DNA of 64,000 nucleotides from a candidate division WOR-3 bacterium (GTDB lineage Bacteria > Hydrothermota > Tepidihabitantia > Tepidihabitantales > CAIPLT01): the NCBI GenBank assembly GCA_039801505.1, contig JBDRUV010000001.1:339681-403680 (forward strand), in the 5' to 3' direction. Shown here in pieces: positions 1 through 64,000 of this stretch. Every line of letters starts with the position of its first letter. Position 1 is the stretch's first letter. The notes beneath the pieces are model-generated. The model was not told the DNA's origin and searched no databases. It saw nothing but the letters and a program-made list of their open reading frames with translations. The position numbers and the translations under genes were made by a program.

Positions 1-1
1 A

Positions 2-262
2 GCCGAAACCGGTGCAGCGACCGGTGCGATACAAATCGCCGGGACCGACTCGGTAATGCAATTACCGTTCTTTGTGGTTGCCTGCGATTATACTTTAATG
101 GGTGAAGAACTTTATGCAGCATCAGCGTATCTCTCCCGCGAGCCACTTTTACTTGGGGGGTTGGTAGGTCAAGACGCGGGAAAAGTCTTAATCGTTGGAC
201 TATTAATCATTCTTACAATAATTGGGGTAATAACAAACCTGCCGGTTCTTAAAATTTTTTAG
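2..262 (+). CDS. DUF6754-type membrane protein, C-terminal end (partial)
   Basis: The reading frame is open from the left edge, so the gene begins outside the window and only 86 C-terminal codons are seen. The start of the visible part (ETGAATGAIQIAG) and the later EELYAASAYLSREP resemble, from memory, the DUF6754 membrane family; this was not checked by search. A hydrophobic segment (VLIVGLLIILTIIGVITNLPV) closes the protein and is probably a C-terminal membrane anchor. The next gene follows after 8 bases behind a strong AGGAGGGG ribosome site, so it heads a membrane-protein operon of unknown job. Family assignment is moderate. Confidence 0.6.
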   Translation, partial: AETGAATGAIQIAGTDSVMQLPFFVVACDYTLMGEELYAASAYLSREPLLLGGLVGQDAGKVLIVGLLIILTIIGVITNLPVLKIF

Positions 263-270
263 GAGGGGCA

Positions 271-930
271 ATGAAAGTCCGATTGCCTTTAATATTAGTA
301 TTAATTACTGGAATTTTAGGTGCATTGCCTTTTATCATTCCGCACAGAATTGCTCAGAACTTTGATAACGAATTTCGGAATTCGGTACTTAGAATAATTG
401 CCGCATTCTCTTTAGTGTTAGGGGTTGGTAGTATAGTTAGACATCATATATATAAGATTCAACGGCGAAAAGAAAATTGGGAATATAGTTGGATTCTTTT
501 AGTCAGTTTAGTAATAACTTCGATCATCGGCCTATTTGGCGGCATCGAGGGCAACGGAAGTTTGCCAACAAGGATCGGAGACTTTTATTTTGACATTCAG
601 ACAATTTATATGCACGCAGCAATTCCACTTGGCGCCACTATGTTTGCAATGCTTTCCTTTTTTATGGCTTCAGCGGCTTACCGAGCATTTAGAGCGCGTA
701 ATTTTGAAGCTACTTTATTGCTTCTGGCGGCATTTATTGTAATGTTGGGTTCAGTGCCATTAAGTACTTATGTACTACCCAAATTGCCTGATTTTGCCGA
801 ATGGATTTTAACCGTACCGAATACTGCAGCTAAGCGGGGAATGGGGTTTGGTATTGCCTTGGGTTCACTAGCCACATCTTTAAAAATAATTTTAGGGATC
901 GAACGCGGTTGGCTGGGGGGCACGAAATGA
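271..930 (+). CDS. Multi-pass membrane protein of unknown function
   Basis: A 219-residue protein I do not recognise. It has about six hydrophobic segments, near residues 5-23, 39-57, 73-91, 114-136, 146-165 and 190-206, with a basic loop (YKIQRRKENW) after the second. AGGAGGGG lies just upstream of the ATG. The stop codon overlaps the next start as ATGA, so translation is probably coupled. It sits between the DUF6754 protein and two further membrane proteins, which suggests one membrane complex; no catalytic motif is visible. Confidence 0.7.
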   Translation: MKVRLPLILVLITGILGALPFIIPHRIAQNFDNEFRNSVLRIIAAFSLVLGVGSIVRHHIYKIQRRKENWEYSWILLVSLVITSIIGLFGGIEGNGSLPTRIGDFYFDIQTIYMHAAIPLGATMFAMLSFFMASAAYRAFRARNFEATLLLLAAFIVMLGSVPLSTYVLPKLPDFAEWILTVPNTAAKRGMGFGIALGSLATSLKIILGIERGWLGGTK

Positions 931-1814
931 ACGGTTCGTTAAAAAGCAATTACGGTATTTGGGAGAAATTAACTAAAATTGACCGTCGATTAATTTATTT
1001 GTTCTTGTTTCTGGTGGTGCTTATTCCACTGATTTATCCGTTTCGTTTAGCACCACGAGCAATGACACCGGTTTTAAAGCTTTTTAATCATATTGACACA
1101 ATCCCTAAAGATAAATGTTTAGTTATTTCTGTGGATTATACGCCTGATACTGAACCGGAACTACATCCAATGACAATTGCATTATTACGACACGCGTTTT
1201 CTCGTAAGATAAAAGTAGGAATTTTATGCATTTCGCTTTTGGGACTGGGTTTAGCACAGGACGCCATAAGTATCGTAACCAACGAATTTAATAGTAAGGC
1301 TTTAACTCGTAACGACAGTGTGATCTACGGCCGAGACTATGTCTTTTGGGGATGGCAAACACCAGTCTTAGTGCCGATTTTGGGCATGGGCGAAAATATC
1401 TCAAAGGTGTTCCCGGTTGATTATTATGGTAATAAGACCGACACTTTAGAAATAATGAAGACAATAAAAAATTATAATGATGTGGGAATTTTAGTTTCGA
1501 TTTCAGGTAGCGCGATACCTTTCTATTATATTACCTATGCCCAAACTCAGTTTGGAGTTCGAATTGGGGTGGGTTCAACAGCCGTTCAAGCTGCGGATTT
1601 TTATCCTTATATTAATTCTGGTCAAGTTACAGGGATGATGTCCGGTATGAAAGGGGCGGCCGAATATGAACAACTAGTCGAAGAACGATGTAAAATTTAT
1701 GCTCGCCGAAAAGCCACAGATGCCATGGCGGCACAAACTGCAGCTCATCTTTGGATTATGATTACAATTATTATTGGTAATATCGGGTATTTTATTTTAC
1801 GGAGGCGAAAATGA
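927..1814 (+). CDS. Membrane-anchored protein of unknown function
   Basis: A 295-residue protein with a hydrophobic segment near residues 22-40 and another close to the C-terminus, followed by RRRK. About 220 polar residues lie between them, so the middle probably forms one soluble domain, possibly outside the cytoplasm. The soluble part contains glycine-rich stretches such as GVGSTAVQAADFYPY and GMMSGMKGAAEYE. I chose the ATG that overlaps the upstream stop (ATGA), with GGGGGG just before it; an in-frame TTG six codons earlier is less likely. No named family recognised. Context is a four-gene membrane operon. Confidence 0.7.
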   Translation: MNGSLKSNYGIWEKLTKIDRRLIYLFLFLVVLIPLIYPFRLAPRAMTPVLKLFNHIDTIPKDKCLVISVDYTPDTEPELHPMTIALLRHAFSRKIKVGILCISLLGLGLAQDAISIVTNEFNSKALTRNDSVIYGRDYVFWGWQTPVLVPILGMGENISKVFPVDYYGNKTDTLEIMKTIKNYNDVGILVSISGSAIPFYYITYAQTQFGVRIGVGSTAVQAADFYPYINSGQVTGMMSGMKGAAEYEQLVEERCKIYARRKATDAMAAQTAAHLWIMITIIIGNIGYFILRRRK

Positions 1815-2440
1815 ATATAAGCACTAATCCTTGGATTTGGGTAAGCGCTATTTTAACTTTAGGAATTTTCTCTTTTTTGTACAAAGAGAATCCTTTCTAT
1901 CGGGTTTGTGAACATCTTTTTGTGGGAATCGCTAATGGATATTCAATAACATTTGTTTGGCATCGAGTCTTATTGCCGACATTAATTAATCCAGTAGCAA
2001 AAGGTGAAAGATTATGGCTTGTCCCGGTGGCGATAGTTGGGGCACTCTATTTTACTAGGTTTATACCAAAAATTTCCTGGTTAGTGCGGATCCCAATCGC
2101 GATCGTAATGGGTTATGGAGCCGGGGCATCAATTCCCCGGGCAATTGAGGCATCGATAATTGAGCAATTAAAAGCCACCGTTATTACTCGGTCAACTTTT
2201 GAGTCAATCTATACCGGTTTATGGGCAATAGTAATTTTTGTGGGTGTTATTGCCACAATTAGTTATTTCTTTTTCTCGCGAGAACGAAAAGGGGTTTTAA
2301 GGCCCTTATCTTATTTAGGGATAATTTTTATTATGTTAGGATTTGGCGCCTCTTTTGGTTATACGGTAATGGCTCGGATTTCATTACTGATTGGGCGCCT
2401 AACGTTTCTTTTACGAGATTGGTTGGGAATAATTAAATGA
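1811..2440 (+). CDS. Multi-pass membrane protein of unknown function
   Basis: A 209-residue hydrophobic protein with around five or six predicted membrane segments (for example near residues 9-24, 68-84, 92-108, 135-155 and 165-185). The start codon overlaps the previous stop (ATGA) behind GGAGGCGAAA, so it is the last gene of the translationally coupled operon with the DUF6754 protein. It has no recognisable catalytic motif. It is probably a structural partner of its neighbours in the membrane; function unknown. Confidence 0.7.
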   Translation: MNISTNPWIWVSAILTLGIFSFLYKENPFYRVCEHLFVGIANGYSITFVWHRVLLPTLINPVAKGERLWLVPVAIVGALYFTRFIPKISWLVRIPIAIVMGYGAGASIPRAIEASIIEQLKATVITRSTFESIYTGLWAIVIFVGVIATISYFFFSRERKGVLRPLSYLGIIFIMLGFGASFGYTVMARISLLIGRLTFLLRDWLGIIK

Positions 2441-2501
2441 CGAATCAGGCGGTCAGTAAATCGAGTCTAATAAGTAGTAAAATTTAAGAAAGGAGTAAAT
2501 T

Positions 2502-3167
2502 ATGTGCACTAATATCAAATCAATACCATTACTTGGTGATAAATTTCCAGAGATGAAAGTTCAAACGACTCACGGCGAGTTGGAATTACCCAAACACTTT
2601 GCAGGTAAATGGTTTGTGTTATTTAGCCATCCAGCTGACTTTACTCCAGTTTGTACAACTGAATTTGTTGCATTTCAAAAAAGGTACGAGAAGTTTAAGG
2701 CACTTAACTGCGAGTTAATCGGCTTAAGTGTTGATCAGGTGTTTTCGCATTTGAAATGGACAGAGTGGATAGAAGAAAAGCTAGGGGTGAAAATTGAATT
2801 TCCGATTATTGCTGATACTGGTGCGGTATCGGAGACATTAGGCTTAATCCACCCCGGGAAGGGTACCAATACCGTCCGGGCAGTATTCGTGGTTGATGAC
2901 AAAGGATTCGTGCGGATAATTTTATACTACCCCCAAGAACTTGGACGAAATATCGATGAGATTCTCCGAGCGGTTGAGGCAATGCAGATTTCTGATAAAC
3001 ATCAAGTCGCAATGCCAGCTAACTGGCCTAATAATGAACTTTTTGGTGATCACGTGATTATTCCCCCAGCTCGGGATCAAAAGACCATGAATGACCGTTT
3101 ACAAAAAGCCAAAGCTGGTGAGTTCGAATGCCTTGACTGGTGGCTTTGTCATAAAAAGCTTAAATAG
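2502..3167 (+). CDS. Peroxiredoxin, Prx6/archaeal-type
   Basis: A 221-residue AhpC/TSA thioredoxin-fold peroxidase that reduces hydrogen peroxide and alkyl peroxides. The active-site block [13 protein letters not shown] places the peroxidatic cysteine at C51. The Prx6-type C-terminal domain follows, and the tail carries C210 and C216. That arrangement matches archaeal Prx6-like enzymes such as the Aeropyrum pernix peroxidase (C50/C207/C213), which use a tail cysteine for resolution. GAAAGGAG precedes the ATG. It opens a run of reductive oxygen-defence genes, so its reductant may be the glutaredoxin/FTR pair downstream (inference). Confidence 0.92.
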
Positions 3168-3173
3168 TTAGAG

Positions 3174-3202
3174 TTGACTTTATATAATCTTTCTTGTATA
3201 AT
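3174..3202 (+). promoter_or_regulatory. Sigma70-type promoter for the ferritin-like/desulfoferrodoxin genes
   Basis: TTGACT, a 17-base spacer, then TATAAT. The expected transcript start is about 20 bases before the ATG, leaving a short leader that contains AAGAAAGGAG. It is the conventional (leadered) promoter type in this window. Confidence 0.75.
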
Positions 3203-3228
3203 ATAGCTAAATTAAGAAAGGAGCATAT

Positions 3229-3648
3229 ATGGCCAGTAATCAGCTGATGGAGTTATTAAACAAAGCAATTGCACGCGAACTACAAGTATCTATTCAATAC
3301 ATGTGGCAACATGTCCAATGGAAAGGGGTGAAGGCGTTTGCGATTAAAGATGAGCTGAAGAAAATTGCAATTACGGAAATGAAACATGCTGAAGCGATAG
3401 CGGAGCGCCTGACTTACTTGGGTGGGATTCCAACTACTAAGCCTGATCCAATTTTTGTGGGTTCTAATATTAAAGAGATGCTTGCTCAAGATGTCAAAGA
3501 CGAAGAAGGTGCAATTAAACTTTACAAAGAGATTATCGAGCTTGCCAGTCAGGAGAACGATTTCACAACTCGAAAGCTTTTTATGGGAATACTAGCCGAC
3601 GAAGAGGAGCATCACGATACCTTTACTGGACTTTTAGAGGAGGTATAA
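3229..3648 (+). CDS. Ferritin-like di-iron protein (bacterioferritin/DPSL-type)
   Basis: A 139-residue four-helix protein. Candidate di-iron ligands are E17, E50 and H53 (EMKHAE) in the first half and the DEEEHHD cluster near the C-terminus in the second. This is the E...ExxH...E...ExxH pattern of ferritin/bacterioferritin-like proteins, which oxidise Fe(II) with peroxide or oxygen and store iron. It is shorter than bacterioferritin (about 155-160) and I see no clear heme methionine. It has its own promoter and an AAGGAG site. The next gene starts immediately after its stop, so it is co-expressed with the desulforedoxin-like and desulfoferrodoxin genes. Confidence 0.85.
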   Translation: MASNQLMELLNKAIARELQVSIQYMWQHVQWKGVKAFAIKDELKKIAITEMKHAEAIAERLTYLGGIPTTKPDPIFVGSNIKEMLAQDVKDEEGAIKLYKEIIELASQENDFTTRKLFMGILADEEEHHDTFTGLLEEV

Positions 3649-3822
3649 ATGCCGGTAAAGAAAAAATCTAAAAAAACAACCCTGAAAAAACCAAAATTGG
3701 TTTGCGAGGTTTGCGGACTTGAAGTTACGGTTTCAAAACCGTGTGGCTGTTCAGAAGTTTCCTTGATCTGTTGCGGCCAGCCCATGAGCTTAAAAACCTC
3801 AAAGCCGAGTTCGAGAAAATGA
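3649..3822 (+). CDS. Small desulforedoxin-like iron protein
   Basis: A 57-residue protein, easily missed because of its size. After a very basic N-terminus (seven lysines in the first 14 residues) it has LVCEVCG...LICCGQPM, the C-x2-C plus C-C pattern of desulforedoxin, the small FeCys4 domain at the N-terminus of desulfoferrodoxin. Ligands would be C19, C22, C41 and C42; C32 and C34 are extra cysteines not found in the classic domain. The upstream gene supplies GAGGAGG, and its TGA overlaps the desulfoferrodoxin ATG (ATGA). Likely role: electron carrier for the superoxide reductase, or a stand-alone copy of its Centre I. Role inferred from the motif and from coupling. Confidence 0.75.
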
Positions 3823-4196
3823 CAACTCAATTAGCAATTTATCGGTGTAAAATTTGCGGTAACATCGTCGAGGTTTTACATACCGGGGCTGGAACTTTGG
3901 TCTGTTGTGGTGAACCGATGGAGCTGCTTACAGAAAAAACTGCCGATGTTGGGCTAGAAAAGCATGTACCCGTGATTGAGAAAACCGCAACTGGATACAA
4001 GATTAAGGTAGGTTCGATACCGCATCCGATGGAGGAGAAACATTACATCGAGTGGATTGAAGTGATTGCTGATGGTAAGGCATATCGACAATTCCTAAAA
4101 CCCGGCGATCTTCCTGAGGCTGAGTTTTGTATTGAGGCCAGCACGATAACCGCTCGCGAGCATTGTAATATTCATGGTCTGTGGAAAAGCGTGTAA
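3819..4196 (+). CDS. dfx: Desulfoferrodoxin (superoxide reductase, two-iron type)
   Basis: 125 residues. The N-terminal desulforedoxin domain binds Centre I through C10, C13, C29 and C30. The catalytic Centre II ligands H49, H69, H75, C116 and H119 are all present at the same numbers as in the Desulfovibrio protein, with the E47-K48 pair beside them. It reduces superoxide to hydrogen peroxide without making oxygen, typical of anaerobes. The start is the ATG overlapping the upstream TGA; a longer in-frame extension would run through the small gene and lacks homology. The peroxide it makes would be removed by the peroxiredoxin and rubrerythrin-like neighbours. Confidence 0.95.
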
Positions 4197-4216
4197 TATT
4201 ACTAATTCTAACCCCT

Positions 4217-4250
4217 GTAATCCCCCGGTCATTCGGGGGATTACTTTTTT
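4217..4250 (+). terminator. Rho-independent terminator
   Basis: A perfect 11-base stem (GTAATCCCCCG / CGGGGGATTAC) with a 6-base loop, followed directly by six Ts. It closes the ferritin-like/desulfoferrodoxin transcript. Confidence 0.9.
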
Positions 4251-4266
4251 ATTATAGGGAGAGACG

Positions 4267-4761
4267 ATGCAACTTGATAAGTTTAACCTAAAAGACTTAC
4301 TATTGACCGCGCTGAAAGCAGAGCTAGAAAGTAAAAATATCTACGAATTGGTTGCTAAAAAGATATCGAATTTTCTATTAAAAGAGCGACTTAACTTTTT
4401 AGCCAATGAAGAATATCGCCACTACCTCTTTTTCCAAAATCTTTATCGTGAAGAGTTCAGCGAGGGTAAGATTGTGCTTCCAGATAAAACACCGGTGCCA
4501 TTACCAACAATTCAGGTGGTATCAGAAGACACGCCGGTGAGTGTGATTTTAAGTCAAGCCCTGGAGAGTGAAAAAGCTGCATATGACTTTTATGTCACAT
4601 TAGCCTCGCGATATGAGTCAAAACCCCAAGTAAAAAATATGCTTTTATATATTGCATCGATGGAAATGGGGCACTACCGATTAATTGAGATTGAGCGAGA
4701 AAACGCCGAAAAGTTTGAAGGATTTAATATTGAATATCCTTTAATGCACATCGGGCCATAA
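4267..4761 (+). CDS. Rubrerythrin-like ferritin-fold protein (no rubredoxin domain)
   Basis: A 164-residue ferritin-like protein. The two halves carry LKAELESKNIYEL / NEEYRHYLFF and ALESEKAAYDFYV / MEMGHYRLIE, the duplicated E...ExxH pattern of erythrin-type di-iron sites. It lacks the rubredoxin domain of classical rubrerythrin, so electrons must come from another protein, perhaps the rubredoxin-bearing proteins encoded next. Probable role: peroxide reduction or iron handling. It starts behind GGGAGAGA just after a terminator; I see no clear promoter of its own. Confidence 0.8.
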   Translation: MQLDKFNLKDLLLTALKAELESKNIYELVAKKISNFLLKERLNFLANEEYRHYLFFQNLYREEFSEGKIVLPDKTPVPLPTIQVVSEDTPVSVILSQALESEKAAYDFYVTLASRYESKPQVKNMLLYIASMEMGHYRLIEIERENAEKFEGFNIEYPLMHIGP

Positions 4762-4775
4762 GTTCGGAGGAGTAT

Positions 4776-5237
4776 ATGAAAAAATGGCGCTGCAGTGTTT
4801 GTGGATATATTCACCAAGGCGATACGCCGCCAGAAAAATGTCCGAATTGTGGTGCACCACAAGAGAAATTTCTTGAAGTCGCGTTGGATTTTGAAGAACT
4901 CCACTTGCATCATGCTCAAAAAATCTCATATGGGCTAGAAGTTGAGATTAATCCCTTCTTCGGTGATTACGAGGCGATTGCACCATATATCTACAACTTA
5001 CCGGTTGGCAAGCAAGTGCCACTTCACAAGCATCCAACGACTGACGAACTATTTTTCGTGATCAAGGGGCGAATTAAGTTTCGAATTGGAGACAAGGAAT
5101 TAATTGCAACCCCGGGTGATCTCGTGAAAGGTAAAATGAATATTCCCCATTCGTTTAGTAATGTCGGCGATGAACCAGCGGCTTTTCTTTCGGTAAAGGC
5201 GCCCAAGCCGGTCGATTTAGTAATACTTGAAGAATAG
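4776..5237 (+). CDS. Rubredoxin-like domain fused to a cupin
   Basis: 153 residues in two domains. Residues 1-35 form a rubredoxin-like/rubrerythrin-type metal site (C6, C9, C22, C25; CSVCGYIHQGDTPPEKCPNC). Residues 60-145 form a single cupin_2 barrel with metal ligands H84, H86, E91 and H124 (PLHKHPTTDE, NIPHSF). The N-terminal site would accept or pass one electron at a time, while the cupin site could bind a metal for a small-molecule or peroxide reaction; the combination is unusual and its reaction is unknown. CGGAGG precedes the start. It lies between two other redox genes. Confidence 0.85.
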   Translation: MKKWRCSVCGYIHQGDTPPEKCPNCGAPQEKFLEVALDFEELHLHHAQKISYGLEVEINPFFGDYEAIAPYIYNLPVGKQVPLHKHPTTDELFFVIKGRIKFRIGDKELIATPGDLVKGKMNIPHSFSNVGDEPAAFLSVKAPKPVDLVILEE

Positions 5238-5249
5238 ATTTTAGTGGAT

Positions 5250-5531
5250 ATGGAATTCATTCAGGTCCCCGGAGTAAATAAAGGGAAGATTGTGCTATAT
5301 GCTTTAAGTACCTGCGGCTGGTGTAAGAAGACCAAAACATTCTTACGAGAACATAACATTGCCTATAACTACATTGATGTTGATCTTTTAGTCCCAAAAG
5401 ATCGGGAGCAGGTGCTTGAAGAAGTTCGCAAATGGAATCCGAGGTTATCCTTTCCTACCATTGTCATTAATGATGAAATTTGCATTGTTGGTTACGACGA
5501 AGATAAGTTAAAATCGGCGTTGAAATTATGA
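5250..5531 (+). CDS. Glutaredoxin-like thiol redox protein
   Basis: A 93-residue thioredoxin-fold protein with a CGWC active site (C22, C25) and the cis-proline segment LSFPTIVI. It is of the small glutaredoxin/NrdH size. I took the ATG; a GTG two codons earlier is also possible. Its last codons overlap the start of the FTR-like gene (ATGA), so the two are made together. That strongly suggests the FTR-like enzyme reduces this protein with ferredoxin- or rubredoxin-derived electrons (inference). Likely clients include the peroxiredoxin encoded upstream. Confidence 0.88.
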   Translation: MEFIQVPGVNKGKIVLYALSTCGWCKKTKTFLREHNIAYNYIDVDLLVPKDREQVLEEVRKWNPRLSFPTIVINDEICIVGYDEDKLKSALKL

Positions 5532-6034
5532 ACGAAATAATAATTTCTGAGGAAGAGCTTCAAGATACTTTTCAAGAGTTCTATCAAAATGCCATAGCAA
5601 CAGGTTATTTTCTAAATCCAGACACCGAATTTACCAGAGAGTTGATTCGGGGCTTAATCTATAATAAAAAACGCTACGGATATTTCTCCTGCCCGTGTCG
5701 AATAGCCAGTGGCATTCGGAGTAAGGACCTAGATATTATCTGTCCGTGTGACTATCGCGATGATGATCTTAGAGAGTATGGTTTTTGTTATTGTGGTTTA
5801 TATGTCACCAAAGAAGTAATCGACCAGGGCAAAAAGGTTCATTCCATCCCAGACCGGCGTAATATTATCGGCACGGAGAATATAACTCAAATCACAGTGA
5901 ATAGTGAGGCATTAAAACTATCATTACCAGTTTGGCGATGCCGAGTTTGCGGATATCTGTGTGCCCGCAATGAACCACCGGAGCTATGTCCTATTTGTAA
6001 AGCCGATAAAGATCGATTTGAAAGATTTATTTAA
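5528..6034 (+). CDS. Ferredoxin:thioredoxin reductase catalytic-type subunit fused to rubredoxin
   Basis: 168 residues. Residues 10-100 match the FTR catalytic (beta) chain: C55-P-C57, C72-P-C74 and C87-Y-C89 supply the 4Fe-4S ligands and the redox-active disulfide. Spacing is X14 and X12, versus X16 and X8 in the plant/cyanobacterial enzyme, so the loops differ. Residues 134-168 are a rubredoxin domain (C138, C141, C154, C157, plus an extra C145). There is no variable (alpha) chain gene nearby. FTR enzymes turn single electrons into dithiol reduction; here the built-in rubredoxin may be the entry point. Coupled by ATGA overlap to the glutaredoxin. Confidence 0.9.
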   Translation: MNEIIISEEELQDTFQEFYQNAIATGYFLNPDTEFTRELIRGLIYNKKRYGYFSCPCRIASGIRSKDLDIICPCDYRDDDLREYGFCYCGLYVTKEVIDQGKKVHSIPDRRNIIGTENITQITVNSEALKLSLPVWRCRVCGYLCARNEPPELCPICKADKDRFERFI

Positions 6035-6037
6035 GTT

Positions 6038-6784
6038 ATGGCCGCGCTTTATGCAATCCTGGCTGTAGTTTTGGTCAGCTTGCTGTCGTTTGTGGGTATC
6101 GTTTTTATTCTCTTAAAAGAAGCTACGTTAAAAAAAATTCTATTGCTTCTTGTAAGTTTTTCAGCTGGTTCGCTACTGGCCGCAGCTTTTATTCATCTGA
6201 TACCAGAAACTTACGAGAGATTTGAACATAATCCCTTAGTACCGCTTTTTATAATCGGGGGAATTCTGATATTTTTTGGGCTAGAAAAGTTTTTACGCTG
6301 GCGGCATTGTCATATTCCAACCTCCCAGGCGCATCCTCATCCTATTGCGTTTTTGAATCTGGTTGGTGATGCCGTGCATAATTTTATTGATGGCTTAATG
6401 ATCGGCGGGGCGTTTGTAGTGAATAATAAAATTGGCCTAGTAACAACCGTTGCTGTGGTGCTTCACGAAATCCCACAAGAAATTGGCGATTTTGGCGTGC
6501 TTTTATACGGAAAACTTAGTATACGCAAGGCTTTAGTGTTTAACTTTCTAAGTGCCCTTACGGCTGTTTTAGGAACTATTGTCTCATTAGCTCTGGGTAG
6601 CCTTGTAACCGATTATGCCTATTATTTAATGCCCATTGCGGCTGGTGGCTTTGTATATATTGCCGGGACCGATTTAATTCCAGAACTTCACCACATTGTG
6701 GAGCTTAAAAAATCAGTTGTGCAATTTATATGCTTATTGCTCGGGATTATATTATTCCTAGTCCTAAATCTAATCTTTCACTAA
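6038..6784 (+). CDS. ZIP-family metal transporter
   Basis: A 248-residue membrane protein with about eight hydrophobic segments. The ZIP signature is clear: HNFIDGLMIGGAF in TM4 and LHEIPQEIGDF in TM5, whose histidines and glutamates form the binuclear metal site. A short histidine-rich loop (HCHIPTSQAHPHPI) precedes TM4, as usual. It imports Zn(II), Fe(II) or Mn(II) into the cytoplasm. It starts three bases after the FTR-rubredoxin stop, so it probably feeds metal to this iron-rich operon; iron or manganese would fit the context better than zinc (inference). Confidence 0.9.
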   Translation: MAALYAILAVVLVSLLSFVGIVFILLKEATLKKILLLLVSFSAGSLLAAAFIHLIPETYERFEHNPLVPLFIIGGILIFFGLEKFLRWRHCHIPTSQAHPHPIAFLNLVGDAVHNFIDGLMIGGAFVVNNKIGLVTTVAVVLHEIPQEIGDFGVLLYGKLSIRKALVFNFLSALTAVLGTIVSLALGSLVTDYAYYLMPIAAGGFVYIAGTDLIPELHHIVELKKSVVQFICLLLGIILFLVLNLIFH

Positions 6785-6807
6785 CAATGTCATATAGGAG
6801 TACGTAT

Positions 6808-6833
6808 CCGAGACCGTAGGGTATACGGTAGGG
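6808..6833. repeat. Dispersed GC-rich intergenic element, copy A
   Basis: Contains ACCGTA-GGGTA-TACGGT, an inverted repeat, flanked by CCGAG and GGG. In reverse complement it reads CCCTACGGTCTCGG, which aligns with copy C. It lies in the 226-base gap before alr; apart from this element and the alr promoter I see nothing else in that gap. Confidence 0.5.
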
Positions 6834-6975
6834 TGCGATATCGAGAAAATCGTTGTAGTATATGACTATTAATAAGTTAGCCTAAAAATCTGGGGAAATT
6901 TTTGGCTACTTTAAAGTAACATTACCAAGAAGCACAGGCACTACATACGCCTGAGGTTAAGAATTAATTATTAAG

Positions 6976-7005
6976 TTGACATATAGAAGATTTTGACTTA
7001 GTATA
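6976..7005 (+). promoter_or_regulatory. Promoter of alr, probably leaderless
   Basis: TTGACA, an 18-base spacer, then TAGTAT ending five bases before the ATG. TATAAT two bases further on is an alternative -10 with a 20-base spacer. There is no Shine-Dalgarno sequence. Confidence 0.6.
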
Positions 7006-7010
7006 ATTTT

Positions 7011-8210
7011 ATGAATCTGGGCCGGACTTGGGCAGAGATTGATTTAGATGCGCTGGAAGCGAACCTCAGGGCAGTAAAAGGCCTACTAGGTAATAAGAAA
7101 ATTTTACTAGCGATTAAGGCTGATGCGTATGGTCACGGGGCAAAAGAGATTGCCTGGGCACTGCAGAAAGAAATTGATATGTTAGGCGTGGCCAGTGTGG
7201 AAGAAGGTATTGCTCTACGCTATAGCGGAATTAAGACCCCAATTTTAATTTTAAGTCCGATTTCGTATTTTGAAATTGATGCATTATGGGAATACGACTT
7301 AATTCCTACAATTAGTGAGACAGAGTTTGCGCACGAGCTTTATGTTAGTGCTAAAAAACGCAATGCCTTTATTCATGCCCACATCGAAGTGGATACTGGG
7401 ATGGGCCGGACCGGCCTAGACTACGATAAGGCTTTAGAACAAATTCAAGAAATTATTGACTATAAATTGATTATCATCGACGGTATCTTTACGCATTTTC
7501 CCTCAGCCGATACTGACGAAGAATTTACAAAAACGCAGATTGGCAAGTTTACTAACCTTTGTGATAAGCTTAAAGAATTGGGTTTGAAAAATTTTATTCG
7601 CCATGCTTCGAACTCGGCTGGTTTTATAAATTTTCCCTCAGCCGATTTTGATATGATTAGGCCCGGGCTTATCATCTATGGAATCTATCCGAATGGTAAC
7701 GGTTTGGGTTTGCGCAACATTACCTTAAGGCCGGTTATGAGCCTAAGAAGCCGAATCGTCAATCTACGTGTGGTGCCGCAGGGGCATAGTATTAGTTACC
7801 AACGAAAGTATTTTACGCCCCGGGATTCGCTAATTGGGGTAATTTCAATTGGGTATGGCGATGGGCTACCGTATAATTTGAAAAACGGCGAAGTTATAGT
7901 ACATTGCAGAGATGGTGCTGATACGGTCCCACAAAAGGCCAAAATTGTCGGTAATATTTGTATGGACTTGACAATGATCGATTTGACCGACTTTCAGGGC
8001 ATAAAAATTGGATTACCGGTAACAATAATCGGGAGCGTCGGCGATAAAGCAATTTATGCCCACGAATTAGCCCAGAAGGCCGATACGATACCTTACGAGA
8101 TTATCACGCGAATTTCGCCACGAGTCCCGAGGGTTTTTATAAAGAACAATAAAGTCATCGCGGTCCGGAATTTGTTAAAGATGGGCAATAATATTGAGAA
8201 ATTAACTTAA
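7011..8210 (+). CDS. alr: Alanine racemase
   Basis: A 399-residue fold-III PLP enzyme that converts L- to D-alanine for peptidoglycan. The N-terminal barrel begins TWAEIDLDALEAN and holds the PLP lysine in IKADAYGHG; the C-terminal beta domain carries SIGYGDGLP, where the tyrosine is the second catalytic base. GNICMDLTMIDL is also typical. The ATG at the head of TWAEIDLDAL is the only sensible start and lies right behind the promoter, implying little or no leader. miaB follows after eight bases and is probably co-transcribed. Confidence 0.95.
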   Translation: MNLGRTWAEIDLDALEANLRAVKGLLGNKKILLAIKADAYGHGAKEIAWALQKEIDMLGVASVEEGIALRYSGIKTPILILSPISYFEIDALWEYDLIPTISETEFAHELYVSAKKRNAFIHAHIEVDTGMGRTGLDYDKALEQIQEIIDYKLIIIDGIFTHFPSADTDEEFTKTQIGKFTNLCDKLKELGLKNFIRHASNSAGFINFPSADFDMIRPGLIIYGIYPNGNGLGLRNITLRPVMSLRSRIVNLRVVPQGHSISYQRKYFTPRDSLIGVISIGYGDGLPYNLKNGEVIVHCRDGADTVPQKAKIVGNICMDLTMIDLTDFQGIKIGLPVTIIGSVGDKAIYAHELAQKADTIPYEIITRISPRVPRVFIKNNKVIAVRNLLKMGNNIEKLT

Positions 8211-8218
8211 AAAATCTT

Positions 8219-9577
8219 ATGACTGAGCCTAAGTTTTATTTACGAGTATACGGTTGCCAGATGAACCAATATGATGCCGGAATCATACGTCGAATTATGG
8301 ACGAGCATGGCTATCAGGAAACTTCAGATGAGGAAAGCGCAGATATTATCTTGGTCTTAACCTGTGCGGTTCGTGAGCATGCCGAGATTCGTGCTTTAGG
8401 ACAATTAAACTTTTGGCGGCGGCTGAAGTACCGACGGCCCGAGTTAATCATTGGAGTGCTCGGATGTATGGCTCAAAACCTAAAAGATTTGCTTATAAAA
8501 AGATATAAAGTAGATTTAGTAATCGGTTCAGATCAATACCGAATGTTACCTCAGTTGATCAAAGAATGTCTTAAAACAAAATCGCCTCAAGTTGCTACTA
8601 AGATTACTTTAGAAAACTACGAACACATTATTCCCAAGGTTACTAACAATTCTGTGGTCGGTTATATCGCAATTATGCGCGGCTGTAATAATTATTGTAG
8701 CTACTGCATTGTACCGTATGTGCGTGGTCCAGAGCGCTCTAAGCCATTTGGAGAGATAATCAAAGAGGCTGAAGCGTTGATATGTCAGGGGGTGAAAGAA
8801 ATCAATTTAATCGGTCAGAATGTATTGGCTTGGCGTGACGGTAATACTGATTTTTTAACCCTGCTTAAAACGATTGACGAGCTTGGTGGGTATTATCGGC
8901 TGCGGTTTCTTACTTCCCATCCTAAAGACTTGACCACTCGACATTGGGAAGTCTTCAGTCAATTAAAAAAATTCTGTCCTTATCTTCATCTTCCTCTGCA
9001 ATCAGGATCTAATCGGATTTTGGCCCTAATGAATCGCGGGTATACCAAAGAGGAATATTTAGCCAAAGTTACGCTCGGTCGGCAAATTATTCCTGAATTG
9101 GTACTTACGACCGATGTGATGGTGGGATTTCCAACTGAAACCGATGATGATTACAACGAGACAATTGAGGTCTTAGATAAAGTAAGATTTGACTTTGCCT
9201 ATATGTTTAAATACTCAGAACGACCCTATACCAAAGCCCGGAAGATTATCCCAAAAGTTGACCCCGAAACAGCCCAAAAAAGGCTAGCCAATTTAATTAC
9301 TCATCAAAATAGAATTACTCAGGGGAAAATTAATTCCTACCTAAATAGAAAATGTGAAGTTCTTGTCGAATTTTACTCTTATCCTTATAGCAAAGGTCGC
9401 ACTAAAGATAATAAGATGGTTATTATCAAAGATAGTTTACAAGTCGGTAAAATCTATGAATGTATGATAAAAGATATTACAGGCTGGATACTAATTGGTG
9501 AAGCCGTTGACAAATGTACTTCTAATAATCAAAATAATATAGTGTATAACGTAAACAACATAAGGGAGGGTGTGTGA
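8219..9577 (+). CDS. miaB: tRNA-2-methylthio-N6-dimethylallyladenosine synthase
   Basis: A 452-residue radical-SAM methylthiotransferase acting on A37 of tRNAs. The N-terminal UPF0004 domain has its three cluster cysteines in YGCQMNQYD, LTCAVREHAE and LGCMAQN; the radical-SAM core has CNNYCSYC; a TRAM domain closes the protein. YGCQMN and CAVREHAE are typical of MiaB rather than MtaB or RimO. Together the domains bind two 4Fe-4S clusters. The stop overlaps the next GTG start. Confidence 0.93.
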   Translation: MTEPKFYLRVYGCQMNQYDAGIIRRIMDEHGYQETSDEESADIILVLTCAVREHAEIRALGQLNFWRRLKYRRPELIIGVLGCMAQNLKDLLIKRYKVDLVIGSDQYRMLPQLIKECLKTKSPQVATKITLENYEHIIPKVTNNSVVGYIAIMRGCNNYCSYCIVPYVRGPERSKPFGEIIKEAEALICQGVKEINLIGQNVLAWRDGNTDFLTLLKTIDELGGYYRLRFLTSHPKDLTTRHWEVFSQLKKFCPYLHLPLQSGSNRILALMNRGYTKEEYLAKVTLGRQIIPELVLTTDVMVGFPTETDDDYNETIEVLDKVRFDFAYMFKYSERPYTKARKIIPKVDPETAQKRLANLITHQNRITQGKINSYLNRKCEVLVEFYSYPYSKGRTKDNKMVIIKDSLQVGKIYECMIKDITGWILIGEAVDKCTSNNQNNIVYNVNNIREGV

Positions 9578-9888
9578 CAACAGTTCGTATCATAATTGTA
9601 TTTGTTGTGGGAATTTTACTGGTTTTTCTGCTGTTTCAGAACATAAATCCTGTGCCCGAAGTAAAACTTTTTGCCAAGGTTTATTACAATCAACCACTAG
9701 CCCTGATAATGTTTTATTCATTCATTTTTGGGTTAATTGTTGCAGGTTTTTTTTGGTGTGTAAACGAAATTAAATTGCGAAATGAATTAAGAAGACTCCG
9801 AAAAGAAAATGAAGCACTACTAACCGAACTGGCTCAATTAAGAAATTTACCCCTAGAAACCACTGAGACAATGGTTAAAAAGGAGTAA
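9574..9888 (+). CDS. LapA-domain membrane protein
   Basis: 104 residues with two membrane helices (about residues 3-20 and 43-63) and a charged coiled-coil tail. FLLFQNINPVPEVKLF followed by the second helix is the LapA/DUF1049 layout. It begins with GTG overlapping the miaB stop, behind AGGGAGG. The following TPR protein resembles LapB, so this pair probably mirrors the lapA-lapB pair known to govern lipopolysaccharide assembly; that role is an inference here. Confidence 0.8.
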   Translation: MTTVRIIIVFVVGILLVFLLFQNINPVPEVKLFAKVYYNQPLALIMFYSFIFGLIVAGFFWCVNEIKLRNELRRLRKENEALLTELAQLRNLPLETTETMVKKE

Positions 9889-9892
9889 ACTT

Positions 9893-10921
9893 ATGGGGAT
9901 CTTAATTGTTGTTTTGTTTTTAATAGCAGTTCTTGCCGTATATCCGTTGATTCGAGACTATTTTCAAAAAAAGCAGTTATTACCTCTTTCCTATACCGAG
10001 GGGCTCCGAGCGATGTTAGACGGTAAGGTCGACGAGGCCATTAACTTTTTAAAAGATGCCGTAAAAATTGACTCTAATAACATTGATGCTTATTTACGAC
10101 TGGCTGAGCTTTATAAAAAGAAAGGTCAGGTCGAAACCGTTTCCAAAATCTATGAGCGGTTAGCGCTGCGTAGAAACTTAAATATTAATGATGAACGCAA
10201 ACTGTATCAAGCATTAGGAAGATATTATTTCGATATTGGGCGTAACCAAAAAGCAATTACCATTTACGAAGAACTCATAAATATTGATAAAAATAATCTT
10301 GACCATTACGAAAAGCTTTTCGAATTGTATCTTCGTACCGAACAATGGGGGCAATGTGAGGAATTATTAAAGAAGGCCGCAAATCTTAACAAAGAAAAAA
10401 CTTCGGAATACTATGTTAAACTAGCTAAAGTACTTTTTGAGAAAAAACCCGATGATGCGGCGAAATATTTAAAGGAAGCCCTAGCATATTCTCGCCAAAA
10501 TTCTGATGCCCTCATTTTACTCGGAAAATATTATTATCAAAAACAAGAAACCGAAATTGCAATTAAAATTTGGAACGAATTCTTAACTTATTATCCAGAA
10601 AAAAATTATTTAGTCCGCAGATATTTAGAGCAGGCTTACTATGATCTTAATCAATACGATGAAGTAATTAAACTTTATCAAGACTTACTTATACGCATTC
10701 CCAGTGATTTAAGCTTGTATTTTGCATTAGCCCAGATCTACGAAAAAAAAGAAGATTTCCCCAGTGCCATAAATCTTTTACTAAAAGTGCCCAGTGAGCA
10801 AAAAAACAAGTTGATTTATCAAATTGCATTAGCACGGCTTTATTTACTTATAAACAACGTTGAAAGGGCTCGATTCTATTTAGACCAAATAATAGAGAAT
10901 TATCACGAGACAGATAACTAA
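9893..10921 (+). CDS. Membrane-anchored TPR protein, LapB-like
   Basis: 342 residues. One N-terminal membrane helix (residues 2-19) is followed by a basic patch and about eight tetratricopeptide repeats (for example NNIDAYLRLAELYKKKG, NSDALILLGKYYYQKQE). Order and topology match LapB/YciM, which links LpxC turnover to LPS export. However, the rubredoxin-like metal-binding tail of E. coli LapB is absent, so it may be only an analogous scaffold. It sits four bases after lapA. Confidence 0.75.
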   Translation: MGILIVVLFLIAVLAVYPLIRDYFQKKQLLPLSYTEGLRAMLDGKVDEAINFLKDAVKIDSNNIDAYLRLAELYKKKGQVETVSKIYERLALRRNLNINDERKLYQALGRYYFDIGRNQKAITIYEELINIDKNNLDHYEKLFELYLRTEQWGQCEELLKKAANLNKEKTSEYYVKLAKVLFEKKPDDAAKYLKEALAYSRQNSDALILLGKYYYQKQETEIAIKIWNEFLTYYPEKNYLVRRYLEQAYYDLNQYDEVIKLYQDLLIRIPSDLSLYFALAQIYEKKEDFPSAINLLLKVPSEQKNKLIYQIALARLYLLINNVERARFYLDQIIENYHETDN

Positions 10922-10956
10922 GTTAGATCGATACGCATAAAAATTTATAGTTAGTA

Positions 10957-13560
10957 ATGACTGAACAATTAACTCCGCTATTACAGCAATACCACCGGAT
11001 AAAGTCACGGTACAAGGATGCAATTCTTCTTTTTCGCATGGGGGATTTTTATGAAATGTTCTACGACGACGCTAAAATTGGTGCCAAGATTCTTGGTCTA
11101 ACTCTAACATCACGAAGTCACGGAAAATCGTCACGGGTTCCCCTTGCAGGAATACCGGTAAAGTCTATTGATAATTACATAGGGCGTCTTGTAGATAGTG
11201 GTCTAAAAGTGGCGATTTGTGAACAGTTAGAAGCACCGGGGGTTTCTAAATTAATTCGACGCGACGTTGTTGAAGTTATAACACCAGGGACAATATTACG
11301 ACCTGCTTTACTTGATGAACGAAAAAATAACTTTTTACTTAGTGTTGTTGCCGAGAACAATAATTGTGGTATAGCTTTTACAGATTTATCGACCGGTGAG
11401 TTTTATTTTAGCGAAATTAAATTAGAAGCTTTAAAAGAAACAATTCAAAAGTTAATGCCCAAGGAGATAATCATTCCTGATACTTGGGGGAATTTTTCAA
11501 AACATCTTGGAGATTCAATTTCTACTGCGATCTCGATGGTTGATAGTTACTATTTTTCGTATGAATATGCATCAGAAAAATTGAAAAGCCACTTTGGAGT
11601 GATTAGACTAGAAGGTTTAGGATTAGAGAACATGTGTTTAGCTACCGAAGCCGCCGGTGCGATTTTATACTACTTGGGCGAAACTCAAAAAACAGCTCTG
11701 CCACATATCAGAAGAATTAATCATTACCGAGATGATAATTATATGCTCATCGACTGGATGACACGGAAAAATTTAGAACTTACCGAGCGAATTCGTGATG
11801 GGTCTTCAAAAAATACACTTTTAGATATCTTAGATAGAACACAAACGCCGATAGGATCACGACTACTAAGAAAATGGATTTTAGCTCCACTTATTAATGT
11901 TGACGAAATAAAACTTCGACAGGATGCAATTGAAGAATTGTTAGCAAACCCATTTATGTTAAATAAATTAATAGAGATCTTGGGCGATATTGGAGATTTA
12001 GAACGAAATGCCTCCCGAATTGCGGTTGAACGAGCCAATGGCCGCGACCTTATTGCTTTAAAAAATTGGCTAAAAAAAATTCCAGAAATTAAACAAGAAA
12101 TTTCAGAAACAAAATCTGAATTGTTACAAAATTGCTTCTTAAAATTAGGCGATTTTTCTGAAGTTATCAAACGTATTGAGCAAACATTAAACGAAGAACA
12201 ACCTTTAACAATTACTGAGGGGGGATTAATAAAGAGGGGTTATTCGAAGGAACTAGACGAACTCCGTGACCTAGCATATTCAGCAAAGGAGCATTTAGTT
12301 GCAATACAACAACGAGAACGTGAAAAAACGGGCATTCCTAATTTGCGGGTTGGATATAATTCTGTGTTTGGATATTACATTGAAGTTACCAAGTCATATT
12401 TGAATTTAATTCCTAAACATTATATCCGTAAACAGACTTTACTTAACTGCGAGCGTTTTATTACACCAGAACTTAAGGAGTACGAAGATAAAGTTTTAAA
12501 TGCTGAAGAACGAATAAAACTCTTGGAGTATGAAATATTTACAGAACTTCGGAAAGCATTGGTAGCCGAAATTCCACAAATTTTAGATGGCGCCCGGATG
12601 ATAGCCGAATTAGATGTATTATGTAGTTTGGCAAAGGTAGCCCAAAGTAACGATTATACAAAACCGATTGTTGACAATTCAGATAAAATCGAAATTATTG
12701 ACGGGCGGCATCCAGTAGTGGAAAGAGTATCCAGCGAACCGTTTGTACCCAACGATACTTTACTTGATTTAACCAATAATCAAATTCTAATTATTACAGG
12801 GCCTAATATGGCTGGCAAATCTACATATCTTAGACAAGTTGCCTTGATTACCATAATGGCGCAAATTGGTTCATTTGTGCCAGCCCGCAAGGCACACATT
12901 GGAGTGGTCGATAAAATTTTTACTCGAATTGGAGCATCTGACGACCTAGCACGGGGTGTATCAACTTTTCTTGCCGAAATGATGGAAACAGCTAATATTC
13001 TTAATAACGCCACCCATAAGAGTTTAGTAATTCTCGATGAAATCGGACGGGGAACTGCCACATATGATGGTCTGGCTATCGCCTGGGCCGTAGTTGAGTA
13101 TTTTCATCAAAATTCAATAGCTAATCCACGTACACTGTTCGCTACTCATTACCATGAACTTACGGACATTGCAGAATATTTGCCACGAGTTAAAAATTAT
13201 AATTTTATTGCCCGAGAGACTAAAGATTCAATTGTTTTTCTGCGAAAGTTAACACCTGGCAAATCCGATCGGAGTTACGGGTTAGCAGTAGCAAAACTTG
13301 CTGGTATTCCTATTTCGGTGATCGAGCGAGCCAAAGAAATTTTGAAGAAATTAGAAAAAGCCGAAGAAATAAAATTGCATAGAGTAAGTTTCGACGAAAC
13401 TTCTGGGAAAGTTGATAATGCCCGTTCTTTATCGGTGGCCTTAAAATTAAAGGATGAAATTTTAGAAAAAGTAAGGAGGCTTAATATAAACGAATTAACA
13501 CCGCTTGAGGCGTTAAATTTTCTTTCAGAGCTTCAAGAAGAACTAAAAAATTTGGATTAA
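10957..13560 (+). CDS. mutS: DNA mismatch repair protein MutS
   Basis: 867 residues. The mismatch-reading motif appears as GDFYEMFYDDA, so the F-x-E pair is present. Walker A is GPNMAGKSTYLRQ and Walker B is VILDEIGRGTATYDG, followed by the ATHYHEL H-loop. Connector, core, clamp and helix-turn-helix domains are all covered. It finds mispairs and recruits MutL; no mutL is in the window. I see no clear sliding-clamp motif at its tail. EndoQ follows with its own promoter, so repair genes are adjacent. Confidence 0.97.
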   Translation: MTEQLTPLLQQYHRIKSRYKDAILLFRMGDFYEMFYDDAKIGAKILGLTLTSRSHGKSSRVPLAGIPVKSIDNYIGRLVDSGLKVAICEQLEAPGVSKLIRRDVVEVITPGTILRPALLDERKNNFLLSVVAENNNCGIAFTDLSTGEFYFSEIKLEALKETIQKLMPKEIIIPDTWGNFSKHLGDSISTAISMVDSYYFSYEYASEKLKSHFGVIRLEGLGLENMCLATEAAGAILYYLGETQKTALPHIRRINHYRDDNYMLIDWMTRKNLELTERIRDGSSKNTLLDILDRTQTPIGSRLLRKWILAPLINVDEIKLRQDAIEELLANPFMLNKLIEILGDIGDLERNASRIAVERANGRDLIALKNWLKKIPEIKQEISETKSELLQNCFLKLGDFSEVIKRIEQTLNEEQPLTITEGGLIKRGYSKELDELRDLAYSAKEHLVAIQQREREKTGIPNLRVGYNSVFGYYIEVTKSYLNLIPKHYIRKQTLLNCERFITPELKEYEDKVLNAEERIKLLEYEIFTELRKALVAEIPQILDGARMIAELDVLCSLAKVAQSNDYTKPIVDNSDKIEIIDGRHPVVERVSSEPFVPNDTLLDLTNNQILIITGPNMAGKSTYLRQVALITIMAQIGSFVPARKAHIGVVDKIFTRIGASDDLARGVSTFLAEMMETANILNNATHKSLVILDEIGRGTATYDGLAIAWAVVEYFHQNSIANPRTLFATHYHELTDIAEYLPRVKNYNFIARETKDSIVFLRKLTPGKSDRSYGLAVAKLAGIPISVIERAKEILKKLEKAEEIKLHRVSFDETSGKVDNARSLSVALKLKDEILEKVRRLNINELTPLEALNFLSELQEELKNLD

Positions 13561-13580
13561 TCATCTTTACACTTCAATCC

Positions 13581-13609
13581 TTGACAGGCCATAATTTCTC
13601 TTATAAAAT
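13581..13609 (+). promoter_or_regulatory. Promoter of the EndoQ gene, leaderless type
   Basis: TTGACA, a 17-base spacer, then TAAAAT, with the ATG seven bases later and no Shine-Dalgarno. The TTG inside the -35 box is in frame with the gene but is promoter, not start codon. Confidence 0.7.
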
Positions 13610-13616
13610 AAAACCA

Positions 13617-14867
13617 ATGGAAATAATCGCTGATCTACATATTCATTCTAAATTTTCGCGAGCAACAAGCAGTGATATGGTTATTAATTGCATTGCACAA
13701 GCTGCTCGAGAAAAAGGGATTAAAATAGTTGCTACAGGTGATTTTACTCATCCTAATTGGTTGGCACTACTTAAGGAAGAATTAAAAGAAGACAACGGCG
13801 GACTGTATAAATATGATGATATTTATTTTGTTCTTACAACAGAAGTGAATAATACATATTTTAAAAATGGAAAACTTCGTAGAATTCATAACATTATTTT
13901 TACTCCAAGTTTTAAGGATGCCGCAAATATAAATCGGTTTTTAGGTAAATACGGTAGTCTTAGTGCCGACGGACGTCCCACATTAAGCTTAGATGCGCAA
14001 AAAATGCTAGAGGGTATTTTAGAAGTAAGCCCTGACAGCTTCGTTGTACCATCACATATTTGGACGCCCTGGTTTTCTATTTTTGGATCAAAATCAGGTT
14101 TCGATTCTATCGAAGAATGTTTCGGAGAATTAAGTAATCAAATTTTTGCTTTAGAAACTGGTTTGTCATCCGATCCCCCAATGAATTGGATGCTTTCGAG
14201 CCTTGACCGATACACTTTAATTTCTAACTCCGATGCGCATTCACCATCGCGTCTAGGCAGAGAAGCCAATGTTTTTAGTTCATTGCTTAATTTTTACGAG
14301 CTAAAAGAAGTCCTAAAGAATAAAGATCGAGATAAATTTTTGTACACAATTGAGTTTTTCCCTGAAGAAGGTAAATATCATTGGGATGGTCATCGCCAAT
14401 GTAATGTGGTAATGAGTCCGGAGGAGGCCATCGCAAATGACGATTTGTGCCCAGTGTGTGGAAAACCTTTAACGATTGGTGTTGCGCATCGGGTTTTACT
14501 CCTTAGCGACCGTCCCAGTGGGTTTGTTCCGGAAAATTCAATTCCATATAAAAGTTTAGTACCCCTAGAAGAAATTATTGCCGAAGTAATAAAAACAACT
14601 CGTGATACTATTACTGTACGAAACATTTATTTAAGGCTTGTTAAGGAATTTAACGGTGAATTCAATGTATTGCTTCATGCTGATTTAGAAGCCATAAGAA
14701 AACATAGTAACGAGCGAATTGCCCGCGCGATTGAGTTAATGAGAGCTGGGAAAATAAACGTGAAGCCGGGTTACGATGGAGTTTTTGGCAAAATTTCTAT
14801 TAGCGACAACAATATGTTAAACCAGGAATCGCCTAGTGATAAAAAAGGACAATTGCCTCTTTTTTAA
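13617..14867 (+). CDS. Endonuclease Q-type PHP nuclease
   Basis: 416 residues. The PHP catalytic domain opens with IADLHIHSKFSRATS and continues with GDFTHPNW, VPSHIWTPW and SNSDAHSPSR, which provide the metal ligands. A zinc-binding segment follows (GHRQCN...LCPVCGKPL), then a helical C-terminal part. This is the EndoQ architecture, known mainly from archaea and a few bacteria; EndoQ nicks 5' of deaminated bases (hypoxanthine, uracil). The last five residues, QLPLF, look like a bacterial beta-clamp-binding motif, where archaeal EndoQ uses PCNA. Start set by the leaderless promoter and by homology at MEIIADLH. Lies directly after mutS. Confidence 0.85.
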   Translation: MEIIADLHIHSKFSRATSSDMVINCIAQAAREKGIKIVATGDFTHPNWLALLKEELKEDNGGLYKYDDIYFVLTTEVNNTYFKNGKLRRIHNIIFTPSFKDAANINRFLGKYGSLSADGRPTLSLDAQKMLEGILEVSPDSFVVPSHIWTPWFSIFGSKSGFDSIEECFGELSNQIFALETGLSSDPPMNWMLSSLDRYTLISNSDAHSPSRLGREANVFSSLLNFYELKEVLKNKDRDKFLYTIEFFPEEGKYHWDGHRQCNVVMSPEEAIANDDLCPVCGKPLTIGVAHRVLLLSDRPSGFVPENSIPYKSLVPLEEIIAEVIKTTRDTITVRNIYLRLVKEFNGEFNVLLHADLEAIRKHSNERIARAIELMRAGKINVKPGYDGVFGKISISDNNMLNQESPSDKKGQLPLF

Positions 14868-14873
14868 TTAATA

Positions 14874-15350
14874 ATGAAAAGAATTTGGGCCCCTTGGCGC
14901 AGTGTATACATAGAAGCAATTAGTACCAAACCCGCGAAAACAAAAAAGTGCTTTTTGTGTGCTAATAATAGTCTCTCCAATTTTTTAGTGGCCAAGGGAA
15001 CGCATGCATTTGTAATACTTAATCGTTACCCCTACAATCCCGGTCATCTTTTAGTGGCACCTTATCGTCATGTAAGTAGTATCGAACAACTTTCTGATAT
15101 TGAAATTTGTGAGATATTTAAATTAATCACCAAAAGTGTTAAAGCATTAAAAGCATCTTTCCAACCAGACGGATTTAATATTGGTCTAAATCTTGGCAAG
15201 GCGGGCGGCGCTGGCCTTGCTGGACATCTTCATTTCCATATTGTTCCTCGATGGATTGGCGATACCAATTTTATGGCAGTGCTTGCCGATACTAAAGTTA
15301 TTAATGAAGAGCTTAAAAAAACCCAGAAGAAATTGAAGGGGTTATTTTAG
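14874..15350 (+). CDS. HIT-family nucleotide hydrolase/transferase
   Basis: 158 residues with the histidine triad HLHFHIVPRW near the C-terminus and the N-terminal KRIWAPWRSVYI...CFLC typical of the bacterial/archaeal HIT branch related to Ap4A phosphorylase. These enzymes cleave or transfer nucleoside monophosphates from dinucleoside polyphosphates or related substrates. It begins six bases after the EndoQ stop with no strong ribosome site. Substrate not deducible. Confidence 0.88.
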   Translation: MKRIWAPWRSVYIEAISTKPAKTKKCFLCANNSLSNFLVAKGTHAFVILNRYPYNPGHLLVAPYRHVSSIEQLSDIEICEIFKLITKSVKALKASFQPDGFNIGLNLGKAGGAGLAGHLHFHIVPRWIGDTNFMAVLADTKVINEELKKTQKKLKGLF

Positions 15351-15359
15351 CTAAACCTT

Positions 15360-16055
15360 ATGGCTAAAATTAAAGCCATAATTTTTGATCTTGATAACAC
15401 TCTTGTTGACTTTATGAAAATGAAAGATGCCGCAATTGATGCTGCAGTTGACGCAATGATTGACGCCGGGTTGCCGTTAAAAAAAGAAGATGCCATAAGA
15501 AAAATTAAAGAAATTTATCAGGAAAAAGGGATTGAATATCAGCAAGTATTCGATCAATTTCTTTTGAATGTGTTAGGAAAAGTTGATCCCAAAATTCTGG
15601 CCGCAGGAATAATCGCCTATCGACGTGCTCGCGAAAGCACCCTAGTTGCATATCCCAAAGTCACAATAACTTTGCTTGAATTATTAAAACGCGGATTGAA
15701 ACTTGCAGTTGTTTCCGATGCACCCAGACTTCAAGCTTGGCTTCGATTGTGCGGATTAGGGATTCACAATTACTTTGATGTTGTGGTGACTTTTGATGAC
15801 ACCAATAAACGTAAACCAGACCCAGAGCCGTTTAAAAAGACTCTACAATTATTAAATTTGCGCCCAGAGGAGGTAATAATGGTCGGCGACTGGCCAGAGC
15901 GCGATATTGTTGGGGCTAAGCTTTTAGGTATGAAGACAGTTTTTGCTCGATATGGCGATACGTTTGGAACCAAAATTTCTGGAGCCGATTGGGATATAAA
16001 TGAAATTTACGAGTTAATACAGATAATTGACGAGGAAAATAAAAAAGAAAACTAA
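15360..16055 (+). CDS. HAD-superfamily hydrolase
   Basis: 231 residues. All four HAD motifs are visible: DLDNTLVDF (nucleophile and acid aspartates), VVSDAPR, KRKPDPEPF (lysine) and MVGDWPERDIVGAKLLG. The helical cap lies between motifs one and two. This is a small phosphatase of the phosphoglycolate phosphatase-like/subfamily IA group; the substrate cannot be read from the sequence. Its stop overlaps the acpS start (TAATG). Confidence 0.88.
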   Translation: MAKIKAIIFDLDNTLVDFMKMKDAAIDAAVDAMIDAGLPLKKEDAIRKIKEIYQEKGIEYQQVFDQFLLNVLGKVDPKILAAGIIAYRRARESTLVAYPKVTITLLELLKRGLKLAVVSDAPRLQAWLRLCGLGIHNYFDVVVTFDDTNKRKPDPEPFKKTLQLLNLRPEEVIMVGDWPERDIVGAKLLGMKTVFARYGDTFGTKISGADWDINEIYELIQIIDEENKKEN

Positions 16056-16426
16056 TGGCAATATTGGGGATTGGCATTGATTTGGTTGAGGTGGCGCGCA
16101 TTAAGGAAGCTTTTTTGCGCTTTGCTGATCGTTTTCGAAATCGAATCTTTACCCCAGAGGAACAAGAGTTTTGCGAAAGACGAGCAAATAAATATTTGGC
16201 TTATGCAGCCCGGTTTGCCGCCAAAGAGGCCTTTTCTAAAGCTCTGGGCACTGGGTTAAGAGGGAAAATTTTTTGGCGCGAAATTAATGTAATTGATAAC
16301 GAAAAAACGCCACCTTATTTAGAAATTACTGGCAATGCTAAAGAAATCTTAAAAAATCGCCGAACATTTCTGTCGCTAACCCACACTAGGGAATACGCCG
16401 TTGCGGTAGTTATCATTGAAGAGTGA
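16055..16426 (+). CDS. acpS: Holo-[acyl-carrier-protein] synthase
   Basis: 123 residues, the normal AcpS size. GIGIDLVEVARIKEA and RFAAKEAFSKALGTG carry the aspartate and glutamate that bind magnesium and coenzyme A. It attaches 4'-phosphopantetheine to ACP for fatty-acid synthesis. Overlaps the HAD gene at its start and is followed at once by a lipoprotein gene. Confidence 0.94.
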   Translation: MAILGIGIDLVEVARIKEAFLRFADRFRNRIFTPEEQEFCERRANKYLAYAARFAAKEAFSKALGTGLRGKIFWREINVIDNEKTPPYLEITGNAKEILKNRRTFLSLTHTREYAVAVVIIEE

Positions 16427-16437
16427 TCTACGATTAC

Positions 16438-17172
16438 ATGAGTCGGGTTTTCTTTATCCTAATTCTTATTAGTCAAATTTTATTGATCGGCTGCAAGGGA
16501 CCAGAAGATTTTCCAATTAACTTTACCTCCCCTAGGTGGCATCACCAAGAAACTCTCAATTATAAGATCACTCGAGGAAATCGTCAAATTGGACGATTAA
16601 AATTTTTACTGAGCTTTGATGTAAACAACGAAGTGCCAGTGTATCTGGTATATCGGTGTTCAAACTACGAAAGACCCTTTGACGAGATTTTTGATTCAGC
16701 AGTAGTTTGTTTTACGCGCAAAGATTTCATGCCCTTAAGATCATATATTAATGTCTCATCAGATTTTGGCTATTACATAACCGAAGCGCATTATCTTAAA
16801 GACAAAGTGGAAATATTCCATGAAACAATGGATGGACTTACAAGAAAAGAATTGCCGCTAACAGGTAATTGTTATGACTACGTTATGATGTTTTATTTGT
16901 TGCGAGCCGCAGATTTTAGTAAACGCCGGATTTATCGATTTTATTTGGTTTCGCCGCCAATCAATGAAAAGATTTTGTATGTGGCCCGGGCTTCTAAAAA
17001 AGCTAAACTTACCGTTGATAATCAGTTTTATGAATGTATAAAGGTCACCCTTACCAATCTTTATACCAACGACGATTATTACCTCTATTACGAAAAAGCT
17101 GAGCCCCGGCGGCTCATTAGATATCAGGACAAAAGAAGAAATTTAGTTTATGATTTAATACCCAATGAGTAA
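16438..17172 (+). CDS. Lipoprotein with DUF3108-like domain
   Basis: 244 residues. The signal peptide ends in ILLIGC, a lipobox, so the mature protein would begin at a lipidated cysteine. The rest is a beta-rich domain (ETLNYKITRGNRQIGRLKF and later YYLYYEKAEPRRL) that resembles DUF3108, a periplasmic family of unknown function. I prefer this ATG, which gives a compact signal peptide; a GTG five codons upstream overlaps acpS. Family call is tentative. Confidence 0.65.
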   Translation: MSRVFFILILISQILLIGCKGPEDFPINFTSPRWHHQETLNYKITRGNRQIGRLKFLLSFDVNNEVPVYLVYRCSNYERPFDEIFDSAVVCFTRKDFMPLRSYINVSSDFGYYITEAHYLKDKVEIFHETMDGLTRKELPLTGNCYDYVMMFYLLRAADFSKRRIYRFYLVSPPINEKILYVARASKKAKLTVDNQFYECIKVTLTNLYTNDDYYLYYEKAEPRRLIRYQDKRRNLVYDLIPNE

Positions 17173-17176
17173 AATG

Positions 17177-17566
17177 CTAAAGTTGGTTAGTTTTTAATTC
17201 CACCTGCTTAAGAACCTTATTAATTGTTGAAACTAATAGATTGGGGTTGAAAGGCTTAGTTAAAAAGGCGTCACAGCCCACTTCACGAGCTAACTGTTGG
17301 GCATCTTCGCCGGTGCGCGCGGTAAATATTATTACTGGAATATTTTTATATGGTTCGTAATTTTTTATAAGACCGCACAATTTATACCCATCAAGTCCCG
17401 GTAGCATAATATCAAGAATAATTAAATCTGGCTTGGCTTGGCGTAATTCATTAAACATACTTACGCCATCGGGGGCAATTTTTACCTTAAAGCCTAAACG
17501 TTCTAAATGAAACTTAACAATCTCACTTAAGTTTTTATCGTCTTCGACCAAAAGAATTGATTGCAT
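17177..17566 (-). CDS. Stand-alone response-regulator receiver protein
   Basis: 129 residues, a single CheY-like receiver. D9/D10 bind magnesium, D52 (LIILDIMLPG) is the phosphorylation site, T80 lies in VIIFTAR and the conserved lysine is in FLTKPF. There is no DNA-binding or enzymatic output domain. It is encoded 13 bases after a histidine kinase and is almost surely its partner; the output must run through protein contact. The gene converges with the lipoprotein gene. Confidence 0.92.
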   Translation of the reverse strand: MQSILLVEDDKNLSEIVKFHLERLGFKVKIAPDGVSMFNELRQAKPDLIILDIMLPGLDGYKLCGLIKNYEPYKNIPVIIFTARTGEDAQQLAREVGCDAFLTKPFNPNLLVSTINKVLKQVELKTNQL

Positions 17567-17579
17567 AGGACTTGCGGTT

Positions 17580-18338
17580 TTAATTTACCTCCCCAACCGG
17601 TAAAAGAATCGAAAATTTAGCGCCGTTATTACTCTCAGCCCAAACTTTGCCTTTATGCATTTCAATGATATTTTTAGTAATCATCAACCCTAAACCCAAA
17701 CTCCCGGGTGCACGAGGATTTTCGTTAAATTTAGCTCCGTCGAATATTCTTGCCAAATCCTTCTTAGCAATTCCTGGACCACTGTCGGCAATGGTAATTT
17801 TTAGATATTTTTGCCGAGGATCTACTGATAAATTTTCTAATTCGGTATTATTACCGGAAAGCATTTGCGTAGTAATAGTAATTTTTCCGCTCTCCGGGGT
17901 GTATTTAACGCTATTATCGATGATATTAGCAATTGCTTCGCGAATTCTATTCCGGTCAACTAGAATTTTAGGGGTATTCGGGGCAAATTTGGTTTTGACA
18001 TCAAGGTTTTTTCGTTTAAGTAAAAGCGCATAACTCTTTATAATCTCTTTAATGATTTCTTCGATTTTATTGGGTGTCTTTTTAGGTCTCCAACTACCAG
18101 ATCGAATTGCCGAGATTTTTAGTAAATTATTTACCATCTCAATCAGCCGATCTAATTCTTCCTCAGCAATTTTGAGGATCTTTTTACTTTGGTTATCAAA
18201 TTTAGAATAATTGATTTCGGTCAGAAGGGCAATGGCCTCTTTAATTGTCGTAATTGGAGTTTTTAATTCGTGAACAATTGCAGTTATTAGTTCGTAATAT
18301 TTTCGCTCCCGTTTACTATTACCCTTGTCGAGCTCCAT
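17580..18338 (-). CDS. Soluble histidine kinase without sensor domain
   Basis: 252 residues. A HisKA dimerisation domain starts almost at the N-terminus (ITAIVHELKTPITT, phospho-acceptor H23). It is followed by a HATPase_c domain with N box (REAIANIIDNSVKYTPESG), G1 (IADSGPGIAKKDL) and G2 (GSLGLGLMITKNI). There is no membrane segment and no PAS or GAF domain, so the input must come from a partner protein. It has its own leaderless-type promoter and shares an operon with the receiver protein. Confidence 0.92.
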   Translation of the reverse strand: MELDKGNSKRERKYYELITAIVHELKTPITTIKEAIALLTEINYSKFDNQSKKILKIAEEELDRLIEMVNNLLKISAIRSGSWRPKKTPNKIEEIIKEIIKSYALLLKRKNLDVKTKFAPNTPKILVDRNRIREAIANIIDNSVKYTPESGKITITTQMLSGNNTELENLSVDPRQKYLKITIADSGPGIAKKDLARIFDGAKFNENPRAPGSLGLGLMITKNIIEMHKGKVWAESNNGAKFSILLPVGEVN

Positions 18339-18347
18339 AGTTTCTGA

Positions 18348-18376
18348 AGTATAAAAGAAAATATCCCCTATGTCAA
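18348..18376 (-). promoter_or_regulatory. Promoter of the histidine kinase operon
   Basis: On the minus strand: TTGACA, a 17-base spacer, TATACT, then nine bases to the ATG with no Shine-Dalgarno. A near-leaderless message is expected. Confidence 0.65.
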
Positions 18377-18480
18377 TATCGGGTATTATAAAAGGAATGA
18401 CTATGCGGTAATTATAAAATCTATTATTTTACCGACAGCGTGCTATATACCGAAGCGTAGGAACTCCAAGCCAAGGGGCA

Positions 18481-18502
18481 TACGGTCCCCCTACCGTACC
18501 GG
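18481..18502. repeat. Dispersed GC-rich intergenic element, copy B
   Basis: TACGGT-CCCCCT-ACCGTA forms a perfect six-base inverted repeat, followed by CCGG. It shares ACGGTCCCC with copies C, D and E. It lies in the divergent gap between the histidine kinase and glmM genes; besides it and the two promoters I see nothing else there. Confidence 0.5.
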
Positions 18503-18551
18503 GAAGCGCGAGTGTAAATAAGTTTACGAATTAGGAGGGATGATTATTATC

Positions 18552-18579
18552 TTGACGGTTAATATTTTTAAGTTACAAT
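18552..18579 (+). promoter_or_regulatory. Promoter of glmM-glmS, leaderless type
   Basis: TTGACG, a 16-base spacer, TACAAT, then five bases to the ATG. An upstream ATG at 18540 with a good GGAGGG lies before the -35 box, so it cannot serve this promoter. Confidence 0.65.
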
Positions 18580-18584
18580 TTCTT

Positions 18585-19952
18585 ATGCGCTCGGCAATTT
18601 TTAGCGTCTCTGGTTTGCGTGGTGTTATAAACCAAGATCTTACGCCTGAGGTTATTTACCGTTACTGCGAAGCATTTTCTGAGTTTATTGGTGGCAAAAA
18701 AATCATAATCGGCCGGGATAATCGACCGTCAAGTTATTATCTGGCCCAGGACGTTTATTGGATATTTTCGCAACTAGGTTATGAAGTTTATAATTTAGGG
18801 GTTGCTCCAACCCCGATGACTGTGTTTTTAACTAAAAAATTGCAAGCGGATGGTGGTATCGAAATTACCGCCAGCCATAACCCGGAAAACTGGAATGGCT
18901 TGAAATTTATCTCCGGGGCCGGCCGGTTTTTCTATGAGGAGGAACTAACCGAGTTTAAAAAAATTATTCGCCATAAACGGTTATCCAAGCCCTATTCTCG
19001 AGCAAAAAGTGCCGAGGAGTTACTCAGAATTTCTAAAAATTTTGTTGTTATCAATGAGCAAGCGGTTGAGGAATACTTGCAAGCAATTATATTGGCTCGA
19101 TATTTTCAAAATATAAAGCCCAGGTCGTTACGGATCGGGATTGATTGTAATAATGGAGCCACTGAATTTTTGATTCAAAGATTATTAACCAAGCTCGGTC
19201 ACCAAGTTTTTCCTCTTAATCCACCTTGTTACGGTTTTTGCCGAGCACCTGAGCCAACTCCAGAAAATTTATCAGCTCTTGCAAGGTTTGTTAGGGTCCA
19301 AAAACTTGATTTCGGGATTGCATTTGATCCGGATGGTGATCGGGTGGCTTTTGTTGACGAAAAAGGGATACCATTATCTGAAGAACAAACCCTCCTTTTG
19401 GCTATTTTATATCTATTTCCTAAATGGTCCGGGCCGGTTGTAGTAAATAATGCCACATCGATGGCTGTTGAAGAGTTAAGTGCCAAATTTCAATTTTCGG
19501 TCTATCGGACAAAAATTGGCGAAGCTAATGTAATAAAAAAAATTGAAGAAGTAGACGCATTGGTGGGCGGTGAAGGTAATGGGGGAGTAATCTTACCGGA
19601 AATAAATAAAGCGCGAGATGGGATTTTAGCTTCGGCAATCGTTGTTAACCTGATCAGTCAAAGCGGTAATACACTTTCTGAAATACGAAAATCATTGCCT
19701 AAATATTATATGGCCAAACAGGTAATTTATGTTTATAATAAAGATTGGCAAAGCTTACTAAAAAAGAAACTTAAAATGGCAACTGAAAGTAAAATAGATA
19801 TGCTTGATGGAATTAAAATTATAAGTAAAGACCACTGGCTTTTAGTCCGTAAATCTAACACCGAACCAGCACTTAGGATAATCGTGGAGGGAAAAAGTAA
19901 AAAACAAATCAGACAATTAATAACTGAAATAATTAATCTTCTTGCACGTTAA
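18585..19952 (+). CDS. glmM: Phosphoglucosamine mutase / phosphohexomutase
   Basis: 455 residues of the alpha-D-phosphohexomutase family. The phosphoserine loop is TASHNPENWNG (S97), the metal loop DPDGDRVAF, and the phosphate-binding loop RKSNTEPALRI. The sugar loop is GGEGNGGVI rather than the GEQSGH of classical bacterial GlmM or GEMSG of bacterial PMM, and recalls archaeal mutases. glmS follows after three bases, so the likely reaction is glucosamine-6-phosphate to glucosamine-1-phosphate, though mannose or glucose phosphates are possible. Start chosen by the promoter and by homology at MRSAIFSVSGLRG. Confidence 0.85.
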   Translation: MRSAIFSVSGLRGVINQDLTPEVIYRYCEAFSEFIGGKKIIIGRDNRPSSYYLAQDVYWIFSQLGYEVYNLGVAPTPMTVFLTKKLQADGGIEITASHNPENWNGLKFISGAGRFFYEEELTEFKKIIRHKRLSKPYSRAKSAEELLRISKNFVVINEQAVEEYLQAIILARYFQNIKPRSLRIGIDCNNGATEFLIQRLLTKLGHQVFPLNPPCYGFCRAPEPTPENLSALARFVRVQKLDFGIAFDPDGDRVAFVDEKGIPLSEEQTLLLAILYLFPKWSGPVVVNNATSMAVEELSAKFQFSVYRTKIGEANVIKKIEEVDALVGGEGNGGVILPEINKARDGILASAIVVNLISQSGNTLSEIRKSLPKYYMAKQVIYVYNKDWQSLLKKKLKMATESKIDMLDGIKIISKDHWLLVRKSNTEPALRIIVEGKSKKQIRQLITEIINLLAR

Positions 19953-19955
19953 GAT

Positions 19956-21824
19956 ATGTGTGGTATTATCGGTTATGTCGGGGAAAGAGATATTAATGAA
20001 GTAATTCTAAAAGGACTTCAACGGTTAGAATATCGAGGCTATGATTCTTGCGGGATTTGTGTGGTGCATAACGGTGAGCTTGTGTTTAAAAAAATTGAAG
20101 GCAGACTTGAAAAGCTTAAAACTTTATTGGCTCAAGAACCACTGACCGGTAATGTCGGAATCGGACATACCCGTTGGGCAACTCATGGTGTTCCTAATGA
20201 GGTCAATGCCCACCCCCAATTTGATTGTAAACGTCATATTGCGGTTGTTCATAATGGCATTATTGAAAACTATCACGCATTACGACAATGGCTTACCAGT
20301 CGTGGACACCGGTTTGTATCGGATACCGATACCGAAGTAATTCCCCATTTGATTGAAGAATATTATCAAGGAAATTTTTTGTCAGCCCTCCAACATGCTT
20401 TGCCACTTTTAGAGGGCACCTATGGTTTAGCAATTATCACTATCTACGAACCGAATAAAATTTTTGTGGCTCGAAAAGGTAGTCCTTTAATTTTAGGGAT
20501 TGGCTCTAATGGTGAATTTATTGTGGCTTCGGATGCCACAGCAATTATCGATTGGACACGAAAAGTTACATATTTGGCCGATGACGAGATTGTAGTGATT
20601 GAAAAAGGCAACTATATTGTGACCAACTCTAAGAACGAAACAATAATTAAGGAGACTGAGGAAGTGCTTATGGATTTAGCCGAAATTGAGAAGGGCGGCT
20701 ATCCCCATTTTATGCTTAAAGAAATTTTTGAACAGCCCGAAACGATCACTAATACCTTGCGTGGACGAATTCTAAAGGATAAAAATCTTGTCCGGTTAGG
20801 GGGCTTAGAAACCGAGGTAACCGTTGAGGGCAAAAAAATAAAAGCTAAAGAATATTTAGCAAATATTGACCGCATTGTAATTTCTGGATGTGGTACATCT
20901 TGGCATGCCGGCTTGGTGGGCGAATATTTACTAGAATCACTGGCAAGAATTCCCACAGAGGTCGAATACGCTTCAGAACTAAGATATCGAGTAATGATTA
21001 AATTACCGAAAATGGCAATTTTTGTTATAAGTCAGTCCGGTGAGACCGCCGACACCTTGGCTGTTCTAAGAAAAGCCAAAGAACTTGGCATTCCGGTTTT
21101 AGGGATTGTTAATGTTGTTGGCTCCACAATCGCTCGAGAAACCGATGCTGGTATTTACTTGCACTGCGGGTCAGAAATTGGAGTGGCTTCTACAAAAGCT
21201 TTTACCTCGCAAGTAGCTGTTTTAGCGCTATTAAGTCTATTTTTGGCTCAACAACGTGAAATTTTATCTGAGTCCATTCAGAAAGAGATAATTTCAGCTT
21301 TTCTGAAAATTCCCAGTCAGGTCGAAAAAATATTAAATAAAAAAGACGAAGTTAAACGAATTGCTGAAAAGTATCATACTTTTAATAACTTTTTATATTT
21401 AGGCCGAGGGATTAATTTCCCGGTTGCACTTGAGGGAGCCCTTAAACTTAAAGAGATATCCTATATTCATGCTGAAGGCTACCCAGCCGCTGAGATGAAG
21501 CACGGTCCAATTGCTCTAATCGATAAAAATATGCCGGTAGTCGTGATTGCCACAGATACTGACGATGTCATATATGAGAAGGTATTAAGTAATATTGAAG
21601 AAGTAAGAAGTCGTGGTGGCAACACAATAATAATTGCTACCGAAGGCAACACAAGTATTCAGCGATTAGCGGACGAAGTAATTTATGTGCCGAAGACCAA
21701 AGATATTCTTACTCCGTTACTTAATGTTATACCTTTACAACTGCTTGCATACTACATTGCGGTTATGCGGGGCTGCGATGTTGATAAACCCCGCCATCTT
21801 GCAAAAAGCGTGACCGTGGAATAA
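19956..21824 (+). CDS. glmS: Glutamine-fructose-6-phosphate aminotransferase (isomerizing)
   Basis: 622 residues. The class II glutamine amidotransferase domain begins MCGIIGYVG, so Cys2 becomes the N-terminal nucleophile, with GHTRWATHG typical of the family. Two SIS sugar-isomerase domains follow (SGCGTSWHAG, SQSGETADT, GSEIGVASTKAFTSQ) and the C-terminus ends KSVTVE as usual. It makes glucosamine-6-phosphate, the entry to cell-wall amino sugars, and is paired with glmM. Confidence 0.96.
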   Translation: MCGIIGYVGERDINEVILKGLQRLEYRGYDSCGICVVHNGELVFKKIEGRLEKLKTLLAQEPLTGNVGIGHTRWATHGVPNEVNAHPQFDCKRHIAVVHNGIIENYHALRQWLTSRGHRFVSDTDTEVIPHLIEEYYQGNFLSALQHALPLLEGTYGLAIITIYEPNKIFVARKGSPLILGIGSNGEFIVASDATAIIDWTRKVTYLADDEIVVIEKGNYIVTNSKNETIIKETEEVLMDLAEIEKGGYPHFMLKEIFEQPETITNTLRGRILKDKNLVRLGGLETEVTVEGKKIKAKEYLANIDRIVISGCGTSWHAGLVGEYLLESLARIPTEVEYASELRYRVMIKLPKMAIFVISQSGETADTLAVLRKAKELGIPVLGIVNVVGSTIARETDAGIYLHCGSEIGVASTKAFTSQVAVLALLSLFLAQQREILSESIQKEIISAFLKIPSQVEKILNKKDEVKRIAEKYHTFNNFLYLGRGINFPVALEGALKLKEISYIHAEGYPAAEMKHGPIALIDKNMPVVVIATDTDDVIYEKVLSNIEEVRSRGGNTIIIATEGNTSIQRLADEVIYVPKTKDILTPLLNVIPLQLLAYYIAVMRGCDVDKPRHLAKSVTVE

Positions 21825-21831
21825 AAAATTA

Positions 21832-22530
21832 ATGGTGGTTAATTTTTATACCCTTATTAAAAGGCAAGAAGAAATTAGAGATAGAGTAATTATTACTAAT
21901 TTGTTGACAAGAATAAATTATGTCGGCGGAGCAGATTGTGGTTTTGATGACAAATATGTGTATTCTTGTGTTGTAGTCGTAGATATTAATGACTTATCAA
22001 TTATTGATTACGCCTTAGCTAAGGAATTAATCACTACACCTTATATACCAACCTTTCTATCATTTCGTGAAGAGGGAGCAATTATTAAAAGCTTCCGCAA
22101 CCTAAATGTAAAACCAGATGTTTTATTTTGTGATGGACAGGGGATTGCTCATCCCCGTCGCGCCGGACTTGCATGTGCAGTTGGGGTTAGGTTGGATATT
22201 CCCACCATCGGTATTGCCAAAACTAAATTGTGTGGGACTTTTTCAGAACTTAAAGATAGCACGGGTAGTTTTTCTTATTTGTATTACCAAAACATAAAAG
22301 TTGGCATTGTTTTAAGACCGCGGGCTGGCGTAAAACCAATATTTATCTCGCCAGGCCACAAAATAAACCTCGAGCAATCTTTCGACATCGTTAGAAAAAC
22401 TATCACTAAATACCGTATTCCCGAACCGTTACGAATTGCCCACACTTTTGCGAATTTATATAAACGAGGGAACTTTAACTTGCAGGAGTTTTATAAAAAG
22501 CGTTCGAATAAATTTAATGGGGTTATATAA
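21832..22530 (+). CDS. nfi: Endonuclease V
   Basis: 232 residues. The family motifs are present: GGADCGFDD (catalytic aspartate), FLSFREEGAI, LFCDGQGIAHPRRAGLA and IGIAKTKLCGT. Endonuclease V cuts the second phosphodiester 3' of inosine and other deaminated bases in DNA. Together with the EndoQ eight kilobases upstream, the genome has two enzymes for deaminated bases, a pairing known from archaea. It starts seven bases after glmS and converges with rsmA. Confidence 0.93.
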   Translation: MVVNFYTLIKRQEEIRDRVIITNLLTRINYVGGADCGFDDKYVYSCVVVVDINDLSIIDYALAKELITTPYIPTFLSFREEGAIIKSFRNLNVKPDVLFCDGQGIAHPRRAGLACAVGVRLDIPTIGIAKTKLCGTFSELKDSTGSFSYLYYQNIKVGIVLRPRAGVKPIFISPGHKINLEQSFDIVRKTITKYRIPEPLRIAHTFANLYKRGNFNLQEFYKKRSNKFNGVI

Positions 22531-22544
22531 ATGTTACAAAATAT

Positions 22545-23339
22545 TTATAGTTGTATAATTGATGCGATGTGTTTCGCAAGCTGATAAAAGTCGGCTAACG
22601 TTAGTTCTTCAGCACGACGGGTCAAATACGAGCTAGAAAATGAGAATATTAGATTTTTGGGAAGTTTTAGACACAAATTTAAATTATTCGCGACCGTCTT
22701 TCTGGGGTGGCGAAAAATTATTCTGAGAACTTTTCCCAGTAGACTCTGGTCGATATCCGAAAAAAGCGGATAGGGCCGTTTTGTAATTAATACTGAAACT
22801 GAGTTGACATTAGGTGAGGGATAGAATTTCTCTGGAGGAATTTTTAAAATCTTCTTGCGTTCCGTATATAGGTTATACAATGCCGCAAGAATCGAGCCCT
22901 GGGGCTCGTTAGGTTTCCTAAGAATTTTCTGAGCCACATTTTCATCTAGAGTTAGAACGGCTTTTTGCCATGAATTACGATTAGCTATAAGCAAAAAAAG
23001 AATTTTCGAGGCTAAATGATAAGGGAGATTCCCAATTATTTTTAGGCCCTGATAGCATTGCCAATTAAGTTTTAAAATATCCATATTAATAATTACTAGG
23101 TTATTAAATTCGTTGGTATTTTCTTTTAAGATTGCGGTAAGCTGAGGATCGATTTCTACAGCATATACCAATTTGGCTTTTTGGCACAAATACTTCGTTA
23201 ACATACCAGTACCAGCTCCGATTTCTAATACCTCGTCGTTAGGATTAAGATCGAGTCTCGAGACCAACGTTTTAGCAATAGGTTCTGAGGTTAGGAAATA
23301 TTGACTAAGTTTCTTTTTAGGTTTCAGTGGGACAAGCAC
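22545..23339 (-). CDS. rsmA: 16S rRNA (adenine-1518/1519) dimethyltransferase
   Basis: 264 residues with the KsgA/RsmA layout: KKLSQYFL at the N-terminus, the SAM site VLEIGAGTGMLTKYL, VYAVEIDPQL, and catalytic IGNLPYHLAS. A small helical C-terminal domain follows. It dimethylates two adenines near the 3' end of 16S rRNA late in 30S assembly. The GTG start overlaps the end of tatD by 23 bases on the same strand. Confidence 0.94.
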   Translation of the reverse strand: MLVPLKPKKKLSQYFLTSEPIAKTLVSRLDLNPNDEVLEIGAGTGMLTKYLCQKAKLVYAVEIDPQLTAILKENTNEFNNLVIINMDILKLNWQCYQGLKIIGNLPYHLASKILFLLIANRNSWQKAVLTLDENVAQKILRKPNEPQGSILAALYNLYTERKKILKIPPEKFYPSPNVNSVSVLITKRPYPLFSDIDQSLLGKVLRIIFRHPRKTVANNLNLCLKLPKNLIFSFSSSYLTRRAEELTLADFYQLAKHIASIIQL

Positions 23340-24102
23340 GTGATAAGATATTAAAAAGTATTAAGGCATTATGTTTGGTAAAATAGCAGACATCATCATA
23401 TGAGGTTTCTTTAATCTGTGCTAGCGCCACCGCTGTGTATTTAATAAACGCCGGTTCATTAATTCTACCACGCATGGGTTCCGGCGTCAAGTAAGGAGCG
23501 TCGGTTTCAATAAGTAGCCGGCTTTTAGGAACTTTTTTAATTAAATCTTGGGCACGGAAATTGCGATAAGTAATTACGCCGGCAAACGAAATATAGAATC
23601 CCTGATTGACTGCCCAACGGGCGAATGTTTCGTCACCAGAATAACAATGAATGACACCACGAAAGTACTGATGTTCGCTAAGAATTGCTTTTGCTTCAGA
23701 ATAAGCATCACGGATGTGAATTACTAATGGCAAATTCAATTTTTTAGCCAGTTCAATTTGTAGCCTAAAAAATTTTTCTTGATTATTACGGGCTGAATAA
23801 TTTCGATAGAAATCCAAGCCGGTTTCTCCAATTGCTTTAACCTTTTGGTGATAAGTTAATTTTTCTAATATTTTTAGATCGTCCTCAGTAGCTTTATCGG
23901 TATCATGGGGATGAATACCGATACCACAATACACATTCGGAAAATGTTCGGTAATCTGAATGGCTTGTTTAGAGTCTTCAAGATTCAGACCAATGGTTAA
24001 AAAATACTTAACTCCGTTAGTTTCAGCTCGTTTGATGATTTCTTCTAGATGATCTTGATAGCCGGGATCACTTAAATGGCAATGGGAATCAAAAAGTTCC
24101 AT
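23317..24102 (-). CDS. tatD: TatD-family metal-dependent hydrolase
   Basis: 261 residues. DSHCHLSD carries the first two metal histidines; GIGIHPHD, IGETGLDFYR, LVIHIRDA, VIHCYSGD and IETDAPYL complete the TatD set. These TIM-barrel enzymes act as DNases or deacylases in quality control. It lies between metG and rsmA, a common arrangement (metG-tatD-rsmA), and overlaps rsmA. Confidence 0.94.
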   Translation of the reverse strand: MELFDSHCHLSDPGYQDHLEEIIKRAETNGVKYFLTIGLNLEDSKQAIQITEHFPNVYCGIGIHPHDTDKATEDDLKILEKLTYHQKVKAIGETGLDFYRNYSARNNQEKFFRLQIELAKKLNLPLVIHIRDAYSEAKAILSEHQYFRGVIHCYSGDETFARWAVNQGFYISFAGVITYRNFRAQDLIKKVPKSRLLIETDAPYLTPEPMRGRINEPAFIKYTAVALAQIKETSYDDVCYFTKHNALILFNILSRACPTET

Positions 24103-24131
24103 TTATTGTATTTATCCAGAGAGTAAAATAA

Positions 24132-26129
24132 CTATGCGACAATACTCCCAGGTTTAATTTCTTTATCGGTTGTAATAAGAGCGATGTCAGTATCCGAGAC
24201 CGCAGCCAGAAGCATGCCATAGGATTCGACACCCCTTATTTTTGCCCTTTGTAAATTACTTACTACTACGATATTTTTACCGACAAGAGATTCCGGAGGA
24301 TAGACATGGCCAATGCCGGCAACAATTTGTCGGGTTTCTGAACCTAAATCAATTTCTAAGCGTAGTAGTTTATCGGTACCTAAAACCCGTTCCGCTGATA
24401 TTACTTTTGCAACTTTCAGCTCAATTTTTTTAAATTCTTCAAAGGTTATCTCCATGGTTAGCTCCTCGATTTTGGTTTCTTTTTTACCTAATTTTTGAAT
24501 TTGGGCTTCGATTACTTTTTCTTCAATTTTTTTAAATAACACTACCGGCGCGCCCAATTCTGGTCCAAATTCCGGATTTGGAGCACTATCCCAGGTTTTA
24601 CTTCTGATGTTAAGCATCTTGGCAATCCGTTCGCTAGTAAATGGTAAAAAAGGCTCAAAAAGTATTCCCAAGGACGCAATAAGTCGAAGGCAAGTATTAA
24701 TGGTAGTGCGGCAACGCTTAGGGTCAGTCTTTATTGTAAGCCAGGGTGCCTGGTAGTCAAAATATCGGTTGCCGAGGGCCGGTAGGGTCATTAAAGTTTT
24801 TAAGGCATCTTTGAGCTGGAAGTTTTCGATTAATTTCTCTGCCTCGTATGTAATCTCTTCGGTTTTTTTAATGAGTTCTAAATCCTCACCGGTTAGTTTA
24901 TCCGGTTTAGGAATTTGGCCACTAAAGTTTTTAAGCGTAAAGATCACTACTCGGTTCACGAAGTTCCCTAAAATGTCCGCTAATTCGTTATTGTTTCGAG
25001 CCAGAAAATCCCGCCAAGTAAAATCAACATCGCGGTTTTCGGGCAGATTTATCCCTAAGGCATATCGCAACGGATCCGGCTCAAATTCCTTTAGATAATC
25101 CGGAAGCCAAACCGCCCAGTTCTCTGAGGTCGAAAGCTTACGGCCTTCTAAATTTAAAAATTCGTTCGCAGGGATCTCGGCCGGTAATACATAATCGCCA
25201 TGCGCCATAAGCATGGCTGGCCAGACAATCGCATGAAACACAATATTATCTTTACCAATAAAATGGACAAGTTTTGTTTCCGGATTCAGCCAATAATCCT
25301 TCCAAAGTTCGGGCTGGCCCTGATTTTGGGCCCATTCTTTGGTTGATGAGATATAACCAATCGGGGCATCAAACCAGACATATAGTACTTTGTTTTGGGC
25401 TTCCGCTAATGGTACCTTGACACCCCAAGTAAGATCACGGGTAATTGCTCGGTCCTCTAAACCCTGCTCAAACCAACCTTCACAAAACCTTTTTACATTA
25501 TCTTTCCAGTGGGTCTTACTCTGAAGCCACGCCTTAAGCGCACCTTCGAATTCTGTAAGCTTAAAAAAATAGTGGGTTGTTTTTCGTTCTTCAGGTGTGC
25601 TTAGGCAAGTTCGACATTTAGGTTCAATTAGATTAAACGGCTCGAGCCATCGACCACAGAGTTCACACTGATCACCGCGGGCTTTCTCGTTTTGACAATA
25701 GGGACACCGGCCAATGACATAGCGGTCAGCCAAAAACATTTTACACTTAGGACAGTAAAATTGCGTAATTGTTTTAGGATACACATAGCCGCGTTCGTAA
25801 ATGCGCAAGAAAAATTCTTGAGCGGTTTTGTGGTGTAGGGGTAGGGAGGTGCGGGAATAATTGTCAAAGCTGCAGCCAAATTTTATAAAAGATTCTTTTA
25901 TGCTTTTATGATAACGGTCGACAATAACTTGCGGGCTAACTTTTTGTTGTTCAGCGGCAATAGTAATCGGAACACCATGTTCGTCCGAGCCACAGATAAA
26001 GAGCACATCACGTTGTTTTAGTCGTTGATAGCGCACGTAAATATCGGCTGGCAGATAAGCCCCAGCTAGATGTCCTAAGTGAATTTCGCCATTGGCATAC
26101 GGTAGTGCTGCGGTTACAAGTATTTTCAT
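24132..26129 (-). CDS. metG: Methionyl-tRNA synthetase with C-terminal tRNA-binding domain
   Basis: 665 residues. The class I HIGH motif is in EIHLGHLAGAY and the KMSKS-like motif reads KLSTSENW. The knuckle region has four CxxC pairs (CPKC, CPYC, CELC, CRTC), so two zinc sites are likely. Residues 555-665 form the EMAP/Trbp111 OB-fold that binds tRNA and dimerises (IVAGIGHVYPPE, RAKIRGVESYGMLLAA). It charges tRNA-Met. It heads an operon with tatD and rsmA and has a leadered promoter with GAGG before the ATG. Confidence 0.96.
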   Translation of the reverse strand: MKILVTAALPYANGEIHLGHLAGAYLPADIYVRYQRLKQRDVLFICGSDEHGVPITIAAEQQKVSPQVIVDRYHKSIKESFIKFGCSFDNYSRTSLPLHHKTAQEFFLRIYERGYVYPKTITQFYCPKCKMFLADRYVIGRCPYCQNEKARGDQCELCGRWLEPFNLIEPKCRTCLSTPEERKTTHYFFKLTEFEGALKAWLQSKTHWKDNVKRFCEGWFEQGLEDRAITRDLTWGVKVPLAEAQNKVLYVWFDAPIGYISSTKEWAQNQGQPELWKDYWLNPETKLVHFIGKDNIVFHAIVWPAMLMAHGDYVLPAEIPANEFLNLEGRKLSTSENWAVWLPDYLKEFEPDPLRYALGINLPENRDVDFTWRDFLARNNNELADILGNFVNRVVIFTLKNFSGQIPKPDKLTGEDLELIKKTEEITYEAEKLIENFQLKDALKTLMTLPALGNRYFDYQAPWLTIKTDPKRCRTTINTCLRLIASLGILFEPFLPFTSERIAKMLNIRSKTWDSAPNPEFGPELGAPVVLFKKIEEKVIEAQIQKLGKKETKIEELTMEITFEEFKKIELKVAKVISAERVLGTDKLLRLEIDLGSETRQIVAGIGHVYPPESLVGKNIVVVSNLQRAKIRGVESYGMLLAAVSDTDIALITTDKEIKPGSIVA

Positions 26130-26157
26130 TACTTGCCTCGTGTAAGTTTAATATTAG

Positions 26158-26185
26158 ATTATGCTGACAAATTGTTAAATGTCAA
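26158..26185 (-). promoter_or_regulatory. Promoter of the metG-tatD-rsmA operon
   Basis: On the minus strand: TTGACA, a 16-base spacer and CATAAT, followed by a 28-base stretch to the ATG that contains GAGG. Confidence 0.6.
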
Positions 26186-26317
26186 GAAATATCTGAATCT
26201 TTTTTACCATAAGACTAGCTTTTGGGCATCTATATAATATATATGCGCGACCTACAAATTATAGTTCTTAGTTATTTCGCCGGACCAATTAAAATCCCCA
26301 AGCAGATTGCTACCCGA

Positions 26318-26341
26318 TACGGTCCCCTAGACGGTCTCGGG
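26318..26341. repeat. Dispersed GC-rich intergenic element, copy C
   Basis: TACGGTCCCCTAGACGGTC followed by TCGGG; the hexamer ACGGTC occurs twice. It lies in the 347-base divergent gap between metG and the M29 peptidase gene. Apart from the two promoters, this element and a doubtful 46-codon frame across it, I see nothing in the gap. Confidence 0.5.
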
Positions 26342-26415
26342 ATATTTTGGATAACAATCTGGTTCAAGAGCAGTTTGGTTTGAAACCTTAATAATTTAGC
26401 GCCTGTAAGTTTTTA

Positions 26416-26443
26416 TTGATTTTTGATTAAGAAAATATATAAT
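26416..26443 (+). promoter_or_regulatory. Promoter of the M29 aminopeptidase gene
   Basis: TTGATT, a 16-base spacer and TATAAT. Seven bases later an ATG opens a nine-codon mini-frame (26451-26480) that holds the AAGGAGG for the main gene and ends in ATGA with its start. Confidence 0.6.
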
Positions 26444-26476
26444 AAGCACTATGAAAAATTTAACCAAGGAGGCATT

Positions 26477-27580
26477 ATGACCGATATCAGAATAAAACGT
26501 TGGGCCGAAGTTTTAGTGAACTATTCCCTAGGCGTAAAAAAGAACGATTTAATGCAGATCAAATCAAGCTGGTTGGCTGATCCTTTAATTAAAGAAGTCT
26601 ATAAATTGGCCTTAGAAAAGGGTGCCCATCCTTATGTCACTTATGTCGGCGAAGGACTTAGTGAAATTTTCTTTAAATACGCCTCAGAAGAGCAGCTAAA
26701 TTTTCTATCCCCGATTGAGCGCTACGAGATTGAAAAGATCGATAAGTACTTATATATTATTGCCGAATTTAACCGCAAATCACTCTCAAATGTCGATCCA
26801 AAAAAACTCGGTCTAAGACGTAAGGCCACGGGTAAACTTTTAGAACGTCGTCTCCAACGTGCCGCTCAAGGCAAATTACGCTGGACCTTGACTGCCTATC
26901 CGGATAATGCCCAAGCTCAGGATGCCGAAATGTCCTTAGAAGAGTTTAGTGAGTTCATTTTTGAAGCTGGCTTCTTAAACGATAAAGACCCAATTAAACG
27001 TTGGCAAAAACTGGCTGAAGAACAACAACGACTTAGTAAAATTCTGGCTAAGTTTGATAAAATTACAATTCGGGCGCCCGAGACTGATCTCACGGTCTCG
27101 GTCAAAGGTCGAAAATGGATTAGTTGCGAAGGGCACGAAAACTTTCCGGACGGTGAAATTTTTACCGCGCCAATTGAGGACTCGGCCGAAGGGATAATTA
27201 CTTACTCATATCCTTGTGTGTATCAGGGTCGAGAGGTAAGTAATGTGAAATTGCGTTTTAAGCGCGGCGTAGTTATCGAAGCCACGGCAGACAAGGGTGA
27301 AGATTATCTGCGTTCCATGATTAATATCGATGCTGGGGCCAAACGGATTGGCGAGTTCTCTTTTGGGACGAATTACGGCATAAAAAAATTTATTAAAAAT
27401 ATCCTGTTTGATGAAAAAATCGGGGGCACAATCCATATTGCTTTAGGCTCTTGTTATCCGGAAACCGGCGGTAAGAATAAATCGAGCCTACATTGGGATA
27501 TGATCTGCGACTTACGCCACGATGCCGAGGTCCTAGCTGATGGGCAGGTTATCTACTGCAACGGAAAATTTCTTATTTAG
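26477..27580 (+). CDS. M29-family aminopeptidase
   Basis: 367 residues of the aminopeptidase T/PepS (M29) family. The metal-binding glutamates are expected in CEGHENFPDGEIFTAP and VVIEATADKG, and the later ligands in GTIHIALGSCYPETGG and SSLHWDMICDL. These cobalt- or zinc-dependent enzymes remove N-terminal residues from peptides in the cytoplasm. AAGGAGG six bases upstream fixes the start; the longer frame beginning in the promoter (TTG at 26423) is excluded. Confidence 0.92.
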   Translation: MTDIRIKRWAEVLVNYSLGVKKNDLMQIKSSWLADPLIKEVYKLALEKGAHPYVTYVGEGLSEIFFKYASEEQLNFLSPIERYEIEKIDKYLYIIAEFNRKSLSNVDPKKLGLRRKATGKLLERRLQRAAQGKLRWTLTAYPDNAQAQDAEMSLEEFSEFIFEAGFLNDKDPIKRWQKLAEEQQRLSKILAKFDKITIRAPETDLTVSVKGRKWISCEGHENFPDGEIFTAPIEDSAEGIITYSYPCVYQGREVSNVKLRFKRGVVIEATADKGEDYLRSMINIDAGAKRIGEFSFGTNYGIKKFIKNILFDEKIGGTIHIALGSCYPETGGKNKSSLHWDMICDLRHDAEVLADGQVIYCNGKFLI

Positions 27581-27635
27581 CACATAAGGACACAACACAA
27601 CCAATTCCTAAATACCCAATCGTCGATTAGAATAC

Positions 27636-27664
27636 TTGACACACAAGAATAATGGTTATAAAAT
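27636..27664 (+). promoter_or_regulatory. Promoter of the second ferritin-like cluster, leaderless type
   Basis: TTGACA, a 17-base spacer, TAAAAT, then five bases to the ATG; no Shine-Dalgarno. An in-frame ATG at 27652 lies between the -35 and -10 boxes and cannot be the start. Confidence 0.65.
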
Positions 27665-27669
27665 ATCGT

Positions 27670-28149
27670 ATGCCGATATTTTATTCACCGGTTGAGGTAA
27701 TTGAGCTTGCGGTAAATTTAGAACAAGGTGGTATGCAATTTTATCGTACGCTCAGCCAAAATACTCAAGTTCCAACCCTTAAAAAGCTATTTACCTTTTT
27801 AGCTCGCGAAGAGTCAAAACACCAGCGGATTTTTAAGAATTTATATAAAAAAATCAAGGCAGATCCGTCGGCGCTGGCCTATGATTTTGACGAGATGCGA
27901 TTATATCTCAAAGCGATTACCGATAGTCATTTTTTTCATACCCCACAAAGCGCGCTTCATAAAATAAAGACCCTAAAAAGCCCGAAGAAAATTCTTTCCT
28001 ATGCGGTTGATTTTGAAAAAGAGACTGTACTTTTTTATTTAGAAATCTCTAAAATGATAAAGCCGGAAGATCAAACATTAGTCACCGAAATTATTAATCA
28101 GGAGCGAGGTCACATAAAAAAATTAACTGAAATTAAGGAGTCAATTTGA
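27670..28149 (+). CDS. Rubrerythrin-like ferritin-fold protein
   Basis: 159 residues. ELAVNLEQGGMQFYRTL with REESKHQRIF, then YAVDFEKETVLFYLEI with NQERGHIKKL, give the repeated E...ExxH di-iron pattern. There is no rubredoxin domain. The protein probably reduces peroxide or senses/stores iron. Start set by the leaderless promoter. A second ferritin-like gene follows at once, then an Fe-S scaffold gene, so the cluster concerns iron and oxidative stress. Confidence 0.8.
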   Translation: MPIFYSPVEVIELAVNLEQGGMQFYRTLSQNTQVPTLKKLFTFLAREESKHQRIFKNLYKKIKADPSALAYDFDEMRLYLKAITDSHFFHTPQSALHKIKTLKSPKKILSYAVDFEKETVLFYLEISKMIKPEDQTLVTEIINQERGHIKKLTEIKESI

Positions 28150-28150
28150 G

Positions 28151-28666
28151 ATGACAGAGTACGATCCTCAAAAAGCCTTAGAAGTAGCAATCAATGCCGA
28201 AAAAACCGGACTAAAGACTTATTTAGAATTTGCCTATAAGACTAAAGACGAATCCGGGAAAAATATGTTTATCCGTTTGGCCTTAGACGAATTCGAGCAC
28301 ATGAGAATTTTAGAAACGCAACGGGAAAGTATTCAAGAAAAGGAATGCTGGATTCCGATAAAAGTAGAGCTCTCCGAGATCGAGAAAATTATCCCAAAGA
28401 TTAAAGAGAAGACTGTGCGCATTCGAGGGACTGAGGGACTAGACCAAATGAGCGCCTTGCGGACCGCCTTAGAGTTAGAAGACCGAGCGATAAAATTTTA
28501 TAAAGAACAGGCTGAAAAAAGCACCGATGAGAAAGCCCGGGAGATGTTTATGCGCCTATGTGAGATGGAACAAGCTCATTACGAGCTAATTCGAGCGGAA
28601 ATCGACTATATTGAAAAGACTGGCTTTTGGTTTAATCTCCAAGAGTTTTCTTTAGAATTAGAATAA
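28151..28666 (+). CDS. Ferritin-like di-iron protein
   Basis: 171 residues, again with two E...ExxH halves: EVAINAEKTGLKTYLEFA / LDEFEHMRIL and TALELEDRAIKFYKEQA / CEMEQAHYELI. It resembles the erythrin part of rubrerythrin and is related to, but distinct from, its upstream neighbour. It starts one base after that gene's stop. It probably works with the neighbour as a homologous or heteromeric pair (inference). Confidence 0.8.
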   Translation: MTEYDPQKALEVAINAEKTGLKTYLEFAYKTKDESGKNMFIRLALDEFEHMRILETQRESIQEKECWIPIKVELSEIEKIIPKIKEKTVRIRGTEGLDQMSALRTALELEDRAIKFYKEQAEKSTDEKAREMFMRLCEMEQAHYELIRAEIDYIEKTGFWFNLQEFSLELE

Positions 28667-28675
28667 GTGTAGATC

Positions 28676-29218
28676 ATGTATTCAGAGAAAGTAATGGACC
28701 ATTTTCGAAATCCACGAAATGTCGGCGAGATTAAAGATGCCGACGGAGTTGGTGAGGTGGGTAATCCGGTTTGTGGGGACATGATGACTTTTTACATCAA
28801 AGTCCGAGATAACCGAATTGTTGATGTTAAATTTAAGACATTTGGTTGTGGAGCAGCGATTGCTGTTTCCAGTATGGTTTCAGAGATGGCGAAGGGTAAG
28901 ACAATTGAAGAGGCGCTAAAAATAACTAACGAAGATGTAGCCAAAGAATTAGGTGGTCTACCACCCAATAAATTACACTGCTCTAATTTAGGAGCCGATG
29001 CCTTACACAAAGCAATTGAGAATTATTTAGCCAAACAGAAATCTCAGGAGCGCTCAAAGACTGAGAAATCGCAAGAATGTCCGTATACCACTGAACCTAT
29101 AGCTGAGGCCGAACCATATTGTCGTCCATGTGATAAACAAATTACTAGTTGCCGTAATTGCCAGAAGCCAATACTGAAAAAAGCTGAGATCTGTCCCCAT
29201 TGTGGGGCAAAACAATAA
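28676..29218 (+). CDS. IscU/NifU-type Fe-S scaffold with C-terminal zinc-ribbon extension
   Basis: 180 residues. Residues 1-123 are an IscU/NifU N-terminal scaffold: cluster ligands C33, C58 and C101 and the conserved D35 (NPVCGDM, TFGCGAA, NKLHCSNLG). Residues 130-180 add a cysteine-rich tail with seven cysteines (CRPC, CRNC, CPHCGAKQ), probably a zinc ribbon, not part of standard scaffolds. No cysteine desulfurase is next to it. The ATG lies nine bases after the ferritin-like stop. Confidence 0.9.
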   Translation: MYSEKVMDHFRNPRNVGEIKDADGVGEVGNPVCGDMMTFYIKVRDNRIVDVKFKTFGCGAAIAVSSMVSEMAKGKTIEEALKITNEDVAKELGGLPPNKLHCSNLGADALHKAIENYLAKQKSQERSKTEKSQECPYTTEPIAEAEPYCRPCDKQITSCRNCQKPILKKAEICPHCGAKQ

Positions 29219-29234
29219 ATTTTAAGGAGGGGCT

Positions 29235-29522
29235 ATGGCAATTGTAGATATTAGTGTTGTTCCTATTGGTACGAAAACGTCCAGTATCAGCGAATATGTA
29301 AAAAAAAGTATTCAGCTAATCAAAAAAAGTGGCCTAAAATATCAAATTGGCCCAATGGGCACGACAATTGAGGGTGAACTTTCAGATATTTTTGAGCTTA
29401 TTTTACAAATTCATAAAGCTCAGGTCAAAATGGGTGTCAAGCGGATACTTACGACCATTAAAATAGACGACCGGCGTGATAAGAAACAAACAATGGAAGA
29501 TAAAGTAAAGGCCGTAAGCTAA
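29235..29522 (+). CDS. MTH1187/YkoF-type thiamine-binding family protein
   Basis: 95 residues, the usual size of the UPF0045/MTH1187 family. AIVDISVVPIGTKTSSISEYV, QIGPMGTTIEGEL and GVKRILTTIKIDDRRDK are characteristic. Structures of relatives form small ferredoxin-like folds that bind thiamine or related ligands. It has a strong AAGGAGGGG. Its place after the Fe-S scaffold is suggestive but gives no firm role. Confidence 0.9.
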   Translation: MAIVDISVVPIGTKTSSISEYVKKSIQLIKKSGLKYQIGPMGTTIEGELSDIFELILQIHKAQVKMGVKRILTTIKIDDRRDKKQTMEDKVKAVS

Positions 29523-29570
29523 TAACCTTTATTTAGTGTTTTGAAACTGCGGGTATAACGGGGTAGGCCA

Positions 29571-31964
29571 ATGAAACTAGTATTGGGGATTGTAGTAAGT
29601 GCGCTTATCAGCTATGTGGTACTTTCGGCCCAAGAGCTTAGAATTTATCAAATTGATGTTGACCAAGGCGATGCGGCCCTAATTGTTTCACCGAATGGTA
29701 AGTATGTACTAGTTGACGCTGGCGATGATCAGGGTAATTACGGTGATACAGTGTTAAATTTTCTGCGATCATTAGGCATTACCCATTTAGATTACGTGAT
29801 TGCATCCCATTATCATCGGGATCACATTAGTGGACTACCGCGAGTTATTTATGGGTTAAGTGGTTGGAACAGTAACGACTCTATTTTAGGTTGGTGTTAC
29901 GATCGTGGCGATACTTATACAACGTCAAGTTTTATCAATTATCGTAATGCAGTGGCTAATAAACGTCGGACCGTAGTTTTAGGAGAAACAATAAATTTAG
30001 GCGGCGGTGCTTTTATATATTGCATTGCTAAGAATGGAAAACTTATAAACGGCGATAGTGTCCTGCCAAATACCGGTGAGAATTACAAATCACTGGTTTG
30101 GATATTAGAGTATGGCTATTTTCGGTTTTTTACCGGTGGTGATTTGGTCGGAGCTAATGTTCCCGATGAGCGGGATGTCGAAACCAAAGTTGCCAGAATT
30201 GCTGGCCGTGTTGAACTTCTTAAGGCCAATCATCATGGCGGTCGAAATAGTTCTAATGCCATTTTTTTAGACTCATTAAGCCCGCAGGCGGTGATTATTT
30301 CTCAAGGGGTATATCCAGTAAATAACTCTCATCCACATCAGGAAGCCATTGATCGATATGTGGCAAGAAATATTTATATATATCAGATGAATAACAACCC
30401 ATCGGGTGGAGTATTTCCTTCCAATGCGGGAAAAATTTTGAACACTACTGCAACCGTTACTGTAAATCGATACGAATTTGTTATAAATGGTGACACTTAT
30501 CCAATTCGTCAAGCTCAGCGTGATATTGTAGTAGCTGATATTCTTGTTCCTCAGGAAACAATCCCAGCGGGAATAAATGTGTGTCCCAAGGTAAAGATTA
30601 AGAATTTAGGGAATATCCCCGAGAATATAGTAATAAACTTTAAAATTGGTAATGTTTATAATCGTCAGAAAAATATAAATGATCTAAGGCCCAATGACAG
30701 TATTATAGTTACTTTTGATAGCAGTTGGCGGAGCATTCGCGGTGTTTTTAATGTAAGTTGTTCGGTTGGGGTAAAATATGATCTTAATCCATCTAATAAT
30801 GTCAAACGCTTAAACTTAGTGGTGAGGAGCGGTTGGATTAGACGAAAAGCTGTTCCTGTTCCGGTAAAATCTGGTGGATGTTTAGTAGCTACTGATAGTC
30901 AGCTCTACGCTTTTACGGGCAATAACACTGTATGGTTTTATCAGTATAATCCTGAATTAGATAGCTGGTTTCAAAAACGTGATATTCCCTTGGGATATTT
31001 TAACGGACAGCTCAAAAATAAAAAAGTCCGAAGTGGTGCATCATTGGCATTCGGCGAAGATAGCTTAGCTCGTAAGGTCATCTATGCTCTTAAAGGTAAT
31101 AACACACCAGAATTTTGGAAATACGACATTGCCACCGACAGTTGGATTCAGTTGTCGAATGTTCAAATTGGTGGCTACTTATATCCGATAAAGCAAGGTT
31201 CATCTCTCTGTTATTCATCGACCGATTCTAAATATGTATTTCTTTTAATAGGTTCTTCTAAGAGACGTGATTTTCTGGCCTATAATGTAGTTAAAAACCA
31301 TTGGAAAAGAGAAAGCAATTTGCCTGATAGCAATTTTAAAGCTGGAAGTTGCATGACAATCGTTCGAGATTCCATTTTTGTGCTTAAAGGGAAAGGCCGA
31401 ACAAATAGTTTCTATATGTATGATATTAGAAATAATACCTGGTATCAAAGAGAAAGTCTCCCAAGCGTTCATCCTTATGTCGGAAGAGGGAGAAAAGTTA
31501 ATGCCGGGGCAAGCCTAACATTTAATGTCCTGACCAACAAACTCTATGCCTTTAAAGGTGGAAGAACCCAAGAGTTTTGGGAATACGACATTTCTTCAAA
31601 TCGCTGGCAGGCCTTAGAAACAATACCACGGGCAACATCAGGAGTCGCTGACGGTGGAGCACTCGCTACCTGTAACGGTCTGGTATACGGTCTTAAGGGT
31701 AATAAAACCCAAGAATTTTGGTGCTACGTTCCAGAATTAAATTGTTTTGACAGTAGTTCACCACAAACCAATAATTTTGAAAGTAAATCTAATAAAATTT
31801 CAGAAAATTCCCCTGTAAAAATTTACTCCGCTGATGGCCGATTGATAAAGGCTATAAAAAGTCCACCAATGATGAGTAAATACTCTATACCATCCGGAGT
31901 GTATTTTATAATTCACTTTTCGGATGGCAATATAACTCGAACCAAATTTATTAGGTTTCATTAA
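29571..31964 (+). CDS. Secreted metallo-beta-lactamase/kelch protein with T9SS-like sorting domain
   Basis: 797 residues. A signal peptide (cleavage likely after VVLSA) is followed by a ComEC/Rec2-like metallo-beta-lactamase domain (residues 22-250) with the metal motif ASHYHRDH and later ANHHGG. Residues about 310-415 resemble a CARDB beta sandwich. Residues 425-735 hold kelch-like repeats with recurring LYAFTGNN/YALKGNNT and EFWKYDI/EFWEYDI units. The last 50 residues (VKIYSADGRLIKAI, IPSGVYFI) look like a type IX secretion C-terminal domain. An extracellular or surface hydrolase is likely; substrate unknown. ComEC itself is a membrane protein, this is not. Confidence 0.85.
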   Translation: MKLVLGIVVSALISYVVLSAQELRIYQIDVDQGDAALIVSPNGKYVLVDAGDDQGNYGDTVLNFLRSLGITHLDYVIASHYHRDHISGLPRVIYGLSGWNSNDSILGWCYDRGDTYTTSSFINYRNAVANKRRTVVLGETINLGGGAFIYCIAKNGKLINGDSVLPNTGENYKSLVWILEYGYFRFFTGGDLVGANVPDERDVETKVARIAGRVELLKANHHGGRNSSNAIFLDSLSPQAVIISQGVYPVNNSHPHQEAIDRYVARNIYIYQMNNNPSGGVFPSNAGKILNTTATVTVNRYEFVINGDTYPIRQAQRDIVVADILVPQETIPAGINVCPKVKIKNLGNIPENIVINFKIGNVYNRQKNINDLRPNDSIIVTFDSSWRSIRGVFNVSCSVGVKYDLNPSNNVKRLNLVVRSGWIRRKAVPVPVKSGGCLVATDSQLYAFTGNNTVWFYQYNPELDSWFQKRDIPLGYFNGQLKNKKVRSGASLAFGEDSLARKVIYALKGNNTPEFWKYDIATDSWIQLSNVQIGGYLYPIKQGSSLCYSSTDSKYVFLLIGSSKRRDFLAYNVVKNHWKRESNLPDSNFKAGSCMTIVRDSIFVLKGKGRTNSFYMYDIRNNTWYQRESLPSVHPYVGRGRKVNAGASLTFNVLTNKLYAFKGGRTQEFWEYDISSNRWQALETIPRATSGVADGGALATCNGLVYGLKGNKTQEFWCYVPELNCFDSSSPQTNNFESKSNKISENSPVKIYSADGRLIKAIKSPPMMSKYSIPSGVYFIIHFSDGNITRTKFIRFH

Positions 31965-32006
31965 CTTTAGTTGCAGTCCTGATTTGCCATAGTTAATCTG
32001 ATATTT

Positions 32007-34226
32007 ATGAAAATTGTCATTGGCGTAATTGGTGCTTCAGGAATTATTGCCCAATTTCTTTTATTACGAGAACTGGTAGTAAATTTTAATGGTAATGAAT
32101 TTTCGATTGGGATTACCCTGGGACTTTGGTTGCTAGCTGAAGCATTAGGAGCATATTGTGCCCGATATATTAAATTTTCGTATGCTCGATACCGGTTTTT
32201 AATTTTTCTTTTTGGAGTTATTCTGCTCCTAGCCCTAGTGATTACCAAAATTATCCGCCCGATTACCGGAATTTTACCCGGGGAGATTTTTACATTAACT
32301 CAAATGCTAACTCTATCATTACTTATAATTGGTCCTGTTAGCTTTTTTCATGGAATGCTTTTTACGGCTTCCTCAGAAGTTCTGCTGACACAAATTAGTG
32401 AACGACAAAAAATTCCTGGCCTTGTGTACAGTTTAGAAAATTTAGGAACAATCATTGGAGGATTCCTATTTTCATTTCTACTTCTACCAAAATTAAGTAC
32501 AACGATGATTAGTTTACTGATAAGTTTGCTGCATTCTCTAGCGATTATGCTAGTTGGAGATGGAAAAACCGGAAGTAAATTTTATTGGGCTTTAGCTGGA
32601 GTTATATTATATAGCTCGCTAATGGTTTATTCTCCGCGCCTTGACAAATGGGTATTAGCCAAAAATTTTCCTTCTTATGAAGTTTTAGGGACTGTTAATA
32701 CTCACTATAGCAATATAACAATTGTCAGGCGTGAAAATCAGCAGACCTTTTACATTGACGGAATGCCCGTAATAACGAGTCCCGATTGCCCGAAAATCTT
32801 TGTTGAAGAATTTGTTAATTTTCCTTTACTCGTACATGATGAGCCACAAAGAGTTTTAGTTGTGGGTAATGGCCTTGGGGGTATAATAAGTCAGCTCGCT
32901 ATTAGTAGTATCAATGAAATTACTTATGTGGAATCCGATCCGGATTTAGTATCAGTAGTCGCCTCATATTCGACTTCGGAAATTATTAACGAATTAAACT
33001 CTTTTAAAGTAAAAATAAAAAAGCGCGATCCCAGGCTTTTTTTGATGGGCGATACTAATAAATACGATTTAATTTTTATTAATATTGTCCCTTTAAATTT
33101 ACAAACAAACCGGTTTTTTACTGAAGAATTTTTTAGGTTATGTAAAAAAAGATTGAATAATACCGGAATTTTAGTGACGACGACGCCAGGTTCACTTACA
33201 TATTTAAGTCCGGTTTTACAGAAATTGATACTGTCTCACTTTAATACTCTTAAAACAGTATTTCCGTCGGTAGCAATAATTTTAGGAGATTTTAACATTT
33301 ATTTGAGTCGTTACGATACCTGGCAGGATATATGGAACGTTGACAGTTTATATTTCAGGCTGGCTGAACGTAAAATTTTTTCTCAAGTATTTAATCGAAA
33401 TTACCTAGCGCAACGAATTAGTTATATTTACACTGAATCTATAGAAGATAAGTTACAGAGAAACCTTACAAAAGAAACCAGGATCAATAGTGACTTTGTT
33501 CCATGGGGATTGTTTTATAACCTAAATTACTATAATTTAATATTAAATCCAAAACTGCAAGCTATTTTCAAAAATCTTGAGAATTTAGATTTTCTTAAAA
33601 TTTTTGTGGTAATGGTACTTTTATTTGCTGGTATCGTTGGTTTAATGCGTTATTTTAATTATAAAAAAGACCTTACAATGTTTTTGGCAATATTTACTAC
33701 GGGATTTAGTGCTATGCTGTCAACACTTATTTTATCGTTTATTTTTCAAATTTACCACGGCTATTTGTATTACCAAATAAGTGTCCTTATTACAACCTTT
33801 ATTATAGGTAGTGTTGCAGGAGCATATAGTAGTGATTTTATAAAAAGCATAAAAATTAAAACTATTTTAATAAACGAAGGTTTGATAATTTTTTTTCTGT
33901 TCGTCATTTTAATGCTTACAAATTTCCCTGCAAGAAAAATTTACTATAGTCAAGCGATATTTTTCTTCCTACTTTTCACTGAAGGATTTCTGATTGGTTT
34001 TGAGTTTCCACTTGCAATTAATTTCGAGACCAACTATTTACCACATCGATCTGAGAACATTAAAAAAAATCTGAGTAAACTTTATGCAGCTGACTTGTTA
34101 GGAGGATTTTTGGGCGCATTATTAGGTGCAACAGTCTTTCTGCCAACGCTTGGGATAATAAAAACTATAACTCTACTTGTCTCGCTAAAAATATTGAGTG
34201 GGCTGTTTGTATTGACAAAGAAATAG
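32007..34226 (+). CDS. Membrane-fused spermidine-synthase-like protein
   Basis: 739 residues. An N-terminal block of about six membrane helices, a central soluble Rossmann domain (RVLVVGNGLGGIISQLAI, ITYVESDPDLVSVV) of the spermidine-synthase fold, and a C-terminal block of about seven helices. GASGIIAQFLLLRELV at the start is typical of this fused family. Catalytic residues of true aminopropyltransferases are not obvious, so polyamine synthesis should not be assumed. It follows the secreted MBL/kelch gene and precedes the SLBB exporter. Confidence 0.8.
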   Translation: MKIVIGVIGASGIIAQFLLLRELVVNFNGNEFSIGITLGLWLLAEALGAYCARYIKFSYARYRFLIFLFGVILLLALVITKIIRPITGILPGEIFTLTQMLTLSLLIIGPVSFFHGMLFTASSEVLLTQISERQKIPGLVYSLENLGTIIGGFLFSFLLLPKLSTTMISLLISLLHSLAIMLVGDGKTGSKFYWALAGVILYSSLMVYSPRLDKWVLAKNFPSYEVLGTVNTHYSNITIVRRENQQTFYIDGMPVITSPDCPKIFVEEFVNFPLLVHDEPQRVLVVGNGLGGIISQLAISSINEITYVESDPDLVSVVASYSTSEIINELNSFKVKIKKRDPRLFLMGDTNKYDLIFINIVPLNLQTNRFFTEEFFRLCKKRLNNTGILVTTTPGSLTYLSPVLQKLILSHFNTLKTVFPSVAIILGDFNIYLSRYDTWQDIWNVDSLYFRLAERKIFSQVFNRNYLAQRISYIYTESIEDKLQRNLTKETRINSDFVPWGLFYNLNYYNLILNPKLQAIFKNLENLDFLKIFVVMVLLFAGIVGLMRYFNYKKDLTMFLAIFTTGFSAMLSTLILSFIFQIYHGYLYYQISVLITTFIIGSVAGAYSSDFIKSIKIKTILINEGLIIFFLFVILMLTNFPARKIYYSQAIFFFLLFTEGFLIGFEFPLAINFETNYLPHRSENIKKNLSKLYAADLLGGFLGALLGATVFLPTLGIIKTITLLVSLKILSGLFVLTKK

Positions 34227-34239
34227 TTTTTATTACAAT
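34212..34239 (+). promoter_or_regulatory. Promoter of the SLBB exporter gene
   Basis: TTGACA inside the last codons of the upstream gene, a 16-base spacer, TACAAT, then eight bases to the ATG. No Shine-Dalgarno is present, so a leaderless message is likely. Confidence 0.65.
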
Positions 34240-34247
34240 TATTCTAA

Positions 34248-35492
34248 ATGTTAATTCAGATTATAACAATTTTTATATTTATCGAGCTTAGGACCCAACG
34301 TGATTTTGTGCCCACAGAGTCACCGATACTTGCTGAAGAGTATTGTTTGGCTCCCGGCGATGAATTATTAATAACTATCACCGGACGAATTAATTATTCT
34401 TATTTATCGCCAGTGACATATGAGGGTAAAATAGCGATAAAATTGCCGGTCGAGAAAAATCCAGGAGAAGAAAAAACTACTTTAGAATATTACAATGTAA
34501 TCGATGCTTTATCGGTAAACGGTTTAACTATAAAATTAGCTGAAGATTCCTTAAGCAGATATTTTCAACGCTACTTGCGGGATATAAAGATAAAATTAAC
34601 ACTAGTTAATGTTCGCGCTAGTATTGTTTTTGTTAGCGGTGAAGTACAGAAACCCGGCATCTATTACGCAACGCCCTTTGACCGGGTATCGCAGATTATT
34701 GAGAAGGCAGGAGGAGTAACTCCAGTAGGTTCTAAACGCAATATTCTGATCATAAGAAAACACCGAGATACCATTAAAATAAATTTAGAACGGTTCGAAC
34801 TGGCCGGTACAATTGAAGATAACCCTCGTGTTGAATACGCTGATATTATTTATGTGCCGCGAGTTAAAGCCACAGTTACAGTAAAAGGCGCAGTATATGG
34901 AAGAGGCGAGTCAAAATTACGAACATCAGTACTTACAACCGAAAAGGAACGAATTTCTGAAGGTGTATATGAACTGGGTGATGATGAAGGTGTTGCAGAT
35001 TTAATATATAAAGCTGGAGGAGTAACGCCTTGGGCAGATTTATCTAACGCATACATAGAACGGTTGGACAACAAAACTGGTACCCGTATCAAAATTCCTG
35101 TTAATCTTTATAGTATTTTGTATCTTAATAGTCAAGATAACAATCGATTATTACAGCACGGTGATGTTTTAGTTGTACCTCCAGTGAACACTTTGGTATA
35201 TGTTCAGGGCGAAGTTCACAACCCTGGCGCATTTTTGTATACTCCCAATCTACGAAGTAGTGATTATATTGGACAAGCCGGTGGCCCAACTCATTATGCC
35301 AACAGTAGAAAGACCTATATTTACCGATACAATAAACGGATTTCAGCGCGCAGTAATCCTGTCGTAGAACCAGGAGATATTATAGTTGTTCCTCGGACTA
35401 CCTTTAAATGGTGGCAAGATTATGCTACGATAATAAGTTCAATCGCTGTCCCGATAGCGACAGCGTTAATTTATATTCGGCTTACACGCTAA
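34248..35492 (+). CDS. SLBB-domain polysaccharide export protein
   Basis: 414 residues. After an N-terminal hydrophobic stretch comes a PES-type start (EYCLAPGDELLITITG) and three SLBB units, each opening with a variant of VFVSGEVQKPGIYYATP / VYVQGEVHNPGAFLYTP. A C-terminal membrane helix (IISSIAVPIATALIYI) ends the protein. This is the Wza-like outer-membrane exporter family used for capsule or exopolysaccharide. No polymerase or tyrosine kinase gene is adjacent. It converges with, and overlaps by four bases, the UPF0282 gene. Confidence 0.88.
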   Translation: MLIQIITIFIFIELRTQRDFVPTESPILAEEYCLAPGDELLITITGRINYSYLSPVTYEGKIAIKLPVEKNPGEEKTTLEYYNVIDALSVNGLTIKLAEDSLSRYFQRYLRDIKIKLTLVNVRASIVFVSGEVQKPGIYYATPFDRVSQIIEKAGGVTPVGSKRNILIIRKHRDTIKINLERFELAGTIEDNPRVEYADIIYVPRVKATVTVKGAVYGRGESKLRTSVLTTEKERISEGVYELGDDEGVADLIYKAGGVTPWADLSNAYIERLDNKTGTRIKIPVNLYSILYLNSQDNNRLLQHGDVLVVPPVNTLVYVQGEVHNPGAFLYTPNLRSSDYIGQAGGPTHYANSRKTYIYRYNKRISARSNPVVEPGDIIVVPRTTFKWWQDYATIISSIAVPIATALIYIRLTR

Positions 35493-36361
35493 CCACTAGC
35501 TGGTTTTATCGGATAAAGTTCATACAATTCTTTTCGTTTTGCTTCGAGTAAAGAAACTTCGCTTTTAAGATATTCAGCTGCGGTAGTTAAATTTATTTTT
35601 GGGACTGATTTAATTATATTATTTAGTTTACGAAAATAATCAGAGTATCGTAAATCGCGCAACAGATGATGATCAATAATAAATGTGGTCAGGTTAGTAT
35701 TAGTTATAATTCTAGCGGCATTATTTATTGACGTCTCCCACGCCTCATTCGAATACCGATAACTGGGGCCATCGGCGATGATAACATCGGGCTTGTTTTC
35801 TATGATAAATTCAACTTGCTCGGTTCGAATTAAACCACAAACATCCGAAGTGAAAATTAATTTTTCTTTGTTGTCTTCGGCGATTAAAGTTTCGAATACA
35901 TATCCCGTGTAATTAGTAACACCATGAAATACTGCATTTGAACACTTTATGGTGGTTTTTTTGAAATGAAAATTTAGCCCATCGGCAAAATGTATTCTTC
36001 GGGGATATAATGAAATTTTACTAAGAAATTCCCGAGCTCGAATTTTTTGGTTGTGGTTGATGTTTTCTTCGGGGTTTTTGATTATTAAAATTTTATCCTT
36101 GAAAAGCTCTGGGGCTTCAGGGTTATGGTGGTCGTAATGATAATGGGTTATTAAAATAATATCTGCCTGTTTGGTATATTCCACAATTTTTTGCCACAGT
36201 TCTTCCATTTTTTGAATTTCTATCGGATGAGGTGGTAGGTTGTACCTTAAGGGAGCCAGTCGTACAGACGGGTCAATAATTATATTTACATCTTGAGTTT
36301 CAACAAAAGTTGCCATTGACCGGGCCCCAAGGCTATCAAAAGCAATAGGTGTTATCTTCAT
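35489..36361 (-). CDS. UPF0282-type metallo-beta-lactamase-fold hydrolase
   Basis: 290 residues. ITPIAFDSLGARSMATFVET at the start and IIIDPSVRLAPLRY are typical of UPF0282, a family best known from archaea. The metal motif is ITHYHYDHHNP, with later ligands in FHGVTNYTGYV, FTSDVCG and IDHHLLRD. It is a cytoplasmic hydrolase of unknown substrate. It precedes nothing on its strand in the window and lies downstream of ilvE and rpiB. Confidence 0.85.
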   Translation of the reverse strand: MKITPIAFDSLGARSMATFVETQDVNIIIDPSVRLAPLRYNLPPHPIEIQKMEELWQKIVEYTKQADIILITHYHYDHHNPEAPELFKDKILIIKNPEENINHNQKIRAREFLSKISLYPRRIHFADGLNFHFKKTTIKCSNAVFHGVTNYTGYVFETLIAEDNKEKLIFTSDVCGLIRTEQVEFIIENKPDVIIADGPSYRYSNEAWETSINNAARIITNTNLTTFIIDHHLLRDLRYSDYFRKLNNIIKSVPKINLTTAAEYLKSEVSLLEAKRKELYELYPIKPASG

Positions 36362-36398
36362 TTTTAGATTTGTAGAAACCAGACCAAGGGGCTTAAGA

Positions 36399-36887
36399 TT
36401 ATTTTATTGAGTCAATGCGTAGTTTTTCGTATTCTTTAATTTGCTGAATCCGCTTAGCGTGGCGACCGCCGGTAAACGGGGTGGCAAAAAAGACCTTAAC
36501 GATTTTTTGGGCCGTTTGATAATTGGTAAAATCAGCTGCCAATACTAATACATTAGCATTGTTATGTTCTCGAGCGCGTTTGGCAAATTTCGGCGTTAAA
36601 CATAATGCGGCACGAATACCCGGCACTTTGTTTGCGGATATTGACATACCTAGTCCCGATCCGCAAATTAATATTCCAATATCGATGGTGGGTTTTTGAG
36701 GGTGGGGAATGTTTCGGATGTGATGGCATAAATTAAAAGCAATTTCCGGATAATCAGCGCGATCTGGAGAGAATACCCCATAATCGAAGACCTTGTAACT
36801 ATTCCGAACTAAGAATAATTTTAATTTTTCTTTAAGCTTATACCCCCGATGATCAGAAGCAATTCCAACTCTTAGGTATTTAGGCAC
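36399..36887 (-). CDS. rpiB: Ribose-5-phosphate isomerase B
   Basis: 162 residues. GIASDHRGYKLKEKL and LICGSGLGMSISANKVPGIR, including the active-site cysteine in ICGSG, and AREHNNANVL identify the RpiB/LacAB family. It interconverts ribulose-5- and ribose-5-phosphate. It starts three bases after ilvE on the same strand. Confidence 0.93.
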   Translation of the reverse strand: MPKYLRVGIASDHRGYKLKEKLKLFLVRNSYKVFDYGVFSPDRADYPEIAFNLCHHIRNIPHPQKPTIDIGILICGSGLGMSISANKVPGIRAALCLTPKFAKRAREHNNANVLVLAADFTNYQTAQKIVKVFFATPFTGGRHAKRIQQIKEYEKLRIDSIK

Positions 36888-36890
36888 TGA

Positions 36891-37808
36891 TTATAATTTT
36901 GTGAGCCAACCGTATTTATCTTCCAGTTCACCATTGATAATTGCAAAGAACCGGCGCTGCAATTCTTTGGTAACCCGGCCAACTTCGCCATTACCGACAG
37001 GAATTTTATCAATCGAGGTGATCGGGGTAATTTCGGCGGCACTACCAGTAAAGAATGCTTCGTCAGCAATATATAAAAACTCGCGCAAAAACTTTTCTTC
37101 GATTACTTCATAACCTAAATCTCGGGCAATTTTAATTACTGAGTCCCTAGTAATGCCCGGCAAAATAGTGGCATGAAGCGGGGGAGTATATATCTTGCCA
37201 TTCTTTACTACAAAAATATTCTCACCAGAACCTTCACTTACAAAGCCATAGACATCAAGGGCAATTCCCTCGACAAAGCCATACTTTATCGCTTCCATCT
37301 TAATTAACTGAGAGTTCATATAATTAGCGCAGGTTTTGGCCATAGCGGGAAAAGTGTTCGGGGCCATACGAGACCACGAGGATACCATAACATCAACCCC
37401 TTTGTCGGTGGACCCTAAATAGGCGCCCCAATAAAAAGTCGAAATGGCTACACACACCGGACAGTTAAAAGGATTAACGCCTAATTCATTATATCCACGA
37501 TACACTAACGGCCTTATATAACATTCTTCTTGTTCGTTGGCTCGGATTGTTTCAATAATTGCCTTATTAATCTCTTCTTTGGTATAAGGGATATCCATGC
37601 GATAAATCTTGGCCGAGTTAAATAGCCGATCCGTATGATCTTGAAGTCGAAAAATTACTGAGCCCTTTGGGGTCTTATAACATCTTAGACCCTCGAAGAC
37701 GCCCGTGCCGTAATGAATGACATGGGAGTTTATATGAATTTTGGCATCATCCCACGGAACCAGTTTGCCATCCATCCAGATATATTTAGCCTTTTGTAGG
37801 GGCATCAA
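36891..37808 (-). CDS. ilvE: Branched-chain amino acid aminotransferase
   Basis: 305 residues, fold-IV PLP enzyme. The PLP lysine is expected in [19 protein letters not shown] and the phosphate-binding region in [33 protein letters not shown] at the start is standard IlvE. It catalyses the last step of valine, leucine and isoleucine synthesis. AAAGGAGG precedes the ATG. The tRNA gene lies just upstream on the same strand, so the two may share a promoter. Confidence 0.94.
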
Positions 37809-37871
37809 TACCTCCTTTAGTTTTTAATCTCTTATTTAATTTCATAGCTCTTAGCCACTAATTATAAAAAA

Positions 37872-37945
37872 TGGCGGCGAAGGGATTTGAACCCCTGACC
37901 AAGAGATTATGATTCTCCTGCTCTACCAGACTGAGCTACACCGCC
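37872..37945 (-). tRNA. tRNA with CAU anticodon (elongator Met or Ile2)
   Basis: A full cloverleaf of 74 bases read on the minus strand: acceptor GGCGGTG/CGCCGCC, D arm GCTC...GAGC, anticodon arm GGAGA-ATCATAA-TCTCT, T arm AGGGG-TTCAAAT-CCCTT. The anticodon is CAT. It is not the initiator, because the acceptor starts with a G1-C72 pair and the anticodon stem lacks GGG/CCC. AGCAGG...CTTGGTC recalls tRNA-Ile2, in which C34 becomes lysidine, but the acceptor also resembles elongator tRNA-Met. CCA is not encoded. TTTTTT follows directly and may terminate some transcripts. Confidence 0.93.
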
Positions 37946-37954
37946 ATATGTTAT

Positions 37955-37982
37955 ATTTTACGATACTTTTTTTATCTGTCAA
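37955..37982 (-). promoter_or_regulatory. Promoter of the CAU tRNA gene (and probably ilvE)
   Basis: On the minus strand: TTGACA, a 16-base spacer and TAAAAT, placed so that transcription would begin only a few bases before the tRNA 5' end. Confidence 0.7.
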
Positions 37983-38014
37983 GATTTGGTTATTTTATCG
38001 ACCATCAGGGGCCA

Positions 38015-38052
38015 GAGACCACACAGTCCCTACACGGTCCCCCGGACGGTCC
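38015..38052. repeat. Dispersed GC-rich intergenic element, copy D
   Basis: GAGACCACACAGTCCC then TACACGGTCCCCCGG then ACGGTCC: ACGGTCC occurs twice and ACGGTCCCC is shared with copies B, C and E. It lies in the 340-base gap between the tRNA and cutA. Confidence 0.5.
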
Positions 38053-38096
38053 TTTTATTGAATTACTAATAATATTTTAAGGTATAGCGCGCCGCG

Positions 38097-38117
38097 GAGC
38101 AATTATTGTGATTGCTC
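38097..38117. repeat. Short inverted repeat upstream of cutA
   Basis: GAGCAAT and ATTGCTC form a perfect seven-base inverted repeat with a seven-base loop. No T tract follows on either strand, so it is not an intrinsic terminator. Could be an operator; the rest of this gap up to the cutA promoter shows nothing else. Confidence 0.3.
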
Positions 38118-38250
38118 TAAAATCCGATAAGTATAGACCAGTTATTAATACAAATTATTTTTTATACTACCGGTATTGGTCCGGTTAATAATTAGACGAT
38201 CCCTTAGCAGGTGTCGAAAAGATTGTAGTAAGTAGGGGATTGTTTTCTGA

Positions 38251-38279
38251 TTGACGCGGATTTTGCTTACATATATAAT
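38251..38279 (+). promoter_or_regulatory. Promoter of cutA, leaderless type
   Basis: TTGACG, a 17-base spacer and a perfect TATAAT, then six bases to the ATG; no Shine-Dalgarno. Confidence 0.75.
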
Positions 38280-38285
38280 AAGCTC

Positions 38286-38603
38286 ATGAAGAAACCGATC
38301 ATAATCTTTACGACTTATCCTAACCGGGCCTCGGCCCAAAAAGCTATTAAATCTCTTATCGAAAATCGTCTGGCTGCTTGTATTCAGATTATCGGCCCAA
38401 TTACGAGTTATTTCGTCTGGCAACGCCGTGCCCAACAAGCTAAAGAATATCTTGTGTTAATAAAATCCAGCCTCGAAAAATACCGAGAAATCGAGACAGC
38501 TATAACTAAAAATCACCCCTACGACACCCCAGAAATCATTGCAGTGCCAGTTAATCACGGTTTAAACAAATACCTAAAATGGCTCTACGAGACCATTTCT
38601 TGA
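38286..38603 (+). CDS. cutA: CutA1-family divalent-cation tolerance protein
   Basis: 105 residues, the standard CutA1 size. KPIIIFTTYPNRASAQKAIKS, NRLAACIQIIGPITSYFVW and HPYDTPEIIAVPVNHG are the family motifs. CutA forms a trimer with a PII-like fold; a link to copper tolerance was proposed in E. coli but its molecular role is uncertain. A single-gene transcript with a leaderless promoter, since the next gene has its own promoter. Confidence 0.94.
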   Translation: MKKPIIIFTTYPNRASAQKAIKSLIENRLAACIQIIGPITSYFVWQRRAQQAKEYLVLIKSSLEKYREIETAITKNHPYDTPEIIAVPVNHGLNKYLKWLYETIS

Positions 38604-38683
38604 TATAAATACTGTATATAGTATTATAAATAAAAACCTAACTATATATAGAATTTAGTAAAATTATAAGGTTTTGGGTGGTA

Positions 38684-38711
38684 TTGACAGGGAATTAGAT
38701 TTTTGTATAAT
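38684..38711 (+). promoter_or_regulatory. Promoter of the glycosyltransferase gene, leaderless type
   Basis: TTGACA, a 16-base spacer and TATAAT, then five bases to a GTG start codon; no Shine-Dalgarno. It is one of the clearest leaderless promoters here. Confidence 0.75.
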
Positions 38712-38716
38712 TAAGT

Positions 38717-39631
38717 GTGGCGAAATATTCAATAATTGTTCCGGCCTACAACGAAGAAGAAAATCTTAATCAGTTAGCAAGGCTTCTGGCTCAGGAGTTA
38801 ACCGACGATTACGAAGTTATCATTGTGGATGACGGTAGTACCGATCAAACATATGAGACTGGTTTAAGGTTAGCTAATGAATACAAGTTTTTGAAGGTAG
38901 TAAGACATGCTCGTAATTTGGGTAAGACCGAGGCGATTCTTACCGGTGCCCGGCACGCTTCTGGCGATTATTTGGTAGTGTTTGATGCCGATTTACAATA
39001 TTCCCCGGCTGATATTCCAAGGTTTATTGAAGAACTAAAACGCGGCTATGATATGTGCGTTGGCTGGAAACAAGGTAAATACGAGAAAAAACTTGTTTCC
39101 CAGGTCTACAATTTCTTAGCCCGCAAGCTATTTTCGCTATCGGTACATGATATTAATGCTATGAAGGCATTTCGGAAAGAAGTGCTTTTTGAGATCTCGG
39201 CGCTGCGTAAAGATTGGCATCGGTATTTAGTTCCTTTGGCCCAAGATAAGGGCTTTAAAATTACGGAGTTAAAGGTAAAACTTTATCCTCGATATGCTGG
39301 GCGACCAAAGTATCAAAGCCCGTTTCGAATTGTTATCGGATTTCTAGATCTTTTAGCAGTTGGGTTCCAAATTCGGATTATGCGTAAGCCGATGTTTTAT
39401 CTGGGACTTTTTGGTTCAATCACAATGTTTTTGGGAGTTATTGTTGGCGTTGTGGCAATTGTCTTAAGAATTTTCGGACATGGATTTCGGCCCCTTTTAT
39501 ATCTCGTGATTTTATTGATTTTAGCTGGTCTTTTAGTTTTTGGATTCGGGTTTTTAGGCGAGGCTGTAGCTCATATTTCAGAGCGATTGGAACGGATTGA
39601 GGCTAAGCTTAAGGACCGAGAAGACAAATAA
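38717..39631 (+). CDS. GT2 glycosyltransferase with C-terminal membrane helices
   Basis: 304 residues. The GT-A domain starts SIIVPAYNEEENL, with nucleotide-binding VIIVDDGSTDQT and the metal motif VFDADLQYSP. Two C-terminal membrane helices (about 228-250 and 257-280) are followed by a short charged tail. The layout matches polyprenyl-phosphate glycosyltransferases (dolichyl-phosphate mannose synthase/GtrB type), which load a sugar on a lipid carrier. The next gene is a flippase-like membrane protein, which fits. It starts with GTG. Confidence 0.9.
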   Translation: MAKYSIIVPAYNEEENLNQLARLLAQELTDDYEVIIVDDGSTDQTYETGLRLANEYKFLKVVRHARNLGKTEAILTGARHASGDYLVVFDADLQYSPADIPRFIEELKRGYDMCVGWKQGKYEKKLVSQVYNFLARKLFSLSVHDINAMKAFRKEVLFEISALRKDWHRYLVPLAQDKGFKITELKVKLYPRYAGRPKYQSPFRIVIGFLDLLAVGFQIRIMRKPMFYLGLFGSITMFLGVIVGVVAIVLRIFGHGFRPLLYLVILLILAGLLVFGFGFLGEAVAHISERLERIEAKLKDREDK

Positions 39632-39643
39632 TTTTCACTGTCC

Positions 39644-40627
39644 ATGGTTCAAAAGATTTTTAATGTCGTACGAATTATAATTACGGTCGGCTTATGTTAT
39701 TATCTGATACGCAAAATCAACTTGGCTGCTGTCCTAGAAACCTTTAAAACCGCAAATTTAGCGTTATTTATAATTGGGATCTTGGGTTTTTTAGTGTTTT
39801 TATTAATCTGTAATTGGCGATGGAAAATTTTACTCGACAGTCAGAACCTAAATTTTTCCTTCAGATATTTATTTAAAGTATATTTGGTCTCCTGGTTTTT
39901 TAATAACATTTTGCCTACAACCATCGGTGGCGATGTGTTACGAATTGCCTATACAATTCCTAAAAATAATCCTTCTTTTAAATCTAAAACAGCCCTAGCC
40001 GTTGCCGTGACCTTTGTTGATCGTTTTGTAGGTATCATCGGACTCTTCTTTTTTGCCCTTGTCATATACTTTGGTTTTTTACGAGGTAGCGATACAGAAA
40101 GTAAATATTTAGCATTTTTGGGTATTAGCTTTCTTGTGACAATTTTGCTTTTATTTATTATGTTATCAGAGGGCATATATCTACGAATCGGTCAGCTTCT
40201 TAAAAAGATTACCGTTTTTAATTTAGGCGCTAAATTTGATCAAGCCTACGAAGCGATTAAGAACTTTCGGGAATTTACGCCTCAGCTTCTGATTAGTTTT
40301 ATACTTTCACTTTTTGTGCAATTGAGTCTAGCGTTAGTTTGGTATTTTTGCGCCTTAAGCGTCTTCAGGCCTTCGCTACTTCTCCACTATCTATTTTATA
40401 TTCCAATTATTGGCGTGATTACAATGATCCCGATAAGTATTGGCGGTTTGGGATTACGAGAAAATTTATTTGTCTCAATATTTTCTCTTAAGGGAGTGCC
40501 TAGTAATATCGCCGGGACCATAAGTATCCTTTTTTTAGTAATTAACTTTTTATATGGAATTATTGGCGGTGTAGTATTTTTATTTCTTAAAAGGAATGTA
40601 AAAAACTTAAAATGTAAGGAGGAATAA
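39644..40627 (+). CDS. Flippase-like membrane protein (UPF0104/AglD type)
   Basis: 327 residues with about eight membrane segments. LFNNILPTTIGGDVLRIAY, in the sequence as FFNNILPTTIGGDVLR, and the later ISIGGLGLRENLFV are hallmarks of the lysylphosphatidylglycerol-synthase transmembrane/UPF0104 family. There is no synthase domain. Such proteins are proposed to move lipid-linked precursors. Encoded just after a lipid-sugar glycosyltransferase and immediately before hisC. Confidence 0.88.
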   Translation: MVQKIFNVVRIIITVGLCYYLIRKINLAAVLETFKTANLALFIIGILGFLVFLLICNWRWKILLDSQNLNFSFRYLFKVYLVSWFFNNILPTTIGGDVLRIAYTIPKNNPSFKSKTALAVAVTFVDRFVGIIGLFFFALVIYFGFLRGSDTESKYLAFLGISFLVTILLLFIMLSEGIYLRIGQLLKKITVFNLGAKFDQAYEAIKNFREFTPQLLISFILSLFVQLSLALVWYFCALSVFRPSLLLHYLFYIPIIGVITMIPISIGGLGLRENLFVSIFSLKGVPSNIAGTISILFLVINFLYGIIGGVVFLFLKRNVKNLKCKEE

Positions 40628-41728
40628 ATGAGCAGCAATATTTTGCCAAGACCTAATCTGGCCGGCATTAAGCCATATAAACCGGGCAAACCAATTGAGG
40701 AAGTCGCCCGGGAACTAAATCTTACCGGGAAAATCATAAAACTAGCATCAAACGAGAATCCGCTTGGAGCCTCACCGAAGGCTTTACGGGCATTAAGCCA
40801 AAATCTTCACGAAATTTATCTGTATCCGGACGACAATGGCTACTATCTTAAGAAAAGACTTTGCGAAATTTATGAAGTTGAGCCGGATCATCTGATTATT
40901 GGTAATGGTTCTGTAGAGCTTATCTATTTGGCGTGTCTAGCCTATCTAAATCCGTACGAGCGATTAATGGCCAGCAGTGGTTCATTTATTATGCCCAAAA
41001 TTGGTGCTGAGATCATGGGTTGTGCGATTCAAGAAATTCCCCTGAAGGATTATCGACACGATTTAGATCGTATGCTTAGGTCAATTACGGCCCAAACCAA
41101 AATTATTTATCTTGATAATCCAATAAATCCTTTGGGCACCTGCCTATGGCATGACGAATTGGAAAAATTCCTAAATAATGTGCCAGAGTATGTTTTAGTA
41201 ATTATCGATGAAGCCTATCGAGAGTATATTACAAACCGAGAATATCCGGATTCCTTAAAATTCTTACGCGACGGTAAGAATGTTTTGATTTTAAGAACTT
41301 TCTCTAAAATTTACGGATTGGCCGGATTACGAATTGGTTATGGAATTGCTCAACCCGAAGTTATTAGTAATCTAATGAAAGTTCGCATGCCCTTTAACGT
41401 CAATCGTGCTGGTCAGATCGCAGCCCTAGCAGCTATAGATGACCAGGTGCATGTTCGACGCAGTCGTCGGGTGAACGAAGAGGGCAAGAAATATTTATAC
41501 CGTGAGTTTAAAAAACTTAAAATATTCTTTTTAGAAAGTTGGGCAAACTTTGTGTTTGTTAATTTCGCAACCGATGCGCAAGCAATTTTTGAAGAGCTGC
41601 AGAAACGCGGCATTATTACCCGAACAATTCGAGAATATGGATTTCCTAATGCCTTACGGATTACCATAGGCACAATGACGGAAAATCGAAGATTAATCAG
41701 TGCCTTACAAGAAATTCTTGCAACATAA
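40628..41728 (+). CDS. hisC: Histidinol-phosphate aminotransferase
   Basis: 366 residues, fold-I PLP enzyme. LASNENPLGASPKAL opens the catalytic domain, IIDEAYREY binds PLP, and the Schiff-base lysine is in RTFSKIYGLAGLRIGYG. It makes histidinol phosphate; a broader aromatic aminotransferase role is possible. AAGGAGG overlaps the end of the upstream gene. No other his gene is nearby. Confidence 0.92.
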   Translation: MSSNILPRPNLAGIKPYKPGKPIEEVARELNLTGKIIKLASNENPLGASPKALRALSQNLHEIYLYPDDNGYYLKKRLCEIYEVEPDHLIIGNGSVELIYLACLAYLNPYERLMASSGSFIMPKIGAEIMGCAIQEIPLKDYRHDLDRMLRSITAQTKIIYLDNPINPLGTCLWHDELEKFLNNVPEYVLVIIDEAYREYITNREYPDSLKFLRDGKNVLILRTFSKIYGLAGLRIGYGIAQPEVISNLMKVRMPFNVNRAGQIAALAAIDDQVHVRRSRRVNEEGKKYLYREFKKLKIFFLESWANFVFVNFATDAQAIFEELQKRGIITRTIREYGFPNALRITIGTMTENRRLISALQEILAT

Positions 41729-41770
41729 TAACCGGGAAAACTAGATTATCGGTATTTCGTAAATAGTTCA

Positions 41771-43105
41771 ATGGTTCCTCACATTGTAATTGTTGGGCGA
41801 GCTAATGTCGGCAAATCAACTCTTTTTAACCGTATTGCTGGACGACGAATTGCTATTACTTTCTCAGAAAGTGGCACAACGCGTGACCGCATAAAAATTA
41901 AAGCTACATGGCGCGATTACGAGTTTTATTTAACAGATACTGGCGGGTATATCACCAATAAAAAAGAAGACATTTTTTCGATATCTAACAAAGTAAATCA
42001 ACAAATTCTCGAAGCAATTCGTAACGCTGACATAATAATTTTTCTTGTCGATGGAACCGGTGAACCGACTATTGAAGATGTAAAAATAGCTGAGCTACTG
42101 CGGAAAGAAAAACGGCCATTTGTGGTAGCAGTGAATAAAATAGATCGCAAGGAAACCAGTCAAAATTTTCCATTTTATTATCAATTAGGAGCAAAGGAAG
42201 TAATACCAATTTCTGCAGAACATGGTATCGGGGTTGATAATCTTTTAGACAAAATATTTGAAATGTTACCGAAAAACTTAGTACAATTGAGGGGCGGGAT
42301 TCCAAAAGTAGAAACAACATTACGGTTATTGATAGCTGGTCGGCCGAATTCTGGTAAATCAACATTTTTAAATGCCATACTAGGAAAAGAACGTGCGATC
42401 GTTTCACCAATTCCTGGTACAACCCGTGATATAATTGAAGAAGAATTTACTTTTGATAACCGAAGAATTCAGATTATCGATACCGCAGGAATAAGGAAAC
42501 GATCCAAGATTAAATCCCTTGTAGAATATTTTAGTATTAAGAGAGTGCTAAAATATATTGATTATTCTGATGTGATAGTTTTACTTTTAGATGGGGAACT
42601 GTACAATGAAAATTTAGCTCCGCTTACCAAACTAGATTTACAGATTATCGAATATGTTCTAAAGCACGGAAAAGGCATGGTGATTGCAATAAATAAACTT
42701 GATTTGATCCCTAAATCAGAACATAAAAAGCTAATTAATGATGTCAAAATTAGCTTGCGTGCGTTTAATTTTATTCCTTTAGTTGTGATATCAGCACTAA
42801 AAGGACAGGGTATAAATGAGGTAATAAAAAAAGCGTTTGATGTCTATGAGGAAGGTCAAAAAACTATTTCTGACAAAATTCTAGAACAGACAGTTATTCC
42901 AGTATTAAAAAAACGTTTACCATCCTTTCGAACTAAAAGAATTGCCCTAAGGCAAATTTCAACTCTTCCGCCCAAGTTTTATCTTATTGTAAATAATCCT
43001 CAGGATGTTAGCGAGCAATATATCCGGTTTGTTGTCAATGAAATTCGTAATTACTTCGGATTTTGGGGCAACCCCATTGAGATAAAGGCTGTTAAAAAGT
43101 ATTGA
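41771..43105 (+). CDS. der: GTPase Der (EngA), ribosome assembly
   Basis: 444 residues with two GTPase domains in tandem and a KH-like C-terminal domain. The P-loops are GRANVGKST and GRPNSGKST; both DTGG/DTAG and NKID/NKLD motifs are present. Der acts in late 50S subunit assembly. I see no strong promoter or ribosome site. Confidence 0.96.
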   Translation: MVPHIVIVGRANVGKSTLFNRIAGRRIAITFSESGTTRDRIKIKATWRDYEFYLTDTGGYITNKKEDIFSISNKVNQQILEAIRNADIIIFLVDGTGEPTIEDVKIAELLRKEKRPFVVAVNKIDRKETSQNFPFYYQLGAKEVIPISAEHGIGVDNLLDKIFEMLPKNLVQLRGGIPKVETTLRLLIAGRPNSGKSTFLNAILGKERAIVSPIPGTTRDIIEEEFTFDNRRIQIIDTAGIRKRSKIKSLVEYFSIKRVLKYIDYSDVIVLLLDGELYNENLAPLTKLDLQIIEYVLKHGKGMVIAINKLDLIPKSEHKKLINDVKISLRAFNFIPLVVISALKGQGINEVIKKAFDVYEEGQKTISDKILEQTVIPVLKKRLPSFRTKRIALRQISTLPPKFYLIVNNPQDVSEQYIRFVVNEIRNYFGFWGNPIEIKAVKKY

Positions 43106-43130
43106 CCGAATAATAAATTTATGATAAGCT
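43102..43130 (+). promoter_or_regulatory. Possible promoter of tldD-tldE
   Basis: TTGACC, a 17-base spacer and TAAGCT. It overlaps the der stop codon and leaves a short leader with TTGGAGGA. The -10 is a poor match. Confidence 0.4.
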
Positions 43131-43145
43131 TGAATTGGAGGACTT

Positions 43146-44582
43146 ATGGACAAGGAATTAGTATTAAAGGCATTAAATGCTGCAAAATTAAAAGGCGCCA
43201 GCTATGCTGATGTGCGGTTAATTTATAACATTACTGAGCGCATCGTTGTAAAAAATGGCCAGGTTGAAGCATTAAAGCGCGACGAAGATTCCGGGATTGG
43301 AATCAGAGTCATTGCTAACGGATCCTGGGGATTTGCCGCTACTGCACGGTTAACCAACGATGAAATAATAAAAACAGCCAACCTGGCAGTACGAATCGCT
43401 AAAGCATCTTCTACCCTTAAGAAACACGATGTGATTTTAGATTCAAAGGGGAAAACTATAGGTACTTATCATACTCAAATAGTCAAAGATCCCTTTTTAA
43501 TTCCCATTGAGGAGAAGCTTAACTTACTGATAAAAATTGATGAGATTATGCAAAAAATTAAAGGCGTATCTTTGCGGGAAAGCGAATTAAGCTTTACCAA
43601 AAAACATCAAATTTTTGCCGCCAGTGATGATTCCTACATTGAACAGACAATATATTACTGTGGGGGAGTAATTGTTGCTACCGCAATTAGAGGAACGATT
43701 ACTGGTGAACGGTCATATCCAGGAATGCGGGGCCATTACAAAACAATGGGTTACGAATTCATCGACGATCTTAAATTTCTTGAACATGCCCAACGGGTTG
43801 CTGAGGAGGCCGTGGCCCTTACTTATGCTAAAGAATGTCCTCAGATCGAGACTACAGTAATTTGTGATGGTTCAATGACCGCAATTCAAATCCATGAGAC
43901 AATAGGACATCCTACTGAACTTGATCGGGTTTTGGGTACCGAAGTAAGCTTGGCTGGTAAAAGTCATTTGACCTTAGATAAATTAAACAAATTCCGTATG
44001 GGCTCTGAGATTGTAAATATAACCGCTGATGCAACCATTGAAGGAGGATTAGGTACGTTCGGTTACGATGATGAGGGTGTCCCAGCTCAAAAAACTTATT
44101 TAATAAAAAACGGAATTTTTTGTGGCTATTTGACTTCCCGAGAAACTGCGGTTGTGATTGGGCAAACGTCTAATGGATCGATGCGTGCCGATTCTTGGGC
44201 TTCGATCCCATTAATAAGAATGACTAATATTAATTTGTTGCCAGGAAGCTGGAAATTAGAAGATCTTATTGCAGATACCGATGAAGGAATTTATCTGGAA
44301 TCAGCCGGTTCGCCGAGTATCGACGATATGCGTCTTAATTATCATATTTCAGCCGAGGTGGGTTGGCTTATAAAAAATGGCAAAAAAACAGAAATGATTC
44401 GTCGGCCATCATATTCAGGTATATCTTATGAAATATGGCGTAACTGTGATGCTATTTGTAATGAAGATTACTGGGACGTCTGGGGTGTACCTAACTGCGG
44501 TAAAGGTGATCCAATGCAAACAATGTATGTTGGGCACGGTGCGGCTCCAGCCCGGTTCCGAAACATTAAAATAGGCAAATAG
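43146..44582 (+). CDS. tldD: Metalloprotease TldD
   Basis: 478 residues. The zinc motif HETIGHPTE (HExxxH) is present along with the TldD-specific C-terminal segments LMRMTNINLLPGS (here IRMTNINLLPG) and GSPSIDDMRLNYHISAEVGW. TldD/TldE heterodimers cleave unfolded peptides and can process modified peptides. Its stop lies just before tldE, with which it forms an operon. TTGGAGGA precedes the ATG. Confidence 0.94.
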   Translation: MDKELVLKALNAAKLKGASYADVRLIYNITERIVVKNGQVEALKRDEDSGIGIRVIANGSWGFAATARLTNDEIIKTANLAVRIAKASSTLKKHDVILDSKGKTIGTYHTQIVKDPFLIPIEEKLNLLIKIDEIMQKIKGVSLRESELSFTKKHQIFAASDDSYIEQTIYYCGGVIVATAIRGTITGERSYPGMRGHYKTMGYEFIDDLKFLEHAQRVAEEAVALTYAKECPQIETTVICDGSMTAIQIHETIGHPTELDRVLGTEVSLAGKSHLTLDKLNKFRMGSEIVNITADATIEGGLGTFGYDDEGVPAQKTYLIKNGIFCGYLTSRETAVVIGQTSNGSMRADSWASIPLIRMTNINLLPGSWKLEDLIADTDEGIYLESAGSPSIDDMRLNYHISAEVGWLIKNGKKTEMIRRPSYSGISYEIWRNCDAICNEDYWDVWGVPNCGKGDPMQTMYVGHGAAPARFRNIKIGK

Positions 44583-44593
44583 TGGAGTTTAAT

Positions 44594-45937
44594 ATGATGG
44601 ATAAAAACAAAATTGTGGAATTACTAGATAGAAGCTTAAAACCAATTGATATGATGGAAGTAGGTATATATTCGCTTATTCGTGGAACGACTCGTTTTGC
44701 TAATTCGACAATTCATCAAAACCTCAGGATTGAATCTCCATATTTTTGGACTAGAGTTATTATTGATACGCCGCAAGGGAAAAAAATTGGCGGATCCTCT
44801 TGCACTCAATTAAACAATGAAAATATAAAAATAACAACTATTCGAGCCCTGGAAGTTGCTCATAATACTCCACCAAATAAACAATTTATTTCCTTACCTA
44901 AGCCTGAATCGTCTAGACCATATAAACCACACAAAACATCTAAAATTAAAGAAATTACCCCTGAAGAGCGTGCTCGTGCAGTAAAGAAAATTGTTAAAAT
45001 CGCCCAAAGATTTAATTTAGATGTTGCCGGAGTGATTCATACCAATGTTTACTCGTTAGGGATCGCAAATAGTTTAGGAATAAATCAATTCGGTACAAGT
45101 TGTGATACCTATACGACAATCACCGCAATGTCTCAGAGCAGTTCTGGATATTGTATGGCAGTTGCGAAAGATTTTAATCAAATTAACTTTGAAGAACTGG
45201 CCAACATTGCCTGTCAGAAAGCAATACTTTCACAAAATCCTAAAGAAATTAGTCCTGGTCAATATACGGTTCTTTTAGAGCCGCATGCGGTCGCGGAGAT
45301 GATAAGTTTTTTAGGGTGGTTAGAGTTTGGAGCTAAAGCTTTTGCTGAAAAGCGCTCAATTATTTCCAAATCTTTAGGCCAAAAAATTACCGGTTCTAAT
45401 ATTACTATCTATGACGATTGTTATCATCCGCAAGTTAATGTGTTTCCATTTGATTACGAGGGCGCTTTGCGCAAAAAAGTTGTGTTTATCGAGAAAGGGA
45501 TAGCTAAAGGTGTAGTTTTTGATTCATTTTATGCACAGTTACTTAAAAAACCAAATACTGGGCATGCTTTACCAGCCCCTAATCCATATGGTCCTTACCC
45601 TTCAACGATAATTATTGAACCTGGTCAAGTTTCAATGGCTAAGATGCTTAGTATGATTGACAAAGGTATTTTAGTAACACGCTTCTGGTATACACGAGTT
45701 GTTGATCCCGACACCACAACAATTACTGGTCTTACGCGAGATGGTACATTTTGGATTGAGGACGGCAAAATCAAACATGGCGTTAAAAACTTGCGATTTA
45801 CAATTAACATTTACGATACATTAAAAAATGTTTTGGCAATTTCAAAAGAAAGCGTTCTTTCCGGCGAGTTTATTCAAGTTGTAGCCCCGGCATTGTTAAT
45901 TAAAGATTTTAACTTTACAGGGAAGACGGAGTATTAA
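44594..45937 (+). CDS. pmbA: TldD-family partner protein TldE/PmbA
   Basis: 447 residues, the non-catalytic partner: it shares the U62 fold (VEVAHNTPPN as ALEVAHNTPPN, GTSCDTYTTITAMSQSSSG, GHALPAPNPYG) but lacks the HExxxH motif. I chose the ATG that follows GTGGAG at a normal distance; a GTG within that site, overlapping the tldD stop, is less likely. Its last 23 bases overlap the convergent mscS gene. Confidence 0.9.
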   Translation: MMDKNKIVELLDRSLKPIDMMEVGIYSLIRGTTRFANSTIHQNLRIESPYFWTRVIIDTPQGKKIGGSSCTQLNNENIKITTIRALEVAHNTPPNKQFISLPKPESSRPYKPHKTSKIKEITPEERARAVKKIVKIAQRFNLDVAGVIHTNVYSLGIANSLGINQFGTSCDTYTTITAMSQSSSGYCMAVAKDFNQINFEELANIACQKAILSQNPKEISPGQYTVLLEPHAVAEMISFLGWLEFGAKAFAEKRSIISKSLGQKITGSNITIYDDCYHPQVNVFPFDYEGALRKKVVFIEKGIAKGVVFDSFYAQLLKKPNTGHALPAPNPYGPYPSTIIIEPGQVSMAKMLSMIDKGILVTRFWYTRVVDPDTTTITGLTRDGTFWIEDGKIKHGVKNLRFTINIYDTLKNVLAISKESVLSGEFIQVVAPALLIKDFNFTGKTEY

Positions 45938-46772
45938 TTTTTTTAAGATGGATCGTCTGCTGTTCAAAAGGAATTGCGATATTTAATTTATCGAATTCGA
46001 TTTTAATTTTGGTGCGTAAATCTCGCTCTGCTTGCCAAAAATATTCTGGTTTAACTTTACAAACAATGCGTAGAGTAATACCGGCCTTAGTAAAGCTAAT
46101 TATTCCTTGAACTTCTGGCGGTTCTAAAATTATTTCTGAATTATCTTTCGCCCAGCGTTGGGCAATTTCTTTCATAACATTAAATGCCCGATTAATATCA
46201 AAGTTGTAGTCAAAATCAACGCTGACGATCACACGCATAAATTCACGACTAAAATTACCAAATCGGGTAAGCTCGCCATTGGGAATAGTTCGTAAAATAC
46301 CGGAATATTCACGATATTGAGTTGTGCGCAAGCCAATTTTTTCCACAGAGCCAATTTCGTTACCAATGGTTATGATGTCCCCAACGCGGATTAGGTCCTC
46401 AAAAATAATAAAAAATCCTGCAATGAAATCGCGTATTAAAGTTTGAGCCCCAAATCCAACGGCTAATCCGACGACACCGGCACCGGCAAGAATCGCCCCA
46501 TAATTGACCCCTAATTCTCGCAAGGTCGCAACAATTGCAAAAAAGAATGCGATATATTTTAATAAACTATTTATTAATGGGATTACAGTCCGAATACGTT
46601 CGAGCGAATGCTTTCGGGCATAGCGATATAGTATTGTGGTAATAACCCGATAAAGGATAACCGTAATAATAACAATCAATCCAACATTAATGAATTTTAC
46701 AACGATTTTCGCTAAAAAATCGGGTCTAAGATATTTGGCATTTAATTCACTGAAAACTTTTTCGCCAAGCAT
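45915..46772 (-). CDS. mscS: MscS-family mechanosensitive channel
   Basis: About 285 residues. Membrane helices near the N-terminus lead to the pore helix AGVVGLAVGFGAQTLIRDFIAGFFIIFED, which I cite only in part: GLAVGFGAQTLIRDFIAG is the MscS signature. The beta domain (VGDIITIGNEIGSVEKIGLR) and C-terminal domain follow. It opens under membrane tension to release solutes. I put the start at the ATG seven bases after a leaderless-type promoter; an ATG 17 codons further upstream extends the frame but lies before that promoter. The C-terminus overlaps tldE convergently. Confidence 0.9.
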   Translation of the reverse strand: MLGEKVFSELNAKYLRPDFLAKIVVKFINVGLIVIITVILYRVITTILYRYARKHSLERIRTVIPLINSLLKYIAFFFAIVATLRELGVNYGAILAGAGVVGLAVGFGAQTLIRDFIAGFFIIFEDLIRVGDIITIGNEIGSVEKIGLRTTQYREYSGILRTIPNGELTRFGNFSREFMRVIVSVDFDYNFDINRAFNVMKEIAQRWAKDNSEIILEPPEVQGIISFTKAGITLRIVCKVKPEYFWQAERDLRTKIKIEFDKLNIAIPFEQQTIHLKKINTPSSL

Positions 46773-46779
46773 ATTAAAT

Positions 46780-46807
46780 AACATACTAGAAGTAGTAAAT
46801 AAGTCAA
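46780..46807 (-). promoter_or_regulatory. Possible promoter of mscS, leaderless type
   Basis: On the minus strand: TTGACT, a 16-base spacer and TATGTT, then seven bases to an ATG. It faces the divergent YfhO-like gene promoter nine bases away. Confidence 0.45.
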
Positions 46808-46816
46808 GGGATGATG

Positions 46817-46845
46817 TTGACATTTTTAGCTTATGATAATAAACT
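46817..46845 (+). promoter_or_regulatory. Promoter of the YfhO-like gene, leaderless type
   Basis: TTGACA, a 17-base spacer and TAAACT, then eight bases to the ATG. An in-frame ATG at 46833 lies between the two boxes. Confidence 0.5.
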
Positions 46846-46853
46846 TTATCTTT

Positions 46854-49118
46854 ATGAAAATAACAACTCGCGAAAACTCTATTTCAAGAAGATTAACAAA
46901 CTTTTTGATTATTTTATTATTTCTACTATCATTGGTCGTTTTTTTCTTAGAAATTTTTCTAAAAAAGGGTTATTTCTGGGAGGACTTTTTAGAACAAAAC
47001 TATCCCTACCGGCTGTTTGCCGCTTGTGCAATAAAGGAACGGGTCTTTCCGTTTTGGAATCCGTATATCTTTGGAGGTCTGCCATTTTTTGCTGATGTGC
47101 AGACTGGTGTGCTGTTTCCAGGTAATTTGCTACTAACCTTATTTACTGTGGGTCGGTGGTTAACTAGCTACGTGGTTGAAATTTTTATGCTGCTACATTT
47201 ACTGATTGCTGGCATTGGTATGTTTTATTTTGCTCGGGAACTTAAGTTCAGTGATATTACCGCCTTCTTTATGGGGCAAGTCTATATGCTGAACGGCCAT
47301 TTTATTGTGCAACTTACCCATACCCAGCAAGTGCAGACTTTAGTTTTTATCCCCTGGATTTTTCTTTTTCTGCAACGGGCCTTTGAACCTACCAGTGATT
47401 TGTCATTTTGGAAGGCCATACTAGGATGTGGCCTAATTTTAGGCATTGCCGGGCTTGCTGGTTATCCGCAAATAATTGTGATTATCTTATTGGGGATTTT
47501 TTTGTGGGTAATTTATTATGTAATAACTACGTCCGCTCGCCGATGGAAAATTATTTTGGGTTTAATTGTGATATTAATAATTTTCGGACTCATTGTGGCT
47601 TGTCAATATATCCCATCGTACTTTCTTTTTAAGGATAGTATCCGGGGTCTATATACCTATGAAGAAATCGTTGAAGGCTCGTTTCATCCCTGGCGATTTA
47701 TAACTTTTTTTGTGCCCAATTTTTTTGGCACCACAGCCCAAGGGCTTTTATTTAATTTCTGGGGTCCGGGTAACTATTATCAGTACTGGGAACAAATGTT
47801 TTATTTAGGAATTCTCCCAATAATTTTTTGTGGCTTGGCATTTTCTCTGGCTAGGACTAGGAAAAATTTAGTTCTACCGCTGATTTTAGGCTTTATTCCT
47901 TTGCTTATCGGCTTAGGTAAATATGCTCCGGTTCATATTTTGTTCTATAAATACGTCCCATTTTTTAAGGATATTCGAACCCCAGCCAAATTCTTGAACT
48001 TGACGCTCTTTGCCTTAGTTTGGCTTTCTGGGATTGGTTTAGAAAATTTTATACACTTAAGACCCAGATCAAAGTATTTAAACATTGCAGGAGGGGTATT
48101 AATAATTGTTCTCTTAGGTTTGATTGTTTTTGTGCCCAAATTTCCTGGCCGGTCTATTGCCATAAAAGATCTCGTGCGGGTGGTGATAATTCTGATATTA
48201 GGGCTTATAGTTATGAATCTTTATTTGCGGCAAACCTTAAAGGTAGTTCCTTTTGGTATTTTAATTATTTTAATAGCATTCCTTGACTTATTCACTTTTG
48301 GCTATAAATATAACTCCTCACCAGTTGAGCCCGACTATTATTGGCGAGACGATCAATTAACCAGCTTCTTCCGACGTGAGGCTCAACGCGAGTTTATTCG
48401 GGTAAATATTCGAGCGCCTGAGGGAATGCTTCTACCACGCAATATTGGTTATGTTTTAGAATTTCCCACGGTGGACGGTTATAACCCGCTAATTCTGAGG
48501 CGCTATTTTGAAGTCCAGAAAAAACTCGCTACTGACCGCTTTTTTGACCTAATGAGTGTTAAATATATTACTTATTTTGACACAACAATTGCCCAACTTA
48601 ATATTAAGCCCAACGAGAATTATTTACCGCGAGCCCAGGTGTATTATAATTGGGAGGTAATTCCGAACCAAGATAGCCTGTTGATGCGGTTAAATGACCC
48701 TACGTTTCCAATTGATAAATCGATAATTTTAGAAGAGCCGATAGCCGGTTTAACTCAAGCCCCAAATTATCCGGCCACCGATGCGAAGATTGTTTCTTAT
48801 TCATTAAATAATGTCAAAATACAAGTTGAAACTCCAAGACCTGGTATTTTAGTGCTGCGCGATAATTATTATCGAAACTGGCAGGTTAAAGTTAACGAGC
48901 GACGCCAAAAGGTATTTCCGGTAAATTACTGCTTACGAGGCTGTATCGTGCCTGAAGGTCGAAGTACTGTGGAGTTTTTCTATGAAGAAAAATATTTCAA
49001 TGCGCTCTTAGTGGTTTCGATTACAACCATTGTGCTGTGTTTCGTGGGTATTATTCTACTAAGGTCGCGTCGTAAGGGCAATGAGCAAGTTTCCTGCTCA
49101 ATTAGAGATTCTTTATAG
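46854..49118 (+). CDS. YfhO-like multi-pass membrane protein
   Basis: 754 residues with about a dozen membrane helices, a large extracytoplasmic C-terminal domain and a final helix. GYFWEDFLEQNYPYR and later IFGGLPFFADVQTG in the first loop, and the beta-rich tail with DNYYRNWQVKVN, match the bacterial YfhO family, GT-C-like proteins linked to glycosylation of cell-envelope polymers. Start set by the promoter. No glycosylation partner lies next to it. Confidence 0.85.
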   Translation: MKITTRENSISRRLTNFLIILLFLLSLVVFFLEIFLKKGYFWEDFLEQNYPYRLFAACAIKERVFPFWNPYIFGGLPFFADVQTGVLFPGNLLLTLFTVGRWLTSYVVEIFMLLHLLIAGIGMFYFARELKFSDITAFFMGQVYMLNGHFIVQLTHTQQVQTLVFIPWIFLFLQRAFEPTSDLSFWKAILGCGLILGIAGLAGYPQIIVIILLGIFLWVIYYVITTSARRWKIILGLIVILIIFGLIVACQYIPSYFLFKDSIRGLYTYEEIVEGSFHPWRFITFFVPNFFGTTAQGLLFNFWGPGNYYQYWEQMFYLGILPIIFCGLAFSLARTRKNLVLPLILGFIPLLIGLGKYAPVHILFYKYVPFFKDIRTPAKFLNLTLFALVWLSGIGLENFIHLRPRSKYLNIAGGVLIIVLLGLIVFVPKFPGRSIAIKDLVRVVIILILGLIVMNLYLRQTLKVVPFGILIILIAFLDLFTFGYKYNSSPVEPDYYWRDDQLTSFFRREAQREFIRVNIRAPEGMLLPRNIGYVLEFPTVDGYNPLILRRYFEVQKKLATDRFFDLMSVKYITYFDTTIAQLNIKPNENYLPRAQVYYNWEVIPNQDSLLMRLNDPTFPIDKSIILEEPIAGLTQAPNYPATDAKIVSYSLNNVKIQVETPRPGILVLRDNYYRNWQVKVNERRQKVFPVNYCLRGCIVPEGRSTVEFFYEEKYFNALLVVSITTIVLCFVGIILLRSRRKGNEQVSCSIRDSL

Positions 49119-49202
49119 TCTATTTTTAGTGACTACACCCCTAAGTGGCGGCTAGTAATTTTTCAATATCCTTGCGCCAATGCAAGTTCGTTACAGGTAG
49201 CG

Positions 49203-49220
49203 TCCGGGACGGTCCCCCGG
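49203..49220. repeat. Dispersed GC-rich intergenic element, copy E
   Basis: TCCGGGACGGTCCCCCGG; the outer CCGGG/CCCGG pair can form an inverted repeat around the ACGGTCCCC core shared with copies B, C and D. It lies in the gap before smc. Confidence 0.5.
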
Positions 49221-49254
49221 TTCTTGGTATTTATCATGACCGGTTTTTAATCGG

Positions 49255-49283
49255 TTGACAAATAGTGTAATATTGACTATGCT
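49255..49283 (+). promoter_or_regulatory. Possible promoter of smc
   Basis: TTGACA, a 17-base spacer and TATGCT. Nine bases later an ATG opens a six-codon frame (49293-49313) whose stop is two bases before the smc ATG. The -10 is only a partial match. Confidence 0.45.
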
Positions 49284-49315
49284 TTATATTAAATGATTTT
49301 AGCTCGTGAGTAAAA

Positions 49316-52300
49316 ATGCGCATTAAACAGCTGATTCTTAACGGATTTAAGTCTTTTTCAGAAAAGACGGTAATAAGTTTTGATCCGACAATCAACGCGA
49401 TCGTTGGTCCTAACGGCTGTGGCAAATCCAATATTTTAGACGGTCTGCGCTGGGTTATGGGTGAGGCTAGTTTTACTGAGATGCGCTGTGCGAAAACCGA
49501 AGACTTAATTTTTGCTGGTAATAAGTTTATTCCACCGGTCAATTATGCTGAAGTCGTGCTAATTTTAGAGACCACCGAGCATGATAAATTTTATACCCCA
49601 GGACTGGCCAATCTCGGCTCAGAGATCGAAATTAGACGTCGATATTTTCGTTCTGGGGAGTCTGAATTCTTTATTAACAAAAAGCCGTGTAAATTAAAAG
49701 ATATTCAGGATTTATTTACCAGCGGAGGTGGTTCTGGTAAGGCCTATTCGATTTTTGATTTACCAACCATGCGGCGGATTATCAGTGATAATCTTAAAGA
49801 ATTATTTATTGAAGCTTCAGGGCTGGCCTTTTATCACGAACGCAAAGCCGAGATTGAACGAAAACTAAAGCAGACCCAAGATGATTTAGCTCGGCTCCGC
49901 GACATTATAAGTGAACGGATGCGAATTACCCGCAACCTAAAGCGTCAGGCGTATCGACTGTTAGCATTTGAGAAAGTCAAAGCCGAAGAACAGAAGCTTC
50001 AGATTGCACTTCTTCGGTTTGATTATCAGAAGGTGCTCGATGTGGAAAACCAGCTTGTAGCTGAGCTTAATCGAGTTAATACCGAGCTCCAAGAACTTGA
50101 GAACAGATTTAAAGTTGGTGAACAAAGAAAAGCTGAACTAAAAAAGGTCTTAGAGGAAAAAGAGGCCGAGCAAAATGAGCTGACTAATGAGATTACAAAT
50201 CTTAAAGGGCAGCTGATTGTCTACGAAGAACGGCTCAAAAGCAATTTAGAAAAACAGAATTTCTATCAAGCCGAGTTGAAAAAAATCCAGACGGAACTTG
50301 AACTACCTTTATCCGTAGATATTACGCCTCAGACGATTGATGAGAAAAAGACCTATTTGTCTCAAATTAAAGAACTTTATCAGAAAAAAGAAGAAGAGTT
50401 TGAGCGGCTACGAACCTCAAACAAAGAGTTAGAGGCTGAAATTTTTACCATTCAATTACAATTAGATGAACTAGAAAACCAGGAGCGTGAGCTTTATTTA
50501 CAATTGGCCAAGCTAGACAGCGAAATCAAAAACTACGAGGAAAAACTTAATAATAATCAACGTTATCTGCAAGCCTTAGAAAAATCTTACGAATCGATAA
50601 AATTATCGACAGGTTCAGAAGTATTCTTCGCCGATCTAAGCCAGAAGACCATTGGGGTCATTACAGATTATTATGGCGATAATTTGGTTGGACTTTTATC
50701 GCAGATGCTTGAGGTACCTGAAGATTACCGACTAGCCCTGAAATCAGCCTTATGGGGACATGAACCTATGGTTGTGATAAAAGAATTGCAAAATATTAGT
50801 GATTACCCCAGTATGCTTAAGCAACCAGTTTTAATTGCTGCCGGTGAAAGTTCTCAAGATGATCCTGAAGTCATGTTAACAGATACGCTACCCCAAGAAC
50901 TTAAAAGATATCGCAAATTACGCGAAGTGGTGACTATTAAGGGACCATTAGCAGCTTGTGTGAAAACTATACTCGAGAATACATTTGTAGTCGAAGATAT
51001 AAACGAAATATTAGAATTACATATAAAATATCCCCAATATTCGTATACCCACAGATCAGGCGTTACTTTACGCAACGATGGTGTTTTAGTAATTGTCCCT
51101 AACCCCCAAGACTTTGTAAGCGCTGAGATTGATAAGAAATTAGAAAGCTTAAAAAAAGAGTTTGAAATACTTAACGACGAAAACCAAAAAATTCTCAACA
51201 CTCTAAAAGAATTAAACCAAGAAAAAGATAAATTAACTCAAAAAAAAGACGAGCTTAATAGGGAAATTGCTTCCGCCAAACAAAATCTAGCCCAAAAACG
51301 CGAGCTCAATAAGCAAAATTTAGAACTGGCCAGTAATTTTTTATTAGACCTTCACAAAAGGCGCGAAGAGATTACAAAACTTCAAAGTGAATTAGAACAC
51401 TTAGGCATTGAAATCACTAGTCATGAATCTAAGAAAAAGACCCTTAGTGGCACCCAAAAGAATCTTACCGAAACTCTTACAAACCTTAAGACTGAAGAAG
51501 AAAACCTCCGGCGTCAAATTGATGAGCTTAAAGCTGAGTTAACCACCAAACAGAAAATTTTTCAGGAAAGCGACTACGGCATATTAGTCGCCGAATACGA
51601 CAGATTAGAACAAGAGTTAAATGAACTTCGGATCTTACTAGACTTAAAAACTAAAGAAGTGGCATCAAAAGAGATTGATAAGTTAAAAATTGATCAAAGC
51701 CGTGAGTATCTGGAAACTCAAGCTGATAGTTTAATGCCCCAAGGACGAGAACTTTTAAAAGCTCTAGTTAACACAAAAACAATTGACGAAATAAAAAAGG
51801 AACTCGGAGGAGTCCAAAAGAAATTAGCAGCGATTGGGCTTATAAATCCTTTAGCTAAAGACGAGTACGAACGTGAAAAGCACGAGTTAGAAAAACTTCA
51901 AAAACAAGAAAATGACATTGTCCAAGCTCAAGAAAATCTTATGCAGGCCCTTCAAGAATTGACCGCTCGGGCCGAAGCGATGTTTTCTGACACTTATCAA
52001 AAAGTCCGAGAAAGTTTTAAGCGAATTTTCAAAGAAATATTCCTTGAAGGTGAAGCTGATTTAGTTTTAGCTACACCTAACGATCCTTTAGAGTCCGATA
52101 TAAAAGTAATTGCTCAGCCCAAAGGTAAGACTCCACGTAGGCTTGATCAACTTTCCGACGGGGAAAAAGCACTCTTGGCCTTATCGCTATTATTTGCTTT
52201 TTACGATACCAAACCAGCACCATTTGTCTTTATGGATGAGGTTGATGCTCCATTAGATGATGCCAATGTTAAAAGATTTACCGAATATTTAAAAAGACTT

Positions 52301-52468
52301 TCCGAAACTACCCAAGTGATAATTATTACTCACAATAAAATCACTATTGAAGCAGCATCAGTAGTTATTGGCGTAACTTCAGAGCGAGCTGGCACTTCAA
52401 AAATTGTTTCCGTTCGTTTAACAGATTTGGCAGCATTATCTCAAAAAAAGACCGCAGTAGCTAATTAA
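49316..52468 (+). CDS. smc: Chromosome segregation ATPase SMC
   Basis: 1050 residues, somewhat shorter than the usual 1150-1200. The N-terminal ATPase half has GPNGCGKSNILDGLRWVMGE. Long coiled coils flank a hinge around residues 425-545 (KTIGVITDYYGDNLVG). The C-terminal half has the signature LSDGEKALLALSLLFAF and Walker B FVFMDEVDAPLDD. SMC compacts and resolves sister chromosomes with ScpA/ScpB, which are not in the window. ftsY follows after six bases, a frequent arrangement. Confidence 0.95.
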   Translation: MRIKQLILNGFKSFSEKTVISFDPTINAIVGPNGCGKSNILDGLRWVMGEASFTEMRCAKTEDLIFAGNKFIPPVNYAEVVLILETTEHDKFYTPGLANLGSEIEIRRRYFRSGESEFFINKKPCKLKDIQDLFTSGGGSGKAYSIFDLPTMRRIISDNLKELFIEASGLAFYHERKAEIERKLKQTQDDLARLRDIISERMRITRNLKRQAYRLLAFEKVKAEEQKLQIALLRFDYQKVLDVENQLVAELNRVNTELQELENRFKVGEQRKAELKKVLEEKEAEQNELTNEITNLKGQLIVYEERLKSNLEKQNFYQAELKKIQTELELPLSVDITPQTIDEKKTYLSQIKELYQKKEEEFERLRTSNKELEAEIFTIQLQLDELENQERELYLQLAKLDSEIKNYEEKLNNNQRYLQALEKSYESIKLSTGSEVFFADLSQKTIGVITDYYGDNLVGLLSQMLEVPEDYRLALKSALWGHEPMVVIKELQNISDYPSMLKQPVLIAAGESSQDDPEVMLTDTLPQELKRYRKLREVVTIKGPLAACVKTILENTFVVEDINEILELHIKYPQYSYTHRSGVTLRNDGVLVIVPNPQDFVSAEIDKKLESLKKEFEILNDENQKILNTLKELNQEKDKLTQKKDELNREIASAKQNLAQKRELNKQNLELASNFLLDLHKRREEITKLQSELEHLGIEITSHESKKKTLSGTQKNLTETLTNLKTEEENLRRQIDELKAELTTKQKIFQESDYGILVAEYDRLEQELNELRILLDLKTKEVASKEIDKLKIDQSREYLETQADSLMPQGRELLKALVNTKTIDEIKKELGGVQKKLAAIGLINPLAKDEYEREKHELEKLQKQENDIVQAQENLMQALQELTARAEAMFSDTYQKVRESFKRIFKEIFLEGEADLVLATPNDPLESDIKVIAQPKGKTPRRLDQLSDGEKALLALSLLFAFYDTKPAPFVFMDEVDAPLDDANVKRFTEYLKRLSETTQVIIITHNKITIEAASVVIGVTSERAGTSKIVSVRLTDLAALSQKKTAVAN

Positions 52469-52474
52469 TTATCA

Positions 52475-53332
52475 ATGACAATACTTGATAAATTAAAAAA
52501 AGCCCTAAGAAAAACGCGGGAGCTATTTGTACCGCTTAAGGAAAATAAAGATTTAGTTACAATTGAGGAGATATTGTTATCCGCCGATGTTGGGGTAACT
52601 TTTACTCAGCAAATACTAAGAAAAATTAAAGACACCTCAAATTGTGATACGATAAGTACACTTCGGAACAGTTTAATTGAAATTTTAAGCACCACGATAT
52701 CTACCCAAACGAAGACTAAAAAGCCGCTAATTATAATGATTGTAGGTGTTCCAGGAAGTGGTAAGACAACCACAATTGCTAAGCTAGCCAATTACTATCA
52801 GAAACTTAATTACCAGGTGTTAATCTCGGCGTCTGATACTTATCGGGCCGCAGCAGCAAAACAGCTAGGAATTTTAGCTGAGCGTGCTCAAGCCGAAATT
52901 GTTTGGTCTAGTCCCGGACAGGATCCCGGGGCCGTGGCCTACGACGCCATAAGTAAGGCAATTGCTCACGATTTCGATATCGTTTTGATTGATACCGCCG
53001 GAAGATTACACACCAGGAAGGATTTAATGGAAGAAGCCAAGAAAATCAAGCGGGTTTGTCAAAAATTTCGAGCTGATGCCCCCGATGAAATTTGGTTAGT
53101 TCTTGATGCTAATTTTGGCCAAAATGGCATCGCCCAGACCCGAATTTTTCACCAAGAGCTTAATCTTACAGGGCTCATCGTTACAAAATTAGATGGTACA
53201 GCGAAAGGCGGAATCGTTGTGCCTATCGTTTGGGAATTTAAGTTACCAGTAAAATTTATTGGGATTGGTGAGGGATTAGATGATTTAGCCGAATTTGAAC
53301 CTAATAAATATATCTCGGCATTATTAGAATAA
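52475..53332 (+). CDS. ftsY: Signal recognition particle receptor FtsY
   Basis: 285 residues: NG domain only, without the acidic A domain found in E. coli. The P-loop is GVPGSGKTTTIAKLA, followed by SASDTYRAAAAKQL, DTAGRLHTRKDLMEE, TKLDGTAKGG and IGIGEGLDDLAEF. It docks ribosome-nascent-chain complexes bound by SRP (Ffh) at the membrane. The stop overlaps the start of the decayed DUF523 gene (TAATG). Confidence 0.95.
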   Translation: MTILDKLKKALRKTRELFVPLKENKDLVTIEEILLSADVGVTFTQQILRKIKDTSNCDTISTLRNSLIEILSTTISTQTKTKKPLIIMIVGVPGSGKTTTIAKLANYYQKLNYQVLISASDTYRAAAAKQLGILAERAQAEIVWSSPGQDPGAVAYDAISKAIAHDFDIVLIDTAGRLHTRKDLMEEAKKIKRVCQKFRADAPDEIWLVLDANFGQNGIAQTRIFHQELNLTGLIVTKLDGTAKGGIVVPIVWEFKLPVKFIGIGEGLDDLAEFEPNKYISALLE

Positions 53333-53708
53333 TGAAAGTTTTGATTTCAGCTTGTCTTTTGGGACTTAATACTCGGTATGACGGCCAAAGTGTAAAGGGT
53401 GACTTAAAAACTCAACGGTTAGTAAAATCTCTTCTAAAAAGCATGAAGTTATTCCTGTATGTCCTGAGCAACTAGGTGGATTACCAACACCTCGTCCTCG
53501 AGTAACAATAAAGAATAAAAAAGTAATCAATCAATCCGGCCAAAATGTTACCGAAAATTTTTTACGAGGTGCACAGGAAGTGTTAAAGCTTGCCCAGCTG
53601 TTAAAAGTTAAACGTGCCTATTTTAAACAACACAGTCCATCTTGTGGACAAAAAGGTGTTGCCAGTAAAATTTTATAAAAACATCGCATTAAAATATATT
53701 TTTTATAA
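53332..53708 (+). pseudogene. DUF523 family gene, frameshifted and decayed
   Basis: The first 36 codons (MKVLISACLLGLNTRYDG...) match the start of DUF523. At the AAAAA run near 53436 the frame shifts by one base, and the match continues as HEVIPVCPEQLGGLPTPRPR and later RAYFKQHSPSCG. The segment normally between SPSCG and the final GVTA...LL part is missing, and a TAA at 53676-53678 interrupts the remaining tail (GVASKIL, then KHRIKIYFL). Three independent lesions argue for a true pseudogene rather than a single sequencing error. As it stands, only a 47-residue peptide or an internal fragment could be made. Confidence 0.8.
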
Positions 53709-53718
53709 GATGCCACCT

Positions 53719-54915
53719 TTAGAAATAAACACCACTTGAAACACAGAGTGATAAACCTTTGCTTTTACTTAAAACTCCATTATACTGTGGAGTAGCTAAC
53801 TTTAAATAAAACCTCCGGATCGATAATTTAAACCCTGGGATGAAATAAAAATTTCTATGGAAATCTACTGTGAATGAAAGGTTCAAACTAATAGGTTTGA
53901 TTGGCGTGTAGTGTATGGTAAAATTTAGCTGGTGTAAAAAATCCCTAATAAAAATTGAGTAGTCTAAATAGCGATGATAGTACATTAGACATTTTATATG
54001 TTTGGTTAAAATTGCATCGCAACATAGAAATATTTGTGGTGGCAGCACTGTTTTAAATGGAGCACAAGGACCTGCCTGGTGAGTAAAATTAAAAAATGAA
54101 TCGGCCACAGGATTTTCCCAAAAGTAGCTTAAGTTAAACGAGTCAATTGCTATTTCATATAAAAACTCTTGACAGTTTTCTTGCCAATAAAATCCTGTAG
54201 ATAAATTAAGAAAAGCTAGGACCAAGTTTATGTTATGGTTGAACTCCAGGGCAAAAAAGCAGTCACCGGCAAGGCAATTTCCATTACGAGCGATTTTCTG
54301 AGATAAAAATAGATGTGCTCTAAGATCGTCCGGTGTGGTTGTGATAATACCATATGCAGTATCAGTTATGGTCGCAAGAAGTCCCTGTTGATAATGCAAC
54401 TGTACTCCACAAAATAAATTTTTGATAATGTTACGGTATTTAATTATCGGGTACCGAAACCCCATAGTTATTCCCATGTATGATATAGCGTTAATGTTGA
54501 TATCTGCCCAACTGTATGTACGATTTACTTGATTGCCATTTAGAACAAGATCCAAAAAACTTTTAGGAATTGATAAATATCCATAATTTTGGTTATATAC
54601 TGAAATATTGAAAAAATAACTAGAAAAGTTGAATGGTGTAAGATTGTAATAGGTTCTTATTCTTAAACCATTGCTTGGAATGCAAGCTAGTAAATTAACC
54701 TTGTCGACATCAGTCCAATTGGTGTTCCCATAAAAATAATAAAAATAATTTTGTAAATTAAATGAATTGTTATTTATATTCAATACGGACCTTAGTAATT
54801 CCAGATTATAATTAAAAGTAGTATCACTAATTGTAGTCCAACGCTCAATAAATTGAGGATTGCCCATTACATGTCCGACATAGCAGATTAAAAACAGAGA
54901 CAATATTGCCTTCAT
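53719..54915 (-). CDS. Exported protein of unknown function
   Basis: 398 residues. The signal peptide (MKAILSLFLICYVGHVMG) predicts export. The rest is rich in aromatic and asparagine residues and in alternating hydrophobic strands, which would suit an outer-membrane beta barrel, and it ends in phenylalanine (VSSGVYF), as many outer-membrane proteins do. No family recognised. It is the last gene of the minus-strand run and follows an unknown lipoprotein by nine bases; the two probably work together at the outer membrane. Confidence 0.7.
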   Translation of the reverse strand: MKAILSLFLICYVGHVMGNPQFIERWTTISDTTFNYNLELLRSVLNINNNSFNLQNYFYYFYGNTNWTDVDKVNLLACIPSNGLRIRTYYNLTPFNFSSYFFNISVYNQNYGYLSIPKSFLDLVLNGNQVNRTYSWADININAISYMGITMGFRYPIIKYRNIIKNLFCGVQLHYQQGLLATITDTAYGIITTTPDDLRAHLFLSQKIARNGNCLAGDCFFALEFNHNINLVLAFLNLSTGFYWQENCQEFLYEIAIDSFNLSYFWENPVADSFFNFTHQAGPCAPFKTVLPPQIFLCCDAILTKHIKCLMYYHRYLDYSIFIRDFLHQLNFTIHYTPIKPISLNLSFTVDFHRNFYFIPGFKLSIRRFYLKLATPQYNGVLSKSKGLSLCVSSGVYF

Positions 54916-54924
54916 GATATTGTA

Positions 54925-56826
54925 TTAAAGGTTTGTTGTTACTACTGCGTATGAGTTTACAAGTAATAAAAAATCTCGAACCATAATTTTGATTGTGTCT
55001 GTTTGTGGTAAATAAAATTTTAATATAAAATAGATTAGCGAATCAGTAAAGATCGATACGTCAATGGAAGATAATGAAATATTCAAATTGATTTTTGAGG
55101 CCTCATAAACAATCCCAGAATTATTTAATTGCCCACGGGGAATATCTACGGGGATAAAAATTTGTCTTGCCTGAGAATTTTCCAGGATGATTTTTCCAGA
55201 AATTGAAAACGGCAAATGATTAATGAAGTGCGTATAAAAATTGGCGCTATCAATATCATTAATAATTTTTTCACGCACTTCGTTTGATATCGTAATGTTA
55301 TAAGGCCCAAAAGTTAAAGTATCTGGTAGTATTTGTAAAGATAATGGTGAGTTTATTTCGTATATACCAACAATAAATGACTGGCGACTTAAACTAATAC
55401 TGTCAATTATAAGAAGCCGAATATTCAGATTTAATGTTGTCGGATGAATATTAAAAAGTCTCGTAAGGTTGAGCCGAAAGTTATTAATAGTAGGCATCGA
55501 CGGATTACCAGGAATCAAAAAGAGACAAGTATCCAATATTAAAGTTTCGCCAGAAGAATTTTGAGCGCAAGCCTGAAGCGACAGAATCATTGAAACATAC
55601 AGAGCATTTGTAAGATCGGCATCTAAATAGACTTCATTTAGATAAATACTAGCTGCGTAGTTTGGTAAGTTAAAAGTTATTGATTTACTTACAAGACTAT
55701 GGTTAATTGTATCAAGTACTATAGCAACTAAGGAATCTACTTCAATGTTTTGTATTTGTAATTGATAATCGACTCTCAGAAAATGATCAGGTAATATCGT
55801 AATTAAACTAGAATCTAATGAAAACGCCAAGGTATAGTTTAAAGTTATTGGAATTAAATATGCTGAGTTGTTGTGATACGATGTAAGTTCAAAATTTATC
55901 GTCAAGGAGTCATAGCTAAAAATTTGAAATGCTGTATCAATATTGAATTCAGTAAAGAAAATTGCTACCGAACAAGAAAATGGAAAATTGTTTTGTAAGT
56001 TCACTGACAATCTACCCGAATTAAACTCTAAGTTTGTTAAACGTATAGAATAATTACTTTGGAGATAACAGATTTTTTGTTTATTTAGAACTAAATTGCG
56101 AGGCACACAAGAACGAAACGCCCCTGAGTTGATTTTTAGCGAATCAAAAGACACGATAAATACCAGGGAATCATTCGCGGAAATAGGAATTGAATTAGAA
56201 CTTCCGCTGCTAGTAATGTGAGTGCTAAAAACCAAAATGCTATCGAGATTTAAGTTTTCTAAGCGAACTATATGTTCCGAGACACTCATCGAATCAACTG
56301 ACAGCAGATGAACTAATTCGGTGCCGTCTAAAAAACAATCAATGGTGTCAAAAATTAATCGGGTTCGGTTGTATATCGTGATTTTAAGTTTTGCCATTGC
56401 TACCGATAAAAATTCAAAATTTCGAAAACGAACAGGTCTTGTGATAATCCGACTAAAAGGTGGAATAGTTACATAAGTGGTTGTTTCTGGAAGCACAAGA
56501 CCTGTAATTTCCGAACTAGATAACGCAATGCGAGTGCTATCCAGATTACTAACCGTAAAATCTCGAAAGTAAATTTTCGTGGAATCTAAGAGATCACTAA
56601 TTCTTAGTGAATCAATTGGAAAAAAACTGTCGATTGTATTTCTGTAATAAAATGTAATGATTGAATCGTCGCCGATTCGAAAACGAGAACTGTCAAGAAA
56701 ATCGATTACTTTAAACTTTTTATTACTAATTAAAGGAATTGTGAGGTTGGTATACCAATGTGGACGTCTCGGGCAACTTATAAATAAAATAAAAATTAAA
56801 AACCATACAATATTTTTATAATGCAC
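54925..56826 (-). CDS. Large lipoprotein of unknown function
   Basis: 633 residues. A signal peptide ending ILFISC gives a lipobox, so the protein should be lipid-anchored. The mature part is beta-rich, serine- and asparagine-rich, and repeatedly contains DSL, LDS and similar turns, suggesting a string of beta-sandwich domains. No catalytic motif. It is coded between a zinc-ribbon protein and an exported barrel-like protein. Function unknown; an outer-membrane assembly or surface role is only a guess. Confidence 0.7.
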   Translation of the reverse strand: MHYKNIVWFLIFILFISCPRRPHWYTNLTIPLISNKKFKVIDFLDSSRFRIGDDSIITFYYRNTIDSFFPIDSLRISDLLDSTKIYFRDFTVSNLDSTRIALSSSEITGLVLPETTTYVTIPPFSRIITRPVRFRNFEFLSVAMAKLKITIYNRTRLIFDTIDCFLDGTELVHLLSVDSMSVSEHIVRLENLNLDSILVFSTHITSSGSSNSIPISANDSLVFIVSFDSLKINSGAFRSCVPRNLVLNKQKICYLQSNYSIRLTNLEFNSGRLSVNLQNNFPFSCSVAIFFTEFNIDTAFQIFSYDSLTINFELTSYHNNSAYLIPITLNYTLAFSLDSSLITILPDHFLRVDYQLQIQNIEVDSLVAIVLDTINHSLVSKSITFNLPNYAASIYLNEVYLDADLTNALYVSMILSLQACAQNSSGETLILDTCLFLIPGNPSMPTINNFRLNLTRLFNIHPTTLNLNIRLLIIDSISLSRQSFIVGIYEINSPLSLQILPDTLTFGPYNITISNEVREKIINDIDSANFYTHFINHLPFSISGKIILENSQARQIFIPVDIPRGQLNNSGIVYEASKINLNISLSSIDVSIFTDSLIYFILKFYLPQTDTIKIMVRDFLLLVNSYAVVTTNL

Positions 56827-56841
56827 GAAAATAAGAATTTT

Positions 56842-57204
56842 TTATCTTTTACTAAGCCAATAGAGAAAACGACCGCAATACGGGCAATTCATAATATTAT
56901 TAGCACTACGGGTGGCATATTCTGATGGTAGTCGGCTATAACACCCCCCACAAAATCCATTGACTACCTGGACCACAACTCGGCCCCCGTATCGTTTCAT
57001 AATGATTTCATATTCCCGAAGTAGCTGCGGTTCGATTTTTTTAGCAATAGCATTACGTTCCTTCTCGGCGATTTTCATAAAATCTAAAGTAGGCTTAGTC
57101 GGTTTAAATCCAATTTTTTTGTAAGTGGGCGATACCATATCTTTAAGAATTAAGTCTAATTCTTCTAAGCTCCGTAAAAGATTTATTTGTTCTTGCACAT
57201 TCAT
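56842..57204 (-). CDS. Zinc-ribbon protein related to C4-type (PF02591) family
   Basis: 120 residues: a short helical N-terminal part and a C-terminal zinc ribbon, GFCGGCYSRLPSEYA then NCPYCGRFLY, with four cysteines. The family usually has a long coiled coil (about 240 residues), so this copy has only the last part of the helical hairpin. Its start overlaps the ptsN stop by four bases. Role unknown; nucleic-acid binding has been suggested for relatives. Confidence 0.75.
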   Translation of the reverse strand: MNVQEQINLLRSLEELDLILKDMVSPTYKKIGFKPTKPTLDFMKIAEKERNAIAKKIEPQLLREYEIIMKRYGGRVVVQVVNGFCGGCYSRLPSEYATRSANNIMNCPYCGRFLYWLSKR

Positions 57205-57698
57205 AACTTTTCTTCAAGACTTTTAATTAACTCAATTAACTCCTCTGGGGTTTGGGGTTTCATGTATTGTTTTTTCTTGACTAATTCTTGGCAGATCATT
57301 GCGACTCGTCCCAGTATAATAAGGTATTGATTGCCCGGGTCTTGAGGCGGAGCCACAATTAAAAAGAAAAAATGCACTGGTTTTTTGTCGATAGCATTGA
57401 AATCAACCCCAGATTTGGATCGGCCAACGGCCAACTCTAATTTGTCAATTAGGAGGGACCGACAGTGGGGGATACCGATCCCCCTACCAATCCCCGTGGA
57501 GCCCAATTCTTCCCGGGTAAGAATTGTCTCTAAAAGCATATCAGCTTCTTTGCCGGTCTTAATCAGACTGATTAGTTCTCGTAAGACCTCGGGTTTTTTG
57601 CGCGACTTTAGATTTAGGTTTATTCGTTCTGGTCTAAGCAATGAACTAATGGTCAATTGCTTACCTCCTTCGCCTATTGATTTTTGTGTTTTTTCCAT
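57201..57698 (-). CDS. ptsN: PtsN-type EIIA domain protein
   Basis: 165 residues of the fructose/nitrogen EIIA family. TREELGSTGIGRGIGIPHCR includes the phospho-acceptor histidine (IPHCR), and VHFFFLIVAPPQDPGNQYL is typical. No EIIB or EIIC domain is nearby, so it is likely regulatory, as in the nitrogen PTS, or takes phosphate from HPr encoded elsewhere. It overlaps the zinc-ribbon gene. Confidence 0.88.
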   Translation of the reverse strand: MEKTQKSIGEGGKQLTISSLLRPERINLNLKSRKKPEVLRELISLIKTGKEADMLLETILTREELGSTGIGRGIGIPHCRSLLIDKLELAVGRSKSGVDFNAIDKKPVHFFFLIVAPPQDPGNQYLIILGRVAMICQELVKKKQYMKPQTPEELIELIKSLEEKL

Positions 57699-57740
57699 CT
57701 TTTTATATTGTAGTAAACTTCAAAAAATTTTCAATACCCT

Positions 57741-59324
57741 TTACATCCGTTCTGGTGCCGAAACTCCAAGTATTGTTAACGCAGTTTTTATTACTCGACT
57801 AATTATTTGACACAAATAGAGTCGAGCGCCAGCCAGCGTCGGATTTTCGTCAAGCACTCGGACATTTTCATAATATTTATGAAAAGTATTAGCAAGGGTG
57901 AGTAGATAATAGACTAAGTGATGAGGTTCAAAATGTTTAGCTGATTCTAAAATGACATCGGGGAAATGCAATATGAGTTTGATCAGAGATTCTTCATAAG
58001 ATGAAGTAAGCAGCTCTAGATCAGGGTTTTGGTTTGATGGAAAAGACTTTTCTTGAGCATTACGGAGAATACTATTGATTCTAGTATAGGCATATTGTAC
58101 ATAATAAACCGGATTTTCTTCGGAAGTTTTTTGAGCTAGTGCCAAATCAAATTCTAAGTGTTGCGAGGCCCGGCGCATCAGTAAGAAAAATTTTAAGGCA
58201 TCAGGGCCAATTTCTGATAGTACCTCGTCTAGGGTAATATATTCACCGGCCCGTTTTGACATTGAAATTTTTTCTCGATTGCGAAGCAGTGAGACTTGTT
58301 GGGCGATAATAATTATTAAATGATTTGGGTCAAAGCCTAATGCCTTAAGGGCGCCTTTCATACGCGGAATATAACCATGGTGGTCCGGTCCCCAAATATT
58401 AATTAAGAGTTCATAGCCCCGATTAAATTTATCATAATGATAGGCAATATCGGTCAAGAAATATGTTGGACGCGCATTGGCAGTAATTAGCACGCGATCT
58501 TCGGTATCGCCGAATTCTTGAGATTTAAACCATAATGCACCGTCGTGATAATAAGTATAGGGCTTGAGCTTTTCTAAAATTAAAGAATGCAACGGATGAT
58601 ACGAACTTTCACGAACAAAGTTATCAAAATTGATACCCATCCGGAGTAAAGAATTTTTCTGCCAGGTAATAATTTCTTGTAATAGAAAGCTACGCCAATA
58701 CTCTTCAGGGATATTATTTTTTAGAATTTTCTGGGCAATATCTAAGAGATATTCCCCTGGATAGCCGTTTTCTGGTATCGGGGTTGGTATTCCTTTTATA
58801 GTGTTGAGACGGGCTAAAAGAGAATTGTATAAGACCTCAATTTGGGTGCCTTTATCGTTTATATAATATTCAGAGTTTACATCATAATTTACAAATTTTA
58901 ATAAATTTACCAAAGCATTACCAAAAGCCCCAGCCCGAGCCTGAACAACATTTAAGGGGCCTGTGGGATTAGCTGAGATATACTCGACAAGCACCCGTAT
59001 ACCATTACCTAAATTAATTTTTCCATAATCTTCAGCGCTAGCGTTTATAAGAGTTTTTAACAAGTATTCTCGACTTAAAGTAAAATTGATAAACCCCGGG
59101 GATGCTACTTCAACTTTCTTAAAAATTGAACAATCGGTTAATTTGGGCTTTAAATTTTGCGCGATTTCAATGGGTGCTTTATTTTCTTTACGTGACAATA
59201 AAAACGCAATGTTTGAAGCATAATCGCCCAGCTCGGGTTTGTTTAAAAACTCTATTTCGTGTTGGGGTGGGATTTCACCTACTGCTTCTTTAATAATTTC
59301 GGCAATTTGCTGTTTAACTGTCAT
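57741..59324 (-). CDS. argS: Arginyl-tRNA synthetase
   Basis: About 527 residues, class I. The N-terminal Arg-S domain is followed by the catalytic core starting LVEYISANPTGPL, then WGPDHHGYIPRMKGAL, and a DALR anticodon-binding domain ending ILGVSAPERM. Unusually, the HIGH box, normally LHVGH, reads LNVVQ, so both histidines and the glycine are missing. The KMSKS-like loop is KISMSKRAG. The rest is well conserved, so the gene is likely functional. The start is an ATG behind AAAAGAG that overlaps the rsfS stop by 11 bases. Confidence 0.92.
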   Translation of the reverse strand: MTVKQQIAEIIKEAVGEIPPQHEIEFLNKPELGDYASNIAFLLSRKENKAPIEIAQNLKPKLTDCSIFKKVEVASPGFINFTLSREYLLKTLINASAEDYGKINLGNGIRVLVEYISANPTGPLNVVQARAGAFGNALVNLLKFVNYDVNSEYYINDKGTQIEVLYNSLLARLNTIKGIPTPIPENGYPGEYLLDIAQKILKNNIPEEYWRSFLLQEIITWQKNSLLRMGINFDNFVRESSYHPLHSLILEKLKPYTYYHDGALWFKSQEFGDTEDRVLITANARPTYFLTDIAYHYDKFNRGYELLINIWGPDHHGYIPRMKGALKALGFDPNHLIIIIAQQVSLLRNREKISMSKRAGEYITLDEVLSEIGPDALKFFLLMRRASQHLEFDLALAQKTSEENPVYYVQYAYTRINSILRNAQEKSFPSNQNPDLELLTSSYEESLIKLILHFPDVILESAKHFEPHHLVYYLLTLANTFHKYYENVRVLDENPTLAGARLYLCQIISRVIKTALTILGVSAPERM

Positions 59325-59685
59325 ATCTCTTTTTAGGGGCATCACCCCAAAGCATTTCTAATTGATAATAGGCTCGAGTTTCTGGCTGGAAAATATGCAC
59401 GATAAAATCCCAGTAGTCTAATACTACCCACTGGCCATTCGTTACTCCTTCAAGGTGATGTGGCAAGACAGAGTTTTTTTTTAACTTTGCATATATTTCA
59501 TTACAAATTGCTTGAGCATGGGGCTGCGAGGTAGCAGTACAGATAATAAAATAATTCGTAATCGGTGAGCGGCGTCTTAAATCCAAGAGCACCACATCGG
59601 CCCCCTTTTTTTCTAAAATACTTTTTATCGCCAGATTGATTTTTTTACGAGTTGTAACTTTAGTTGAATTCCGGTTTTTCGTCAT
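59314..59685 (-). CDS. rsfS: Ribosome silencing factor
   Basis: 123 residues of the RsfS/Iojap family. KGADVVLLDLRRRSPITNYFIICTATS and GQWVVLDYWDFIVHIF, shown in short, are family hallmarks: TNYFIICT and DYWDFIVHIF. It binds uL14 and blocks subunit joining when nutrients are scarce. It lies one base after the LytR_C-domain gene, a common neighbour order. Confidence 0.93.
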   Translation of the reverse strand: MTKNRNSTKVTTRKKINLAIKSILEKKGADVVLLDLRRRSPITNYFIICTATSQPHAQAICNEIYAKLKKNSVLPHHLEGVTNGQWVVLDYWDFIVHIFQPETRAYYQLEMLWGDAPKKRYDS

Positions 59686-59686
59686 T

Positions 59687-60175
59687 TCACTTAATAATTA
59701 TTGAGTCGGCCTCATAAACTTTTTGGTTCGAGAAAAAAAGTTCAGCGTCTTTTCCTAAAACTACCGTAGCTTCTAGATACAGAGTAGAATCAATATGGAG
59801 CTTTATTTCTGGAAGGATTTTTTTGTGTAAAGAAAATATAGTGGTTTTTTTAGTAATACTTATAGCATCAGCAATTTCTGAGGCATTAGTCAATTTGGAG
59901 TCAACTCGTTCAATAATTGTAGTTTTATCAATCGTTCGTTTAGCATTTTTAATGTCGTAAACATCGAACCCCAATTTTCTTAAATAGCTTTGAGCTTTTT
60001 TAGCCATTTCTGGTGTTCCCGAACAGTTAATAATTTCCAGTCGAATTTTATTTCGACGGCCATAATCAACCGGTTGGGGATTTAAACTGAAAAAACCATA
60101 ATGGTTTATCAAAAACCAGCCGATAATTACAATTAAAATTATTAATCCGACAAAAATCCCAATAATTTTTTTCAT
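59687..60175 (-). CDS. Membrane-anchored LytR C-terminal-domain protein
   Basis: 162 residues. An N-terminal helix (IIGIFVGLIILIVIIGWFL) anchors a LytR_C domain: IRLEIINCSGTPEMAKKAQSYL, in short LEIINCSGTPEMAKKA, with YLEATVVLGKDAE near the end. It is not the LytR-CpsA-Psr ligase itself, which is absent. The domain is often coded next to rsfS. Role unknown, probably in the cell envelope. Confidence 0.85.
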   Translation of the reverse strand: MKKIIGIFVGLIILIVIIGWFLINHYGFFSLNPQPVDYGRRNKIRLEIINCSGTPEMAKKAQSYLRKLGFDVYDIKNAKRTIDKTTIIERVDSKLTNASEIADAISITKKTTIFSLHKKILPEIKLHIDSTLYLEATVVLGKDAELFFSNQKVYEADSIIIK

Positions 60176-60187
60176 CGGGTCTGATTC

Positions 60188-60919
60188 TTAACTGTTATCT
60201 TTAGTTTCAATGAGTTTTTTTACACGTTCGAAATCAGCTGGCGTGTTTATTCCTAGACATTCGTTAGGATCTTCAGTAGAAACCGAGATAACTTTGTAGT
60301 GATCTTTTATTAATTCATTCACGGCGCTTGTTAAATAGTATTCGCCATTCCGAGGGTTGGGTTTAATGGCATTAAGTATTGGTTTTAGAGTTGGATAGTA
60401 GAATGCATAAACCCCAACATTGATCTCAGTAATTTTTTTTATTTCTTCTGAGGCATCACTTTCTTCGATTATTCCCATAAGCTCGCCACTGTCATTTCGT
60501 AAAATTCGACCATAACCGTGTGGCTGGGTTAAAAACGTTGTTAAAATAATACAATCCGGCTTTTCCTTTTGATATAACTGCTTTAAGCGTAAGATAGTGT
60601 TTAATTTTAATAGGGGTGTATCGCCGTAAAGCACAATAATATCCGTCGAGGATTTTAAGTGATCATCGCAACACTTGACTGCATCAGCTGTACCTCGGGC
60701 TATCTCTTGGATGACAAATTTTACCGGATAATTTTTAAACCTCTCTTGGATGTCTTGGTGGCGCGGGGAGACAACTACTAGAATGGGATCGAGCTGGGCA
60801 TTTTGGGCTAATTCAATTATGTAGCTGAGGACGGGCCGATTATTAATGGACAGCAGGACCTTAGAATGGGCTAGTCCCATTCGTTTACTTTGCCCCGCCG
60901 CCAGAATTATTCCGGTCAT
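60188..60919 (-). CDS. Nucleotidyltransferase, GlmU N-terminal-like
   Basis: 243 residues. MTGIILAAGQSKRMG is the nucleotide-binding loop of sugar-phosphate nucleotidyltransferases, and VLYGDTPLL carries the metal aspartate; EINVGVYAF and NPRNGEYYLTS match the GlmU pyrophosphorylase domain. The acetyltransferase beta-helix of bifunctional GlmU is missing. It probably makes UDP-GlcNAc from GlcNAc-1-P, continuing glmS-glmM; the acetyltransferase must be elsewhere. The chosen ATG overlaps panD by 35 bases; the frame can be extended 20 codons upstream inside panD but without homology. Confidence 0.88.
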   Translation of the reverse strand: MTGIILAAGQSKRMGLAHSKVLLSINNRPVLSYIIELAQNAQLDPILVVVSPRHQDIQERFKNYPVKFVIQEIARGTADAVKCCDDHLKSSTDIIVLYGDTPLLKLNTILRLKQLYQKEKPDCIILTTFLTQPHGYGRILRNDSGELMGIIEESDASEEIKKITEINVGVYAFYYPTLKPILNAIKPNPRNGEYYLTSAVNELIKDHYKVISVSTEDPNECLGINTPADFERVKKLIETKDNS

Positions 60920-61265
60920 TACAAATTCGATTTTTTTCGTCCACGAAGATTTTTTTCGGTTCGATGCTTCGAGCGGCAATACTTTCGACTAGGGCATAAG
61001 AAATTACAATTAGCTCGTCACCGACTTCACCCAGCCGCGCTGTTCCACCATTAAGACACACCATACCGGAATTACGTGGGCCTTTCATGACATAAGTTTC
61101 AAAGCGGGCACCGGTATTTAGGTTGATCACCTGGACCATTTCATTTTCGGCAATATCGGCCTTTTGGAGAAGTTCTTCGTCGATTGTTAAACTGCCTTCA
61201 TAATAAAGATTTTTTTCAGTAATTTTTAATCGATGGATTTTCGATTTAACAATTATCCGTAGCAT
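60885..61265 (-). CDS. panD: Aspartate 1-decarboxylase precursor
   Basis: 126 residues. The self-cleavage site G24-S25 is in YYEGSLTID; cleavage creates the pyruvoyl group. K9, R54 and Y58 (GARFETYVM) are in the canonical E. coli positions, and the NGGTARLG loop is present. It makes beta-alanine for pantothenate. Its stop lies inside the nucleotidyltransferase gene, with which it is co-expressed. Confidence 0.95.
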   Translation of the reverse strand: MLRIIVKSKIHRLKITEKNLYYEGSLTIDEELLQKADIAENEMVQVINLNTGARFETYVMKGPRNSGMVCLNGGTARLGEVGDELIVISYALVESIAARSIEPKKIFVDEKNRICNDRNNSGGGAK

Positions 61266-61305
61266 CTTCCTTAATGATTAAAAATTTACTCGCGGGGCCA
61301 AGCAC

Positions 61306-61719
61306 CTACTTTTTCTTTTCAGTTTTCTGCGACTTCGCCTTGGCTTCTTCTTTTTTCGGAGCCCGAACCGCAAATTCAATCAAAGCCATTTCGGCGCTAT
61401 CACCAGGCCGATGATATCCCAGTTTTAATACCCGGGTATATCCGCCTTGATGATTGGTAAACCTCGGGGCAATTTCGTCGCATAACTTTTTTACTAACCC
61501 GTGATCACAGACCCAACGATTGATTAATCGTTTCTTGGCCAGGGTGTTTTCTAGGGCATAGCGCACTAAACGTTCCATATAAGGTCGGACGAGCTTGGCC
61601 TTAGCTACAGTGGTTTTAATTCGCTCATAGGTAATTAACGAGCGGATCATATTCTTAATCATTGCTTCACGATGCGACTTGGTCCGACCCAGTTTTTTTA
61701 CTTTTCTTCCGTGGCGCAT
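61306..61719 (-). CDS. rplQ: Ribosomal protein bL17
   Basis: 137 residues. MRHGRKVKKLGRTKSHREAM is the universal bL17 start; ERIKTTVAKAKLVRPYMERL and the GGYTRVLKLGYHRPGDSAEMA region follow. The lysine-rich tail is a little longer than usual. It comes seven bases after rpoA, the standard order. Confidence 0.97.
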   Translation of the reverse strand: MRHGRKVKKLGRTKSHREAMIKNMIRSLITYERIKTTVAKAKLVRPYMERLVRYALENTLAKKRLINRWVCDHGLVKKLCDEIAPRFTNHQGGYTRVLKLGYHRPGDSAEMALIEFAVRAPKKEEAKAKSQKTEKKK

Positions 61720-61726
61720 AGTCTTA

Positions 61727-62734
61727 TTATGGTTTTAAGATTTTATCAACATCCATACCAAAATGTAATCCGTGGCGTTCTAAAACTTCGCGCACTTCCT
61801 CTAAGGTTTTGCGTCCAAAGTTTTCAATTTCAAGCATCTCTTTTTCAGTATGCCGCACCAGATCCGCTACCGTTTCGATCTTTATTTTCTCACCGCTGGT
61901 TTTTAATACCCCGTCCTTTAGGCAGTTTAACGCCCGATTAGATAATTCTAAATCGTCGATCTTCATCATTAAAAGCTCACGTAATCGCTCGCGTTCTCGG
62001 TCGTACTTTTCTACTGGTTGAAATTCCGGCTCTTTCTCGGTAGGAATTAAAGCCAACATATGATTCTTAATGATCGTGGCACTTTGAATTAAACATTCTT
62101 CAGGAAGAGCGGTGCCATCGGTCCAGATTTCTAAAATAATCTTTTCGTAGTCTGCGCGGTCCCCAACTCGGGTATTTTCTACGGCAAATGCTACTTTCTT
62201 TACCGGCGAGAAGAAGGCATCTAAAAAAATTGTGCCAATTGGTGCCGACGTCTTTTTTTCTTGCCGTTCTGCGGATAGATAACCACGGCCGTTTTCTACT
62301 TTCATTTCAATGTTGACACTGGTATTTTCTTCAGTGATTGTCAGAATCAACTGATCCGGATTAGCGATGGTAATTTCCGGTGGCACAGTTAAATGTCGGG
62401 CTTTATATTCATTAACGCCTTTGGCGTGCAGATAACAGAATTTCGGTGTTTCGGAATCTAAGCGGAGGCGGATTTTCTTAATGTTTAGAATAATTTGCGG
62501 CACATCTTCAAGCACTCCCGGAATAGTTGAGAACTCGTGAAGCACATTATCAATCCGGACCTGAGTAATGGCTGCTCCTTGAATTGATGATAGTAAGGCC
62601 CGCCTTAGGGCATTGCCTATGGTATGGCCCCAACCTCGTTCCAGCGGGGCGATGGTAAAGCAGCCATAAGTGTCGGTTAAGGTTTCCCGGTTTACCACCG
62701 CACCTTCGGGCAAGATTATTGGTGTTAGTTTCAT
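61727..62734 (-). CDS. rpoA: RNA polymerase subunit alpha
   Basis: 335 residues. The N-terminal dimerisation domain includes LERGWGHTIGNALRRALLSS; the C-terminal domain (ELSNRALNCL, NFGRKTLEEVREVLE) binds UP elements and activators. TAGGAAATTT precedes the chosen ATG at MKLTPIIL; a longer frame would run into rpsD. It is co-transcribed with rpsD and rplQ. Confidence 0.97.
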   Translation of the reverse strand: MKLTPIILPEGAVVNRETLTDTYGCFTIAPLERGWGHTIGNALRRALLSSIQGAAITQVRIDNVLHEFSTIPGVLEDVPQIILNIKKIRLRLDSETPKFCYLHAKGVNEYKARHLTVPPEITIANPDQLILTITEENTSVNIEMKVENGRGYLSAERQEKKTSAPIGTIFLDAFFSPVKKVAFAVENTRVGDRADYEKIILEIWTDGTALPEECLIQSATIIKNHMLALIPTEKEPEFQPVEKYDRERERLRELLMMKIDDLELSNRALNCLKDGVLKTSGEKIKIETVADLVRHTEKEMLEIENFGRKTLEEVREVLERHGLHFGMDVDKILKP

Positions 62735-62741
62735 AAATTTC

Positions 62742-63353
62742 CTATTTTGAATACAACTCAACAATTAATTGGGTATTAACTGCAATATCGGTGATATCTT
62801 CTTTAGTTGGTAGACGCAGCACCCGGGCGGTTAGGGTGTTGGAATCTAACGAGAGCCAATCCGGGACTGTGGTGGCACGCTCAGCCAGGACGGCTTTAAT
62901 TACCTCGCGAATTTTGCCTTCCCGGACTGAGATCTCGTCGTTCGGTTTTACTGGATAGGAGGGGATATCAACCGGGCGACCGTTTACGAGAATATGCCGA
63001 TGCCGGACAATTTGTCGGGCATGGGTACGAGAATGGGCAAAGCCTAAGCGAAAGATGACATTATCTAAGCGGCGTTCTAATTCAATAAGCAGTTGTTCGC
63101 CGGGGTTCTTCTTTTTCTGGGCGCGTTCAAAAGTTAGTCGGAATTGCTGTTCTAATAGACCATAGATTGCTTTAAGCTTCTGCTTTTCTTGAAGTTGGAT
63201 ACCATATTGCGAGATTTTGCGTCCCTGGGCTGAGACTTTAGCTCGACGCTTATTAAACACGCACTTGTCGGTAAAACACTTAGCACCTTTGAGAAAAAGC
63301 TTTTCGCCGAATCTACGGCATTTTTTACATTTTGGTCCAATATATCGTGCCAT
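62742..63353 (-). CDS. rpsD: Ribosomal protein uS4
   Basis: 203 residues. MARYIGPKCKKCRRFGEKLF begins the protein, with a four-cysteine zinc site (CKKC and later C...C), and the S4 RNA-binding domain LDNVIFRLGFAHSRTHARQ. It nucleates 30S assembly. It has its own promoter in the 71-base gap after rpsK and no Shine-Dalgarno. Confidence 0.97.
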   Translation of the reverse strand: MARYIGPKCKKCRRFGEKLFLKGAKCFTDKCVFNKRRAKVSAQGRKISQYGIQLQEKQKLKAIYGLLEQQFRLTFERAQKKKNPGEQLLIELERRLDNVIFRLGFAHSRTHARQIVRHRHILVNGRPVDIPSYPVKPNDEISVREGKIREVIKAVLAERATTVPDWLSLDSNTLTARVLRLPTKEDITDIAVNTQLIVELYSK

Positions 63354-63364
63354 ATTAAATGTAA

Positions 63365-63393
63365 ACTATAATAAAAAAATTACTGTTTGTCAA
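63365..63393 (-). promoter_or_regulatory. Internal promoter before rpsD-rpoA-rplQ
   Basis: On the minus strand: TTGACA, a 17-base spacer and TATAGT, then 11 bases to the rpsD ATG. A transcript from here would have a leader of only a few bases. Confidence 0.65.
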
Positions 63394-63424
63394 TAATAAG
63401 TTTATATTCCTAATGTTTCAATCC

Positions 63425-63799
63425 TTAGACCCGCCGCGGTTTCGGTGGCCGACAACCATTATGTGGTATCGGCGTGACATCTTTGATGGAGTTAATTTTA
63501 AGACCAGCATTCTGGAGTGCCCGAATTGCTGGTTCTCGTCCCGGGCCAGGTCCTTTTACATACACATCAACTTTTTCCACACCTAACGCTACGGCTTCCC
63601 GACCGGCGGCTTCCGAACATTGCTGAGCCGCATAGGGGGTGCCTTTTTTGGCACCCTTAAAGCCAACTCGGCCGGCTGAAGACCAACACAACACATTACC
63701 TTTTTGGTCGGTAATGGTCACAATTGTATTATTAAAAGTTGACTGAATATGCGCGATCGCAACTGGGGGCGCCTTTTTCTTACTGGTTTTTTTCGGCAT
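63425..63799 (-). CDS. rpsK: Ribosomal protein uS11
   Basis: 124 residues. [54 protein letters not shown] and the terminal [12 protein letters not shown] are diagnostic. It lines the 30S platform near the E site. AAGGAG precedes the ATG. It follows rpsM on the same strand. Confidence 0.97.
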
Positions 63800-63815
63800 C
63801 TTGGCTCCTTATAGA

Positions 63816-64000
63816 TTATTTAGGTTTAGCTTGGGCTTTAACTTTTATGACGCCCGAAGTTTTACGAGGTCCTTTGCGCGTGCGAGCATTAGTTCGAGTA
63901 CGCTGACCACGCACCGGCAGACCGCGCCGATGCCGTTCTCCTCGATAACAACCAATATCGATATAGCGCTTAATATTCGCTTGGACTTCGGCGCGCAGGG
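63816..64000 (-). CDS. rpsM: Ribosomal protein uS13, C-terminal part (partial)
   Basis: The frame enters from the right edge on the minus strand and ends here; only the last 61 codons are seen. [20 protein letters not shown], then [21 protein letters not shown] and [10 protein letters not shown], is the C-terminal half of uS13. The normal bacterial order rpsM-rpsK-rpsD-rpoA-rplQ is preserved. Confidence 0.95.

Follow-up and report, generated by a model that had tools for sequence, protein, structure and literature searches.

The 64-kb stretch of DNA from a WOR-3 bacterium analysed here (the window) encodes an active-looking bacterial EndoQ that is probably tethered by a flexible tail ending in QLPLF to the peptide pocket of its own sliding clamp, DnaN. 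That bacterial EndoQs carry a β-clamp tail is already known: a single sentence of Shiraishi 2016 describes β-clamp motifs at the C-terminus of these enzymes (PMC4858679). As far as the literature searched shows, what is new is the broad conservation of the tail, its contrast with the PIP-tailed archaeal enzymes, the existence of tail-less lineages, and a set of helicase fusions that carry two such motifs.

A divergent EndoQ ending in QLPLF

We found that the window protein is EndoQ, matched across the whole length of its PHP, zinc-finger and C-terminal domains (Table 1). A phmmer comparison aligned it with PfuEndoQ (5zb8) at 2.4e-56 over residues 3-398, and Foldseek placed its predicted model (mean pLDDT 92.4, pTM 0.90; core mean above 90) on the same structure with a TM-score of 0.86-0.90; normalised by query length, TM-scores to PfuEndoQ chains were 0.84-0.87. 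The open reading frame runs from an ATG at 13617 to a TAA at 14867; an alternative, longer reading with a TTG start begins at 13581. Pfam was insufficient to identify the protein, giving only a PHP match with an E-value of 0.088. Because its TIGR00375 score (209.9 bits) lies below the cut-off of that model (326.6), we assign the window EndoQ to a divergent branch of the family.

All nine active-site residues that we checked are kept: H8, H10, E76, H91, H147, G182, S184, D206 and H208 align, in that order, with PfuEndoQ H8, H10, E76, H84, H139, G169, S171, D193 and H195, and these positions are invariant across 135 aligned sequences. In PfuEndoQ, E76, H84 and H139 serve as metal-binding or catalytic residues, and G169 and S171 belong to the base pocket (PMC8307549). 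The zinc site retains three cysteines; the first PfuEndoQ cysteine is replaced in the alignment by a histidine, a plausible zinc ligand. With these residues in place, the window protein looks like an active bacterial endonuclease Q.

Table 1. Positions of endoQ, its sequence elements and neighbouring genes in the window.
Feature	Position	Strand	Basis or remarks
mutS	10957..13560	+	Directly upstream of endoQ; MutS identity from sequence
endoQ homologue, 416 aa	13617..14867	+	PHP-type nuclease domain, zinc-finger domain, C-terminal domain, tail
EndoQ zinc-finger ligands H259/C262 and C278/C281	14391..14459	+	Alignment to PfuEndoQ C249, C252, C268, C271
Variable, mostly low-confidence linker, residues 400-411	14814..14849	+	pLDDT; length spread in relatives
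QLPLF, predicted β-clamp-binding pentapeptide, exact C-terminus	14850..14864	+	Sequence; conservation in homologues
HIT-family hydrolase	14874..15350	+	Directly downstream of endoQ; HIT identity from sequence
Endonuclease V (nfi)	21832..22530	+	PF04493 match 5.3e-66; ORF

The last five codons before the TAA, CAA TTG CCT CTT TTT, give a protein that ends in GQLPLF. The sequence-only reading had claimed that the nuclease closes with QLPLF, a fit to the QLxLF consensus of the β clamp, at an exposed end; the sequence and the low confidence of the predicted model in the tail both bear this out. The published consensus of β-clamp ligands is Q-φ-x-[L/M]-[F/L] (PMC11139829). In the model, pLDDT drops below 50 at residues 401-411 and 413-416, as a docking tail would show, and the 16-residue tail is probably flexible or disordered, leaving the motif accessible. 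A PIP box (Qxxhxxaa, with its aromatics three positions past the hydrophobic residue) is absent from the window tail, which stops at QLPLF.

Such a short peptide could in principle be a functionless chance match, and in the DNA of this AT-rich genome QLxLF followed by a stop occurs barely more often than its reversed control (28 against 20 matches). Against this, EndoQ is the only one of the 28 matches that sits in an open frame of at least 60 aa. Similarly, EndoQ alone among the ORFs of 100 aa or more in the 64-kb window carries a C-terminal clamp-like motif. We reject chance, to which we give a vanishingly small probability, on the grounds that 53 of 61 diverse homologues carry the motif at their exact end.

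Conservation of the tail and its predicted fit to the host clamp

Those homologues are non-redundant, single-domain bacterial EndoQs sharing less than 72% identity. From composition, only 0.01-0.02 of the 61 sequences would be expected to end in Qxx[LFM][FL]. The glutamine (-5), leucine (-2) and phenylalanine (-1) are each retained in about 85% of the 61 sequences, and at the seven positions that precede the motif no residue exceeds about 30%. Before the motif lies a linker of hypervariable sequence whose length in the relatives ranges from 1 to 47 residues (median 14), and the tails end in QLPLF, QMKLF, QMRLF, QLGLF, QLSLF, QKTLF and similar peptides. The codons for Q, L and F change synonymously between relatives while the linker diverges. 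Since Q, L and F persist while their codons change, next to a linker that is free to vary, we conclude that purifying selection acts on the short peptide itself.

EndoQ is present in 108 of the 133 genomes of the window's phylum, yet the tail is not universal. A few homologues retain only the final LF (GLLF, ELTLF) or have lost the tail. A divergent EndoQ family within the same phylum (f11; L204-L208) ends right after the core and lacks the motif, as do two kinds of Cloacimonadota EndoQ that end directly after the core: L276-L287, which represent most of the EndoQs found there, and L273-L275. These lineages make the tail a trait of one clade rather than of all bacterial EndoQs. The comparison of bacterial tails proposed in the sequence-only reading thus has a divided outcome: the motif is conserved within the clade (53/61) but missing from f11 and from both Cloacimonadota kinds.

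The window genome encodes a single DnaN. At the 18 residues listed for the peptide pocket of E. coli β (PMC11139829), the window DnaN has 10 identical residues and four conservative replacements (L155I, V247I, V360L and M364I); T172, L177, P242, M362 and P363 are among these 14. Four pocket residues differ from those of E. coli (H175F, R176Q, Y323L and R365T), in addition to the non-conserved V344Q. By this alignment the pocket is largely preserved and compatible with a ligand of this type. The third position of the window motif is a proline. In the QPLLI peptide of E. coli MutL, a proline at position 2 holds the glutamine out of the pocket, and position 3 is described as tolerant (PMC11139829). 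The differing pocket residues and this proline weigh against docking, as does the absence of the tail from divergent bacterial EndoQs.

We propose that the EndoQ core, by homology, would nick 5' of AP sites and of bases altered by deamination (uracil, hypoxanthine, xanthine), and that QLPLF, at the end of its flexible tail, would dock in the DnaN peptide pocket. Tethering of this kind may both concentrate EndoQ on DNA that carries loaded clamps behind the fork and stimulate it there; the nicked 3'-OH could then be passed to a clamp-bound polymerase. By analogy, the arrangement with DnaN would be equivalent to that of the archaeal EndoQ PIP box with PCNA. In Thermococcus kodakarensis, EndoQ without its PIP box loses both PCNA binding (KD 55 nM) and stimulation (PMC4858679).

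A conserved tail might serve another role: it might fold onto the enzyme itself, contact a dimer partner or engage a different protein whose pocket is QLxLF-like. Clamp binding is itself a prediction, and the full motif cannot be indispensable, since a few homologues have only LF or no tail; both points leave room for such a role. We nevertheless consider it improbable: the tail is predicted to be disordered and unattached, its consensus is that of β-clamp ligands (PMC11139829), and the archaeal tail in the corresponding position has been proven, in T. kodakarensis, to bind PCNA (PMC4858679). Docking in the DnaN pocket is the reading we retain.

Tail type, host clamp and direction of transfer

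The sequence-only reading also held that archaeal EndoQ pairs with PCNA through a different peptide, and here it proved right: at the same place in the protein, 38 of 54 non-redundant archaeal homologues carry a PIP-type tail (among them QKSLMDF, QKTLSEF, QKGLSEF and QKGLSEFV), compared with none of the 61 bacterial ones. The two tail types can nearly coincide, as in QKTLF (bacteria) versus QKTLSEF (archaea). EndoQ occurs in 218 of 245 Micrarchaeota genomes, and most of these EndoQs end in a PIP box. Some from this phylum (L159, L170, L182, L201; L175, L186, L193, L198) have QKxL or short QRSLF/QKSLF-type ends that are not full PIP boxes, even though those Micrarchaeota hosts that were tested use PCNA. 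Across the 26 genomes tested, PCNA and DnaN excluded each other, and only PCNA hosts had PIP-tailed EndoQs. These data support the conclusion that the tail type, β motif or PIP box, follows the clamp gene of the host. The single apparent exception, an EndoQ with a β-type tail from an 'archaeon' MAG (L039, 3001-4242), was discarded as an archaeal enzyme: the contig also bears genes for ribosomal proteins L21 and L27, for SecG and further bacterial-type genes, and is therefore bacterial and misbinned.

In a tree built from 87 cores after long-branch sequences had been left out, a single branch (support 100/99) separates the bacterial from the archaeal tail-bearing EndoQs. The sequences thus support one crossing between domains, accompanied by one tail exchange. 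Because the tree contains only this crossing, the association of tail with clamp counts as one event and not many.

The direction of the crossing is harder to read. A tree with PfuEndoQ as its only root placed the bacterial clade (all bacterial sequences except f11, support 99) inside the archaeal sequences at moderate support (82-87). Adding the divergent Cloacimonadota EndoQs brought long branches together at the root and made the two tail-bearing groups, archaeal and bacterial, near sisters. The root, and with it the apparent direction, shifts once these tail-less bacterial EndoQs are included. The reverse course, in which a β-tailed EndoQ arose in bacteria and passed to DPANN archaea, where the tail became a PIP box, is compatible with docking and draws on the bacterial branches that then lie near the root. 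We regard it as unlikely, though worth keeping in view: the PfuEndoQ-rooted tree places the bacterial clade among archaeal ones, and an archaeal PIP-tailed ancestor is favoured by the presence of PIP-tailed EndoQ in Thermococcales and many methanogens (PMC4858679). On these sequences, transfer from archaea to bacteria is plausible. The earlier proposal that the tail was exchanged after transfer from archaea therefore stands as to the exchange, which falls on one strongly supported branch, and is plausible as to the archaeal origin, which moves with the root.

Helicase fusions, candidate repair partners and known systems

Among the homologues in the genome collection, 26 proteins of 803-1168 aa extend beyond EndoQ into a further domain (three run off the contig or locus). 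In the five scanned with Pfam, this domain is a UvrD helicase with both N- and C-terminal domains, and Walker A and B motifs are kept in all 26. By record name, the fusions come from Calditrichota, Cloacimonadota, Planctomycetota, Myxococcota, Thermodesulfobacteriota, Bacillota, Bacteroidota, Spirochaetota, Latescibacterota, Elusimicrobiota, Aerophobota and Aminicenantes; the loci include L060, L063, L073, L087, L094, L098 and L110. We found no mention of an EndoQ-UvrD fusion in the literature searched.

Every fusion with a complete end (23/23) has a clamp-type motif within 8 residues of that end. A second clamp motif lies at the EndoQ-UvrD junction in 17 of the 26, about 15 residues past the EndoQ core: the peptides there (QKSLF, QVSLF, QTSLF, QGTLF) occupy the spot where the unfused enzyme would end. 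The background rate of such a motif is 7% in random 45-residue stretches from the same fusions, and most of the further Cloacimonadota fusions retain the junction motif as well. The retention of a formerly terminal motif inside a longer protein is an added argument that the motif is functional.

No separate UvrD gene was found beside an unfused EndoQ in the loci examined, and in the window genome the one UvrD/Rep-like helicase with a readable end has no clamp tail. An endonuclease V gene lies 7 kb downstream of endoQ and is a candidate partner acting 3' of the same lesions; a search of the window genome (96% complete) gave no match to a UDG-family gene. A functional partnership with the adjacent MutS is unsupported, as the adjacency recurs only within the genus among the loci examined. 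Of 110 loci, 13 have a HIT gene close to endoQ, chiefly those of near relatives; it lies directly downstream in near relatives and also in L039. Searches with the window EndoQ or PfuEndoQ as query gave no match on plasmids or phages.

Published proposals for the step that follows the nick include strand displacement with Fen1. Joint incision by EndoQ and EndoV, followed by removal by a helicase, was proposed in 2015 (PMC4357722). We suggest, as a tentative reading that falls a little short of an even chance, that the fusions are one-protein, doubly clamp-tethered 'nick and unwind' machines in which repair would run through helicase strand displacement on the β clamp, the unfused EndoQ of the window using a separate clamp, EndoV and helicase. 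If this is true, bacterial EndoQ repair would go on with a helicase displacing the damaged strand on the β clamp. The clamp-matched tail and the natural fusions with two clamp peptides offer testable handles on this post-nick step.

The closest known relatives are archaeal PfuEndoQ and TkoEndoQ. The window protein is homologous to them along its whole length and has their fold, their residues at the metal site and base pocket and, by prediction, a C-terminal clamp-docking tail. It differs from them in ending with QLPLF instead of a PIP box for PCNA (QRTLLQYI, QRSITEFL), in having HxxC where their first zinc motif is CxxC, and in overall sequence (about 31% identity). The EndoQs of Bacillus pumilus and B. 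subtilis resemble it, by published description, as EndoQs in a DnaN organism; activity of the B. pumilus enzyme is cited as demonstrated in PMC6202378. Bacterial EndoQ has been described as confined to few groups (PMC4357722, PMC6202378), whereas the clade that contains the window protein spans many phyla. E. coli DNA polymerases II and IV and Pol III α likewise bear a QLxLF-like peptide in a flexible C-terminal tail (PMC11139829), but are polymerases, whereas EndoQ is a nuclease. The nearest parallel for the exchange itself is NucS/EndoMS, an archaeal-type endonuclease that has a PIP motif in archaea and [E/K][L/Y][T/R]LF in Actinobacteria, where DnaN binding, activity and the low mutation rate in vivo all depend on the C-terminal tail (PMC8228993). 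There, the replacement of a PIP by a β-type tail has been tested experimentally, in a nuclease of unrelated fold whose substrates are mismatches and whose products are double-strand breaks. EndoQ would join NucS as a second repair nuclease with a clamp peptide rebuilt for the clamp of the other domain.
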